64,000 nt of DNA from contig JAQNBH010000014.1 in the NCBI GenBank assembly GCA_028752905.1, positions 4,104,595 through 4,168,594 on the forward strand. Direction: 5' to 3'. Under the pieces are notes generated by a model. It saw only the letters and a program-made list of their open reading frames with translations. It did no database searches and had not been told where the DNA came from. A program made the position numbers and the translations under genes. Within the stretch, counting starts at the first letter, position 1. Each line of letters begins with the position of its first letter. The DNA comes from Cladorhizidae sp. MBARI D1340-BT2. Its lineage: Eukaryota > Porifera > Demospongiae > Poecilosclerida > Cladorhizidae. Positions 1 through 64,000 of the stretch are shown piece after piece.

Positions 1-2
1 AC

Positions 3-3000
3 ACCAAGGCCACCAAGCTGGTGGGGCCGGACCGAGTGTTACAACTACTCGAGTGTTGTGATGAGCAACTTAGGAGAGACTTGACCCGAAACGCAGGGGG
101 GACGCTCGCCGGAGGGACCGAAGAGGAAGTGCTCACGGCCATGAAGGCCCTCGCTGTCCGGGAGGAGAACGTGATGGTCGCCCGAGTAGCCCTCCATCAC
201 ATGAAGCAAGACAGGGACGAGCCCATCAGAGCGTTTGCGGCGAGATTGAGAGGACAGGCTAGCGTATGCAAGTACGTCAAGGCTTGCCCGGGATGCGATC
301 GAGAAGTGACGTATACTGAAGACATCCTCACGGACGTGCTCTGTCGAGGCATAGCAGACACAGAAATCCAAATGGATCTACTGGGAGACGCCAACCAAGC
401 GATGTCGCTCGAGCAAGCGCTCAAGTTCATCGAGGCCAAGGAAGCCGGCAGACGATCTGCCGCACGGCTATCACTTCCGCCATCAGCGGAAGCAATGGGG
501 AGCTCCTACCGAAGGCAAAGAAATACCACCCACCCCACCACCAACACACATTCCAGCCCCGAGATATGCACATACTGCGGCACCAAGGGGCACGGGAAGA
601 ACTCCCCCACCAGGATAAGACGAGTTGACTGCCCAGCATTCGGTTCCAAATGTGACAACTGTGATCGAGAGCACCACTTCAGCAAAATGTGCAGGAGTAA
701 AGGCGACCATCGACCCACTAGAGGTCAGCAGGAGAATGCACTCTCAGATATGGTATGCCAAGTGACATCGTCACAACATTCTGCCACTATTGATCACCAT
801 ACTTACAATAAGTTAACACACTCATGGATTAAGAAGCAATCCAGACCACAGCCCTACATCACCCTAACCGTGGAGACTCAACAGGACGATTACATCCGCC
901 TAGGTCAACGACTGAAGGCCCCCCAACGGAGATTCACCACGCAGGCCATGGCCGATACGGGCTGCCAGAGCTGTCTGGCTGGCACTGCCACCATGAGAAA
1001 GCTAGGACTCACCCCGAAAGAGCTCCTACCCGTTCGTCTGAGGATGCGCGCTGCCAACGACAGCAAAATCACCATCCTGGGCGCCATCCTCGTCAAGCTG
1101 GCCGAACCACAGGGCAAGAGATCCACCCGGCAGATGATTTACATCACAGACCATGTAGACAAATTCTTCCTGAGCCAAGAAGCATGCGCCGACCTCGGGA
1201 TCATCCCCACTGGATTCCCTTCATCCCACTGCGATTCAACCGACACGGATGCCGCCTCCAACCAGGACGTACTCACACTATCGGATGAACCAACGCCTTG
1301 CCAGTGCCCACGTCGCACCCCACCACCTCCAAAACTCGCCGGGGCCCCCCTCCCCACCACACCAGAGAACAGAAGCAAGATCGAGGCCTTCCTCCTCCAA
1401 CGCTACAAGGCCAGTACGTTTAACACCTGCGAACATCAGCCCCTACCCCTGATGGACGGACCCCCCCTGCGCCTCATGATCAACCCCGATGCTACCCCGA
1501 CTGCCCACCACTCCCCCATTCCAGTCCCACTCCATTGGCAGGAGGAAGTGAAAGCCGGCCTCGATCGTGACGTGCGCCTGGGAGTGCTGGAACCAGTCCC
1601 CGTGGGCGAACCCGTCACCTGGTGTCACCGGATGGTCACTTGCGCAAAGAAAAACGGCTCCCTTCGACGCACGATCGATTTTCAACCCCTGAATGCCCAC
1701 GCGACGAGGGAAACCCACCACACCCAGTCGCCATTCCATCAGGCTCGATCCGTTCCACACGACACAAGAAAAACAGTGTTTGACGCGTGGAACGGCTACC
1801 ACTCCGTCGCCCTCCATCCAGACGATCGCCACTTCACCACATTTATAACGCCATGGGGTAGATACCGTTACAAGACCGCCCCTCAGGGGTACATCGCCTC
1901 GGGCGACGGATACACCCGCCGTTACGACGAGATCGTCTCACTCGTACCAAAAAAAACGAAGTGTATAGACGACACTCTCCTATGGTCTTCCACAATCGCT
2001 GACAGCTTCCTGCAGGCCCAAGAATGGCTAGACCTCTGCGGCCGACATGGAATCACGCTCAATCCCAGCAAATTTAGATTTGCAATGGAGACGGTCGAGT
2101 TCGCAGGTTTTGAAATAACTAGCGAGACAGTACGCCCGTGCAAGAAATACACAAAGGCGATAACCGACTTTCCGACCCCTACCTCCCTCACTGACGTACG
2201 ATCGTGGTTCGGTCTCATCAACCAAGTTGCATACGCGTTCAGCATGACTGACGTTATGATACCGTTCCGATCACTACTCAAACCATCAGTGCCCTTCGAG
2301 TGGACAGATGCCCTCCAGCAGGCATTTAACAGTTCCAAACTCGCCATTATCGCGGAGATAGAACACGGGGTCACCATCTATGACAAGACTAAACCCACCT
2401 GCCTCGCAACAGACTGGTCTAAACACGGCATAGGGTACTGGCTTTTCCAAAAGCACTGCCAGTGCCCTTCCACTGACCTGTTCTGTTGCAGGGAGGGATG
2501 GCGGATCACCCTGGTCGGCAGTAGATTCACTCACCCAGCAGAGTCCCGTTATGCCCCCATCGAGGGGGAAGCATTGGCAGTAGCTGATGCCCTTGACAAG
2601 GCACGTCACTTTGTCTTGGGCTGTCACGACCTCACCATCGCTGTTGACCATCGCCCCCTTTTGAAGATCTTTGGTGACCGCTCGCTCGATATCAGTAACA
2701 TCCGCCTGAGAAACTTGAAGGAGAAGACCCTCCGCTACAGGTTTACTATGGTGCACATCCCTGGGGTGAAGAATAGGGCCCCCGATGCCCTCTCCCGCCA
2801 CCCCACAGGAGATCCCTCGCCAGACAGACTGCACCTCCAAGACGACGTCAGCCCCATATCACACCAGCTCCATCCACAGATACATATCCCGGACCTCGTA
2901 CTCACAGGACCGCACAGCATCTTCTCAGATGCCAACAAAATCATGGACGATTCGGAGATTCTACTGCAGGAATCCCTGATATCCACCCTCGACGCCACAT

Positions 3001-4490
3001 CCGTCGTAACCTGGGAAGAGGTCCAAACTGCTACCTCCTCTGACCCGATTATGTCCACGCTCCTCGAAGCGATCGAAGATGGCCTCCCAGAAACCAGACT
3101 CCAGATGCCCCTTGACATCAGAATGTTTCACAACTTCCGCCAACACCTCTACTCAGTCGACGGCGTAGTTATCTACAAGGACCGCATCGTCATCCCACCC
3201 TCCCTCCGACAAGCATGCCTCACATCGCTCCATGCCGCACACCAAGGCACATCTGCGATGACTGCCAAGGCTGAGTCAGCAATTTTCTGGCCAGGCATCA
3301 CTCGGGACATCCACCAGTTGAGAGCCACCTGCTCCACCTGCAATCGCATGGCCCCATCCCAGGCTTCACAGCCTCCAACTCCTCCCGCGTCATCCGAGTA
3401 TCCATTCCAATGCGTGTGTTCGGACTATTTCCATTACAAGGGACACGCATACCTGGTGATTGTCGATCGTTACACAAACTGGCCCATCGTCGAGCGGGCG
3501 ACGAACGGATCAAAAAGCCTCATCGACGTGCTCCGACGTACATTCGCCACCTATGGTATCCCCGACGAGCTCGCGTCCGACGGCGGTCCCGAATTTACCG
3601 CCCATGACACCCAACGCTTCCTACAGGATTGGAGGGTTCATCACCGCCTAAGCTCCGTCGCCTTTCCACACGGCAACTGCCGCGCCGAGATAGCGGTCAA
3701 GACAATAAAGCGCCTCATCTCCGGCAACGTGAGAACCGATGGCAACCTCAACGTCGACTCCTTTCAGCGTGCCATATTGCAATATCGAAACTCACCAGAC
3801 CCCGCCACCAAGCAATCCCCCGCGTCATGCTTATTCGGCCGCCCCACCAAGGACCTGATCCCGATACTCCCTGGCAAATACCATCCTCACCAGACCTGGC
3901 AAGACAACCTGTCTCTGAGAGAGTCGGCACTTCGCCAGCGCCACTGCCTCGCACAGGACCGCTGGTCCGAACATACCAGAACCCTCACCCCACTCAAGAT
4001 CGGTGACAGGGTACGTATCCAGAACCAAATTGGTAACTACCCCACCAAATGGGACAGAACTGGTACCGTCGTGGAAGTCAAGCAATTCCACCAATATCAA
4101 GTCCGGGTGGACGGATCTGGACGCCTCTCCCTCCGCAACAGACAGTTCCTCAGGCGCTTCACCCCAGCGAACACCCCAACGGCTCGCAGATCAATCCTAG
4201 ACGACATGGCCACCATTCCTCGGCCACCACTAACGTTTCCTATTACTGCTGTCGACCCTACACAACCCCCCATCACCCCTACCACTCCTATACCCACCCC
4301 ACATCCACCACCAACCCCATCGCTGGACACTCCCATCACCACGCCCGCCCAGCCTCCTACCCCATCCACCCCGTCCCGCCCTACCACTCCGGCCCCTTCC
4401 GGGATCATCCCACGGGACACCACCACAGAGCAACCACCGCCTTTACGACGATCCAAAAGAACCAGGAAGCCACCTAACCGGCTGTTCTGA
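3..4490 (+). CDS. Gag-Pol polyprotein of a Ty3/gypsy-like LTR retrotransposon, 5' incomplete
   Basis: One uninterrupted frame of about 1,495 codons runs in from the left edge, so the true start is outside. Order seen: a Gag-like region; a Cys/His knuckle cluster (CTYC at 567, a second cysteine set to about 690); aspartic protease with DTG at 954-962; reverse transcriptase with catalytic Asp at 1782 and an IDD (YxDD-like) motif at 1965-1973; RNase H with Asp at 2412, Glu near 2562-2570 and Asp at 2646; integrase with an HHCC zinc finger (about 3231-3345) and a DD35E triad (Asp 3423, Asp 3579, Glu 3687). The tail from about 4200 is rich in Pro and Thr and ends basic. Domain order PR-RT-RH-IN is that of Ty3/gypsy. 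There is no stop or frameshift between Gag and Pol and no envelope-like frame follows. The intact frame suggests a young copy (inference). Confidence 0.93.
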   Translation, partial: TKATKLVGPDRVLQLLECCDEQLRRDLTRNAGGTLAGGTEEEVLTAMKALAVREENVMVARVALHHMKQDRDEPIRAFAARLRGQASVCKYVKACPGCDREVTYTEDILTDVLCRGIADTEIQMDLLGDANQAMSLEQALKFIEAKEAGRRSAARLSLPPSAEAMGSSYRRQRNTTHPTTNTHSSPEICTYCGTKGHGKNSPTRIRRVDCPAFGSKCDNCDREHHFSKMCRSKGDHRPTRGQQENALSDMVCQVTSSQHSATIDHHTYNKLTHSWIKKQSRPQPYITLTVETQQDDYIRLGQRLKAPQRRFTTQAMADTGCQSCLAGTATMRKLGLTPKELLPVRLRMRAANDSKITILGAILVKLAEPQGKRSTRQMIYITDHVDKFFLSQEACADLGIIPTGFPSSHCDSTDTDAASNQDVLTLSDEPTPCQCPRRTPPPPKLAGAPLPTTPENRSKIEAFLLQRYKASTFNTCEHQPLPLMDGPPLRLMINPDATPTAHHSPIPVPLHWQEEVKAGLDRDVRLGVLEPVPVGEPVTWCHRMVTCAKKNGSLRRTIDFQPLNAHATRETHHTQSPFHQARSVPHDTRKTVFDAWNGYHSVALHPDDRHFTTFITPWGRYRYKTAPQGYIASGDGYTRRYDEIVSLVPKKTKCIDDTLLWSSTIADSFLQAQEWLDLCGRHGITLNPSKFRFAMETVEFAGFEITSETVRPCKKYTKAITDFPTPTSLTDVRSWFGLINQVAYAFSMTDVMIPFRSLLKPSVPFEWTDALQQAFNSSKLAIIAEIEHGVTIYDKTKPTCLATDWSKHGIGYWLFQKHCQCPSTDLFCCREGWRITLVGSRFTHPAESRYAPIEGEALAVADALDKARHFVLGCHDLTIAVDHRPLLKIFGDRSLDISNIRLRNLKEKTLRYRFTMVHIPGVKNRAPDALSRHPTGDPSPDRLHLQDDVSPISHQLHPQIHIPDLVLTGPHSIFSDANKIMDDSEILLQESLISTLDATSVVTWEEVQTATSSDPIMSTLLEAIEDGLPETRLQMPLDIRMFHNFRQHLYSVDGVVIYKDRIVIPPSLRQACLTSLHAAHQGTSAMTAKAESAIFWPGITRDIHQLRATCSTCNRMAPSQASQPPTPPASSEYPFQCVCSDYFHYKGHAYLVIVDRYTNWPIVERATNGSKSLIDVLRRTFATYGIPDELASDGGPEFTAHDTQRFLQDWRVHHRLSSVAFPHGNCRAEIAVKTIKRLISGNVRTDGNLNVDSFQRAILQYRNSPDPATKQSPASCLFGRPTKDLIPILPGKYHPHQTWQDNLSLRESALRQRHCLAQDRWSEHTRTLTPLKIGDRVRIQNQIGNYPTKWDRTGTVVEVKQFHQYQVRVDGSGRLSLRNRQFLRRFTPANTPTARRSILDDMATIPRPPLTFPITAVDPTQPPITPTTPIPTPHPPPTPSLDTPITTPAQPPTPSTPSRPTTPAPSGIIPRDTTTEQPPPLRRSKRTRKPPNRLF

Positions 4491-4528
4491 AGGACAAGAC
4501 ACAAGCCTTTGCCCTTGGACCAAAGACT

Positions 4529-4537
4529 GGGGGGAGA
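4529..4537 (+). promoter_or_regulatory. Candidate polypurine tract (plus-strand primer site)
   Basis: The run GGGGGGAGA lies 38 bp after the Gag-Pol stop, where LTR elements carry the polypurine tract just before the 3' LTR. The call rests on position and composition only. Confidence 0.55.
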
Positions 4538-4990
4538 TAGACAATACTCTATACACGCACCAGACTATATGCACTCACTTAGTGACCCTTTACCTAACGA
4601 CCCCTTACCAGTTATGTTCACTTAGCGACCCTTTACCTAGCGACACCTTACCTGTTATGTTCAGTTGCTAGCTACATTGCTATATTGCACATGGTACTTT
4701 GAGTGTAGTTTCAAATAGGCTGAATGCCTTATTCTTTAATAATGGACTACTAAGGAATCTGCTTGCAAGGCTTCTGTGATCTTAAAAGCATCTTATTCAT
4801 TTGCATGCCAGTAGCTACTCTACAGTATGGAGTTGAACTGAGCTGACAGGTTTGACTAGAACTTACTAGAGTAATTTAATATCCCAAGGAATAAAAACAG
4901 CGATGTGGTGTTCCTGGTTTGTGGCTGCCCTTCATGGCTCGGGTCTTCTCTTGAATAAGGTGAAGATTGTTCTGGTCAATCATATGACCA
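4538..4990 (+). mobile_element. Probable 3' LTR of the gypsy-like element; right boundary not determined
   Basis: This follows the polypurine tract. It contains an imperfect direct repeat of about 47 bp (about 4570-4668, built on CTTAG(C/T)GACCCTTTACCTA) and an AATAAA polyadenylation signal at 4890-4895. The 5' LTR is outside the window, so the LTR cannot be delimited by comparison and the end given is approximate. Confidence 0.4.
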
Positions 4991-5950
4991 AATAGTTGTG
5001 TAATGATGTTGTATGGAGGAGTATTTATCACAGTTTAAATAACACCTAGCAGCTTGTAGCTAGTTTATGGTTTATGTAAAAACATGTTCCTCAAAGGTGG
5101 AACCAGTCATCAGGAGATCGTCAAGTCAAACCTTCCAAACCCTGCAACAATGCCAGTGCTGAAAGATAGCAGATGCATAGGGCTAGGGCTGGGGCTAGGG
5201 CTAGTGATGGCACATCAAAAGGTAAACATGAAAAAGGTCTCTCGTGGGTGTTGATTATTCCTTAGAGAACCTTCAACTAATGGTAGCTGCATGTATGCTG
5301 CACACAAGTTCAACTTTGAGAAAAACTTCTCTCCAGCCAGATAATCGAATAAAAATTTATCAGCCATTGGAATTGGGTAACTTTCTGTGAATTAATGATA
5401 AATTTGCTATCACCACCGAGTATAATCTCCCAAATTTTCTTAAGGACAGGGACAACTAAGCCAGATCAGAAGGTCAAATTAGCCCATTAGCTTGTAAATG
5501 ATTCTTGTCACACTTTCTCCCTAGTAAGAATGGAACAGACCTAGGCTTGAGAAGCTGATGTTTCTGTGCACAGGCAGTTGAGAAATTTGCGGCATCCCAG
5601 AACTCTGTAAGCGGTAATTACCTTGAAAGGAGGAAATACCGGAACCTTTGAGTTTGAACGCTGAAAAGTGACTAAGCTAACCCTTTCCCCATTAGGTTAT
5701 AATACCATTCACAACATGAATAGACAATAATTCTGTCTCGCTCCACCTGGCTATGACCTGAGTGATACCCAGCATAGGGATGCTATGATCAGCGTAAGTC
5801 CTGAGTTTTGCTTTCAGCAGGTTGGAGTGCTGGAACAAATGGATGTTGCTGAATGGAGTTGTTTTCTCTGTTCCTGCATGGAGCTGCATCTTAACTGGTG
5901 CATTACATTGAGCAATTAGGATAGTAACAAACTCTTTGATATAATAGAAT
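4991..5950. other. Intergenic stretch, nothing recognised
   Basis: AT-rich non-repetitive DNA without a reading frame that I recognise. A small GGGCTAGGGCTGGGGCTAGG patch lies near 5180. No tRNA-like A/B boxes were noticed. Confidence 0.4.
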
Positions 5951-5964
5951 GTTATTCACTTTCT

Positions 5965-6035
5965 CAATAATAAATTTAAATTTCTTTCTCATTGACATTT
6001 CGGCTCACAAAATGCCAAGAAGAAGCAGTCGGGTT
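5965..6035 (-). mobile_element. Penelope-like element terminus fragment (decayed hammerhead 3' half)
   Basis: Read on the minus strand it gives GCCGAAATGTCAATGAGAAAG followed by an AATTTAAATTTATTAT-GAGAAAGTG block. The same block, with GCCGAAACGTTGAG, stands at 57072-57120, and variants lie at 8859-8987 and 56348-56405. GCCGAAACGTC is the 3' half of the hammerhead core (GAAA plus stem III) found at the ends of Penelope-like elements. Only the tail is present; the CTGATGA half is missing. Confidence 0.5.
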
Positions 6036-6875
6036 CTGGTTGTGCTTCGTCTTGAAGCCCGGTGAAGTGGGCCATCACTTAAACACAAAACATTTGCTTG
6101 AAGTGAGAACAGCATGGCTTCACCTCTTCCGATTCCTCGAGACCAAGTTTGTCGTTCCCATTACTGTAGAAAAACTTGCGATTCTCGTCAAAGACTCAGT
6201 TTAGACATGCAGAGCTTGTAACACCATTTAATTTTATACATTAGATCACTGCAGACAAGTAGGTTTAAACAAGAATTAGGACCTTTTACCTAACTTTTTG
6301 TTCATATAGTTTATAGAACCCCCTTCCCCTCAAGTTAAAAAGTAAAAAGTTCAAGTGATGACTAGGGAAATGGCTCGTCCCCAACCCTGATGGCAAAGGT
6401 CCCATTACTGAGGCTGCATTCCCACGCTGCACAGCCACAGAAATCCGTTGAAGATGTTGATGGGATATAATCTGGACTATTTACTCACACTATCGGCAGC
6501 CAATCTGTCCCAAAGTTCATGGCCTAGTAAAACTTAATGAATTAGTTCTCATGTTGCTTTTCTTTTCTTACATCTTTTTATTTATAATTTGTATAAAAAG
6601 CATCAAATTGTCCACGACGAAGACTCAAGCAATGAACAGGGTGGCAACAGTGACAAGAGCCTGAGCACTGTCTCCGGACAATCACAGCATCCAACTCCAT
6701 TGGAAAGTCTGCCTGTTCTTGCACTAGGATACTGGAATGCTCGCAACACTGAAGATAGCATGAAAAGCTCAGACTAATTACCACCTTCTGGATCATGTTC
6801 TCACTATGCAGAGAGACAATGACCGAAGTCAAGACGTCGGCCCTGCTTCATGACTCTCCTTCCGGGAACATCAAT
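6036..6875. other. Intergenic stretch, nothing recognised
   Basis: Short open stretches occur (5992-6204 and 6589-6777 on +), but neither shows a domain, repeat or splice structure that I recognise. Confidence 0.4.
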
Positions 6876-6879
6876 TCCT

Positions 6880-7200
6880 GGATGCCCTCAAGATGAAAAC
6901 AGGAGTGGCAGGACATGAAAACAAGGCTCCATCACTTCACCCTCAACCCCACCAAAAACATCGAAGGATCGGACCTCCCCCATGCAACTTGGACAAAGTT
7001 GAATCACACCCATACAGGAGTTGGGCGATTTGTTTCCAAAGTGGCAAGAGAAACCGTCAGAATATCTGCCATGTGAAGGTGGTGAAGAACAGACTGCAGA
7101 CCACATTGTCCTATGATGACTCACCAAGAGGAGAGGAGGGAATAGCAACCGTGAACCCAAAGACCCAGCATTGGATATCGGACCTACCATTCCAAATACG
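6880..7200 (+). pseudogene. Decayed C-terminal fragment of a LINE (non-LTR retrotransposon) ORF2
   Basis: Three successive frames together resemble the extreme C-terminus of many metazoan LINE ORF2 proteins. Near 6972 it reads DLPHATWTKLNHTHTGVGR, matching the common pattern P-R-x-x-W-x-x-L-N-R-x-R-T-G-x-G-R. Near 7065 it reads PCEGGEEQTADHIVL, matching the terminal zinc-knuckle pattern C-x-C-G-x-x-x-Q-T-x-x-H-I. Near 7140 it reads EEGIATVNPKTQHWISDL. At least two frameshifts and stops separate the pieces, and the second knuckle cysteine is lost. No RT domain is nearby, so this is a 5'-truncated dead copy. Confidence 0.62.
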
Positions 7201-7513
7201 ACTCTCTGGAGACAAATGCATATACCAAGTGATGGCAATGCAGAGAAGAGCTGCAGCAAGCAAGTCCTTTTTATTGGAGTGTGTACACGATGCATATATG
7301 TACAGTTACACACTACAACATGCAGACAGCAAAAGGACTGCCAGGTTTCAAGTCACACCTACACTTGCTGACTAGGTTTCAAGTACTCCTACAATGGCTG
7401 GCATGGTCAATCCCACTTTAGCTATAGTCCTAACAGTTAATACACACCACTACTTCCTTTTGGGGTTGCCAATGAAGAAGGGAGGAGAATTAAGGCTTAA
7501 AATTGCTCTCATA

Positions 7514-7892
7514 CACCATTCCATACTTCCATACTTCCATACTGGGTAACCCTAGGAATATTTGGTCGTCACCATTCCATACTGGGTAACCCTAGGAATA
7601 TTTGGTCGTCACCATTCCATACTGGGTAACCCTAGGAATATTTGGTCGTCACCATTCCATACTGGGTAACCCTAGGAACATTTGGTCGTCACCATTCCAT
7701 ACTGGGTAACCCTAGGAATATTTGGTCGTCGCCATTCCATACTGGGTAACCCTAGGAATATTTGGTCGTTGCCATTCCATACTGGGTGACCCTAGAAATA
7801 TTTGGTCGTCACCATTCCATACTGGGTGACCCTAGGAATATATTTGGTCGTCACCATTCCATACTGGGTAACCCTAGGAATATTTGGTCCTC
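7514..7892. repeat. Minisatellite, 40-bp unit, about 9 copies
   Basis: Unit core CCATACTGGGTAACCCTAGG, followed by AATATTTGGTCGTCACC-like sequence. Copies are nearly perfect, with a 2-bp insertion in the eighth. It lies about 600 bp upstream of LLGL exon 1. Confidence 0.95.
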
Positions 7893-7934
7893 GCAATTAC
7901 CTGTCAACAACAACACACTTCCTTTCGTGTGTGT

Positions 7935-7960
7935 GTGTGGGGGGGGGGGGGGGGGGGGAG
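7935..7960. repeat. (TG)n plus poly-G tract
   Basis: A short TG run leads into about 19 consecutive G residues (7939-7957). A tract of this kind can form quadruplexes and is prone to length error in assemblies. Confidence 0.9.
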
Positions 7961-8324
7961 AGGGTAGGGGTAGTCAGACAGTGGCAGTCAATGACGTTTT
8001 ACATGTGGTACACACACAGGAAATTTGGTAATGAGATTCATCTGGGGTAGTTGAACTATCTACTGCAAGAGCGTCGCCTATTGCTTTTGAGATGGCCTGA
8101 CCATGGAGCATGCTGGTGATAGTGAAGCACAACTTTCTGCTCAGCTGGTGTAGAGACGAAGCTTATAATGCAAAGCGGCAGCTGGTGCAGAGTTGAACTT
8201 AGCAGCCAAATTCAGGGAGAAGCCAAGTAGCGATCGCCAACATAGAATGCCCCCAATTGCAGAGATCAGACAAGTACTAAAGTGACTAGACCCTTGGCTG
8301 GAGTTTAGTCAAGTCTAAAAAAGT

Positions 8325-8486
8325 CGCCAAAGCACGCACGTGATCAAATCAATGTCAACACCTAGCGCGCGCTAGGACGTAACCCCACCCAATAGTTTCG
8401 AGGCGGACAAACCAATTTCCTTGCAAATTTCAAGCCATTATGCGTGGCTAGATTTTAGTGTAACCTGTGGTGTTATCAGGGTGAAG
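8325..8486 (+). promoter_or_regulatory. Candidate promoter / 5' UTR of the LLGL gene
   Basis: Just upstream of the start codon lie an E-box CACGTG (8337-8342), a perfect 16-bp palindrome CCTAGCGCGCGCTAGG (8361-8376), a GACGTAA half-site (8376-8382) and a CCAAT box (8389-8393). CpG density is higher than in the surrounding DNA. No TATA box stands out. Promoter function is inferred from position and motif clustering. Confidence 0.4.
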
Positions 8487-8576
8487 ATGTTCAAGTTTTT
8501 TGGAAAGAAGTTTGGACGTGGTAGTCCAGGGTCTAACTCGAATGCTGACTTTAGTGAGAAATTTTTCCTCGAAAAG
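8487..8576 (+). CDS. LLGL: LLGL exon 1 (start codon, residues 1-30)
   Basis: The ATG at 8487 has A at -3. The exon encodes a short basic N-terminus (MFKFFGKKFGRG) and ends AAG|GTAAAT in phase 0. Basic, aromatic starts of this kind open LGL and tomosyn proteins. The frame is open further upstream, but no upstream ATG is as well placed. Confidence 0.85.
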
Positions 8577-11500
8577 GTAAATTTACACCAGTCAGAATTA
8601 GCCCAGCTATTAATACATATTAACTATCTTGTACCGATGGTTTTGGGTTCTTGACTAGCAAGTGGGATATTGCATCGATTGTGGATGCTGCTCTGCTTCT
8701 AGCTAGCTAGTTATCAGTTTTGTTATTAGCTTAATTGTGCCTATTATAGTCTTCAAATTACATTACTGAAGGAGGCTTATTAGGAGGTGTTGTGCAATGC
8801 ATTTTGGTAGCTAAATTGAGCTCAGCTTGTTCAAACTTGAGTGGCCAATATTGTGTACAAAATGTACAACGACCTCAATAATCAACTTGAAATTTACTCT
8901 CTTGACATTTCGACTACTTAGATGCTCTTATTCTGCAACAAGAGAGTAAAATTTCAATTGATTATTTAGAGGATCATTGTAATTTCGTTATCTCAACTGA
9001 GAGTTTGTTGAGATTGTATATTCGGTGTGCCCCACAAAAGTACAATCATATCTAGAGTACAATATTAAGACTACTTCGATTGCTCCATAATAAGGCTGTT
9101 ATAAGGCTGTTATTTTGTGATGCCAACAGTAGTTGGGAAGGCAGAAGATAGAATGTCAATCCCTTTACCAAAGCTGAACCACCTTCAGACTGAGAGTGCC
9201 ACTCTATTGCCTTATGAATTCCATCTAGCTAGTGAAGTGTATTCCCCTCCATAACTACCTCCAGTGAAGACACACCCCTTCCTAGATCTTGAAGTAAATA
9301 TGGTTGCGGTGGCAATGGTGGTCCAGTTATGGGGGGAGGTAAGAGTCTTCTTGTTTTCTATGCTCTGAAACTGGAATGTGGTTTGAGGTTGCAGTGCTGT
9401 GGTTTCTGTATATCATGCCATGATCAATGGTGGGAGTATCCTGTTATCAAAAGCAGTGAGCCATGCCTAGTGCTTGCAGTGCATAGCGATTATTGTAGTG
9501 ACTAGGTATTTGAGTGGAGTTTACTACCATGTTGGCCCATAACATCATGTGACAATTAGCACACAATGACCACAGAGTGTCAAGGTCCAATCCTTGACCT
9601 TGAAGAAACATTGGTCGGCAGTCAACATTTCTTGTTTTTGATATTCCATCAAAATCCAAACCCAATCTTAATGCGAAAGTGTTAAACATGCATCCTGATG
9701 CAGTACAGGTGCGCTGACGTACAAACACCACTCCTACTAGGGAGCGTTCTTGCTTGGGCTTCAATCTTCCTGGAGCTTAGAGCTTCGATTCCGTGAGACA
9801 GGAATCCATTTGCTTTTAAGGTTATAAATAGAACTGGTGTTGGAAGACAGACCAGTGTGGTATTGTGCTGCGTTATAATTGATTGTGACATAGCTGTAGT
9901 GTTTGAATAAAGGTATAGTTGATGCATCCATTAAACGGTTTCTTTCCATGTCTTTTAAATTCTTCTGGTGCTGAGCTTCATGCATCCAGACAGGAAAGAA
10001 TCAGCGTTGCTTGCACAAGTCGATGTGAACAAGTTGTATGGCATCTTTCCTGGCGTGTTGGTGTGTAAACGTCTTGCAATATGGGACGGAATTAGTGAAG
10101 GTGCGGTCCGTTGAGTACCTCGGTGTTCCATGACTACTGTTTATGATGAGCAACCATAGTGGGGGTTGTTAGGTCAGAAGATGGCCACATTTTTGTCCTG
10201 CTTCTTTCTCCACCAGGTGGTTCTTTGATTGACACTTGGTGGAAGGCCCTGGAGAAGCTAGAGTGCTGGGCAAAGGAAGATAGCCAAGCCAATAACTCAA
10301 TGTTAATGCTTAAAGGCTTTGAGCAAAAACTATTATTTGCCAGTCAGTGAGTATAAACCCACCAGGTTTTTTCTTCATCCTGGCTTTAGTGGGGCCATGC
10401 CTGCTTAGACCAATCAGTTGCTATAGCAGCTGGAAGTAGCTGCAGCAGTAGGGAAAGACACCCACTTAAGAGTTTGTGTGTAGACACTCATGGTTGGTGG
10501 TGAGTGAGTTTGTGTGTAGACACTCATGGTTGGTGGTGAGTGAGTTTGTGTGTACACACTCATGGTTGGTGGTGAGTGAGTTTGTGTGCAGACACTCATG
10601 GTGGTTTAATGCTCCACTGTAATTACCTGCCATTAAGCAAACTAATTACATTTTTCTAGCCTTGATTAAAAAAAGTGGCTGTTTGGTGGTGTTACTGTAG
10701 TTCGGTAATTACCTGTCTTTAGAGCAAGCTAATTGCATATTACTGGCCTTGATTAATGGAAAACAATGACTGAGAAGAGTGGCAATACTATTGAACTTGG
10801 CAGTTCTACACAAGAACTATGCTGGACAAGGGAGCTCCCCCCCCTCCCCCTTACTTACTCCTACTCTCTTGAGTGTCCATGTTCAGATTGAAATCATCAC
10901 ATAACCAAGGCATCTCTTGTCTTAGCAGCCATGGAGCTGATAGTAGAGTTCTCACACTAACGACCACATTCTATAGTCATCACTTTTTTTAAATACCCTG
11001 AAAATGTCAGTGACAAGTCCTGGTTGCCTTAGTTACCTAGTTGTTTGTTTGTTTTGTGTGTGGGGTGGGTGGGGTTATTTGCATAGTATTTATTGATCAA
11101 TTGTGATTAAGTAAGTAAGTGTGTGTTGGATATTTTCTATGAAGCTATTCAGCAGAAGGAGTGCCAAGTGTGTGGCTACCACTTGAATGGGATAAGTGGA
11201 CAACATCACAAAGTGCCTTCACTGTTATTTAGAGTTCACCCCACGGCGGTCCAGCAAGGGGAGTTGTCAGCAGACTGGAACAGGACAGCAGCCCCAGCGT
11301 CATTTCTAGCCCTAGCTAGTGTGTGGTGGGAGAGAATCTAGGATTTTAGACATCCATGGGTGATCCCAGCTTTGGTAACAGCACCATGGACAGATTATCC
11401 CTTTCTGCTTCCATAAGAACCGGATTAGTGTCTCTATCATTCCTCTGTGTGTCCAGTGGTATTTGGAGTAGTCCTGGATCACCTATGGATGCTTTGTTTG

Positions 11501-14500
11501 CCACATATCCTGACTAGGGCCAGACGAAGCTGGGGCTGCCAATGTGGCCCAGTGCCTGCTGACAACCCTACCCCCTTCCTTTGCAGGACCATCCTGGAGG
11601 TGGGAGCTCTAAATGACACACAGAAGGGCATGTCTGTGTACATGCTATTATACCTGTTCCCAGACCTGTGGTGGTCCAAGGGAGACTTGGATTTTTTTTT
11701 ATTAAAAAAATAATATTTATTTATAAAAATATTATGAAGCTTGGGGATAATTCCACGGAAAGTTGGCGATTCTCTGTCTGTCTATATCTGGCAAGTCATG
11801 TCCTTAGGCTTAGTTGGGGGCACGTGGGTGGTTGCCGGGTAGCCCTCAAAATTTGAAAGTGGCACAACTACTACGTAAGGTAGAAGTGAAGGTGTGTCAA
11901 TGCATCCTTTCCTGTTGACAAAAGGACTCCATTGAGCTGTTAAATTCCACTCTTGTGGTGTTGAACATCAGGGCCATGGAGTGTGAAAAGTGTGAAATTG
12001 TCACGATCATCTCAGAATGCCCGAGTTTTGATTATAGTTAACTAAAGATACATAGCTACGCCTAGTGGGTAGGCATCACAATGGAAGCAAGTCCATGATT
12101 CGGCCAGTGTGCAGCATCTCCATGACTCTGCCAGTGTGCAGCATCTCCATGACTCTGCCAGTGTGTAGCATCTCCATGACTCTGCCATTGTGCAGCATCT
12201 CCATGACTCGGCCAGTGTGCAGCATCTCCATGACTCAGCCAGTGTGTAGCATCTCCATGACTCTGCCATTGTGCAGCATCTCCATGACTCGGCCAGTGTG
12301 CAGCATCTCCATGACTCAGCCAGTGTGCAGCATCTCCATGACTCGGCCAGTGTGCAGCATCTCCATGACTCAGCCAGTGTGTAGCATCTCCATGACTCTG
12401 CCATTGTGCAGCATCTCCATGACTCGGCCAGTGTGCAGCATCTCCATGACTCAGCCAGTGTGCAGCATCTCCATGACTCAGCCAGTGTGTAGCATCTCCA
12501 TGACTCTGCCATTGTGCAGCATCTCCATGACTCGGCCAGTGTGCAGCATCTCCATGACTCAGCCAGTGTGCAGCATCTCCATGACTCAGCCAGTGTGTAG
12601 CATCTCCATGACTCAGCCAGTGTGTAGCATCTCCATGACTCAGCCAGTGTGCAGCATCTCCATGACTCAGCCAGTGTGTAGCATCTCCATGACTCAGCCA
12701 GTGTGTAGCATCTCCATGACTCAGCCAGTGTACAGCATCTCCATGACTCAGCCAGTGTGCAGCATCTCCATGACTCAGCCAGTGTGTAGCATCTCCATGA
12801 CTCAGCCAGTGTGCAGCATCTCCATGACTCGGCCAGTGTGTAGCATCTCCATGACTCAGCCAGTGTGTAGCATCTCCATGACTCAGCCAGTGTGTAGCAT
12901 CTCCATGACTCGGCCAGTGTGTAGCATCTCCATGACTCGGCCAGTGTACAGCATCTCCATGACTCAGCCAGTGTGTAGCATCTCCATGACTCAGCCAGTG
13001 TGCAGCATCTCCATGACTCAGCCAGTGTGTAGCATCTCCATGACTCGGCCAGTGTACAGCATCTCCATGACTCAGCCAGTGTGTAGCATCTCCATGACCC
13101 AGCCAGTGTGTAGCATCTCCATGACTCAGCCAGTGTGCAGCATCTCCATGAGACTCAGCCAGTGTGCAGCATCTCCATGACTCAGCCAGTGTGTAGCATC
13201 TCCATGATTCAGCCAGTGTGCAGCATCTCCATGACTCAGCCAGTGTGTAGCATCTCCATGACTCAGCCAGTGTGCAGCATCTCCATGACTCAGCCAGTGT
13301 GTAGCATCTCCATGACTCAGCCAGTGTGCAGCATCTCCATGACTCAGCCAGTGTGTAGCATCTCCATGACTCAGCCAGTGTGTAGCATCTCCATGACTCA
13401 GCCAGTGTGTAGCATCTCCATGACTCTGCCTGTGTGTAGCTTGATTCTGGGCGACAAGTTGTAGTTCATTATATGTCTTAGAGTAGACCTGTGGAGGATT
13501 CCAGCGCTGGTGGGCCCTGTCTTGTGATTACCACAAGTAATTCAGGAGCTCCTTATTGAAGTGGGTCGTTGAGGGGAGGAAGTAAGAGGGGGAAGGTGGA
13601 AGATGCACACCAAACAATTTGTCAGTGTAGTTGTAGGAATGAGTGTTGTTGCAATAGCCTGTGTTGTTATGCATGCATGACACAGCCCCCTCACTCATGC
13701 ATGACAGAACCCCCTCACTCAATGACAGAACCCCCTCACTAATGCATGACAGAACCCCTCACTCAATGACAGAACCCCCTCACTCATAATGACAGAACCC
13801 CCTCACTCATGCATGACAGAACCCCCTCACTCAATGACAGAACCCCCTCACTCAATGACAGAACCCCCTCACTCAATGACAGAACCCCCTCACTCATAAT
13901 GACAGAACCCCCTCACTCAATGACAGAACCCCCTCACTCATGCATGACAGAACCCCCTCACTCATAATGACAGAACCCCCTCACTCATAATGACAGAACC
14001 CCCTCACTCATAATAACAGAACCCCCTCACTCATGCATGACAGAACCCCCTCACTCATAATGACAGAACCCCCTCACTCATAATGACAGAACCCCTCACT
14101 CATAATGACAGAACCCCCTCACTCGTGACAGAACCCCCTCACTCATAATGACAGAACCCCCTGACTCATAATGACAGAACCCCCTCACTCATAATGACAG
14201 AACCCCCTCACTCATAATGATAGAACCCCTCACTCATAATGACAGAACCCCCTCACTCATAATAACAGAAGCCCCTCACTCATGCATAGCAGAACCCCCT
14301 CGCTCATAATGACAGAACCCCCTCACTCATGCATGACAGAACCCCCTCACTCGCTCATGACAGAACCCCTTACTCAATGACAGAACCCCCTCACTCATAA
14401 TGACAGAACCCCCTCACTCATAATGACAGAACCCCCTCACTCATGCATGACAGAACCCCTCACTCATAATGACAGAACCCCCTCACCCATAATAACAGAA

Positions 14501-17500
14501 CCCCTCACTCATAATAACAGAACCCCCTCACTCATGCATGACAGAACCCCCTCACTCATAATAACAGAACCCCCTCACTCATGCATGATAGAACCCCCTC
14601 ACTCAATGACAGAACCCCCTCACTCATAATAACAGAACCCCCTCACTCATGCATGACAGAACCCCCTCACTCATAATAACAGAACCCCCTCACTCATAAT
14701 AACAGAACCCCCTCACTCATAATAACAGAACCCCCTCACTCATGCATAATAGAACCCCCTCACGCAATGACAGAACCCCCTCACTCATAATAACAGAACC
14801 CCCTCACTCATGCATGACAGAACCCCCTCACTCATAATAACAGAACCCCCTCACTCATGCATGATAGAACCCCCTCACTCAATGACAGAACCCCCTCACT
14901 CATAATAACAGAACCCCCTCACTCATGCATGACAGAACCCCCTCACTCATAATGACAGAACCCCCTCACTCATAATGACAGAACCCCCTCACTCATAATG
15001 ACAGAACCCCCTCACTCATAATGACAGAACCCCCTCACCCATAATAACAGAACCCCCTCACTCATAATAACAGAACCCCCTCACTCATGCATGATAGAAC
15101 CCCCTCACTCAATGACAGAACCCCCTCACTCATAATAACAGAATCCCCTCACTCATGCATGACAGAACCCCCTCACTCATAATAACAGAACCCCCTCACT
15201 CATGCATGATAGAACCCCCTCACTCAATGACAGAACCCCCTCACTCATAATAACAGAACCCCCTCACTCATGCATGACAGAACCCCCTCACTCATAATAA
15301 CAGAACCCCCTCACTCATAATAACAGAACCCCCTCACTCATGCATGATAGAACCCCCTCACTCAATGACAGAACCCCCTCACTCATAATAACAGAACCCC
15401 CTCACTCATGCATGACAGAACCCCCTCACTCATAATAACAGAACCCCCTCACTCATGCATGGCAGAACCCCCTCACTCAATGACAGAACCCCCTCACTCA
15501 TAATAACAGAACCCCCTCACTCATAATAACAGAACCCCCTCACTCCTGCATGACAGAACCCCCTCACTCATAATGACAGAACCCCTTACTCAATAACAGA
15601 ACCCCCTCACTCATGCATGAGTTGTGACTGATTATGGGATGGAGTTGGCATGGGAAAATTGTATCCCCCATCATGAATTTCCCGCCACCTTGAGCCCCTG
15701 CCTCTCCCTCTTGAAAGTCCTACATGTCTATGAGGGGGGGGCTATGGCTAGCCACACCCCTATCATATCGTAGTACACATTTTATATGCCCGTGGAGGTA
15801 CCCAATCGGCACTTTTGGCCGTGTGTGTGCGCTGGGTGGATGATGTTGGCGGGAAGCTTTGTCTGGTGTTTGATAGTGTTCTGAGGTGTACTGGAATTAT
15901 TAATATGGATCAGTGGTAGATAATTAGTTGGCATGATTGTTGAGACTGAGACTGAGCTGGTTAGTGCAGAACTTAGGGAGTGAGTTAGTAACTTCATGGA
16001 ACACAGTATTGACAACCCGGCAGGTGCTACCAGGAGGTGGGTGGGTGGGTGTTGGTTGTGCTGGATCTGATGTGAGATGCGGTGATTGCACCTTCTCGAC
16101 TCCATAGTGGGGAGCTGCACCTTGCCTCTACTCCATAGTGGGGAGGTACACCTTGCCTCTACTCCATAGTGGGGAGCTACACCTTGCCTCTACTCCATAG
16201 TGGGGAGCTACACCTTGCCTCTACTCCATAGTGGGGAGCTGCACCTTGCCTCTACTCCATAGTGGGGAGCTGCACCTTGCCTCTACTCCATAGTGGGGAG
16301 CTACACCTTGCCTCTACTCCATAGTGGGGAGCTACACCTTGCCTCTACTCCATAGTGGGGAGCTACACCTTGCCTCTACTCCATAGTGGGGAGCTGCACC
16401 TTGCCTCTACTCCATAGTGGGGAGCTACACCTTGCCTCTACTCCATAGTGGGGAGCTACACCTTGCCTCTACTCCATAGTGGGGAGCTACACCTTGCCTC
16501 TACTCCATAGTGGGGAGCTACACCTTGCCTCTACTCCATAGTGGGGAGCTGCACCTTGCCTCTACTCCATAGTGGGGAGCTACACCTTGCCTCTACTCCA
16601 TAGTGGGGAGCTACACCTTGCCTCTACTCCATAGTGGGGAGCTACACCTTGTCTCTACTCCATAGTGGGGAGCTACACCTTGCCTCTACTCCATAGTGGG
16701 GAGCTGCACCTTGCCTCTACTCCATAGTGGGGAGCTACACCTTGCCTCTACTCCATAGTGGGGAGCTACACCTTGTCTCTACTCCATAGTGGGGAGCTAC
16801 ACCTTGCCTCTACTCCATAGTGGGGAGCCTCTACTCCATAGTGGGGAGCCTCTACTCCATAGTGGGGAGCTACACCTTGCCTCTACTCCATAGTGGGGAG
16901 CTCACCTTGCCTCTACTCCATAGTGGGGAGCTACACCTTGCCTCTACTCCATAGTGGGGAGCTGCACCTTGCCTCTACTCCATAGTGGGGGGCTACACCT
17001 TGCCTCTACTCCATAGTGGGGAGCTGCACCTTGCCTCTACTCCATAGTGGGGGGCTACACCTTGCCTCTACTCCATAGTGGGGAGTTGCACCTTCCATAG
17101 TGGGGAGCTCACCTTGCCTCTACTCCATAGTGGGGAGCTGCACCTTGCCTCTACTCCATAGTGGGGAGCTGCACCTTGCCTCTACTCCATAGTGGGGAGC
17201 TGCACCTTGCCTCTACTCCATAGTGGGGAGCTGCACCTTGCCTCTACTCCATAGTGGGGAGCTACACCTTGCCTCTACTCCATAGTGGGGAGCTGCACCT
17301 TGCCTCTACTCCATAGTAGGGAGCTACACCTTGCCTCTACTCCATAGTGGGGAGCTGGACCTTGCCTCTACTCCATAGTGAGGAGCTGCACCTTGCCTCT
17401 ACTCCATAGTGGGGAGCTGCACCTTGCGTCTACTCCATAGTGAGGAGCTGCACCTTGCCTCTACTCCATAGTAGGGAGCTGCACCTTGTCTCTACTCCAT

Positions 17501-20500
17501 AGTGGGGAGCTGCACCTTGCCTCTACTCCATAGTGGGGAGCTACACCTTGCCTCTACTCCATAGTGGGCAGCTGCACCTTGCCTCTACTCCATAGTGGGG
17601 AGCTGCACCTTGCCTCTACTCCATAGTGGGGAGCTACACCTTGCCTCTACTCCATAGTGGGGAGCTACACCTTGCCTCTACTCCATAGTGGGGAGCTACA
17701 CCTTGCCTCTACTCCATAGTAGGGAGCTACACCTTGCCTCTACTCCATAGTGGGCAGCTGCACCTTGCCTCGACTCCATAGTGGGGAGCTGCACCTTGCC
17801 TCTACTCCATAGTGGGGAGTTACACCTTGTCTCTACTCCATAGTGGGGAGCTACACCTTGCCTCTACTCCATAGTGGGGAGCTGGACCTTGCCTCTACTC
17901 CATAGTGGGGAGCTACACCTTGCCTCTACTCCATAGTGAGGAGCTGCACCTTGCCTCTACTCCATAGTGGGGAGCTGCACCTTGCGTCTACTCCATAGTG
18001 GGTAGCTACAGTACACCTTGCCTCTACTCCATAGTGGGGAGCTGCACCTTGCCTCTACTCCATAGTGGGGAGCTGCACCTTGCCTCTACTCCATAGTGGG
18101 GAGCTGCACCTTGCCTCTACTCCATAGTGGGGAGCTGCACCTTGCCTCTACTCCATAGTGGGGAGCTGCACCTTGCCTCATAGTGGGGAGCTACACCTTG
18201 CCTCTACTCCATAGTAGGGAGCTGCATCTTGCTCGTGGAAGGTGTTTCAGTGGTGTTCAGTCCAGCTGCACTATGCTGGCACACACTGCGCGTGCTCGGT
18301 GCTGCAGGTGGCCTGCGAGAGCTAATGTGGTGTGTAGTGGATACCTGTTCTGTGTACCTCAGTATGATAGTCTCCAGATAAGAAGGAGATGCGATTTAAA
18401 AGTGATATTGGGTTGGTCAAGTCCAACAGTGGGTGGGTCTATGGCTATGACTAGCAAGAAGTGTGTGAGCTACACCACTAGCTTCAAGTTGTGTGTCTAT
18501 CACTAGCAAGAAGTGTGTGAGCTGCACCACTAGCTTCAAGTTGTGTGTCTATCACTAGCAAGAAGTGTGCGAGCTGCACCACTAGCTTCAAGTTGTGTGT
18601 CTATCACTAGCAAGAAGTGTGTGAGCTACACCACTAGCTTCAAGTTGTGTGTCTATCACTAGCAAGAAGTGTGTGAGCTACACCACTAGCTTCAAGTTGT
18701 GTGTCTATCACTAGCAAGAAGTGTGTGAGCTGCACCACTAGCTTCAAGTTGTGTGTCTATCACTAGCAAGAAGTGTGTGAGCTGCACCACTAGCTTCAAG
18801 TTGTGTGTCTATCACTAGCAAGAAGTGTGTGAGCTGCACCACTAGCTTCAAGTTGTGTGTCTATCACTAGCAAGAAGTGTGTGAGCTACACCACTAGCTT
18901 CAAGTTGTGTGTCTATCACTAGCAAGAAGTGTGTGAGCTGCACCACTAGCTTCAAGTTGTGTGTCTATCACTAGCAAGAAGTGTGTGAGCTGCACCACTA
19001 GCTTCAAGTTGTGTGTCTATCACTAGCAAGAAGTGTGTGAGCTGCACCACTAGCTTCAAGTTGTGTGTCTATCACTAGCAAGAAGTGTGTGAGCTACACC
19101 ACTAGCTTCAAGTTGTGTGTCTATCACTAGCAAGAAGTGTGTGAGCTGCACCACTAGCTTCAAGTTGTGTGTCTATCACTAGCAAGAAGTGTGTGAGCTA
19201 CACCACTAGCAAGAAGTGTGTGAGCTGCACCACTAGCTTCAAGTTGTGTGTCTATCACTAGCAAGAAGTGTGTGAGCAACACCACTAGCTTCAAGTTGTG
19301 TGTCTATCACTAGCAAGAAGTGTGTGAGCTGCACCACTAGCTTCAAGTTGTGTGTCTATCACTAGCAAGAAGTGTGTGAGCTGCACCACTAGCTTCAAGT
19401 TGTGTGTCTATCACTAGCAAGAAGTGTGTGAGCTGCACCACTAGCTTCAAGTTGTGTGTCTATCACTAGCAAGAAGTGTGTGAGCTGCACCACTAGCTTC
19501 AAGTTGTGTGTCTATCACTAGCAAGAAGTGTGTGAGCTGCACCACTAGCTTCAAGTTGTGTGGCCATCACTAGCAAGAAGTGTGTGAGCTGCACCACTAG
19601 CTTCAAGTTGTGTGTCTATCACTAGCAAGAAGTGTCTGAGCTGCACCACTAGCTTCAAGTTGTGTGTCTATCACTAGCAAGAAGTGTGTGAGCTGCACCA
19701 CTAGCTTCAAGTTGTGTGTCTATCACTAGCAAGAAGTGTGTGAGCTGCACCACTAGCTTCAAGTTGTGTGTCTATCACTAGCAAGAAGTGTGTGAGCTGC
19801 ACCACTAGCTTCAAGTTGTGTGTCTATCACTAGCAAGAAGTGTGTGAGCTACACCACTAGCTTCAAGTTGTGTGTCTATCACTAGCAAGAAGTGTGTGAG
19901 CTGCACCACTAGCTTCAAGTTGTGTGTCTATCACTAGCAAGAAGTGTGTGAGCTGCACCACTAGCTTCAAGTTGTGTGTCTATCACTAGCAAGAAGTGTG
20001 TGAGCTACACCACTAGCTTCAAGTTGTGTATCTATCACTAGCAAGAAGTGTGTGAGCTACACCACTAGCTTCAAGTTGTGTGTCTATCACTAGCAAGAAG
20101 TGTGTGAGCTACACCACTAGCTTCAAGTTGTGTGTCTATCACTAGCAAGAAGTGTGTGAGCTACACCACTAGCTTCAAGTTGTGTGTCTATCACTAGCAA
20201 GAAGTGTGTGAGCTGCACCACTAGCTTCAAGTTGTGTGTCTATCACTAGCAAGAAGTGTGTGAGCTGCACCACTAGCTTCAAGTTGTGTGTCTATCACTA
20301 GCAAGAAGTGTGTGAGCTACACCACTAGCTTCAAGTTGTGTGTCTATCACTAGCAAGAAGTGTGTGAGCTACACCACTAGCTTCAAGTTGTGTGTCTATC
20401 ACTAGCAAGAAGTGTGTGAGCTGCACCACTAGCTTCAAGTTGTGTGTCTATCACTAGCAAGAAGTGTGTGAGCTGCACCACTAGCTTCAAGTTGTGTGTC

Positions 20501-23500
20501 TATCACTAGCAAGAAGTGTGTGAGCTACACCACTAGCTTCAAGTTGTGTGTCTATCACTAGCAAGAAGTGTGTGAGCTACACCACTAGCTTCAAGTTGTG
20601 TGTCTATCACTAGCAAGAAGTGTGTGAGCTGCACCACTAGCTTCAAGTTGTGTGTCTATCACTAGCAAGAAGTGTGTGAGCTGCACCACTAGCTTCAAGT
20701 TGTGTGTCTATCACTAGCAAGAAGTGTGCGAGCTACACCACTAGCTTCAAGTTGTGTGTCTATCACTAGCAAGAAGTGTGTGAGCTGCACCACTAGCTTC
20801 AAGTTGTGTGTCTATCACTAGCAAGAAGTGTGTGAGCTGCACCACTAGCTTCAAGTTGTGTGTCTATCACTAGCAAGAAGTGTGCGAGCTACACCACTAG
20901 CTTCAAGTTGTGTGTCTATCACTAGCAAGAAGTGTGTGAGCTACACCACTAGCTTCAAGGTGCTGGGTTTTTCTTTTACTGAACGAAGTGCAGGGAACTG
21001 CTTGGCAGCTTCTTCGAGGCCAGCAATTTACAATTCAGTGTGTGTATGTGAGTGGTGGTGTGTGCATGTGTGTGTGGTGGTGTGTATGTGTGAGTGGTGG
21101 CGTGTGTGTGAGTGGTGGTGTGTGGTATGTGTGAGTGGTGGTGTGTGAGTGGTGACGTGTGTGTGAGTGGTGGTGTGTGTATGTGTGAGTGGTGTGTGGT
21201 GTGTGTATGTGTGAGTGGTGGTGTGTGAGTGGTGGTGTGGTGTGAGTGGTGGTGTGTGTGTGTGAGAGTGGTGGCGTGTGTGTGAGTGGTGGTGTGTGTG
21301 AGTTGTGGTGTGTGTGTGTGGTGAAACAGAATTTATTTAAATGATACCAATTAATATGGAATGCACTCGTACGCAGGAATAGTAACGGTATGGCTGCATT
21401 GGCCTAGACTTGTACCAAGTGCAGCTTATATCCCAGCAAACACATGTGTGATAATTGACACTAATTATAATTGACACTAATTCTGTGCATGTTTTGCAGC
21501 ACTGCACGCATGGATTCCCTCTGTCTCCGACGTGCATGACGTTTGATGAGCACCGCAGAGTGGTCCACATTGGCACTGCCTCGGGGGAAATCAGAGTGTA
21601 AGTCTGCTCCGATAATTATGACGATGATCCTAGCGATGGGAAGTAGATATTCATTGTAACGAGGGTGACTGGGACAGGAATAGCACGTGCGATATATTTA
21701 TGATGTAATCTGTGCTGGAGCTCCACCTGAGTGTGAAGCTCTCATTCATTTCCCTGGATTTTCCCCGATGTGTGTGACCACACCCACAGAGCTGGACTTA
21801 ATAATACCAAACAAAGGCTTGTTTTCTTTTGAGGAGTTAAAGGTTCGAGTTTTGCTGTAACTGAATTTTTCCGCGGAATAACCTCCGAGGGTGTAGAAAC
21901 CCCTTACTGCAACCTTTTATTGGTTGGGGGGCAAGATATTCGTGTCTAGGATCAAGTTCGCGTAAACCTTGAAATTTTGGCTCCTGAAAAGGAAGCACGA
22001 TGTATTTAGGAGCATTAATATTCACATTTTTCACAATTCGAATCCAATTTGCAAATAGGCACAAAAAGGGCAGAGAGTATGCTGAATCTAGGGCTAGGGC
22101 TAGAGCAGTGGAGTATGCTGAATCTAGGGCTAGGGCTAGAGCAGTGGAGTATGCTGAATCTAGGGCTAGGGCTAGAGCAGTGGAGTATGCTGAATCTAGG
22201 GCTAAGGCCGTGCAGTATGCCGAATCTAGGGCTAGGGAAATAGAGTATGCTGAATCTTCCACACTGTATACTACATGTATATAATCCGTGAATATTTCTC
22301 CCACGAATTCTTCTGTTTGTCACCGACTGCAAACCCTCGACAATATCCCACTCTACTGTACATTGAGTGATGATAGCCCCAGGATCAACGAGGATGACCG
22401 AAGTTCAACCGCTAGTGGCTAGGGCTTAGGCGAGGTGGAACTGTGGCTGTCCAGTTGGTCCACTTGGTCCAACCCACAGCATCAATGAACCGTCTGTGTG
22501 TCGAGCAAGGATAACTGGCTATAGATCATGGACCCCAGAGCACTTGTATTCTGAGCACGTGGACTGCCATAGGATAACCTTAGCCCCAGAGTACCTCAAG
22601 CCTAGCACTATTCTTAGCCCTAGAAGAGCCCTTGCCCTAGAGTTCCAGTAGCCTTAGGCCTAGGTCTGGTGCCGTCAATGGTTCCAAGACCCATGTTGTC
22701 TGATCTGTCACCCACATCAGGAGCGTGTACCACGTTAGTTACCGGTATCCTGGGAAAGCTTGCGGCAGCACACTCAAACTCCCCACAGCCGGGCACGTCT
22801 TGTCTTCCGGGCACAACCGCGTCACACGCGAGGCTCGGCAGAAGCATGACTCATTTTGACAGACTACAGTCCAGTTTCTTGTTGGCGCAGAGCGATTCTT
22901 GCTTGGGTTCTAGCTTGTTTTGTGTTGATAGCTTGTGCCTGAAGAAGTCTGAGACTAGAACAGCACGGTAGGCTTCCTGCAACAGCGATGGTGAGAGCGA
23001 AGGGGAGGACCGAGGAACACCATCGTTCAGTCACACCTGGTGAAGTCTTAGAGAAATTTTACGGCTGTGGCTTGAAATCTTCTTCTTGTGAAGAAATGGC
23101 GTGACACTGCACTGCAGCTTGGATCAGAGAGTCAGGAATCACTGAGGCTATCCTCCATCGTTTCTCTCTAAATGAGCGTGTTCTCATGTTTTCAGTCCGT
23201 GCATATGCAGATGTGCATGCATTTAAGGATGGGAGGGGGCGGAGTCACCCATTTTAAGGACCTGAAATTTGTAATTATCATAACTTTGTTCTTATTTATT
23301 GTTTTCAGTTCATTCTGTAGCAAAACGAAAGCTTTTCTTCAAGAGCTTTCCAATGATGTATATACTTTATGGAGGCTTGTAAGTCTGTACAGTGATGACT
23401 AGCATACTCCCTTAGTGCCAGAAGATAGCTTGTTTCAAGAGCTTTCCAATGATGTACTTTATGTATGTAGGCTTGTAAGTCTGTGCAGTGATGACTAGCA

Positions 23501-26500
23501 TACTCCCTTAGTACCAGAAGATTTGTTTCAAGAGCTTTCCAATGATGTACTTTATGTATGTAGGCTTGTAAGTCTGTGCAGTGATGACTAGCATACTCCC
23601 TTAGTACCAGAAGATAGCTTGTTTCAAGAGCTTTCCAATGATGTACTTTGTGGAGGCTTGTAAGTCTGTACAGTGATGACTAGCATACTCCCTTAGTACC
23701 AGAAGATAGCTTGTTTCAAGAGCTTTCCAATGATGTACTTTATGTATGTAGGCTTGTAAGTCTGTGCAATAATGACTAGCATACTCCCTTAGTACCAGAA
23801 GATAGCTTGTTTCAAGAGCTTTCCAATGATGTACTTTATGTATGTAGGCTTGTAAGTCTGTGCAGTGATGACTAGCATACTCCCTTAGTACCAGAAGATT
23901 TGTTTCAAGAGCTTTCCAATGATGTACTTTATGTATGTAGGCTTGTAAGTCTGTGCAATAATGACTAGCATACTCCCTTAGTACCAGAAGATAGCTTGTT
24001 TCAAGACAATGATGTACTTTATGTATGAAGGCTTGTAAGTCTGTGCAGTGATGATAGATACACACTCTTCAAAGTTGTACCTGATCACCTTAAAAATGCT
24101 CTAAAATGACAGAATGTGTTAGCACTTCCCAATCACATGTGTAACAGAACTACATAAATGTTATGAGCGGGAATCCCCCCCCCCCCCCCCCCAAATACCA
24201 CAAGAGAACCAGAGACCAATAAAGATTTCTTTTTCTGAAAGAAAGAGTCAGAGGCAAACATTAAGTTTTCACTGGTACAAACCAACCAAAAGGCTCTCTC
24301 TGCTCATAACATTGTGTGGTTCTGTTACCCTGCCTGTGAGTGGGAAATGCCTACAGGCACTTAGAGCATTTTAAAGGTGATTAGAGTACGAAGAGAGTGT
24401 TTGTATCTTCACTGTAGAGACTTACAAGCCTTCATAAAGTACATCATTGGAAAGCTCTTGAAACAAGCTATCTTCTGGTACTAAGGGAGTCTATTAGTCA
24501 TCACTGTACAGACTTACAAGCCTTCATAAAGTACATCATTGAAAAGCTCTTGAAACAAGCTATCTTCTGGCACTAAGGGTGTATGCTAGTCATCACTGTA
24601 CAGACTTACAAGCCTTCATAAAGTATATCATTGGAAAGCTATTGAAACAAGCTATCTTCTGGTACTAAGGGAGTATGCTAGTCATCACTGCACAGACTTA
24701 CAAGCCCACATAAAGTACATCATTGGAAAGCTCTTGAAACAAGCTATCTTCTGGTACTAAGGGAGTATGCTAGTCATCACTGTACAGACTTACAAGCCTC
24801 CATAAAGTACATCATTGGAAAGCTCTTGAAACAAGCTATCTTCTGGTACTAAGAGAGTATGCTAGTCATCGCTGCACAGACTTACAAGCCTTCATAAAGT
24901 ACATCATTGGAAAGCTCTTGAAACAAGCTATCTTCTGGTACTAAGGGAGTATGCTAGTCATCGCTGCACAGACTTACAAGCCTTCATAAAGTATATCATT
25001 GGAAAGCTCTTGAAGAAAAGCTTTCGTTTTGCTACGGAATGAGGGAAAAAACAAATTACAGGTTAAAAAAAGGTAAACCTCCCCCCTCCCCCCATTAGGC
25101 ACAATGAGGGTGGTCCTCAGATGTGGCTGATTAGGAGTTATAGGGGGCAGTGCCATCCCAAGCTGTGCCCAAGCTGTCTGGATAGTGGGAGTTTAAATAG
25201 CAGATGTTGCTAATTGGTGTTTACCTGAGCTGATGTTCTCTGTTTGCAGGGTGGGCCAGCCCGGAGTGGAACTTACTGGCACGCATGATGACGGCAATAA
25301 AGTGTTACAGATATTGCCATTTGCTTCTGAGGTGAGAGTGAAGCTAGGGTAGCTTCCCCCTGTCACAAACCCGGCATTACATCATCACGATGTCATCAGT
25401 AGTATACAGATCAATTCTGGACTAGGGCTTCAGTTAGGGTTGGGCCCAGGGCAATTGCTAGAGAATCTAACAGTGTCCATTATGATGACGTAATGATGAC
25501 GTAATGATGACGTAATGATGACGTAATGACGATGCAATGCTAGGGTCTTGTGACATAGGAAAGCCTTGCATGTCTGTGGCTGTGTTGGGGGTCGGTATAT
25601 TTCGGGGAGGGGGTGCCGAAAGAAACTTCCTGGTTGAAATGTGGCTGTGATAGTTCAAAGATTTCAACAAGAATTCTTTCCTACACTTGCATTGAAAGTT
25701 ATGTGTATCTCAGAATCCTCCCAGCCAAACACATGTGTGTGTCGTTGGTTTTGCTGAAGCTGATTGCTTTGTTGAAACGTTGGCAAAAATAGTTGATGAC
25801 CCACTAGATATTATTTGCTAGGGACACCCAAACCTTAACTATGGGGTGTGGGAGGATGAGGAGGCTGTGGTGGACAGTGCTTCACGATTGACCTCCAGGA
25901 AAAGCCAGGAGGTGTGGATGTGTAATTAGTCCTTGTCAATATCTTGGACGTGATTCCAACCACCAAATAATGGGCCCTCGAGAATTTTCCAAGGAAGTTG
26001 AATATTTCTTCTTGCTAGTCCATGTAGGAGGGTTGGTGTTGTCTCTGGGGTGGAGGTAGACAGGAACTTGCCCTGGAGTAGTAGCTGTTGTTTTGACTGC
26101 ACTGAGTGTCGAGTTCCAATGAGCCAGTTAAAACACGCACTCCTTCTCTGTCCAGTGGTAGTTAAAACACACACTCCACTCCTTCTCTGTCTAGTGTTAG
26201 TTAAAACACACACTCCACTCCTTCTCTGTCTAGTGGTAGTTAAAACACACACTCCACTCCTTCTCTGTCCAGTGGTAGTTAAAACACACACTCCACTCCT
26301 TCTCTGTCCAGTGGTAGTTAAAACACACACTCCACTCCTTCTCTGTCCAGTGGTAGTTAAAACACACACTCCACTCCTTCTCTGTCCAGTGGTAGTTAAA
26401 ACACACACTCCACTCCTTCTCTGTCCAGTGGTAGTTAAAACACACACTCCACTCCTTCTCTGTCCAGTGGTAGTTAAAACACACACTCCACTCCTTCTCT

Positions 26501-29500
26501 GTCTAGTGGTAGTTAAAACACACACTCCACTCCTTCTCTGTCTAGTGGTAGTTAAAACACACACTCCACTCCTTCTCTGTCCAGTGGTAGTTAAAACACA
26601 CACTCCACTCCTTCTCTGTCCAGTGGTAGTTAAAACACACACTCCACTCCTTCTCTGTCCAGTGGTAGTTAAAACACACACTCCACTCCTTCTCTGTCCA
26701 GTGATAGTTAAAACACACACTCCACTCCTTCTCTGTCCAGTGGTAGTTAAAACACACACTCCACTCCTTCTCTGTCTAGTGGTAGTTAAAACACACACTC
26801 CACTCCTTCTCTGTCCTAGTTAAAACACACACTCCACTCCTTCTCTGTCTAGTGATAGTTAAAACACACACTCCACTCCTTCTCTGCCCAGTGGTAGTTA
26901 AAACACACACTCCACTCCTTCTCTGTCTAGTGGTAGTAAAACACACACTCCACTCCTTCTCTGTCTAGTGATAGTTAAAACACACACTCCACTCCTTCTC
27001 TGTCTAGTGGTAGTTAAAACACACACTCCACTCCTTCTCTGTCTAGTGGTACTTAAAACACACACTCCACTCCTTCTCTGTCCAGTGGTAGTTAAAACAC
27101 ACACTCCACTCCTTCTCTGTCTAGTGGTAGTTAAAACACACACTCCACTCCTTCTCTGTCCAGTGGTAGTTAAAACACACACTCCACTCCTTCTCTGTCT
27201 AGTGGTAGTTAAAACACACACTCCACTCCTTCTCTGTCCAGTGGTAGTTAAAACACACACTCCACTCCTTCTCTGTCCAGTGGTAGTTAAAACACACACT
27301 CCACTCCTTCTCTGTCTAGTGATAGTTAAAACACACACTCCACTCCTTCTCTGTCCAGTGGTAGTTAAAACACACACTCCACTCCTTCTCTGTCTAGTGG
27401 TAGTTAAAACACACACTCCACTCCTTCTCTGTCCAGTGGTAGTTAAAACACACACTCCACTCCTTCTCTGTCTAGTGATAGTTAAAACACACACTCCACT
27501 CCTTCTCTGTCTAGTGGTAGTTAAAACACACACTCCACTCCTTCTCTGTCCAGTGGTAGTTAAAACACACACTCCACTCCTTCTCTGTCTAGTGGTAGTT
27601 AAAACACACACTCCACTCCTTCTCTGTCTAGTGGTAGTTAAAACACACACTCCACTCCTTCTCTGTCTAGTGGTAGTTAAAACACACACTCCACTCCTTC
27701 TCTGTCCAGTGGTAGTTAAAACACACACTCCACTCCTTCTCTGTCTAGTGGTAGTTAAAACACACACTCCACTCCTTCTCTGTCCAGTGGTAGTTAAAAC
27801 ACACACTCCACTCCTTCTCTGTCCAGTGGTAGTTAAAACACACACTCCACTCCTTCTCTGTCCAGTGGTAGTTAAAACACACACTCCACTCCTTCTCTGT
27901 CCAGTGGTAGTTAAAACACACACTCCACTCCTTCTCTGTCCAGTGGTAGTTAAAACACACACTCCACTCCTTCTCTGTCTAGTGGTAGTTAAAACACACA
28001 CTCCACTCCTTCTCTGTCCAGTGGTAGTTAAAACACACACTCCACTCCTTCTCTGTCCAGTGGTAGTTAAAACACACACTCCACTCCTTCTCTGTCTAGT
28101 GGTAGTTAAAACACACACTCCACTCCTTCTCTGTCCAGTGGTAGTTAAAACACACACTCCACTCCTTCTCTGTCCAGTGGTAGTTAAAACACACACTCCA
28201 CTCCTTCTCTGTCCAGTGGTAGTTAAAACACACACTCCACTTCTTCTCTGTCTCTGTCTAGTGGTAGTTAAAACACACACTCCACTCCTTCTCTGTCCAG
28301 TGGTAGTTAAAACACACACTCCACTCCTTCTCTGTCCAGTGGTAGTTAAAACACACACTCCACTCCTTCTCTGTCCAGTGGTAGTTAAAACACACACTCC
28401 ACTCCTTCTCTGTCTAGTGGTAGTTAAAACACACACTCCACTCCTTCTCTGTCCAGTGGTAGTTAAAACACACACTCCACTCCTTCTCTGTCTAGTGGTA
28501 GTTAAAACACACACTCCACTCCTTCTCTGCCCAGTGGTAGTTAAAACACACACTCCACTCCTTCTCTGTCCAGTGGTAGTTAAAACACACACTCCACTCC
28601 TTCTCTGTCCAGTGGTAGTTAAAACACACACTCCACTCCTTCTCTGTCTAGTGGTAGTTAAAACACACACTCCACTCCTTCTCTGTCTAGTGGTAGTTAA
28701 AACACACACTCCACTCCTTCTCTGCCCAGTGGTAGTTAAAACACACACTCCACTCCTTCTCTGTCCAGTGATAGTTAAAACACACACTCCACTCCTTCTC
28801 GTAGTTAAAACACACACTCCACTCCTTCTCTGTCCAGTGGTAGTTAAAACACACACTCCACTCCTTCTCTGTCCAGTGGTAGTTAAAACACACACTCCAC
28901 TCCTTCTCTGTCTAGTGATAGTTAAAACACACACTCCACTCCTTCTCTGTCCAGTGGTAGTTAAAACACACACTCCACTCCTTCTCTGTCTAGTGGTAGT
29001 TAAAACACACACTCCACTCCTTCTCTGTCTAGTGGTAGTTAAAACACACACTCCACTCCTTCTCTGTCTAGTGGTAGTTAAAACACACACTCCACTCCTT
29101 CTCTGTCCAGTGGTAGTTAAAACACACACTCCACTCCTTCTCTGTCCAGTGGTAGTTAAAACACACACTCCACTCCTTCTCTGTCCAGTGGTAGTTAAAA
29201 CACACACTCCACTCCTTCTCTGTCTAGTGGTAGTTAAAACACACACTCCACTCCTTCTCTGTCTAGTGGTAGTTAAAACACACACTCCACTCCTTCTCTG
29301 TCCAGTGGTAGTTAAAACACACACTCCACTCCTTCTCTGTCTAGTGGTAGTTAAAACACACACTCCACTCCTTCTCTGTCCAGTGGTAGTTAAAACACAC
29401 ACTCCACTCCTTCTCTGTCTAGTGGTAGTTAAAACACACACTCCACTCCTTCTCTGTCTAGTGGTAGTTAAAACACACACTCCACTCCTTCTCTGCCCAG

Positions 29501-32500
29501 TGGTAGTTAAAACACACACTCCACTCCTTCTCTGTCCAGTGGTAGTTAAAACACACACTCCACTCCTTCTCTGTCCAGTGGTAGTTAAAACACACACTCC
29601 ACTCCTTCTCTGTCCAGTGGTAGTTAAAACACACACTCCACTCCTTCTCTGTCTAGTGGTAGTTAAAACACACACTCCACTCCTTCTCTGTCCAGTGGTA
29701 GTTAAAACACACACTCCACTCCTTCTCTGTCTAGTGATAGTTAAAACACACACTCCACTCCTTCTCTGTCTAGTGATAGTTAAAACACACACTCCACTCC
29801 TTCTCTGTCCAGTGGTAGTTAAAACACACACTCCACTCCTTCTCTGTCTAGTGATAGTTAAAACACACACTCCACTCCTTCTCTGTCCAGTGGTAGTTAA
29901 AACACACACTCCACTCCTTCTCTGTCCAGTGGTAGTTAAAACACACACTCCACTCCTTCTCTGTCCAGTGGTAGTTAAAACACACACTCCACTCCTTCTC
30001 TGTCCAGTGGTAGTTAAAACACACACTCCACTCCTTCTCTGTCCTAGTGGTAGTTAAAACACACACTCCACTCCTTCTCTGTCTAGTGGTAGTTAAAGCA
30101 CACACTCCACTCCTTCTCTGTCTAGTGATAGTTAAAACACACACTCCACTCCTTCTCTGTCCAGTGGTAGTTAAAACACACACTCCACTCCTTCTCTGTC
30201 CAGTGGTAGTTAAAACACACACTCCACTCCTTCTCTGTCCAGTGGTAGTTAAAACACACACTCCACTCCTTCTCTGTCCAGTGGTAGTTAAAACACACAC
30301 TCCACTCCTTCTCTGTCTAGTGGTAGTTAAAACACACACTCCACTCCTTCTCTGTCCAGTGGTAGTTAAAACACACACTCCACTCCTTCTCTGTCCAGTG
30401 GTAGTTAAAACACACACTCCACTCCTTCTCTGTCCAGTGGTAGTTAAAACACACACTCCACTCCTTCTCTGTCCAGTGGTAGTTAAAACACACACTCCAC
30501 TCCTTCTCTGTCCAGTGGTAGTTAAAAACACACACTCCACTCCTTCTCTGTCTAGTGGTAGTTAAAACACACACTCCACTCCTTCTCTGTCCAGTGGTAG
30601 TTAAAACACACACTCCACTCCTTCTCTGTCTAGTGGTAGTTAAAACACACACTCCACTCCTTCTCTGTCCAGTGGTAGTTAAAGCACACACTCCACTCCT
30701 TCTCTGTCTAGTGATAGTTAAAACACACACTCCACTCCTTCTCTGTCCAGTGGTAGTTAAAACACACACTCCACTCCTTCTCTGTCCAGTGGTAGTTAAA
30801 ACACACACTCCACTCCTTCTCTGTCCAGTGGTAGTTAAAACACACACTCCACTCCTTCTCTGTCCAGTGGTAGTTAAAACACACACTCCACTCCTTCTCT
30901 GTCTAGTGGTAGTTAAAACACACACTCCACTCCTTCTCTGTCCAGTGGTAGTTAAAACACACACTCCACTCCTTCTCTGTCTAGTGGTAGTTAAAACACA
31001 CACTCCACTCCTTCTCTGTCCAGTGGTAGTTAAAACACACACTCCACTCCTTCTCTGTCTAGTGGTAGTTAAAACACACACTCCACTCCTTCTCTGTCCA
31101 GTGGTAGTTAAAACACACACTCCACTCCTTCTCTGTCTAGTGGTAGTTAAAACACACACTCCACTCCTTCTCTGTCCAGTGGTAGTTAAAACACACACTC
31201 CACTCCTTCTCTGTCCAGTGGTAGTTAAAACACACACTCCACTCCTTCTCTGTCCAGTGGTAGTTAAAACACACACTCCACTCCTTCTCTGTCCTAGTGG
31301 TAGTTAAAACACACACTCCACTCCTTCTCTGTCTAGTGGTAGTTAAAACACACACTCCACTCCTTCTCTGTCCAGTGGTAGTTAAAACACACACTCCACT
31401 CCTTCTCTGTCTAGTGGTAGTTAAAACACACACTCCACTCCTTCTCTGTCCAGTGGTAGTTAAAACACACACTCCACTCCTTCTCTGTCCAGTGGTAGTT
31501 AAAACACACACTCCACTCCTTCTCTGTCCAGTGGTAGTTAAAACACACACTCCACTCCTTCTCTGTCTAGTGGTAGTTAAAACACACACTCCACTCCTTC
31601 TCTGTCCAGTGGTAGTTAAAACACACACTCCACTCCTTCTCTGTCCAGTGGCAGTTAAAACACACACTCCACTCCTTCTCTGTCCATTGGTAGTTAAAAC
31701 ACACACTCCACTCCTTCTCTGTCCAGTGGTAGTTAAAACACACACTCCACTCCTTCTCTGTCTAGTGGTAGTTAAAACACACACTCCACTCCTTCTCTGT
31801 CCAGTGGTAGTTAAAACACACACTCCACTCCTTCTCTGTCCAGTGGCAGTTAAAACACACACTCCACTCCTTCTCTGTCCATTGGTAGTTAAAACACACA
31901 CTCCACTCCTTCTCTGTCCAGTGGTAGTTAAAACACACACTCCACTCCTTCTCTGTCTAGTGGTAGTTAAAACACACACTCCACTCCTTCTCTGTCTAGT
32001 GATAGTTAAAACACACACTCCACTCCTTCTCTGTCTAGTGGTAGTTAAAACACACACTCCACTCCTTCTCTGTCTAGTGGTAGTTAAAACACACACTCCA
32101 CTCCTTCTCTGTCTAGTGATAGTTAAAACACACACTCCACTCCTTCTCTGTCTAGTGGTAGTTAAGAATGAATGCTCACATGGTGGCAAGTTCATAAAGA
32201 ATGCAGCTTGAGAGTGAGTGTGCGTGTTTAACCGATTCACAGCCGTAGATGCCATATACAGCTATTTTTTTGTAACGACTGCAATAATAAAATAATAATA
32301 TCAAATTGTTCATCTGAGCTATGCTTATGCTAAAGATGTCTAGGCATGCCCAGTGCTTGGCTTCAGCTAAATAAAAAAAGATCTCAGATGTAGCACTTTG
32401 ATAACTAGGGTAATCCTGACCTCAAACTTTCTTGTGCAAACGAAAAAAGTGGTTTCGAGACTAAATGTGAGTGATGTTTTAGCAATGCTGGATGGCAATG

Positions 32501-35500
32501 ATTTTAGGCTCTCTGCAGTGGAAAGTAGCGACGAGGAAGTTGAAGGGAATTTTGGGACAACACCCTAGAGACCTGGAGGAGCTCTAGCAGCTCTGAGTGA
32601 AATGGTGGATTCTCAACCTGTGTTTGGCCAGGCCAGTGATAGATCCGCTGATGTTCCTAGAGATCAAGATATGGACTCTTATGATGGTGAACAACAGGAA
32701 CTAGAGCTCCCTGGTGGTAAATAGCTCTACTCATAAGCTTGTATCCGAGTCTGCTTTTGTTTTGTTTTCTGACATATCAATTTGAGCAAAATAGTATTTA
32801 CCCAGGTACTTCGTGGGAGCTATTCTATCTATCTATCTATCTATCTAGTGGCTATGATCTTGATCTGGCCAGTACATGTAGAGAAGAAGAACAAGTGTAT
32901 TGAATGTCTAGTAATAACAGAGAGAAATGATCTCCCTGGCAATAGGCTTTCATCAAATGCTCTAGTTGTAATGTCCACGTTTGTGTTGTAAATGGCAGGG
33001 ACTGTTAAAAATGATACCACTGTACAGGTTTCATACATGGGGAGGGGGGGGGGGGGGGATTTCCCCCCAAAATAATTTCTCTCCCCCCCCCCCAAGAATT
33101 TTCACAATAAAAATTTATATTAATGAATTTTTTAATGTAATACATTACAGTAACGGGAAAAGTAACGGGGGGAAAGAGCAGTACAGAGAAGGGAACGTAG
33201 AAGCTATAGCTAATATAATTAGGTAACTTTTATTATTTATACTGGCATATACAAAGCATACCTCAACTAAAAGAGAGTCAAACCTCTCCTAGACATCCTC
33301 AAATATCTGAAATGACTCTCTGGGTCAGACAGCCTCATCTCTTGTAGGAGATTGTTATATCCATGCTTACAGCGAGTGAATATAGGGCGTACCCACAAAC
33401 TATTCTGTGGCAAGATGCAACTGTGTCATAATCTAGAATGTTCTGTCCATAGGAAAGTACCCTCAAAATGTCTCAGAATCAATCTGAGAGCATCGATTTT
33501 TCCCCCAGACCCCCCTACTTGGGGCTTGCTTACGCACACCCATCACGTAAACACCAAACATCTTGACTTTCCCCTCCCCCAAACTGTAAATCCTGTATTA
33601 ACCCTATGAACCCCTGCCACACACTCACAGATGGATCAAGCCGTTTATAGTGGACCTTTTAGTCCTTTGAACCTTCGCGAGCTCTACGTACGACCATAAC
33701 TCTGCCACTACACTTACTCTCTTTGTTTTGATCTTGGCTCCTCACATCTTTACTTCCTTCCCAAACACTCACTTCACCAGCTAGGAACTTCACTCTGCTG
33801 CTACACTCCACTCTCTCTCATCTTTACTTCCTTCCCAAACACTCACTTCACCAGCTCTGCAAGGAACTTCACTCTGCTGCTACACTCCACTCTCTCTCAT
33901 CTTTACTTCCTTCTCAAACACTCACTTCACCAGCTCTGCAAGGAACTTCACTCTGCTGCTACACTCCACTCTCTCTTANNNNNNNNNNNNNNNNNNNNNN
34001 NNNNNNNNNNNNNNNNNNNNNNNNNNNNNNNNNNNNNNNNNNNNNNNNNNNNNNNNNNNNNNNNNNNNNNNNNNNNNNCCAGTGAACTTCAACTAGACTA
34101 GGTAGGAATGCATGGACCAGTGAAACTTCAACTAGACTAGGTAGGAACTGCACAGGACCAGTGAACCCTTCAACTAGACTAGGTAGGAATGCACTGGACC
34201 AGTGAAACTTCAACTAGACTAGGTAGGAATGCACTGGACCAGTGAACCTTCAACTAGATAGGTAGGCATGCACTGGACCAGTGAAACTTCAACTAGACTA
34301 GGTAGGAATGCACTGGACCAGTGAAACTTCACTAGACTAGGTAGGATGCACTGGACCAGTGAAACTTCAACTAGACTAGGTAGGAATGCACTGGACCAGT
34401 GAAACTTCAACTAGACTAGGTAGGAATGCACTGGACAGTGAAACTTCAACTAGACTAGGTAGGAATGCACTGGACCAGTGAAACTTCAACTAGACTAAGG
34501 TAGGAATGCACTGGACCAGTGAAACTTCAACTAGACTAGGTAGGAATGCACTGGACCAGTGAAACTTCAACTAGACTAGGTAGGAATGCACTGGACCAGT
34601 GAAACTTCAACTAGACTAGGTAGGAATGCACTGGACCAGTGAAACTTCAACTAGACTAGGTAGGAATGCACTGGACCAGTGAAACTTCAACTAGACTAGG
34701 TAGGAATGCACTGGACCAGTGAAACTTCAACTAGACTAGGTAGAATGCACTGGACCAGTGAAACTTCAACTAGACTAGGTAGGAATGCACTGGACCAGTG
34801 AAACTTCAACTAGACTAGGTAGGAATGCACTGGACCAGTGAAACTTCAACTAGACTAGGTAGGAATGCACTGGACCAGTGAAACTTCAACTAGACTAGGT
34901 AGGAATGCACTGGACCAGTGAAACTTCAACTAGACTAGGTAGGAATGCACAGGACCAGTGAAACTTCAACTAGACTAGGTAGGAATGCACTGGACCAGTG
35001 AAACTTCAACTAGACTAGGTAGGAATGCACTGGACCAGTGAAACTTCAACTAGACTAGGTAGGAATGCACTGGACCAGTGAAACTTCAACTAGACTAGGT
35101 AGGAATGCACTGGACCAGTGAAACTTCAACTAGACTAGGTAGGAATGCACAGGACCAGTGAAACTTCAACTAGACTAGGTAGGAATGCACTGGACCAGTG
35201 AAACTTCAACTAGACTAGGTAGGAATGCACTGGACCAGTGAAACTTCAACTAGACTAGGTAGGAATGCACAGGACCAGTGAAACTTCAACTAGACTAGGT
35301 AGGAATGCACTGGACCAGTGAAACTTCAACTAGACTAGGTAGGAATGCACTGGACCAGTGAAACTTCAACTAGACTAGGTAGGAATGCACTGGACCAGTG
35401 AAACTTCAACTAGACTAGGTAGGAATGCACTGGACCAGTGAAACTTCAACTAGACTAGGTAGGAATGCACTGGACCAGTGAAACTTCAACTAGACTAGGT

Positions 35501-38500
35501 AGGAATGCACTGGACCAGTGAAACTTCAACTAGACTAGGTAGGAATGCACTGGACCAGTGAAACTTCAACTAGACTAGGTAGGAATGCACAGGACCAGTG
35601 AAACTTCAACTAGACTAGGTAGGAATGCACAGGACCAGTGAAACTTCAACTAGACTAGGTAGGAATGCACAGGACCAGTGAAACTTCAACTAGACTAGGT
35701 AGGAATGCACTGGACCAGTGAAACTTCAACTAGACTAGGTAGGAATGCACTGGACCAGTGAAACTTCAACTAGACTAGGTAGGAATGCACAGGACCAGTG
35801 AAACTTCAACTAGACTAGGTAGGAATGCACTGGACCAGTGAAACTTCAACTAGACTAGGTAGGAATGCACTGGACCAGTGAAACTTCAACTAGACTAGGT
35901 AGGAATGCACTGGACCAGTGAAACTTCAACTAGACTAGGTAGGAATGCACAGGACCAGTGAAACTTCAACTAGACTAGGTAGGAATGCACAGGACCAGTG
36001 AAACTTCAACTAGACTAGGTAGGAATGCACAGGACCAGTGAAACTTCAACTAGACTAGGTAGGAATGCACAGGACCAGTGAAACTTCAACTAGACTAGGT
36101 AGGAATGCACAGGACCAGTGAAACTTCAACTAGACTAGGTAGGAATGCACTGGACCAGTGAAACTTCAACTAGACTAGGTAGGAATGCACTGGACCAGTG
36201 AAACTTCAACTAGACTAGGTAGGAATGCACTGGACCAGTGAAACTTCAACTAGACTAGGTAGGAATGCACAGGACCAGTGAAACTTCAACTAGACTAGGT
36301 AGGAATGCACTGGACCAGTGAAACTTCAACTAGACTAGGTAGGAATGCACAGGACCAGTGAAACTTCAACTAGACTAGGTAGGAATGCACAGGACCAGTG
36401 AAACTTCAACTAGACTAGGTAGGAATGCACTGGACCAGTGAAACTTCAACTAGACTAGGTAGGAATGCACAGGACCAGTGAAACTTCAACTAGACTAGGT
36501 AGGAATGCACAGGACCAGTGAAACTTCAACTAGACTAGGTAGGAATGCACTGGACCAGTGAAACTTCAACTAGACTAGGTAGGAATGCACAGGACCAGTG
36601 AAACTTCAACTAGACTAGGTAGGAATGCACTGGACCAGTGAAACTTCAACTAGACTAGGTAGGAATGCACAGGACCAGTGAAACTTCAACTAGACTAGGT
36701 AGGAATGCACTGGACCAGTGAAACTTCAACTAGACTAGGTAGGAATGCACTGGACCAGTGAAACTTCAACTAGACTAGGTAGGAATGCACAGGACCAGTG
36801 AAACTTCAACTAGACTAGGTAGGAATGCACAGGACCAGTGAAACTTCAACTAGACTAGGTAGGAATGCACTGGACCAGTGAAACTTCAACTAGACTAGGT
36901 AGGAATGCACTGGACCAGTGAAACTTCAACTAGACTAGGTAGGAATGCACTGGACCAGTGAAACTTCAACTAGACTAGGTAGGAATGCACTGGACCAGTG
37001 AAACTTCAACTAGACTAGGTAGGAATGCACTGGACCAGTGAAACTTCAACTAGACTAGGTAGGAATGCACTGGACCAGTGAAACTTCAACTAGACTAGGT
37101 AGGAATGCACTGGACCAGTGAAACTTCAACTAGACTAGGTAGGAATGCACTGGACCAGTGAAACTTCAACTAGACTAGGTAGGAATGCACAGGACCAGTG
37201 AAACTTCAACTAGACTAGGTAGGAATGCACAGGACCAGTGAAACTTCAACTAGACTAGGTAGGAATGCACTGGACCAGTGAAACTTCAACTAGACTAGGT
37301 AGGAATGCACTGGACCAGTGAAACTTCAACTAGACTAGGTAGGAATGCACTGGACCAGTGAAACTTCAACTAGACTAGGTAGGAATGCACAGGACCAGTG
37401 AAACTTCAACTAGACTAGGTAGGAATGCACTGGACCAGTGAAACTTCAACTAGACTAGGTAGGAATGCACTGGACCAGTGAAACTTCAACTAGACTAGGT
37501 AGGAATGCACAGGACCAGTGAAACTTCAACTAGACTAGGTAGGAATGCACAGGACCAGTGAAACTTCAACTAGACTAGGTAGGAATGCACAGGACCAGTG
37601 AAACTTCAACTAGACTAGGTAGGAATGCACTGGACCAGTGAAACTTCAACTAGACTAGGTAGGAATGCACAGGACCAGTGAAACTTCAACTAGACTAGGT
37701 AGGAATGCACAGGACCAGTGAAACTTCAACTAGACTAGGTAGGAATGCACAGGACCAGTGAAACTTCAACTAGACTAGGTAGGAATGCACAGGACCAGTG
37801 AAACTTCAACTAGACTAGGTAGGAATGCACAGGACCAGTGAAACTTCAACTAGACTAGGTAGGAATGCACTGGACCAGTGAAACTTCAACTAGACTAGGT
37901 AGGAATGCACAGGACCAGTGAAACTTCAACTAGACTAGGTAGGAATGCACTGGACCAGTGAAACTTCAACTAGACTAGGTAGGAATGCACTGGACCAGTG
38001 AAACTTCAACTAGACTAGGTAGGAATGCACTGGACCAGTAAAACTTCAACTAGACAAGATGACAAGATCAACGTGCTTGCAAGTGGATACAAGATCAAAG
38101 CCCATCCATGTTGGTTGTGAGGTCATTGTGTTCTGAGATGTCATTCAAAGGACACCTGATGCCTACAAATTGTCAGTTAGAGATGCTCTTGGTAACATCA
38201 CTACCACTGGCATGGAAAATCCCATGGTGGTGGTCTCAACACAGACCTGCATACATGTGTTGTGAGTGGAGTATGGCTAGGTATTGAATGGTCTACTGGA
38301 GTTGTGACTAGGTCATGCATCAGTAATGCGCGGCTAATCTTGAATGATGAATGTCTTTCTTGTCATTATCCTAGCATGACATTGTTATGATTGTTGAGGA
38401 GACGCTTGTGTAATCTCACATGCATGTAGAGTATGTATCTGACAGGCTGAGAACTTGCCAGCATTATGGCCTGTGTGCTAGTGAAAGAGAAGGCTCTCCC

Positions 38501-41500
38501 ACTGGGTAGCAAATACGAATTGTGGAAGGGGAGAGGCTCTTTATAAGAAGAACATCGTAGCTGGGGAGAGGAATTGTTTCGGAGATCATGCTCTGTGGGT
38601 GGGTGTGTGTGTGGTGGGAGAGGTGTGGTGTGGTGGGGGAGGGAGGGTATGCTCTGTGTGTGTGGGGGGGGGGAGGGGTGTGTGGTGTGTGCGTGGTGGG
38701 GGAGGGAGGGTATGCGCTGTGTGTGTGGTGGGGGAGGGAGGGTATGCTCTGTGTGTGTAGGGGGGGGGGGGGGGGGGGGGGAGGGGTGTGTGGTGTGTGT
38801 GTGGTGGGGGAGGGAGGGTATGCTCTGTGTGTGTGGTGTGTGTGTGGTGGGGGAGGGAGGGTATGCTCTGTGTGTGTGGTGTGTGTGGGGTGGGGAGGTT
38901 GTCCACAACTATGTTTAGTTTTTCTATTCCTTCTGGCTAGAAACTGCCACACCCTAAATATTGTCGATGAGGATGTGCATTGAATCGTTTTGTAAGTTGC
39001 TAGCTTTAAAATGTATGAAGACAGTTTGTTGTATGGTCGTGTAGCTACTTTGCTAAGTCTTCTTGGACTGTATATAACTTGTGCCGTGCTTTAGCAATGG
39101 ATCTAAGTCACTTCTCTGTGGAGGCCGCTGCTTCCCTGTCTCTAGAGTCATGGAGAAGCAAGGAAACTACAGCAGAGACAGAGCATGAACGCTGTAGCAT
39201 CCAAGGGTCTCTAGCTAGTAGCCTCCATAAAGCAAGCCATTTGTAGTCTTTCTTAGTTGTGAGTCTGAAGCTGTGAGAGGTCCACTCTACAAAGCAGTGT
39301 TACAGTCCAGCTGCTTTTTCAGAGTGGCACACAAAGAGGTCTGACAAAGCTTGCAGAAGAGCTGACTCAGCTTACACACATGCACACACACAAACAGTCA
39401 TGTTTGTGCTGGAAATGCTATTACTTGGAGTCAACCCATACCATGTGTACAGCCACTTCTGTGTTGATGCATCCCCATCCCCACGTGCTAATAACACAAT
39501 GAAGGGCTAGTTTGCACCCCTTCCCCATGTGATAATAACACAATGAAGGTATCATTTACACCCCCTCCCCATGTGCTAATAACACAATGAATGGCCAGTT
39601 CACACTCCTTTCCCATGTGCTAATAACACAATGAATGTCTAGTTCGCAAGCATTGACTACTAGCTGCTGGTGCGAGAATGATATGTCTAGCATGTCGTGT
39701 GTCCATAACCTTGTGGTGTATGCTGCTCTACCCAACAGTCTTGCACGTGATGTGTTCCCAGCCTTGAGGTGCTTGCTTCTCTACCCATCAGTCTAGCATG
39801 TGATGTGTCCTCAGCCATGAGGTGTATGCTTCTCTACCCAACAGTCTAGCATGTGATGTGTCCTCAGCCTTGAGGTGCTTGCTTCTCTACCCAACAGTCT
39901 AGCATGTGATGTGTTCCCAGCCTTGAGGTGCTTGCTTCTCTACCCAACAGTCTAGCATGTGATGTGTCCCCAGCCTTGAGGTGCTTGCTTCTCTACCCAA
40001 CAGTCTAGCACGTGATGTGTTCCCAGCCTTGAGGTGCTTGCTTCTCTACCCAACAGTCTAGCATGTGATGTGTTCCCAGCCTTGAGGTGCTTGCTTCTCT
40101 ACCCAACAGTCTTGTACGTGATGTGTTCCCAGCCTTGAGGTGCTTGCTTCTCTACCCAACAGTCTAGCATGTGATGTGTCCTCAGCCTTGAGGTGCTTGC
40201 TTCTCTACCCAACAGTCTAGCATGTGATGTGTTCCCAGCCTTGAGGTGCTTGCTTCTCTACCCAACAGTCTAGCATGTGATGTGTTCCCAGCCTTGAGGT
40301 GCTTGCTTCTCTACCCAACAGTCTTGTACGTGATGTGTTCCCAGCCTTGAGGTGCTTGCTTCTCTACCCAACAGTCTAGCATGTGATGTGTCCTCAGCCT
40401 TGAGGTGCTTGCTTCTCTACCCAACAGTCTAGCATGTGATGTGTCCTCAACCTTGAGGTGCTTGCTTCTCTACCCAACAGTCTAGCATGTGATGTGTCCT
40501 CAACCTTGAGGTGCTTGCTTCTCTACCCAACAGTCTAGCATGTGATGTGTCCTCAACCTTGAGGTGCTTGCTTCTCTACCCAACAGTCTAGCATGTGATG
40601 TGTCCTCAACCTTGAGGTGCTTGCTTCTCTACCCAACATGTCTAGCATGTGATGTGTTCCCAGCCTTGAGGTGCTTGCTTCTCTACCCAACAGTCTAGCA
40701 TGTGATGTGTCCCCAGCCTTGAGGTGCTTGCTTCTCCACCCAACAGTCTAGCACGTGATGTGTTCCCAGCCTTGAGGTGCTTGCTTCTCTACCCAACAGT
40801 CTAGCATGTGATGTGTTCCCAGCCTTGAGGTGCTTGCTTCTCTACCCAACAGTCTTGTACGTGATGTGTTCCCAGCCTTGAGGTGCTTGCTTCTCTACCC
40901 AACAGTCTAGCATGTGATGTGTCCTCAGCCTTGAGGTGCTTGCTTCTCTACCCAACAGTCTAGCATGTGATGTGTCCTCAACCTTGAGGTGCTTGCTTCT
41001 CTACCCAACAGTCTAGCATGTGATGTGTCCTCAACCTTGAGGTGCTTGCTTCTCTACCCAACAGTCTTGCACGTGATGTCATGTGTCTTGAGGAGTGTGC
41101 TTTTCTATCTTCATGGAGTTTAACAGTTTTAATAAATGGAAATATGTATTACAAGTTCTTAATTGTACTCACAGTTGACATAATAACATTATTATCACCT
41201 TAGGTGATAAAATTTGAAGTTGATTATTATGATTATAATATTTACAAGTTACCAAACAACTACATGTACTCCCTTCTTTAAAGAGTGCACTTTAAAAGCC
41301 TGTGTTCCAGACCACTAGGTACTTTTAGTGTCCTCATTATGGGCAGCCATTAAACTGTCCTGCAACACGTAACACCTAAAGTGTGCACTTTAAGAGCCTG
41401 TGTTCCAGACCACTGGGCACTTCTAGTGTCCTCATTATGGACAGCCATTAAACTATCCAGCAACACTTGTAAACTAGAGATTAAAGTATCCACAAATGAT

Positions 41501-44500
41501 GTATGATGCATGCCACTTAGTCTTCTCCACTACACACACACACACACACACACACACAGATGCTAGACTTGTCGGTGCATTGAAATAATCCTATTATGGT
41601 ATGTGTGTGCATGGTAGTTCTGAAGAGCGGTGTTTGTAAAGGACTAGGCCACGGAGCCATGGAGCCAGGGGTGTAGCAGCTGTGTGTGTGTGCGTGCACC
41701 ATCTAGGTAGGATCCTAACCTTATAAGAACACAGTCCCATTTAGGCATGGAGCCAGGGTGCAGCTGTTGTGTGTGTGTGTGTGCATGCATGCATGTGCGC
41801 CGTCTACATGGTGGGATGCTATACATCTTGAGCATATATGTACATGTATATAGTAATAACTTTCTCCTTCTCTCAACTAAATACTCATGGAAGGGAAGCA
41901 TTGCAGAAAAAATAACTATGAATTATGGCTTATCCTAGTCTTCCTTCCTGAGCAAGTGCCTTCCTGGTGTTGACCGTATATGAGGCAGTCCCTAGTCAGC
42001 CAGGCCCCCCACTCCTGTTGCCATTACCCTGAGTGCACGAGGCAGTCCCTAAGCAAGCCTAGTCAGCCAGGCCCACCACTCCTGTTGCCATTGCCCTGAG
42101 TGCACGACGCAGTCCCTAAGCAAGCCTAGTCAGCCACCCCTGACACAAGAAGTGTTGTCAGTGGCAGAGTTGTACCAGCAAGAAGAAGGGCATGCCATCT
42201 TATGTAACACAATGGTTGTATTCCACAGGTAGCTAGCAGCTGCCTCAGGCAATGCTTGAAGCAAGCCATATTGAGGTTATGATAGGGGGTATCATTAACT
42301 CCTGAATATTATAAGCATGCTATCGTGTTGCTCGCTAAAGCTTGTAGCTTGTGCAAGAAACATTTCCAAGCTCAGGGATGTGACACCAACTCCAGTCGGT
42401 ACATGTACTTAGATATCCAGGTTGCACTTGACAGAGCTTTGAAATGCTTTCAGAGGAGTCCATTTGTCAGGACAAAGGCGAGAGATAGCCAGACATTCTG
42501 AGAGAACAACACGAGTTATCTTGATGGAAGTATTGCCAATGAACATGTAATGCTCTAATAAAGATGAAAATGTAGAGCTCTAATAAAGGTGAACATGTAG
42601 AGCTCTAATAAAGGTGAAGATGTAGAGCTCTAATAAAGATGAACATGTAGAGCTCTAATAAAGATGAACATGTAGAGCTCTAATAAAGGTGAACATGTGA
42701 TGCTAGACATTGTTCAATAGGTCCTTGAATAATCCGCTGTGCATTCTCATTCTGTCCTGGCTACAACCACCAGAGAGTGTGCCGTCTTATGGCCTGAGAA
42801 AACAGCTCGACATAGCCACGACATGGCCAGGCTCATTAGTAACTCGAGAAGAATTCATGTTTGCTTCATGTACTGCGAGATGGAAGTCGAAGGGAAGATC
42901 TAGATACCTTGACTTCCACTGCAAAGCAAAATCATTGAAATTATTATTAGTAGTATTTGTGTAAACAACGTTTTGTGATGAGAGGATCGCGGGCGACAGC
43001 GTCACTTTATGGCTGACTGCGTTGGCATGGGTATTGTTTCTTGTATGTGGCTACACTGTGGACAAGATGGATGCACATTTGAGCTGCCTGTGTGTCATGT
43101 TTGTTTTGGTGCAGCCCTCGCTGATTGTCGTGTGTGCTAACAACATAATGCACAAGTGGAGTCTGGTGGACAGCGAAGGCGTCGCTAATCTCGTCCTCAA
43201 GAGAACCTACAAGTTCCAGGGAGGGCTGTAAGTGTAGTACAATTCTCATCCAATAATCACTTCATCGGCTTGAAGTGTGTAGCTTTGATGTGTTGTAAAG
43301 ATACTGTCCTACTTGGTCTCACAGAGTTCCATATTAACCCCCCTTGATTTTTTCAAGTGCTTACTTATTAAGTGTCTATTGTACTCCCTTCCTATGAGTT
43401 AGTCCTTGCTACTGACTAGACCGACTTGTAGATGCGATGTCCACACATGTCGATCTCCAGGCTCTGCCCTGCCACAGTCCAACTGTCTGCCATTCCTTCT
43501 AGCTAGCCTGTTACATACACGCGGTGATCCTTCTCTTATATGGAGTTGGAACCACATGATGATACATGGCTGTTTGCTTTGCCAAGTAGTGTTGTGAGCA
43601 CCTGCGCATGAGGAGTCTGTGATAATGTTTGCCTTGCCAAGTAGTGTTGTGAGCACCTGTGCATGTGGAGTGTGTGATAATGTTTGCCTTGCCAAGTAGT
43701 GTTGTGAGCACCTGCACATGGGGAGTCTGTGATAATGCTTGCCTTGCCAAGTAGTGTTGTGAGCACCTGCACATGTGGAGTGTGTGGTAATGTTTGCCTT
43801 GCCAAGTAGTGTTGTGAGCACCTGCACATGGGGAGTCTGTGATAATGCTTGCCTTGCCAAGTAGTGTTGTGAGCACCTGCACATGTGGAGTGTGTGGTAA
43901 TGTTTGCCTTGCCAAGTAGTGTTGTGAGCACCTGTGCATGTGGAGTGTGTGATAATGTTTGCCTTGCCAAGTAGTGTTGTGAGCACCTGCACATGTGGAG
44001 TGTGTGGTAATGTTTGCCTTGCCAAGTAGTGTTGAGAGCACCTGTGCATGGGGAGTCTGTGATAATGTTTGCTTTGCCAAGTAGTGTTGTGAGCACCTGC
44101 ACATGTGGAGTGTGTGGTAATGTTTGCCTTGCCAAGTAGTGTTGGGAGCACCTGTGCATGTGGAGTGTGTGATAATGTTTGCCTTGCCAAGTAGTGTTGT
44201 GAGCACCTGTGCATGTGGAGTGTGTGATAATGTTTGCCTTGCCAAGTAGTGTTGTAAGCACCTGTGCATGGGGAGTCTGTGATAATGTTTGCCTTGCCAA
44301 GTAGTGTTGGGAGCACCTGTGCATGTGGAGTGTGTGATAATGTGCCTTGCCAAGTAGTGTTGTGAGCACCTGTGCATGTGGAGTGTGTGATAATGTTTGC
44401 CTTGCCAAGTAGTGTTGGGAGCACCTGTGCATGTGGAGTGTGTGTAATGTTTGCCTTGCCAAGTAGTGTTGGGAGCACCTGCTTCAGCTTTTACGGAATC

Positions 44501-44563
44501 TTCAGTCACATATAAATGAATACTGGTGGATATGTTTCTGAAAGTGGAATGTTAATTAGAGTA

Positions 44564-44594
<31 letters not shown>

Positions 44595-47500
44595 GCTAGG
44601 GCTAAGACGATTACCACTTGTTGTTTACCTGCGCACTGTGACTGTCTGTTTGTGGGAACTCTGGGGGGCATCACGTACCCCATGGATACCGAGTTTGATG
44701 GCATGTCTCCTGAAGTGCTCTCCTGGTCCAGAGCTAGAGCCTAGTAAGTGAGTGGCTGGTCCACCTCTCTTTGCATTGTGCTAATGTTGCTATTGTACGC
44801 TGCAGTACTGCAATGTGTTAGTGATACTGTATGCACATACAGTGTGTTGTATTGGAATAGTGTATTAGTGGTGCTGTATGCACATACAGTGTGTTGTATT
44901 GGAATAGTGTGTTAGTGATACTGTATGCACATACAGTGTGTTGTATTGGAATAGTGTGTTAGTGGTACTGTATGCACATACAGTATGTTGTATTGGAATA
45001 GTGTGTTAGTGGTACTGTATGCACATACAGTGTGTTGTATTGGAATAGTGTGTTAGTGGTACTGTATGCACATACAGTGTGTTGTATTGGAATAGTGTGT
45101 TAGTGGTACTGTATGCACATACAGTATGTTGTATTGGAATAGTGTGTTAGTGGTACTGTATGCACATACAGTGTGTTGTATTGGAATAGTGTGTTAGTGG
45201 TACTGTATGCACATACAATGTGTTGTATTGGAATAGTGTGTTAGTGATACTGTATGCACATACAATGTGTTGTATTGGAATAGTGTGTTAGTGATACTGT
45301 ATGCACATACAGTATGTTGTATTGGAATAGTGTGTTAGTGGTACTGTATGCACATACAATGTGTTGTATTGGAATAGTGTGTTAGTGATACTGTATGCAC
45401 ATACAGTGTGTTGTATTGGAATAGTGTGTTAGTGATACTGTATGCACATACAATGTGTTGTATTGGAATAGTGTGTTAGTGGTACTGTATGCAACATACA
45501 GTGTGTTGTATTGGATAGTTATAAATACAGTGGGTTGTATTGGAAAGTGATAACTGTAGCCATAGACAGTTTTTGTTTACAATGTGGTGACCTTGGTTAT
45601 TAATTACAGTTTATTACACATGCACACACAGATACACACATAGCATGCACAAATACACATACACATGCATACATGTACATACACATGCATGCATGCATAC
45701 ACTCATCACACACATGTTCATGTGGTAGTTAGTGCAGAAACCGAGTGTGGGTTGCTGCATGTACTTGCAACACTTTCAGTGGGGGAGTGGCAAGACCCAG
45801 CGGTGGAGACGTACTGTTGACAGGAGTAGTGGCTCGCGATGTATGCATACAAATGATCAAAGTGTTATTCGTCCTCAAAGGAGCACTCACGTGTGTACCC
45901 ACTTCCCAGGCATATTCTCAGGATACCCCTAGCCCTAGGGCCCTGATTCCAGGACCCACGCTGTGTGGTCAGTCCCCCTCCCTAGCCAGGGTGGCCATCA
46001 ATCTCTAGGAAGAGTTGTAGCAGTGCTGGGCATGCAAGACTCACACGCTCGCAGAGTGTACAGGATAATGTTCTTTGATGCTTGGTGCTCATTCTAGCAA
46101 GCTAGAGGGGAAGCAGAAGTCACCGGCCAAGAAGAAGGTAGTTTTCAATACACAGGAGCCAAAGATATCCACAATACCCAACAGAGAGTGAGGAACAGAT
46201 TGAGATGAGAACCCAGACAAGTCAGAGCAAAGGCTGAGAGCAAGGCCATGCAAGGATTTCTCAAGACAACAGAAGATTCCAGAGAGCTTTAGAGAAAGCC
46301 ATGAGAGGATCTCTCAAGACAGCAACAGATTCCAGACAGTGAGAGAAGACATGCAAGTGAGTGTTCTACAAAGCAGCAAGGTATCAGCAGTGACAGTGAC
46401 ATCTAGATTATGGTGTACACAAATGAGAGAGAACAAGGAAGCCTGCAGGGACAACAATGTCTGGTCAGCCAGAGTGACTTGCTACTGGAGGGAGTGTGGA
46501 ACTGAGCAGGGACAACAATGTCTGGTCAGCCAGGGTGACTTGCTACTGGAGGGAGTGTGGAACTGAGCAGGGACAACAATGTCTGGTCAGCCAGGGTGAC
46601 TTGCTACTGGAGGGAGTGTGGAACTGAGCAGGGACAACAATGTCAGGTCAGCCAGGGTGACTTGCTACTGGAGGGAGTGTGGAACTGAGCAGGGACAGCG
46701 ATGTCTGGTCAGCCAGGGTGACTTGCTACTGGAGGGAGTGTGGAACTGAGCAGGGACAACAATGTCTGGTCAGCCAGGGTGACTTGCTACTGGAGGGAGT
46801 GTGGAACTGAGCAGGGACAACAATGTCAGGTCAGCCAGGGTGACTTGCTACTGGAGGGAGTGTGGAACTGAGCAGGGACAACAATGTCTGGTCAGCCGGG
46901 GTGACTTGCTACTGGAGGGAGTGTGGAACTGAGCAGGGACAGCAATGTCTGGCCAGCCAGGGTGACTTGATACTGGAGGGAGTGTGGAACTGAGCAGGGA
47001 CAACAATGTCAGGTCAGCCAGGGTGACTTGCTACTGGAGGGAGTGTGGAACTGAGCAGGGACAACAATGTCTGGTCAGCCAGGGTGACTTGCTACTGGAG
47101 GGAGTGTGGAACTGAGCAGGGACAACAATGTCTGGTCAGCCAGGGTGACTTGCTACTGGAGGGAGTGTGGAACTGAGCAGGGACAGCAATGTCTGGTCAG
47201 CCAGGGTGACTTGCTACTGGAGGGAGTGTGGAACTGAGCAGGGACAACAATGTCTGGTCAGCCAGGGTGACTTGCTACTGGAGGGAGTGTGGAACTAAGC
47301 AGGGACAACAATGTCTGGTCAGCCAGGGTGACTTGCTACTGGAGGGAGTGTGGAACTGAGCAGGGACAACAATGTCTGGTCAGCCAGGGTGAATTACTAC
47401 TGGAGGGAGTGTGGAACTGAGCAGGGACAACAATGTCTGGTCAGCCAGGGTGACTTGCTACTGGAGGGAGTGTGGAACTGAGCAGGGACAGCAATGTCTG

Positions 47501-50500
47501 GTCAGCCAGGGTGACTTGCTACTGGAGGGAGTGTGGAACTGAGCAGGGACAACAATGTCTGGTCAGCCAGGGTGACTTGCTACTGGAGGGATTGTGGAAC
47601 TGAGCAGGGACAGCAATGTCTGGTCAGCCAGGGTGACTTGCTACTGGAGGGAGTGTGGAACTGAGCAGGGACAACAATGTCTGGTCAGCCAGGGTGACTT
47701 GCTACTGGAGGGAGTGTGGAACTGAGCAGGGACAACAATGTCTGGTCAGCCAGGGTGACTTGCTACTGGAGGGAGTGTGGAACTGAGCAGGGACAGCAAT
47801 GTCAGGTCAGCCAGGGTGACTTGCAACTGGAGGGAGTGTGGAACTGAGCAGGGACAGCAATGTCAGGTCAGCCAGGGTGACTTGCTACTGGAGGGAGTGT
47901 GGAACTGAGCAGGGACAGCAATGTCTGGTCAGCCAGGGTGACTTGCTACTGGAGGGAGTGTGGAACTGAGCAGGGACAACAATGTCTGGTCAAGCTAAGC
48001 CAGCACTTGGGAGGGAGTGGAAGCTCTGAGTGGGGACACCAGTATTGAAACAGGTTGAAATGCTGCTAAACATGACAAGGGTGGTCCGTCATTAACCACA
48101 GACAAGGGTGAATGCCAGTCCATTGATAGATAGAAATGCCAGTGCACTGTAAGCAGAGGATGTTGAGGAGGAGTTGACTGTAAGCAGAGGATGTTGAGGA
48201 GGAGTGGACTGTAAGCAGAGGATGTTGATGAGGAGTGGACAGTAAGCAGAGGATGTTGAGGAGGAGTGGACTGTAAGCAGAGGATGTTGATGAGGAGTGG
48301 ACTGTAAGCAGAGGATGTTGATGAGGAGTGGACTGTAAGCAGAGGATGTTGAGGGGGAGTGGACTGTAAGCAGAGGATGTTGATGAGGAGTGGACTGTAA
48401 GCAGAGGATGTTGAGGAGGAGTGGACTGTAAGCAGAGGATGTTGAGGGGGAGTGGACTGTAAGCAGAGGATGTTGAGGGGAAGTGGACTGTAAGAAGAGG
48501 ATGTTGAGGGGGAGTGGACTGTAAGCAGAGGATGTTGAGGGGAAGTGGACTGTAAGCATAGGATGTTGAGGGGAAGTGGACTGTAAGCAGAGGATGTTGA
48601 GGAGGAGTGGACTGTAAGCAGAGGATGTTGAGGAGGAGTGGACTGTAAGCAGAGGATGTTGAGGAGGAGTGGACTGTAAGCAGAGGATGTTGAGGAGGAG
48701 TGGACTGTAAGCAGAGGATGTTGAGGAGGAGTGGACTGTAAGCAGAGGATGTTGAGGGAGAGTGGACTGTAAGCAGAGGATGTTGAGGAGGAGTGGACTG
48801 TAAGCAGAGGATGTTGAGGAGGAGTTGACTGTAAGCAGAGGATGTTGAGGAGGAGTGGACTGTAAGCAGAGGATGTTGAGGAGGAGTTGACTTTAAGCAG
48901 AGGATGTTGAGGAGGAGAAGCAATTAGCTAAAAGCCGAGAGCATACTGCACTAAAATGTCCACTTAGAAACAAGGATATAATTAATTATCTATGCATTAG
49001 TACATGCACTGTAATAAGTGTATACAGTCTTATTAACCCTTTAAATGGTATATAATGTCTCATTTAGAACATGCACTGTAATAAGTATACAGTCTTATTA
49101 ACCCTCTAAATGGTATATAATGTCTCATTTAGTGCATGCACTATACTGACTGAGTGTGTATATATAGTCAGGTTATCCCTATGGCTTGTAAAGAAAGTCT
49201 GTTATTAGTATACTTAATATTGCCTTACTATTCCCCTCAAGAACCAGTGTCCTTATCACAGGGCACCTGACAGGCTTGATGATTAAGGCCTCGCACTACA
49301 CAAAAAATAATCCAGACCTTAACTGGTAGATAATTGAGTACACAGGCAGAATGAAAATGCTCTAAGTGGATTCACGGTGATTTACACTAGTAATGATATT
49401 TGGCAGGCCAACTGGTTGTTGTTGCTATCCTCGTTGGCCTGCCTTCCATTTTAACTGAGCTGCTGATAGAAGAGCACTTGGTGCTAGACGAGTGTGCCCT
49501 ATGGAACTATACAGACACAGAATGCTGTTCTGGTAGTCCATCCCATTGCATTACAAATGGCAGACAGACCATCACAATGCCAACACCAGTGATGGTAGAG
49601 AGGATTCCTCTGTGCAGAACCACTTAGTTAATGTAAGATCATTTGCTTGCAGGAAGGGAAGAATGTTGTTAATCTTCGTGCATTAGTTGGCGTCATGGTC
49701 GCTATCCACAATAGCTGCAGCTGCGTGTGCTAAGTCTATGCTTCTGAATGCTGCTTTAGGAGCCAGCGGTTTTATAGGAAAGCAGCTGGCTTGGAGACGA
49801 GCAGGAGCTAGAAGAGAAAGCCAGCATGCCTGCCAGCCAAGCAAGAGTTCTTGCCCACTAAGTCTGGTAGGCATAGTTAGCTAGACACAAACTTATAGTC
49901 GCATACTAGCCTCCTGAAAACTAGTTCCAAACAGGGACAGTGGAAAAGGCATCTTCTCTCTGGTCACACAACTCGTAGATGTCCGTGCACCAGATCTTAG
50001 CCTCTTCCCATCCATCCTGAGCCTCCTATTGAAGTAACTCGTAGATGTCCGTGCACCAGATCCGAGCCTCTTCCTATCCATCCTGAGCCTCCTATTGAAG
50101 TAACTCGTAGATGTCCGTGCACCAGATCTGAGCCTCTTCCTATCTATCCATCCTGAGCCTCCTATTGAAGTAACTCGTAGATGTCCATGCACCAGATCTG
50201 AGCCTCTTCCTATCTATCCATCCTGAGCCTCTTATTGAAGTAACTCGTAGATGTCCGTGCACCAGATCTGAGCCTATTCCTATCTATCCTGAGCCTCTTA
50301 TTGAAGTAACTCGTAGATGTCCGTGCACCACATCTGAGCCTCTTCCTATCCATCCTGAGCCTCCTATTGAAGTAACTCGTAGATGTCCGTGCACCAGATC
50401 TGAGCCTCTTCCTATCCATCCTGAGCCTCCTATTGAAGTAACTCGTAGATGTCCGTGCACCAGATCTGAGCCTCTTCCTATCCATCCCGAGCCTCCTAGT

Positions 50501-53500
50501 GAAGTAACTCGTAGATGTCCGTGCACCAGATCTGAGCCTCTTCCCATCCATCCTGAGCCTCCTATTGAAGTAACTCGTAGATGTCCGTGCACCAGATCTG
50601 AGCCTCTTCCCATCCATCTTGAGCCTCCTATTGAAGTAACTCGTAGATGTCCGTGCACCAGATCTGAGCCTCTTCCCATCCATCCTATTGAAGTAACTCG
50701 TAGATGTCCGTGCACCAGATCTGAGCCTCTTGCTACATGTATCTATCCTGAGCCTCTTATTGAAGTAACTCGTAGATGTCCGTGCACCAGATCTGAGCCT
50801 CTTCCTATCCATCCTGAGCCTCCTATTGAAGTTAACTCGTAGATGTCCGTGCACCAGATCTGAGTCTCTCCCTATCCATCCTGAACCTCTTATTGAAGTA
50901 ACTCGTAGATGTCCGTGCACCAGATCTGAGCCTCTTCCTTATCCATCCTGAGCCTCCTATTGAAGTAACTCGTAGATGTCCATGCACCAGATCTGAGCCT
51001 CTTCCTATCCATCCTGAGCCTCCTATTGAAGTAACTCGTAGATGTCCGTGCACCAGATCTGAGCCTCTTCCTATCCATCCTGAGCCTCCTATTGAAGTAA
51101 CTCATAGATGTCCGTGCACCAGATCTGAGCCTCTTCCTATCCATCCTGAGCCTCCTATTGAAGTAACTCGTAGATGTCCATGCACCAGATCTGAGCCTCT
51201 TCCTATCCATCCTGAGCCTCCTATTGAAGTAACTCGTAGATGTCTGTGCACCAGATCTGAGCCTCTTCCTATCCATCCTGAGCCTCCTATTGAAGTAACT
51301 CGTAGATGTCCGTGCACCAGATCTGAGCCTCTTGCTATCCATCCTGAGCCTCCTATTGAAGTAACTCGTAGATGTCCGTGCACCAGATCTGAGCCTCTTC
51401 CCATCCATCCTATTGAAGTAACTCGTAGATGTCCGTGCACCAGATCTGAGCCTCTTGCTACATGTATCTATCCTGAGCCTCTTATTGAAGTAACTCGTAG
51501 ATGTCCATGCACCAGATCCGAGCCTCTTCCTATTCATCCTGAGCCTCCTATTGAAGTAACTCGTAGATGTCCGTGCACCAGATCTGAGCCTCTTCCTATC
51601 CATCCTGAGCCTCCTATTGAAGTAACTCGTAGATGTCCGTGCACCAGATCTGAGCCTCTTGCTATCCATCCTGAGCCTCCTATTGAAGTAACTCGTAGAT
51701 GTCCGTGCACCAGATCTGAGCCTCTTCCTATCCATCCTGAGCCTCCTATTGAAGTAACTCGTAGATGTCCGTGCACCAGATCTGAGCCTCTTCCTATCCA
51801 TCCTGAGCCTCCTATTGAAGTAACTCGTAGATGTCCGTGCACCAGATCTGAGCCTCTTGCTATCCATCCTGAGCCTCCTATTGAAGTAACTCGTAGATGT
51901 CCGTGCACCAGATCTGAGCCTCTTCCTATCCATCCTGAGCCTCCTATTGAAGTAACTCGAGATTGGCGCTCTGAATGCTGAGAGGCTGCAATGTGATAAA
52001 CTGCTGTGAGTACATTCGGAATGCATTGTCTCTCTTGTGCAGGTGTGTACAATGGCCTTGCCAAGGTTATGCTGTTCTTAATCAACTGATTGGTCGCCAT
52101 TATTGTATTATATAGTGAACAAATTCCAACATTGTTCACAAAACATGTATTTAAATATTTTTAATGAGTGTTAAGTGGCTGATTTCTTCCTGCACATGCC
52201 CAGTAGACTGCTGGAGCATGTGATGAAGTCGTTGGAGCTGTACTTCTGTTTTGTGGAGGTGCAAGCAGATTACAAGAATGGGTGACAATTGCAAGTGCTC
52301 TCCTAGAATATCTCTTCAGATCTGATCCGCTGTTTCTGGAAGCTCTTCTGCTGAGGAAGGCTACACAGACACCATGCCTACCAGAACTTCTGCTGAGCAC
52401 AGACACCATGCCTACCAGAACTTCTGCTGAGGAGGGCTAAACAGACACCATGCCTACCAGAACTTCTGCTGAGGAAGGCTGCTCAGACACCATGCCTACC
52501 AGAACTTCTGCTGAGGAAGGCTACACTGACACCATGCCTACCAGGAATTGCTCTGAACCTCTTCGCCAAGTGAAGCCAGCAATGTAAGGCATCTTTCAAA
52601 GGAACAGCTAATGTGGTCCTTTGTGAAGAAGAATTCCTTTTGGTTGCTCAAGGAATGTACGCAAGAGGTCAAACAAAATTGCCTTTGCTCTTCTCAAAGA
52701 AGTATCCTGCATCCTCATGCATGCAGCTCCATGTGTGGTCCTTATGTGACATCATGGTGACATCATGGTGACATCATGGTGGGACGTGATGACTTCAAGA
52801 CAACTGTGCATTCTTTGGGGGAATACACACAGGCACCTTGACGATGGGTAGACATGAGTGTCGATATAGCTCTTCCTGAACGATGGCTGCTGGTGGAGAC
52901 TTGTTTTAGTGCTTGCTTGTCTTCATCAAGAATGGATGCTGAACTACAGGTACAGGTATTTAGAGAATAGGCCTGCTTTGGGTAGAGTGTGCATGTCTGT
53001 GATAGTATATTGTTAGTCATAGGTGAGGTTGGGTGGGATACGGAGCTCGTAGAGGCAAGCAGGCGCCAAGCTGTGTACGTGCGACCAGAGATAATCCATA
53101 TCTCACCTTAAACCGAGCTTATAATGAATCACCAGATGACTCACGCATGCATAGACCTTACTGACCTGGTAAGGATGGATTTCTACACATAGAGGATAGG
53201 ATGCCAGAGAGTCTCACCTGGTAATCCTCGTGAGGAACTGCTTGTTCGTGTAGTAGCATGAATATGGTGGCACGTGTCAGCGTTTAATGCTGCATACATG
53301 ACCAGTATTGCTGCAGTCTTTTCTAGAACCCCCCCCCCCCCCCCGGCAGACTTGGTGGACAACATTTGTCTGACATAATGCACTGAGCATTTTGATTGGA
53401 CGGGATTTTTTGTATACCACACTTGCTGGAGCATACGTGCGTACATGTACATGTAGGTGGCAGTAGCAGCTGCAAATCTTCCACTCCATTTCAGGAGTGC

Positions 53501-56500
53501 GACGTATGCACAGGATGTTGCTGGGATATGTCGACGTATGCACAGGATGTTGCTGGATATGTCGACGTATGCACAGGATGTTGCTGGATATGTTGACATA
53601 TGCACAGGATGTTGCTGGATATGTCGACGTATGCACAGGATGTTGCTGGATATGTCGACGTATGCACAGGATGTTGCTGGATATGTCGACATATGTACAG
53701 GATGTTGCTGGATATGTCGACGTATGCACAGGATGTTGCTGGATATGTCGACGTATGCACCGGATGTTGCTGGGATATGTTGCAGTGGCTAAAGGGATCA
53801 CTGGGTGGGGTCACAGGTGGGGTACGTGACCTCATACTGCAGCTTGACCGCAGTGTTCGCATTATAGTTGCATGTGAGAAGTCTGGAGCAGCGTATGCCC
53901 CTCCCCCTCCCCGCCCACCCCCTGCGTTTATGCTCGAGGCTATTGGACTTGCAGAGAAGTCTTGGAACGGAAGAGCTGCAAGGGAGTAGAGAGCAAGCGA
54001 AAAGTTAGTGCAAGACTAGAGGAAGAAAATGGTCAAGTTGACACATTACCGAGTTCAGCCTGGTCTCATTGTGTTAGGGTCAGAGCTTAATGTGTAACTT
54101 CTACTCAATGTAATTATTGTTAACTTTGAGGGGTTATACTCCAGCGTGACATGTAGACTCCGGCAGCACGTCAGTTAGTAAATGCCTACGAACATAAAGA
54201 ATCGCATGTTTTGCAGGTAACTTACCATGAGGTGAGCAGAATGCCAAATATGGTGGTATTTTAATGCTGATCTATTTTTGTGCCTGCCTTCACTTGTTAG
54301 CTCTTGTCCGACTGTCTCCTTCTGCTCGAGAATGAGTGTTCCTGCCATTGCCAGGGGAACAGACAGACGTGTTGACATGAGCTACGACACTCTCCACCTC
54401 TCTCTGCTGCTGCAGCTGCTCTCTCTTTCTCCCATTGTCAGGGCAACAGACAGATGTGTTGACAGTTGAGCTTCTGAAAGCCTCCAGCCTGAAGTTCTTA
54501 TCTCAACAAGGTGTCCACAACGTCCGAGAAGCCATTGCATTAGTTTGGTGAAGTGATGTCAAGTGCTTTCTCAGTCTTGAAGGAACAGTTGCAAGGAATC
54601 GGACATGCTTCATTGCCATGACAACTGAGTGTCACAGGGGGGAAATAATTGAGGGTTTGTTTGTTTGTTTGTTTGTTATTATGTTATTTGTGGGAAGTTT
54701 TCTTGCTCTCTGGAGTGGTTTTGATAAACGTGCTTGGAAGTTTTGTCTAGTTTGGAACGTGCTTAGTCTTGGAACATGCTTGGAAGTTTTGTCTAGTTTG
54801 GAACGTGCTTGAAGTTTTGTCTAGTTTGGAACAGTTTTGGAAGTTTTGTCTAGTTTGGAACGTGCTTGGAACATGCTTGGAAGTTTAATCCAGATGGTCC
54901 AAGTTCCTTTTGTGAACTTTGACATTCCTAATCCTAATGCAAGGAAGTTATTCCAAGTTGGTTCTTTCTGAATTACTTTGTTGTCTTGTCTTCTCTAATT
55001 AGCCTGTTTGCTGGCCCTTATTTGACAAGTCAGTGGAATGTGTTAATAGGTTTCCATAGCAGGCCGCTGATGTGTTGTCCGGGCAACGTGGACTTGCCAG
55101 TTGATTTTCTAATATGCTCTGGACGAGCATAATGTCAGTGAGGTCGGTTCTCTATGCGAGTTCCGGTCGAGTAGAAAACCTAGGGCAGAGGTTACCCTTA
55201 GGCTTGGAGGTTACCCTTGGGCTCGGAGGTTACCCTAGGGCTCGGAGGTTACCCTAGGGCTCGGAGGTTACACTAGGGCTCGGAGGTTACCCTTGGGCTT
55301 GGGCTAGGAGGTTACCCTAGGGCTCGGAGGTTACCCTTGGGCTAGGAGGTTACCCTAGGGCTCGGAGGTTACCCTTGGGCTCGGAGGTTACCCTTGGGCT
55401 CGGAGGTTACCCTTGGGATCGGAGGTTACCCTTGGGCTCGGAGGTTACCCTTGGGCTCGGAGGTTACACTTGGGCTCGGAGGTTACCCTTGGGCTCGGAG
55501 GTTACCCTTGGGCTCGGGGGTTACCCTTGGGCTCGGAGGTTACCCTTGGGTTTGGAGGTTACCCTTGGGCTCGGAGGTTACCCTTAGGCTAGGAGGTTAC
55601 ACTTGAACTCGGAGGTTACCCTTGGACTAGTAGGGCTAGGAGGTTACCCTAGGGCTCAGAGGTTACCGGAGTTTACCCTTGGGCTCGGAGGTTACCCTAG
55701 GGCTCGGAGGTTACCCTTGGGTTCGGAGGTTACCCTTGGGCTTGGAGGTTACACTTGAACTCGGAGGTTACCCTTGGGCTCATAGGTTACCCTAGGGCTA
55801 GGAGGTTACCCTGGGGCTCGGAGGTTACCCTTGGGCTAGGAGGTTACCCTTGGGCTCGGAGGTTACCCTTGGGCTAGGAGGTTACCCTAGGGCTCAGAGG
55901 TTACCCTTGGGCTAGGAGGTTACCCTTGGGCTCGGAGGTTACCCTTGGGCTAGGAGGTTACCCTAGGGCTCGGAGGTTACCCTTGGGCTCGGAGGTTACA
56001 CCCTTGGGCTCGGAGGTTACCCTTGGGCTAGGAGGTTACACCCTTGGGCTAGGAGGTTACAATGTTGTTATTGCACACTTCCTTTTATGTAGTTTGAAGT
56101 ATGAAGGACGAGATGTTCCGGGAGAAGTGCGAACTCTTAATATCAATCCCACCAATCCAAAGCAGGTGAGACGGTATGCACACTTGTGATGGCAAGTTAG
56201 TGCAGGATGACTCTGGGGCTGAGAATATGCACGTCTCAGGTCTGAGAATATGCAGGTTTGAAAATGTGCAGATCTGAGAATATGCAGGTCTGAGAATATG
56301 CAGGTCTGGGAATAAGACAGATTTGAGAAAACAAGTTAGATAGAAAGAACATAACTTTCTCGATAATTAACTTAAATTGACTCACTCGATGTTTTGTCTA
56401 ATGCTCTAGCCTGGTGAAGGCTAGATGTTGAATTCCTGATGAAGGCTAGATGCTCTAGCCTGGTGAAGGCTAGATGTTTAATTCCTGATGAAGGCTAGAT

Positions 56501-59500
56501 GTTGAACTCCTGATGAAGGCTAGATGTTGAACTCCTGATGAAGGCTAGATGTTGAATTCCTGATGAAGGCTAGGTGTTGAATTCCTGATGAAGGCTAGAT
56601 GTTGAATTCCTGATGAAGGCTAGATGCTCTAGCCTGGTGAAGGCTAGATGTTGAATTCCTGATGAAGGCTAGATGTTGAACTCCTGATGAAGGCTAGATG
56701 TTGAACTCCTGGTGAAGGCTAGATGCTCTAGCCTGGTGAAGGCTAGATGTTAAATTCCTGGTGAAGGCTAGATGTTGAATTCCTGATGAAGGCTAGATGT
56801 TGAATTCCTGATGAAGGCTAGATGTTGAATTCCTGATGAAGGCTAGATGCTCTAGCCTGGTGAAGGCTAGATGTTGAATTCCTGATGAAGGCTAGATGTT
56901 TAATTCCTGATGAAGGCTAGATGCTCTAGCCTGGTGAAGGCTAGATGTTGAATTCCTGATGAAGGCTAGATGTTTAATTCCTGATGAAGGCTAGATGTTG
57001 AACTCCTGATGAAGGCTAGATGTTGAATTCCTGGATGCTCTAGCCTTGAATTCCTGGTGAATACTAGATTATCTGCCGAAACGTTGAGCGGAGAGATTTA
57101 AATTGATTATCGAGAAAGTCATCGTATCTGTTATATTAACTGAGGGTTTGTTAAGAATAGTGGTGATAGTAGTAGTAGTAGTAGTAGTAACATTAGTAGT
57201 AGTAACATTATTAATTAAATTGAAGACTGTTATTTTCCCAATGCTGTAGCTTTTGATTGGTTACGAGCACAACTACCTGGAGCTCTGGGATGCCCTTACT
57301 TGGAAGCCCATTATGTACTTTGGCGTGCTCAGGGACAAGGAGGTTGGCGACTTGCTGGCCGCCAGCTGGAGCTCAGTAGGCACCCAGTTTGTGACGACGC
57401 ACAAGGATGGGTCTTTCCTCTTTTTCGACATCAACTCTGACTCCACCCAGCCTTTCAGGATATCACGTCCTCATGGTACAGTGCATGGTGCAGGCAACAG
57501 GGTGGTGTAGATATGTTCCGTCTTGTTGCAGGCACTGAGTGTGTGCAGGACATGGGTCTGTTGCTCTGGCCCAAGGAGGGCCTTCTGATTGTGAGTGGTG
57601 GCGCACCACTGAGTCTGGTTGACGGACACTGTATCTCCATCCTGGAGGGTGATGAGGTCTGTGCCTTGCAGCTAACTTCACCCGTGAGAGGTCAGTAGAG
57701 CAGGTTGATGTTTCTACACCTAGCTATGCCTTCACCCGTGAGAGGTCAGTAGATGCAGGTTGATGTTTCTAGACCTAGCTATGCCTTGCAGCTAACTTCA
57801 CCCGTGAGAGGTCAGTAGATGCAGGTTGATGTTTCTACACCTAGCTATGCCTTGCAGCTAACTTCACCCGTGAGAGGTCAGTAGATGCAGGTTGATGTTC
57901 CTACACCTAGCTATGCCTTGCAGCTAACTTCACCCGTGAGAGGTCAGCAGATGCAGGTTGGCTATGCCTTGCAGCTAACTTCACCCGTGAGAGGTCAGTA
58001 GATGCAGGTTGATGTTCCTACACCTAGCTATGCCTTGCAGCTGACTTCACCCGTGAGAGGTCAGTAGATGCAGGTTGATGTTCCTACACCTAGCTATGCC
58101 TTGCAGCTAACTTCACCCGTGAGAGGTCAGTAGATGCAGGTTGATGTTTCTACACCTAGCTATGCCTTGCAGCTAACTTCACCTGTGGGAGGTCAGTAGA
58201 TGCAGGTTGATGTTCCTACACCTAGCTATGCCTTGCAGCTAACTTCACCCGTGAGAGGTCAGTAGATGCAGGTTGATGTTCCTACACCTAGCTATGCCTT
58301 GCAGCTAACTTCACCCGTGAGAGGTCAGTAGATGCAGGTTGATGTTTCTACACCTAGCTATGCCTTAACTTCACCCGTGAGAGGTCAGTAGATGCAGGTT
58401 GATGTTCCTACACCTAGCTATGCCTTGCAGCTAACTTCACCCGTGAGAGGTCAGTAGATGCAGGTTGATGTTTCTACACCTAGCTATGCCTTGCAGCTAA
58501 CTTCACCCGTGAGAGGTCAGTAGATGCAGGTTGATGTTCCTACAACTAGCTATGCCTTGCAGCTAACTTCACCCGTGAGAGGTCAGTAGATGCAGGTTGA
58601 TGTTCCTACACCTAGCTATGCCTTGCAGCTAACTTCACCCGTGAGAGGTCAGTAGATGCAGGTTGATGTTCCTACAACTAGCTAGCAGAACACCGGCCCT
58701 GTGCATGGGTGTTCCCAGCCCTGTGCGTGGGTGTTCCCCATCCTGTGCGTGGGTGTTCCCAGCCCTGTGCATGGGTGTTCCCCATCCTGTGCGTGGGTGT
58801 TCCCTGCCCTGTGCGTGGGTGTTCCCAACCCTGTGCGCGGGTGTTCCCAACCCTGTGCGTGGGTTTTCCCTGCCCTGTGCGTGGGTGTTCCCTGCCCTGT
58901 GCGTGGGTGTTCCCTGCCCTGTGCGTGGGTGTTCCCTGCCCTGTGCGTGGGTGTTCCCTGCCCTGTGCGTGGGTGTTCCCACTCCCTCAAGGTCAACACT
59001 AATCTACAACAGGGACTCGAGTGCCCACTCCCTCCGTATCTGCCCTAGTTGGACTGTTATGGATATTTTAAAGCCCCCAAACTGGGTCCAAAACCTTCCT
59101 GGAGTCCAATTCCAATCCCTCCATGCAACATGTGTGGGTCAGCCCAAAGTTTCCTGTTTGGATACTATTAATGAATGCCGTCAGCAACTTTGTGCAATAT
59201 TCAATGATTGGATATTATCCCCCCCCCCCCCCCCCCCATGGGTTGACTCCAGCAAAAGTGTAAATAAGGTTTATAACTGAAGGTTCGGCATCCCAAGGGG
59301 TTGTTTTAAGGGATCCCCCCTCAGATCATCAGTGCTGGCCATGTGTCTGCCCTAGTTAGGACATTATGGCACACACACACACACACTCTCTCAATAGGTT
59401 ATGCGAAGTCTTCAGGTGGAGAACTGTTATTGCTCATTATAGCCCTAGCCAGGCTAGTATGCCCTATAGCCCTAGCCAGGCTAGTATGGGCCCATAGCCC

Positions 59501-62500
59501 TAGCCAGGCTAGTATGGTCCTATAGCCTAGCCAGGCTAGTATGGTCCTATAGCCTAGCCATAGTATATTTATATTTACCCTATTTATTTAAATTTATTGT
59601 TAGTTTGTTAGTTTGTTTATTTGTTTATTTATTATTTATTTATTTATTATTTATTTATTTATATTTATTTATTTATTTATCAACTTATTTATTTATTATT
59701 TATTTATATTTATTTATTTATGATTTAATTCATTTAATTAATTATTTTTTAATTTCCGGTTTATTTATTTATATTTTTACCCTATTTATTTACCCTTATA
59801 TTTACCGTATTTAATTTACCGTATTTAATATTTATTTATCTATTTATATATATATATATATTATATATATTTTATTTACCCCGTTATATTTCATTTAATT
59901 AAGAGCTAGTGTGTTATCTTCTGAAACTGCGTCGTCTCCTGTGGCTGTCCATGTTCAATAGAAATTCTCTCGGCAGTTAGCAGTGGAAGGATTGTGTTAT
60001 TTAAAAAAAATTAATTTTATGCAGCGATACACGTGTTGGAAGGCGTCCAACAGGACAAGGACTCGGGCATAGTCAACTTCAGCGACAACCACGAAGGAGA
60101 CAGTTCCGTGACCAACAAGAGGGTGCTCATACTACTGCTGGAGCAAGAAATCCTGTTCATTGAGCTGAGCCTTCCCGAGTAAGAGCACATGCCATCCTCA
60201 GGCACGATCAGTTACTTACATGTGTTTCTTGCGTTCCCCAGGCTCCCTCTGCTCCGCCCACCCTATTTCTATTCCATACACAACTCGCCGGTGAAGTGTA
60301 TGGAAGTGTATGAGTCCGTACCCAAGGAGGTGTGGCAGACTATCAACCAGGCTGGCAAGGTTCAGTTGGACATAGTATATGCAAGTAGAACTAAGACTTG
60401 GCCCATCGATGGAGGTGTGATGGAGCAGGTGGCTGAAGACAGCAGGGACCTGCTGGTGACTGGGTGAGTTGTGGCTGCACACTGCAGCATCTTGACCTAG
60501 CCAAGGGCAAGATGTTCTTGAGTGTAATATGTTTGCTGCCATTTGCTAGCCCATGCAAAGTTCCGCTCAAGCTGGTTGTTCATTCCCATTAAAGTTCCAC
60601 TCAAGCTGGTTGTTGATTCCCATGTAAAGTTCCGCTCAAGCTGGCTGTTCATTCCCGTGCAAAGATCCGCTCAAGCTGGTTGTTGATTCCCATGCAAAGT
60701 TCTGCTCAAGCTGGTTGTTGATTCCCATGCAAAGATCTGCTCAAGCTGGTTGTTGATTCCCATGTAAAGTTCCGCTCAAGCTGGTTGTTGATTCCCATGC
60801 AAGGTTCCGCTCAAGCTGGTTGTTGATTCCCATGCAAAGTTCCACTCAAGCTGGTAGTTGATTCCCATGCAAAGTTCCGCTCAAGCTGGTTGTTGATTCC
60901 CATGTAAAGTTCCACTCAACTGGTTGTTCATTCCCATGCAAGGTTCCGCTCAAGCTGGTTGTTGATTCCCATGCAAAGTTCCGCTCAAGCTGGTTGTTGA
61001 TTCCCATGCAAAGTTCCGCTCAAGCTGGTTGTTGATTCCCATGCAAAGTTCCGCTCAAGCTGGTTGTTGATTCCCATGCAAAGTTCCGCTCAAGCTGGTT
61101 GTTGATTCCCATGCAAAGTTCTGCTCAAGCTGGTAGTTGATTCCCATGCAAAGTTCCACTCAAGCTGGTTGTTCATTCCCATGCAAAGTTCCACTCAAGC
61201 TGGTTGTTGATTCCCATGCAAAGTTCTGCTCAAGCTGGTAGTTGATTCCCATGCAAGGTTCCTCTCAAGCTGGTTGTTGATTCCCATGCAAAGTTCCACT
61301 CCAGCTGGTTGTTGATTCCCATGCAAAGTTCCGCTCAAGCTGGTTGTTGATTCCCATGCAAAGTTCTGCTCAAGCTGGTAGTTGATTCCCATGCAAAGTT
61401 CCACTCAAGCTGGTTGTTCATTCCCATGCAAAGTTCCACTCAAGCTGGTTGTTGATTCCCATGCAAAGTTCTGCTCAAGCTGGTAGTTGATTCCCATGCA
61501 AAGTTCCACTCAAGCTGGTTGTTGATTCCCATGCAAAGTTCCACTCAAGCTGGTTGTTGATTCCCATGCAAGGTTCCTCTCAAGCTGGTTGTTGATTCCC
61601 ATGCAAAGTTCCACTCCAGCTGGTTGTTGATTCCCATGCAAAGTTCCGCCCAAGCTGGTTGTTGATTCCCATGCAAAGTTCCGCCCAAGCTGGTTGTTGA
61701 TTCCCATGCAAAGTTCCGCCCAAGCCGGGGTTAGACTGCAACTACAAAGAGCTGCAGTTGGTGAAGAGTCAGCTCCATTGAAGTAAGCAAGCAATGTCTA
61801 CGCAGCTCACCACTGTACGTTGCTCTGTCTACGACAAAACGTAAAGCCAAGAAATGAACTCATGGAGCACCTCTTTCCAACAAAGTGAAGGCGATCCAGG
61901 TATGCTTACTGGGTAACCTTCCATTCAAAGGAGGCCTTTCAGAAGCAGCAAGGCCAGCGAAGATACCATTCATGATCGCAGTGGCAACCATCAATCTTAA
62001 AATATCTTTTTTAATCGTTTGCTCCCTCTCCACCAAACCAGAAGTCAAGTCGTATTGACATAGCTCTCTGCTGGGCATGTGCAGTAAGATGATTCCATGA
62101 TTAGCCATGATTAGCCATGATTAGCCATGATTAGCCATGATTAGCGTGTAGTTCCTTTTTATCGGTTTAAATATTTTTTTAATTAAAAAAAATTAGCGGT
62201 ATCCGAGTTTGGGGAAATATCCACTAACGACATATGCAGGGGCTTACAGTGTAGCGTCAGCCAGCAAGGAAATGAACCCGTAATGCCTAGCAGCTACTTA
62301 CAAGTAGACCTTATGCACCAACGTCGGTGTCTGATGGGTACGGATCAGGGAACACGTGCCTTGGGGGGGTTAACAAACAGTTTTTTTAAATGTTGTAAAA
62401 AGCCGAGCCTGTTGAGTATCATGTGGCAACCTGTCTGCAAATCTGTGAGTTGGCTAGCAATTGCCGACTGCCGAGCGGGGGAAATATAATCGCTACCAAG

Positions 62501-62748
62501 GCTACACAGAGCCAGAGCCGCCAATCAAGTATAGGTACCTTGTAAATAAGCAGGTGCTTATTATGGACACCTGCTTAGCAATCAGCTTTGACGGTGTTTC
62601 AAACTCTAATTTTACCCTGGGCATGGCCACTTCATATCCTGTGTAAGTGGAGGTTGCTATGTGCTGCCTGTCAACTGCTCTCTGTGTTGTGTGTGTGTGT
62701 ACTGCAGGCATGAAGATGGGACTATTAAGTTTTGGGACATTAGCACTC
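8487..62748 (+). CDS. LLGL: Lethal giant larvae (LLGL) homologue: 11 exons covering the first WD40 propeller, 3' end outside the window
   Basis: Joined exons 8487-8576, 21500-21597, 25250-25331, 43115-43227, 44600-44743, 56093-56165, 57250-57475, 57532-57690, 60025-60178, 60242-60463 and 62708-62748 give 467 codons with every phase matching and GT/AG at every junction. LGL-family landmarks in order: a basic start MFKFFGKKF; HGFPLSPTCMTFDE; IGTASGEIRV then GQPGVE; LIVVCANNIMHKWSL; LFVGTLGG; LLIGYEHNYLELWD; THKDGSFLFFDI; VSGGAPLSLVDGHCISI; TWPIDGG; LLVTGHEDGTIKFWD. The WPIDGG...LLTGHEDG signature and the SVP-(K/E)-x-W segment favour LLGL over tomosyn (STXBP5). LGL proteins are cytoplasmic or cortical polarity regulators with two beta-propellers, acting with aPKC/Par6, Scribble and Dlg and binding syntaxins. 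The aPKC-phosphorylated loop and second propeller are not in the window. Introns range from 56 nt to 17.8 kb. Confidence 0.93.
8859..8987. mobile_element. Inverted repeat (arms about 46 bp) of the Penelope-terminus family
   Basis: The left arm (about 8859-8904), around ATAATCAACTTGAAATTTAC, and the right arm (about 8939-8987), around GAGTAAAATTTCAATTGATT, are reverse complements apart from a few mismatches, with a spacer of about 34 nt. On the minus strand the left arm carries GTCGAAATGTCAAGAGAG, related to the GAAACGTYGAG tail at 57072. A transcript would fold into a long hairpin. Confidence 0.6.
10469..10605. repeat. Minisatellite, 36-bp unit, about 3.7 copies
   Basis: Unit contains GAGTTTGTGTGTAGACACTC followed by ATGGTTGGTGGT. 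Copies are almost identical. Located in intron 1. Confidence 0.92.
12090..13438. repeat. Minisatellite, 27-bp unit, about 50 copies
   Basis: Unit is CAGCCAGTGTGTAGCATCTC plus CATGACT. The variable sites are C(A/G/T)GCC and GTG(T/C)AGC, with one 29-30 bp unit near 13147. Because 27 is a multiple of 3 and no frame-breaking stop is present, both strands show long repetitive frames that are not genes. Confidence 0.97.
13439..13675. other. Short unique spacer between two arrays
   Basis: About 240 bp of non-repetitive DNA, ending in CATGCATGA motifs that run into the next array. Nothing else recognised. Confidence 0.5.
13676..15618. repeat. Modular minisatellite: 17-bp core with three spacer lengths, about 85 copies
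   Basis: The core ACAGAACCCCCTCACTC is joined by one of three linkers (AATG, ATAATG/ATAATA, ATGCATG), giving units of about 21, 23 and 25 bp in mosaic order. Some copies have four C residues instead of five. The linker order is non-random in places, with blocks of the same linker sequence recurring. Confidence 0.95.
15619..16087. other. Unique intronic stretch
   Basis: Non-repetitive DNA with a weak open frame on the minus strand (15782-16120). No family recognised. Confidence 0.4.
16088..18234. repeat. Minisatellite, 31-bp unit, about 68 copies
   Basis: Unit is CTCCATAGTGGGGAGCTACA plus CCTTGCCTCTA; the main variation is CTACACC versus CTGCACC. Partial units occur near 16830 and 17095. It ends where the downstream sequence diverges at about 18235. 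Confidence 0.97.
18449..20957. repeat. Satellite-like array, 52-bp unit, about 48 copies
   Basis: Unit contains CACTAGCAAGAAGTGTGTGA, then GCTGCACCACTAGCTTCAAG and TTGTGTGTCTAT. Spacing between copies is 52 bp (18451 to 18503). A shortened copy lies near 19200. Variation is mainly GCTGCACC versus GCTACACC. Confidence 0.97.
21038..21322. repeat. TG-rich low-complexity tract
   Basis: Irregular GTGTGTGAGTGGTGG repeats. It ends 178 bp before exon 2. Confidence 0.9.
21500..21597 (+). CDS. LLGL: LLGL exon 2 (residues 31-63)
   Basis: Acceptor GTTTTGCAG, donor GTAAGT, phases 0 to 2. It encodes HGFPLSPTCMTFDE and VVHIGTASGEIRV, the first blade strand conserved as HGFPxxPSAxAFDP...IGTxxGxIxxY in LGL and tomosyn. 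Confidence 0.95.
22074..22252. repeat. Minisatellite, 36-bp unit, about 5 copies
   Basis: Unit is GAGTATGCTGAATCTAGGGC plus TAGGGCTAGAGCAGTG. It contains tandem CTAGGG motifs. The last two units are diverged. Confidence 0.93.
23226..25105. mobile_element. Foldback-like element: long inverted repeats made of tandem sub-repeats
   Basis: The left arm (about 23226-24175) and right arm (about 24295-25105) are reverse complements. Landmarks on the left are ACCTGAAATTTGTAATT, then GTAGCAAAACGAAAGC and TTCAAGAGCTTTCCAATGAT; on the right they recur inverted (ATCATTGGAAAGCTCTTGAA, GCTTTCGTTTTGCTAC, AAATTACAGGT). Each arm holds 7-8 tandem copies of a unit of about 85-92 bp. The inner flanks are also paired (TGCTCTAAAATGAC with AGAGCATTTTAAAGG; ATGTTATGAGC with GCTCATAACAT). 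The centre has a C run (24177-24192). No transposase frame is present. The architecture resembles foldback transposons. Confidence 0.75.
25250..25331 (+). CDS. LLGL: LLGL exon 3 (residues 63-90)
   Basis: Acceptor TGTTTGCAG, donor GTGAGA, phases 2 to 0. Encodes VGQPGVELTGTHDDGNKVLQ, matching the LGL signature G-x-P-G-V-E-x-x-G-x-H after blade 1. Confidence 0.94.
25479..25533. repeat. 12-bp tandem repeat carrying TGACGTAA, about 4.5 copies
   Basis: The unit ATGATGACGTAA repeats with no variation until the last copy. Each unit has a CRE/ATF-like TGACGTAA. Confidence 0.9.
26128..32166. repeat. Large satellite-like array, 39-bp unit, about 155 copies
   Basis: Unit is GTCCAGTGGTAGTTAAAACA plus CACACTCCACTCCTTCTCT. 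Three sites vary: GTC(C/T)AG, GTG(G/A)TAG and rare singletons (AAAGCA near 30096 and 30682; GTGGCAG and CCATTGG near 31650 and 31845). Length variants occur at 26815, 26935, 28245-28257, 28797, 30043, 30522 and 31293. The unit is 13 codons, so translation gives period-13 peptides on both strands. These frames are by-products and not genes. Confidence 0.98.
32229..32725 (+). pseudogene. Possible piggyBac-like element 5' end with N-terminal transposase remnant
   Basis: A TTAA at 32229-32232 begins TTAACCGATTCACAGCCGTA, resembling piggyBac-type termini that start at their TTAA target site. About 220 bp later an open stretch reads NVSDVLAMLDGNDFRLS followed by an acidic VESSDEEVEG, interrupted by a stop and continuing with DRSADVPRDQDMDSYDGEQQ. 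Acidic N-termini of this kind are usual for piggyBac transposases. No DDE domain is present, and a weak similarity could be chance. Confidence 0.35.
32821..32849. repeat. (CTAT)n microsatellite
   Basis: About seven CTAT units. Confidence 0.95.
33040..33096. repeat. Poly-G / poly-C inverted tract
   Basis: A run of G interrupted by one A (33042-33058) is followed within 20 bp by two C runs (33064-33069 and 33085-33094). Together they can form a G:C hairpin, or a quadruplex on one strand. Confidence 0.8.
33267..33425 (-). pseudogene. PIF/Harbinger transposase N-terminal fragment
   Basis: On the minus strand the open stretch reads SLWVRPIFTRCKHGYNNLLQ, then EMRLSDPESHFRYLRMSR, and ends at a stop (33267-33269). 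This matches the conserved HARBI1/PIF N-terminal motif: (W)WVRP-x-x...x-L-x-x-E-(L/M)-R-L-x-D-x-E-x-(F/H)-F-x-(Y/F)-(L/F)-R-M-S. The DDE catalytic domain is absent on either side and an in-frame stop precedes it (33426-33428), so this is a fragment. Confidence 0.82.
33740..33978. repeat. Tandem repeat, 79-bp unit, about 2.8 copies, abutting the assembly gap
   Basis: Unit contains CTTCCCAAACACTCACTTCA and CTCTGCTGCTACACTCCACT. The first copy lacks the CTGCA insertion. The sequence breaks off into N at 33979. Confidence 0.92.
33979..34078. other. Assembly gap (100 N)
   Basis: Exactly 100 N, a conventional length for a gap of unknown size. Different repeats border it on the two sides. Confidence 0.99.
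34079..38054. repeat. Homogeneous satellite-like array, 40-bp unit, about 99 copies
   Basis: Unit is AGTGAAACTTCAACTAGACT plus AGGTAGGAATGCACTGGACC. From about 34750 rightward the units are nearly perfect and differ only at one site (GCAC(T/A)GG). The first 400 bp beside the gap carry many single-base indels. CACTGG-A-CCAGTG across the unit joint is an inverted repeat, which the A variant disrupts. Confidence 0.98.
38590..38900. repeat. G-rich tandem tract, including a run of about 20 G
   Basis: Irregular copies of GTGGGGGAGGGAGGGTATGC and CTGTGTGTGTGG. A run of about 20 G stands at 38761-38780. Multiple G3+ runs are in quadruplex spacing. Confidence 0.92.
39470..39648. repeat. Tandem repeat, about 44-bp unit, 4 copies
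   Basis: Unit is built on CCCCATGTGCTAATAACACA followed by ATGAA(G/T)G. Copies are diverged. Confidence 0.88.
39684..41088. repeat. Minisatellite, 53-bp unit, about 25 copies
   Basis: Unit contains ACCCAACAGTCTAGCATGTG, ATGTGT(TCCC/CCTC)AGCC and TTGAGGTGCTTGCTTCTCT. Variants (TCTTGTACGTG, CCTCAACC) recur in blocks, suggesting duplication of multi-unit segments. Confidence 0.96.
41278..41475. repeat. Direct duplication, about 98 bp, 2 copies
   Basis: Two adjacent copies share CCTGTGTTCCAGACCACT and GTGTCCTCATTATGG with a few substitutions. Confidence 0.9.
41528..41560. repeat. (AC)n microsatellite
   Basis: About 15 AC units. Two more TG/TGCA-rich patches follow near 41685 and 41770 inside a diverged duplication containing GGAGCCAGGG. 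Confidence 0.93.
41985..42135. repeat. Direct duplication, about 68 bp, 2 copies plus a partial
   Basis: Shared blocks are AGTCAGCCAGGCCC, CCACTCCTGTTGCCATT and CCCTGAGTGCACGA. Confidence 0.88.
42541..42705. repeat. Minisatellite, 25-bp unit, about 7 copies
   Basis: Unit is AATAAAGATGAACATGTAGA plus GCTCT, with AAGATG/AAGGTG alternation. It lies about 400 bp before exon 4. Confidence 0.93.
43115..43227 (+). CDS. LLGL: LLGL exon 4 (residues 91-128)
   Basis: Acceptor TTGGTGCAG, donor GTAAGT, phases 0 to 2. Encodes PSLIVVCANNIMHKWSLVDS and LKRTYKFQGG, corresponding to the LGL/tomosyn blade G-x-L-V-S-x-x-x-D-x-x-L-H-x-W-x-L followed by a K-x-x-x-F strand. Confidence 0.92.
43567..44482. repeat. 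Minisatellite, 55-bp unit, about 17 copies
   Basis: Unit contains TTTGCCTTGCCAAGTAGTGT, GAGCACCTG(C/T)(A/G)CATG and (T/G)GGAGT(G/C)TGTG. Minus-strand translation gives a false repetitive frame in all three frames. Confidence 0.96.
44562..44597. repeat. (GTT)n microsatellite forming the exon 5 polypyrimidine tract
   Basis: About eleven GTT units run directly into GCTAG, the acceptor of exon 5. Confidence 0.93.
44600..44743 (+). CDS. LLGL: LLGL exon 5 (residues 128-176)
   Basis: Acceptor TTGTTGCTAG, donor GTAAGT, phases 2 to 2. Encodes TITTCCLPAHCDCLFVGTLG and a following segment EVLSWSRARA, matching the LGL strand R-V-T-x-x-x-L-P...L-x-V-G-T-x-x-G and the linker before the PGxV motif. Confidence 0.92.
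44812..45522. repeat. Minisatellite, 47-bp unit, about 15 copies, each with a perfect hairpin
   Basis: Unit is GTGTTAGTGGTACTGTATGC plus ACATACAGTGTGTTGTATTGGAATAGT. ACTGTATG-CA-CATACAGT forms an 8-bp inverted repeat. The variant ACAATG weakens the arm in some copies. Confidence 0.96.
45612..45722. repeat. ACACATGCAT-type low-complexity tract
   Basis: Alternating ACAC, CATGCATG and TACATG motifs. Purine-pyrimidine alternation is strong. Confidence 0.85.
46446..47995. repeat. Minisatellite, 61-bp unit, about 25 copies
   Basis: Unit contains GAGCAGGGACAACAATGTCT, GGTCAGCCAGGGTGACTTGC and TACTGGAGGGAGTGTGGAACT. Variation is chiefly ACAAC/ACAGC and TCTGG/TCAGG. Confidence 0.97.
48146..48918. 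repeat. Minisatellite, 31-bp unit, about 25 copies
   Basis: Unit is ACTGTAAGCAGAGGATGTTG plus AGGAGGAGTGG, with AGGAGG, ATGAGG, AGGGGG and AGGGGA variants. Confidence 0.97.
49008..49142. repeat. Direct duplication, about 66 bp, 2 copies
   Basis: Shared blocks are ATGCACTGTAATAAGTRTA, CAGTCTTATTAACCCT and AATGGTATATAATGTCTCAT. Confidence 0.9.
49970..51958. repeat. Satellite-like array, 66-bp unit, about 30 copies
   Basis: Unit contains AACTCGTAGATGTCCGTGCA, CCAGATCTGAGCCTCTTCCT and ATCCATCCTGAGCCTCCTAT. It is 22 codons long and stop-free on the minus strand, so frames of up to 378 codons appear there. The shared deletion (CCCATCCATCCTATTG) and the TGCTACATGTATC variant each occur twice about 727 bp apart (50680 and 51407; 50731 and 51458), which indicates duplication of a block of about 11 units. 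Confidence 0.97.
52341..52558. repeat. Minisatellite, about 42-bp unit, 5 copies
   Basis: Unit contains ACACCATGCCTACCAGAACT and TCTGCTGAGGAAGGCT. One copy is shortened. Confidence 0.92.
53331..53344. repeat. Poly-C tract
   Basis: About 16 consecutive C around these positions. Similar G or C runs occur at 7939, 24177, 33042, 38761 and 59221. Confidence 0.9.
53499..53783. repeat. Minisatellite, 31-bp unit, about 9 copies
   Basis: Unit is GTCGACGTATGCACAGGATG plus TTGCTGGATAT. Each unit has the palindrome GTCGAC or its GTTGAC/GTCGACAT variants. Both strands are open across it, which gives false frames. Confidence 0.96.
54655..54895. repeat. (GTTT)n patch followed by irregular 29-38 bp repeats
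   Basis: Repeated blocks GGAAGTTTTGTCTAGTTTGG and AACGTGCTT occur about five times with variable spacing. Confidence 0.88.
55184..56062. repeat. Minisatellite, 19-bp unit, about 46 copies
   Basis: The unit GGGCTCGGAGGTTACCCTT has variants GGGCTAGGAGG and ACCCTAGGG. It is rich in GG/GGG runs and ends 30 bp before exon 6's acceptor region. Confidence 0.96.
56093..56165 (+). CDS. LLGL: LLGL exon 6 (residues 176-200)
   Basis: Acceptor TTTTATGTAG, donor GTGAGA, phases 2 to 0. Encodes LKYEGRDVPGEVRTLNINPT followed by NPKQ, corresponding to the LGL linker P-G-x-V-x-x-(I/L)-x-x-x-P-x-x-(P)-x-K/Q before LLIGY. Confidence 0.9.
56213..56330. repeat. Short tandem repeat, about 16-bp unit
   Basis: GAGAATATGCAGGTCT-type units, 5-6 diverged copies, at the start of intron 6. 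Confidence 0.85.
56348..57122. mobile_element. Penelope-like inverted ends enclosing a hammerhead-derived 25-bp array
   Basis: The left end (56348-56405, minus orientation) and right end (57062-57122, plus orientation) are inverted copies sharing ACTTTCTCGATAAT(T/C)AA and TTAAAT, next to GCCGAAACGTTGAG on the right. Between them are about 26 units of CTGATGAAGGCTAGATG plus TTGAATTC. Five copies instead read CTGATGA, then GGCTAGA-TGC-TCTAGCC (56444-56460 in the first), the hammerhead catalytic box followed by a perfect stem II. Inside the array the GAAAC half is replaced by TGGTGAA, so a full catalytic core is not visible. Confidence 0.7.
57172..57192. repeat. (AGT)n microsatellite
   Basis: About seven AGT units, 58 bp before exon 7. 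Confidence 0.9.
57250..57475 (+). CDS. LLGL: LLGL exon 7 (residues 201-276)
   Basis: Acceptor ATGCTGTAG, donor GTACAG, phases 0 to 1. Encodes LLIGYEHNYLELWDALTW and FVTTHKDGSFLFFDI, matching LGL K-L-L-I-G-Y-x-x-G-x-x-x-x-W-D and the H-x-D-G-S-x-x-x-W blade, then the conserved PHG/PYG turn. Confidence 0.95.
57476..57531 (+). other. LLGL intron 7, 56 nt
   Basis: GTACAG...CTTGTTGCAG. It contains an in-frame TAG (57508-57510), and removing it restores phase 1, so it is a real, very short intron. Confidence 0.88.
57532..57690 (+). CDS. LLGL: LLGL exon 8 (residues 276-329)
   Basis: Acceptor CTTGTTGCAG, donor AGAG|GTCAGT, phases 1 to 1. Encodes LLIVSGGAPLSLVDGHCISI and DEVCALQLTSPVR, corresponding to LGL F-x-I-F-S-G-G-M-P-x-x-x-x-G-D-R-H-C-(I/V)-S-V...L-D-F-T-S-x-V. 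A GTGAGA at 57684 looks like a donor, but only the GTCAGT site keeps the phase of exon 9. Confidence 0.94.
57663..58684. repeat. 66-bp array made of the exon 8 3' end plus its splice donor, about 15 intronic copies
   Basis: Each unit carries CCTTGCAGCTAACTTCACCC, GTGAGAGGTCAGTAGATGCA and GGTTGATGTTCCTACACCTA. The first 28 nt of the unit (57663-57690) are coding sequence of exon 8 and the next bases are its donor. GTGAGAGGTCAG recurs at about 57738, 57804, 57870, 57936, 57987, 58053, 58119 and onward to about 58641. Most units also keep CTTGCAG, an acceptor-like string. Confidence 0.96.
58690..58986. repeat. Minisatellite, 22-bp unit, about 13 copies
   Basis: The unit is GTGCGTGGGTGTTCCCTGCC plus CT, with CCCAGCC, CCCATCC and CCCAACC variants. 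It directly follows the exon-8-derived array. All six frames are nearly open, giving false frames. Confidence 0.95.
58987..59425. other. Unique intronic stretch with a poly-C run
   Basis: About 17 C at 59220-59236 and an (AC)n patch near 59373. No gene recognised. Confidence 0.6.
59432..59562. repeat. Minisatellite, about 26-bp unit, 5 copies
   Basis: Unit is built on TATAGCCCTAGCCAGGCTAG plus TATGG. AGCC-TAG-CCAGGCTA has inverted-repeat character. Confidence 0.9.
59568..59895. repeat. AT-rich TTTA low-complexity tract
   Basis: Dominated by TTTATTTA with a (TA)n stretch near 59848-59862. Confidence 0.92.
60025..60178 (+). CDS. LLGL: LLGL exon 9 (residues 329-380)
   Basis: Acceptor TTATGCAG, donor GTAAGA, phases 1 to 2. 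Encodes an acidic loop (QQDKDSG...NHEGDSS), then KRVLILLLEQEILFIEL, corresponding to LGL ...A-x-V-V-L-L-E-E-E-L-V-x-x-D-L. Confidence 0.93.
60179..60241 (+). other. LLGL intron 9, 63 nt
   Basis: GTAAGA...GTTCCCCAG; very short. Confidence 0.88.
60242..60463 (+). CDS. LLGL: LLGL exon 10 (residues 380-454)
   Basis: Acceptor GTTCCCCAG, donor GTGAGT, phases 2 to 2. Encodes LRPPYFYSIHNSPVKC, SVPKEVWQTINQAG, KTWPIDGG and RDLLVTG. The P-Y-x-x-x-(I/L)-H-x-S-x-(V/I)-(T/K)-C, S-(V/I)-P-x-x-(L/V)-W and W-P-I-x-G-G motifs are diagnostic for LLGL. Confidence 0.96.
60551..61729. repeat. Minisatellite, 35-bp unit, about 34 copies
   Basis: Unit is CAAAGTTCCGCTCAAGCTGG plus TTGTTGATTCCCATG, with CCACTC, CTGCTC, CTCTC and CGCCC variants. 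Located in intron 10. Confidence 0.97.
61730..62707. other. Remainder of intron 10
   Basis: Holds a 10-bp repeat (62098-62148, ATGATTAGCC, five copies) and otherwise unique DNA. An open stretch at 62461-62646 ends at a GTAAGT-like donor (62643), but it has no LGL counterpart and I do not call it an exon. Confidence 0.6.
62708..62748 (+). CDS. LLGL: LLGL exon 11 (residues 454-467)
   Basis: Acceptor TGTACTGCAG, donor GTGAGT, phases 2 to 1. Encodes HEDGTIKFWDIST, completing the LGL motif L-L-x-T-G-H-E-D-G-T-x-x-F-W-D with exon 10. At 41 nt it is the shortest exon. Confidence 0.94.
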
Positions 62749-63486
62749 GTGAGTATAATATTTTACATCTAGTGAATGTTTAATAGTAGAGGTCATGTTT
62801 GAGCCAGATACCTGCTGGCTCCCTTAGTGCAGTGGAATGGTTAAGTAATGTTTGGAGCCCGAATGTGGTAGTTCAATTTGTAACCCTCCCTTACCTCTTT
62901 CTCTCCATCTTTGCTAAGGCCAGTTTTAACCCACTCATCATCGCTAACGCCATATGGAGCTATGATTTGTGCCAATCGGGTAAAAACACATGCACGATCC
63001 TTTACGAGCCATAATTTTTTAATAACTCATTTCCAGATTTATTTATCCACTTAATTTCAAGTGTATCACTACCCAGTAACCAAGGTAAAAAATATTGAAA
63101 CACGGATCATTCACGGTTTTGATGACCCCAAAAATGACTAGGCAACTAAGATGACTCGAGTGAGGGAGAAGATTGTCGCATCCTTGTGAGCCTTACTGCT
63201 AAGTGGACCCTTGGATATGATGGCCATAACGGCATTGGAACGTGGTGGATGAGCTTAGTGCTGCAGCAGAAGGTCTCTGGCGAGGAAGGCATGCATGAGA
63301 AGACTTCTCAGATTTGTAAATGGGATCTAGCTCTAGTATTAGCTTGCTCTTTGTCTAAAGGCAGTAGCTATTTTTTCCCAGGTAAAAATTTATGCTAGCT
63401 TCCCGGGTATATCCAGAGATCTTTTGTAGTTGAAATTGTAGTTCATGTTTATAGACTTGATGATGGATGATGGTGCTGGAGGACGC
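62749..63486. other. Start of LLGL intron 11, nothing recognised
   Basis: I searched for the expected next LGL segment (Y-K-L-x-T-x-x-x-F) in the right phase and did not see it, so the intron continues past the window. Confidence 0.6.
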
Positions 63487-64000
63487 ACTACTTGCTTCCA
63501 GCACTCCTCTCTCCTAGCTTGCTAGAGATAGTCCTGAGAGAAGTATGACTACTTGCTTCCAGCACTCCACTCTCCTAGCTTGCTAGAGATAGTCCTGAGA
63601 GAAGTATGACTACTTGCTTCCAGCACTCCACTCTCCTAGCTTGCTAGAGATAGTCCTGAGAGAAGTATGACTACTTGCTTCCAGCACTCAACTCTCCTAG
63701 TCCTGAGAGAAGTACAACTACTTGCTTCCAGCACTCCACTCTCCTGGCTTGCTAGAGATAGTCCTGAGAGAAGTACAACTACTTGCTTCCAGAACTCCTC
63801 TCTCCTAGCTTGCTAGAGATAGTCCTGAGAGAAGTACAGCTACTTGCTTCCAGCACTCTACTCTCCTAGCTTGCTAGAGATAGTCCTAAGAGAAGTACAA
63901 CTACTTGCTTCCAGCACTCTACTCTCCTAGCTTGCTAGAGATAGTCCTGAGAGAAGTATGACTACTTGCTTCCAGCACTCCACTCTCCTAGCTTGCTAGA
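63487..64000. repeat. Minisatellite, 61-bp unit, at least 8.5 copies, running off the window
   Basis: Unit contains CTACTTGCTTCCAGCACTCC, ACTCTCCTAGCTTGCTAGAG and ATAGTCCTGAGAGAAGTA. One copy near 63690 lacks the AGCTTGCTAGAGAT block. The 61-bp period matches the array at 46446, but the sequence is unrelated. Confidence 0.95.

Follow-up and report, generated by a model that had tools for sequence, protein, structure and literature searches.

The locus analysed here raises the question of how the end of a coding exon and its splice donor came to be repeated in tandem, and of what splicing makes of the copies. The window (the whole 64-kb stretch of DNA under study) carries part of an LLGL gene, and an earlier note had placed at 57663 to 58684 a minisatellite derived from the end of its exon 8. 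The amplification was clearly recovered. A forward-strand tandem array composed of exon end, donor and intron start was delimited by unit alignment and TRF at 57662 to 58684, the end being as first described and the start lying one base upstream. It contained 16 head-to-tail units in all, in keeping with the estimate of about 15 added copies. The 66-bp unit does span the exon 8 end and donor, and its consensus is split into 29 nt of exon end and 37 nt of intron starting with the donor GTCAGT, not into 28 and 38 nt as previously given. Unit length was 66 bp in 12 of the 16 units (units 1, 2, 5 and 12 measured 65, 55, 51 and 60 bp), and the step from donor to donor was 66 bp in 12 of 15 cases, the others being 54, 51 and 60 bp. 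TRF by itself called the array at 57730-58684 with a period of 66 and a score of 1294.

Splice signals were widely retained among the units. All 16 displayed the donor GT, 15 the sequence GAG/GTCAGT and 14 the longer AGAG/GTCAGT (missing from units 5 and 9), which had rightly been said to persist in nearly every copy. CTTGCAG, reported for most copies, was likewise found in 14 of 16, being absent from units 2 and 12, in which part of the exonic stretch was missing; the exact 26-nt segment CTTGCAG...GAGAG was present in 12. The first full 66-bp copy, unit 3 (57782 to 57847, forward strand), displayed in unit alignment and splice-site model an acceptor-like CTTGCAG, a potential micro-exon of 19 nt and a donor. 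When the array consensus was aligned with 34 LLGL junction windows, the exon 8 donor scored 108 and all others 18 or less, so that the match with exon 8 is not due to chance. When the exon end was searched against the DNA of the whole genome, at least 15 matches came back, every one within the array; this search passes over very common words and its counts are lower bounds. Units differed little from one another: the exonic part displayed 5 differences in 447 bases, two of which arise from how the shortened unit 2 was aligned, the intronic part 10 in 576, and whole units 15 in 1023. Conservation of the two parts was thus about equal, and the small number of differences indicates an array that is either young or homogenised, as read in one haplotype of one assembly.

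The gene around the array was modelled with 18 exons, placed by tblastn with sponge LLGL proteins, from 8487 (window) to 85138 (joined window-plus-downstream coordinates). Its joined frame comprised 1101 open codons and terminated in a conserved ERAL followed by a stop; outside the array the gene is intact, as judged from its sequence. Among the best 8000 candidates scored, a 751-residue exon-joined translation displayed 41-42 % identity to LLGL of Geodia, Ephydatia and Amphimedon and 43 % to one further protein, and its nearest relatives from named organisms were demosponge proteins, which makes it demosponge-like. The Pfam LLGL profile had two matches in the genome, both outside this gene, and at one of these loci (L009) the exon was continuous through the matching place, without an intron. 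A search for family Lgl_C gave no match in this genome; as 14 controls were likewise without a match, this result carries no information. Other repeats observed in the gene were a coding 21-bp repeat in exon 18 (seven-residue units, 2.8 copies; 84829-84887 in joined coordinates) and minisatellites of 39 bp (~155 copies, 26138-32165) and 40 bp (~100 copies, 34079-38055).

The identification of the amplified exon as LLGL exon 8 was borne out by the sponge-ortholog tblastn and the 18-exon model. Exon 8 (57532 to 57690, forward strand) was defined by tblastn, splice sites and the open 1101-codon frame, and its last 29 nt (57662-57690) form the exonic part of unit 1. The exon-attached 5' splice site, GAG/GTCAGT, occupies 57691 to 57696 on the same strand and was assigned from the frame and the sponge orthologs; just past it, at 57696 to 57698, lies an in-frame TAG that any later donor would keep in the transcript. 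Intron 8 (57691 to 60024, 2334 nt) contains the LLGL array and three other tandem arrays (TRF and exon model), the next of which (58696 to 58980, TRF) consists of 13 copies of a 22-bp unit with no visible kinship to the exon. Exon 9 follows at 60025 to 60178 (tblastn and exon model; all forward strand). With exon 8 ending at 57690 and the acceptor of exon 9 at 60024/60025, the joined protein reads ...QLTSPVR-AIHVLEGV..., where orthologs read ...QLTSPVRGMHILEDV... and similar. The sequences across this joint were QLTSPVRGMHILE (P0001), QLTSPVRGMHVLE (P0003), QLTSPVKGMQIIE (P0004) and VTSTVKGMHILE (P0002); there is a single joint there and none of the four sponge orthologs displayed extra residues. 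Because the orthologs run continuously across the joint between first donor and exon 9, LLGL protein is presumably made in cells with the exon-attached donor.

A small splice-site weight matrix was trained on the 17 LLGL introns and applied to the copies, the real exon 8 donor being left out when scored. That donor obtained 8.1, as did 14 of the 15 extra donors, unit 5 reaching 5.7. Unit acceptors obtained 7.1; of the 164 AGs in intron 8, only the real acceptor of exon 9 scored higher, with 8.3. The units thus do resemble 19-nt micro-exons with both signals, as had been remarked. The predicted consequences of their use also held: in-frame trials of donors 2, 3, 6 and 16 all read into the TAG and gave a stop after residue 330, and inclusion of one 19-nt micro-exon shifted the frame, with a stop after residue 380. 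With two or three micro-exons the stop came after residue 335. Successive 19-nt pieces would be separated by 47 nt, the shortest introns of LLGL being 56, 59, 63 and 73 nt; given this proximity and the good unit scores, the micro-exon idea is not a silly one. Some mis-splicing into array units is plausible in view of the near-real scores that the matrix assigns to donors and acceptors. Selection on the unit donors was also considered: the donor hexamer displayed one change in 96 bases, versus 15 in 1023 over whole units, which are too few changes for any claim of constraint.

Exon-end arrays were not unique to LLGL and recurred at other genes of this genome. The loci of 76 myosin-head profile matches, 74 of which had DNA available, were scanned for tandem copies crossing exon ends, and the candidates were read by eye, a myosin consensus being used. 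Together with LLGL, five arrays at donors (LLGL, L034, L079, L087 and L098) and one at an acceptor (L092) were retained. At L079 the exon end AAAGCTATG/GTAGGT was followed by 22-bp units, GT being present in all seven extra copies listed. At L098 four copies carried up to 21 exonic nt. At L087 a 129-bp unit that includes about 21 exonic nt was present twice, apparently an early stage of array birth. The extra donors were kept at these three loci. L034 (minus strand, C14), with 31-bp units including 7 exonic nt, had the donor GT changed to CT or TT in all 15 extra copies listed; its array was found by two scans and missed by a stricter self-repeat scan. At L092 (C6), units mostly of 39 bp carried the acceptor and about 20 exonic nt in at least seven copies upstream of the exon, whose start was deduced from the profile match. 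For L098 the donor is compatible with how the following exon (L056) begins, and the exon ends of L034, L079 and L087 are putative, read by eye. The boundaries of a profile match do not exactly coincide with those of an exon, some matches fall within one and the same exon or stem from a pair of near-identical genes on C13, and exon ends lying far beyond a match escape the survey.

Several candidates were left uncounted. A 53-bp array beginning 11-16 nt downstream of LLGL exon 12 aligned just loosely with the exon end; at the acceptors of LLGL exon 16 and L033, both flagged by the self-repeat scan, the repeated part was intronic; and at L066 the profile match extended into an A-rich repeat, with a likely donor before it. 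The first three donor cases had suggested a strict asymmetry between donors and acceptors ("first come, first served" splicing). This idea is not supported, given the acceptor case L092 and the small numbers: five donors versus one acceptor (two-sided sign test, ~0.2) are too few to indicate a bias.

Other observations were made along the way. Pyrimidine- or TTG-rich tandem repeats reached or adjoined the acceptor at L032, L033, L037, L067, L081 and LLGL exons 5 and 18, where the repeat would serve as, or adjoin, the polypyrimidine tract. The two very similar myosin genes on C13 lie at about 5.16-5.22 Mb and 5.50-5.57 Mb, and the pair could be used for comparing array turnover between copies. 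With a kinesin profile, ~56 of 127 rows (hand count) were similar pieces from around positions 202-275 of the profile, the majority containing a single TAG, located on C11 at about 37.4-40.1 Mb and on several small contigs; they look like an amplified fragment, perhaps pseudogenes. A stop-free frame of 1495 residues at 3-4487 of the window (forward strand) looked, by eye, like a retroelement gag-pol.

The incidence of junction arrays was compared with that expected if minisatellites were seeded at random. The assembly comprises 857 Mb in 325 contigs. TRF masked 55 % of the 64-kb window, and tandem repeats made up a fraction of 0.408 of ten 4-kb samples from elsewhere, N bases included (~0.33 without them). 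The 76.7-kb LLGL gene was covered to 58 % by 45 minisatellites (period of at least 10, length of at least 100). At its 34 junctions, one spanning array was seen versus 1.3 expected; at 148 match ends of the myosin heads (74 of 76 matches), five were seen versus 3.8 expected, the latter estimated from the repeat density of 30 loci with 1.5-kb flanks. Cut-offs differed, being 8 nt on each side and arrays of at least 100 bp for LLGL, and 6 nt and at least 40 bp for myosin. Globally, the 18 LLGL exons and 74 of the 76 myosin-head matches displayed six arrays versus ~5 expected, with no sign of enrichment over random seeding among these 92 exons or exon matches. Of the 182 exon ends sampled (34 junctions in LLGL and 148 ends of myosin matches), six carried an array, a rate of ~3 in 100.

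Arrays of this kind, in which an exon-intron boundary is duplicated in tandem in the manner of a minisatellite, have been described in amphioxus as "mirages". They are reported in the globin genes BflGb6 and BflGb9 and in Adh3 (PMC3087553), those of Adh3 being credited to Canestro et al. 2002. Units there measure 10-72 bp in Adh3 and about 150-160 bp in the globins, and many keep AG/GT; the BflGb6 mirage has six and three units in two haplotypes, and globin RT-PCR and Adh3 data are said to suggest that regular splicing is undisturbed (PMC3087553). The LLGL array is a mirage by structure. Its units likewise span an exon-intron boundary (29 exonic nt, donor and 37 intronic nt) and fall within the Adh3 size range with their 66 bp, and AG/GT is kept in many units and not in all (GT in 16 of 16, CTTGCAG in 14 of 16). 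As in amphioxus, several genes and both exon ends are affected, with five donors and one acceptor among the 92 sponge exons and exon matches. In contrast to the mirages described in cephalochordates, the LLGL case resides in a demosponge-like genome; it has 16 units versus six and three in BflGb6, and it is known from the DNA of one assembly, whereas copy-number variation and RT-PCR were reported for amphioxus. Among the literature matches listed, no exon-boundary minisatellite from a sponge was found.

Two further systems are instructive. In human IFI6, according to PMC4526556, a minisatellite contains multiple splice donors, two downstream units of which are used, giving three mRNAs. Donors in such arrays are thus not always ignored. 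The likeness lies in repeat units that are 5' splice sites (predicted ones in LLGL), but later donors are reported as used in IFI6, whereas any later donor in LLGL would lead to a stop after residue 330. The potato RdRp gene displays a tandem duplication that carried splice signals along (PMC4974935). The LLGL duplication also includes splice signals; unlike in the potato case, its copies sit inside an existing intron and no new intron or exon is seen.

The LLGL array is very probably a mirage in the functional sense as well, i.e. a by-product of very common minisatellite birth that is tolerated by the gene and ignored by splicing. A short tandem duplication would by chance have straddled this boundary, taking in the end of exon 8, its donor and the first part of intron 8, and the minisatellite would have grown from it; the original exon and donor are still intact at the array's 5' edge. 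Splicing would then use the exon-attached donor and the other 15 copies would leave with intron 8, which we propose as the reason why the array is tolerated. Since the exon-attached donor remains, splicing most likely ignores the array, which is most likely harmless to LLGL; its copy number would drift, presumably in a neutral manner.

The high scores of the copies invite a different reading, in which extra donors and 19-nt micro-exons compete, the stop-bearing transcripts are degraded and copy number sets the dose of LLGL. This reading draws on the signals of most units, whose donor scores as high as the real one and whose acceptor is second only to the real one out of 164 AGs, on every alternative tried ending in a stop, and on the use of downstream repeat donors in IFI6 (PMC4526556). 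It is nevertheless improbable: the frequency of arrays fits random seeding, donor conservation does not clearly exceed that of the remainder of the unit (1/96 versus 15/1023), the L034 array lost its donor in 15 of 15 extra copies listed, and the amphioxus mirages were reported (PMC3087553) as apparently not disturbing splicing. Quite improbable, too, is that the 15 extra donors and 13 acceptor-flanked 19-nt units act as decoys diverting LLGL pre-mRNA into stop-bearing, degraded forms, with array length setting the dose; if this were true, array length, which is expected to mutate fast, would dose a cell-polarity gene. The tuning of LLGL dose by copy number is without support and, though possible, unlikely.

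The splice signals could also have been put to use through intron gain by tandem duplication, with units present in the mature mRNA. AG and GT do occur in most units, the 47-nt spacing is slightly under the shortest LLGL introns (56, 59, 63 and 73 nt), and precedents are provided by potato RdRp (PMC4974935) and by a model for amphioxus globins (PMC3087553). All unit inclusions tried, however, broke the frame, and the four sponge LLGL orthologs are without extra residues at the joint, which leaves this reading very improbable. An origin of the array, or of its number of copies, in misassembly is scarcely credible: tandem arrays are hard to assemble and a 100-base gap is found elsewhere in the window (33979-34078), but the units display scattered variants and four distinct length changes, and further genes in this assembly carry arrays of the same kind.

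As a tolerated mirage, the LLGL array extends exon-boundary minisatellites, known from amphioxus, to a sponge and provides a rough frequency for them (6 of 182 exon ends). Such a genome constitutes a natural experiment on splice-site choice, in which many identical donors are offered and the exon-attached one is obviously right. The array with dead donors at L034, beside those with live donors, and the mirror-image acceptor case at L092 supply contrasts for studying such choice. How equal sites are told apart by the spliceosome, and whether genes pay a price for the growth of minisatellites, would be directly visible in RNA of this species. The general message, that this genome suits the study of choice among identical splice sites, is more useful than the single case of LLGL.
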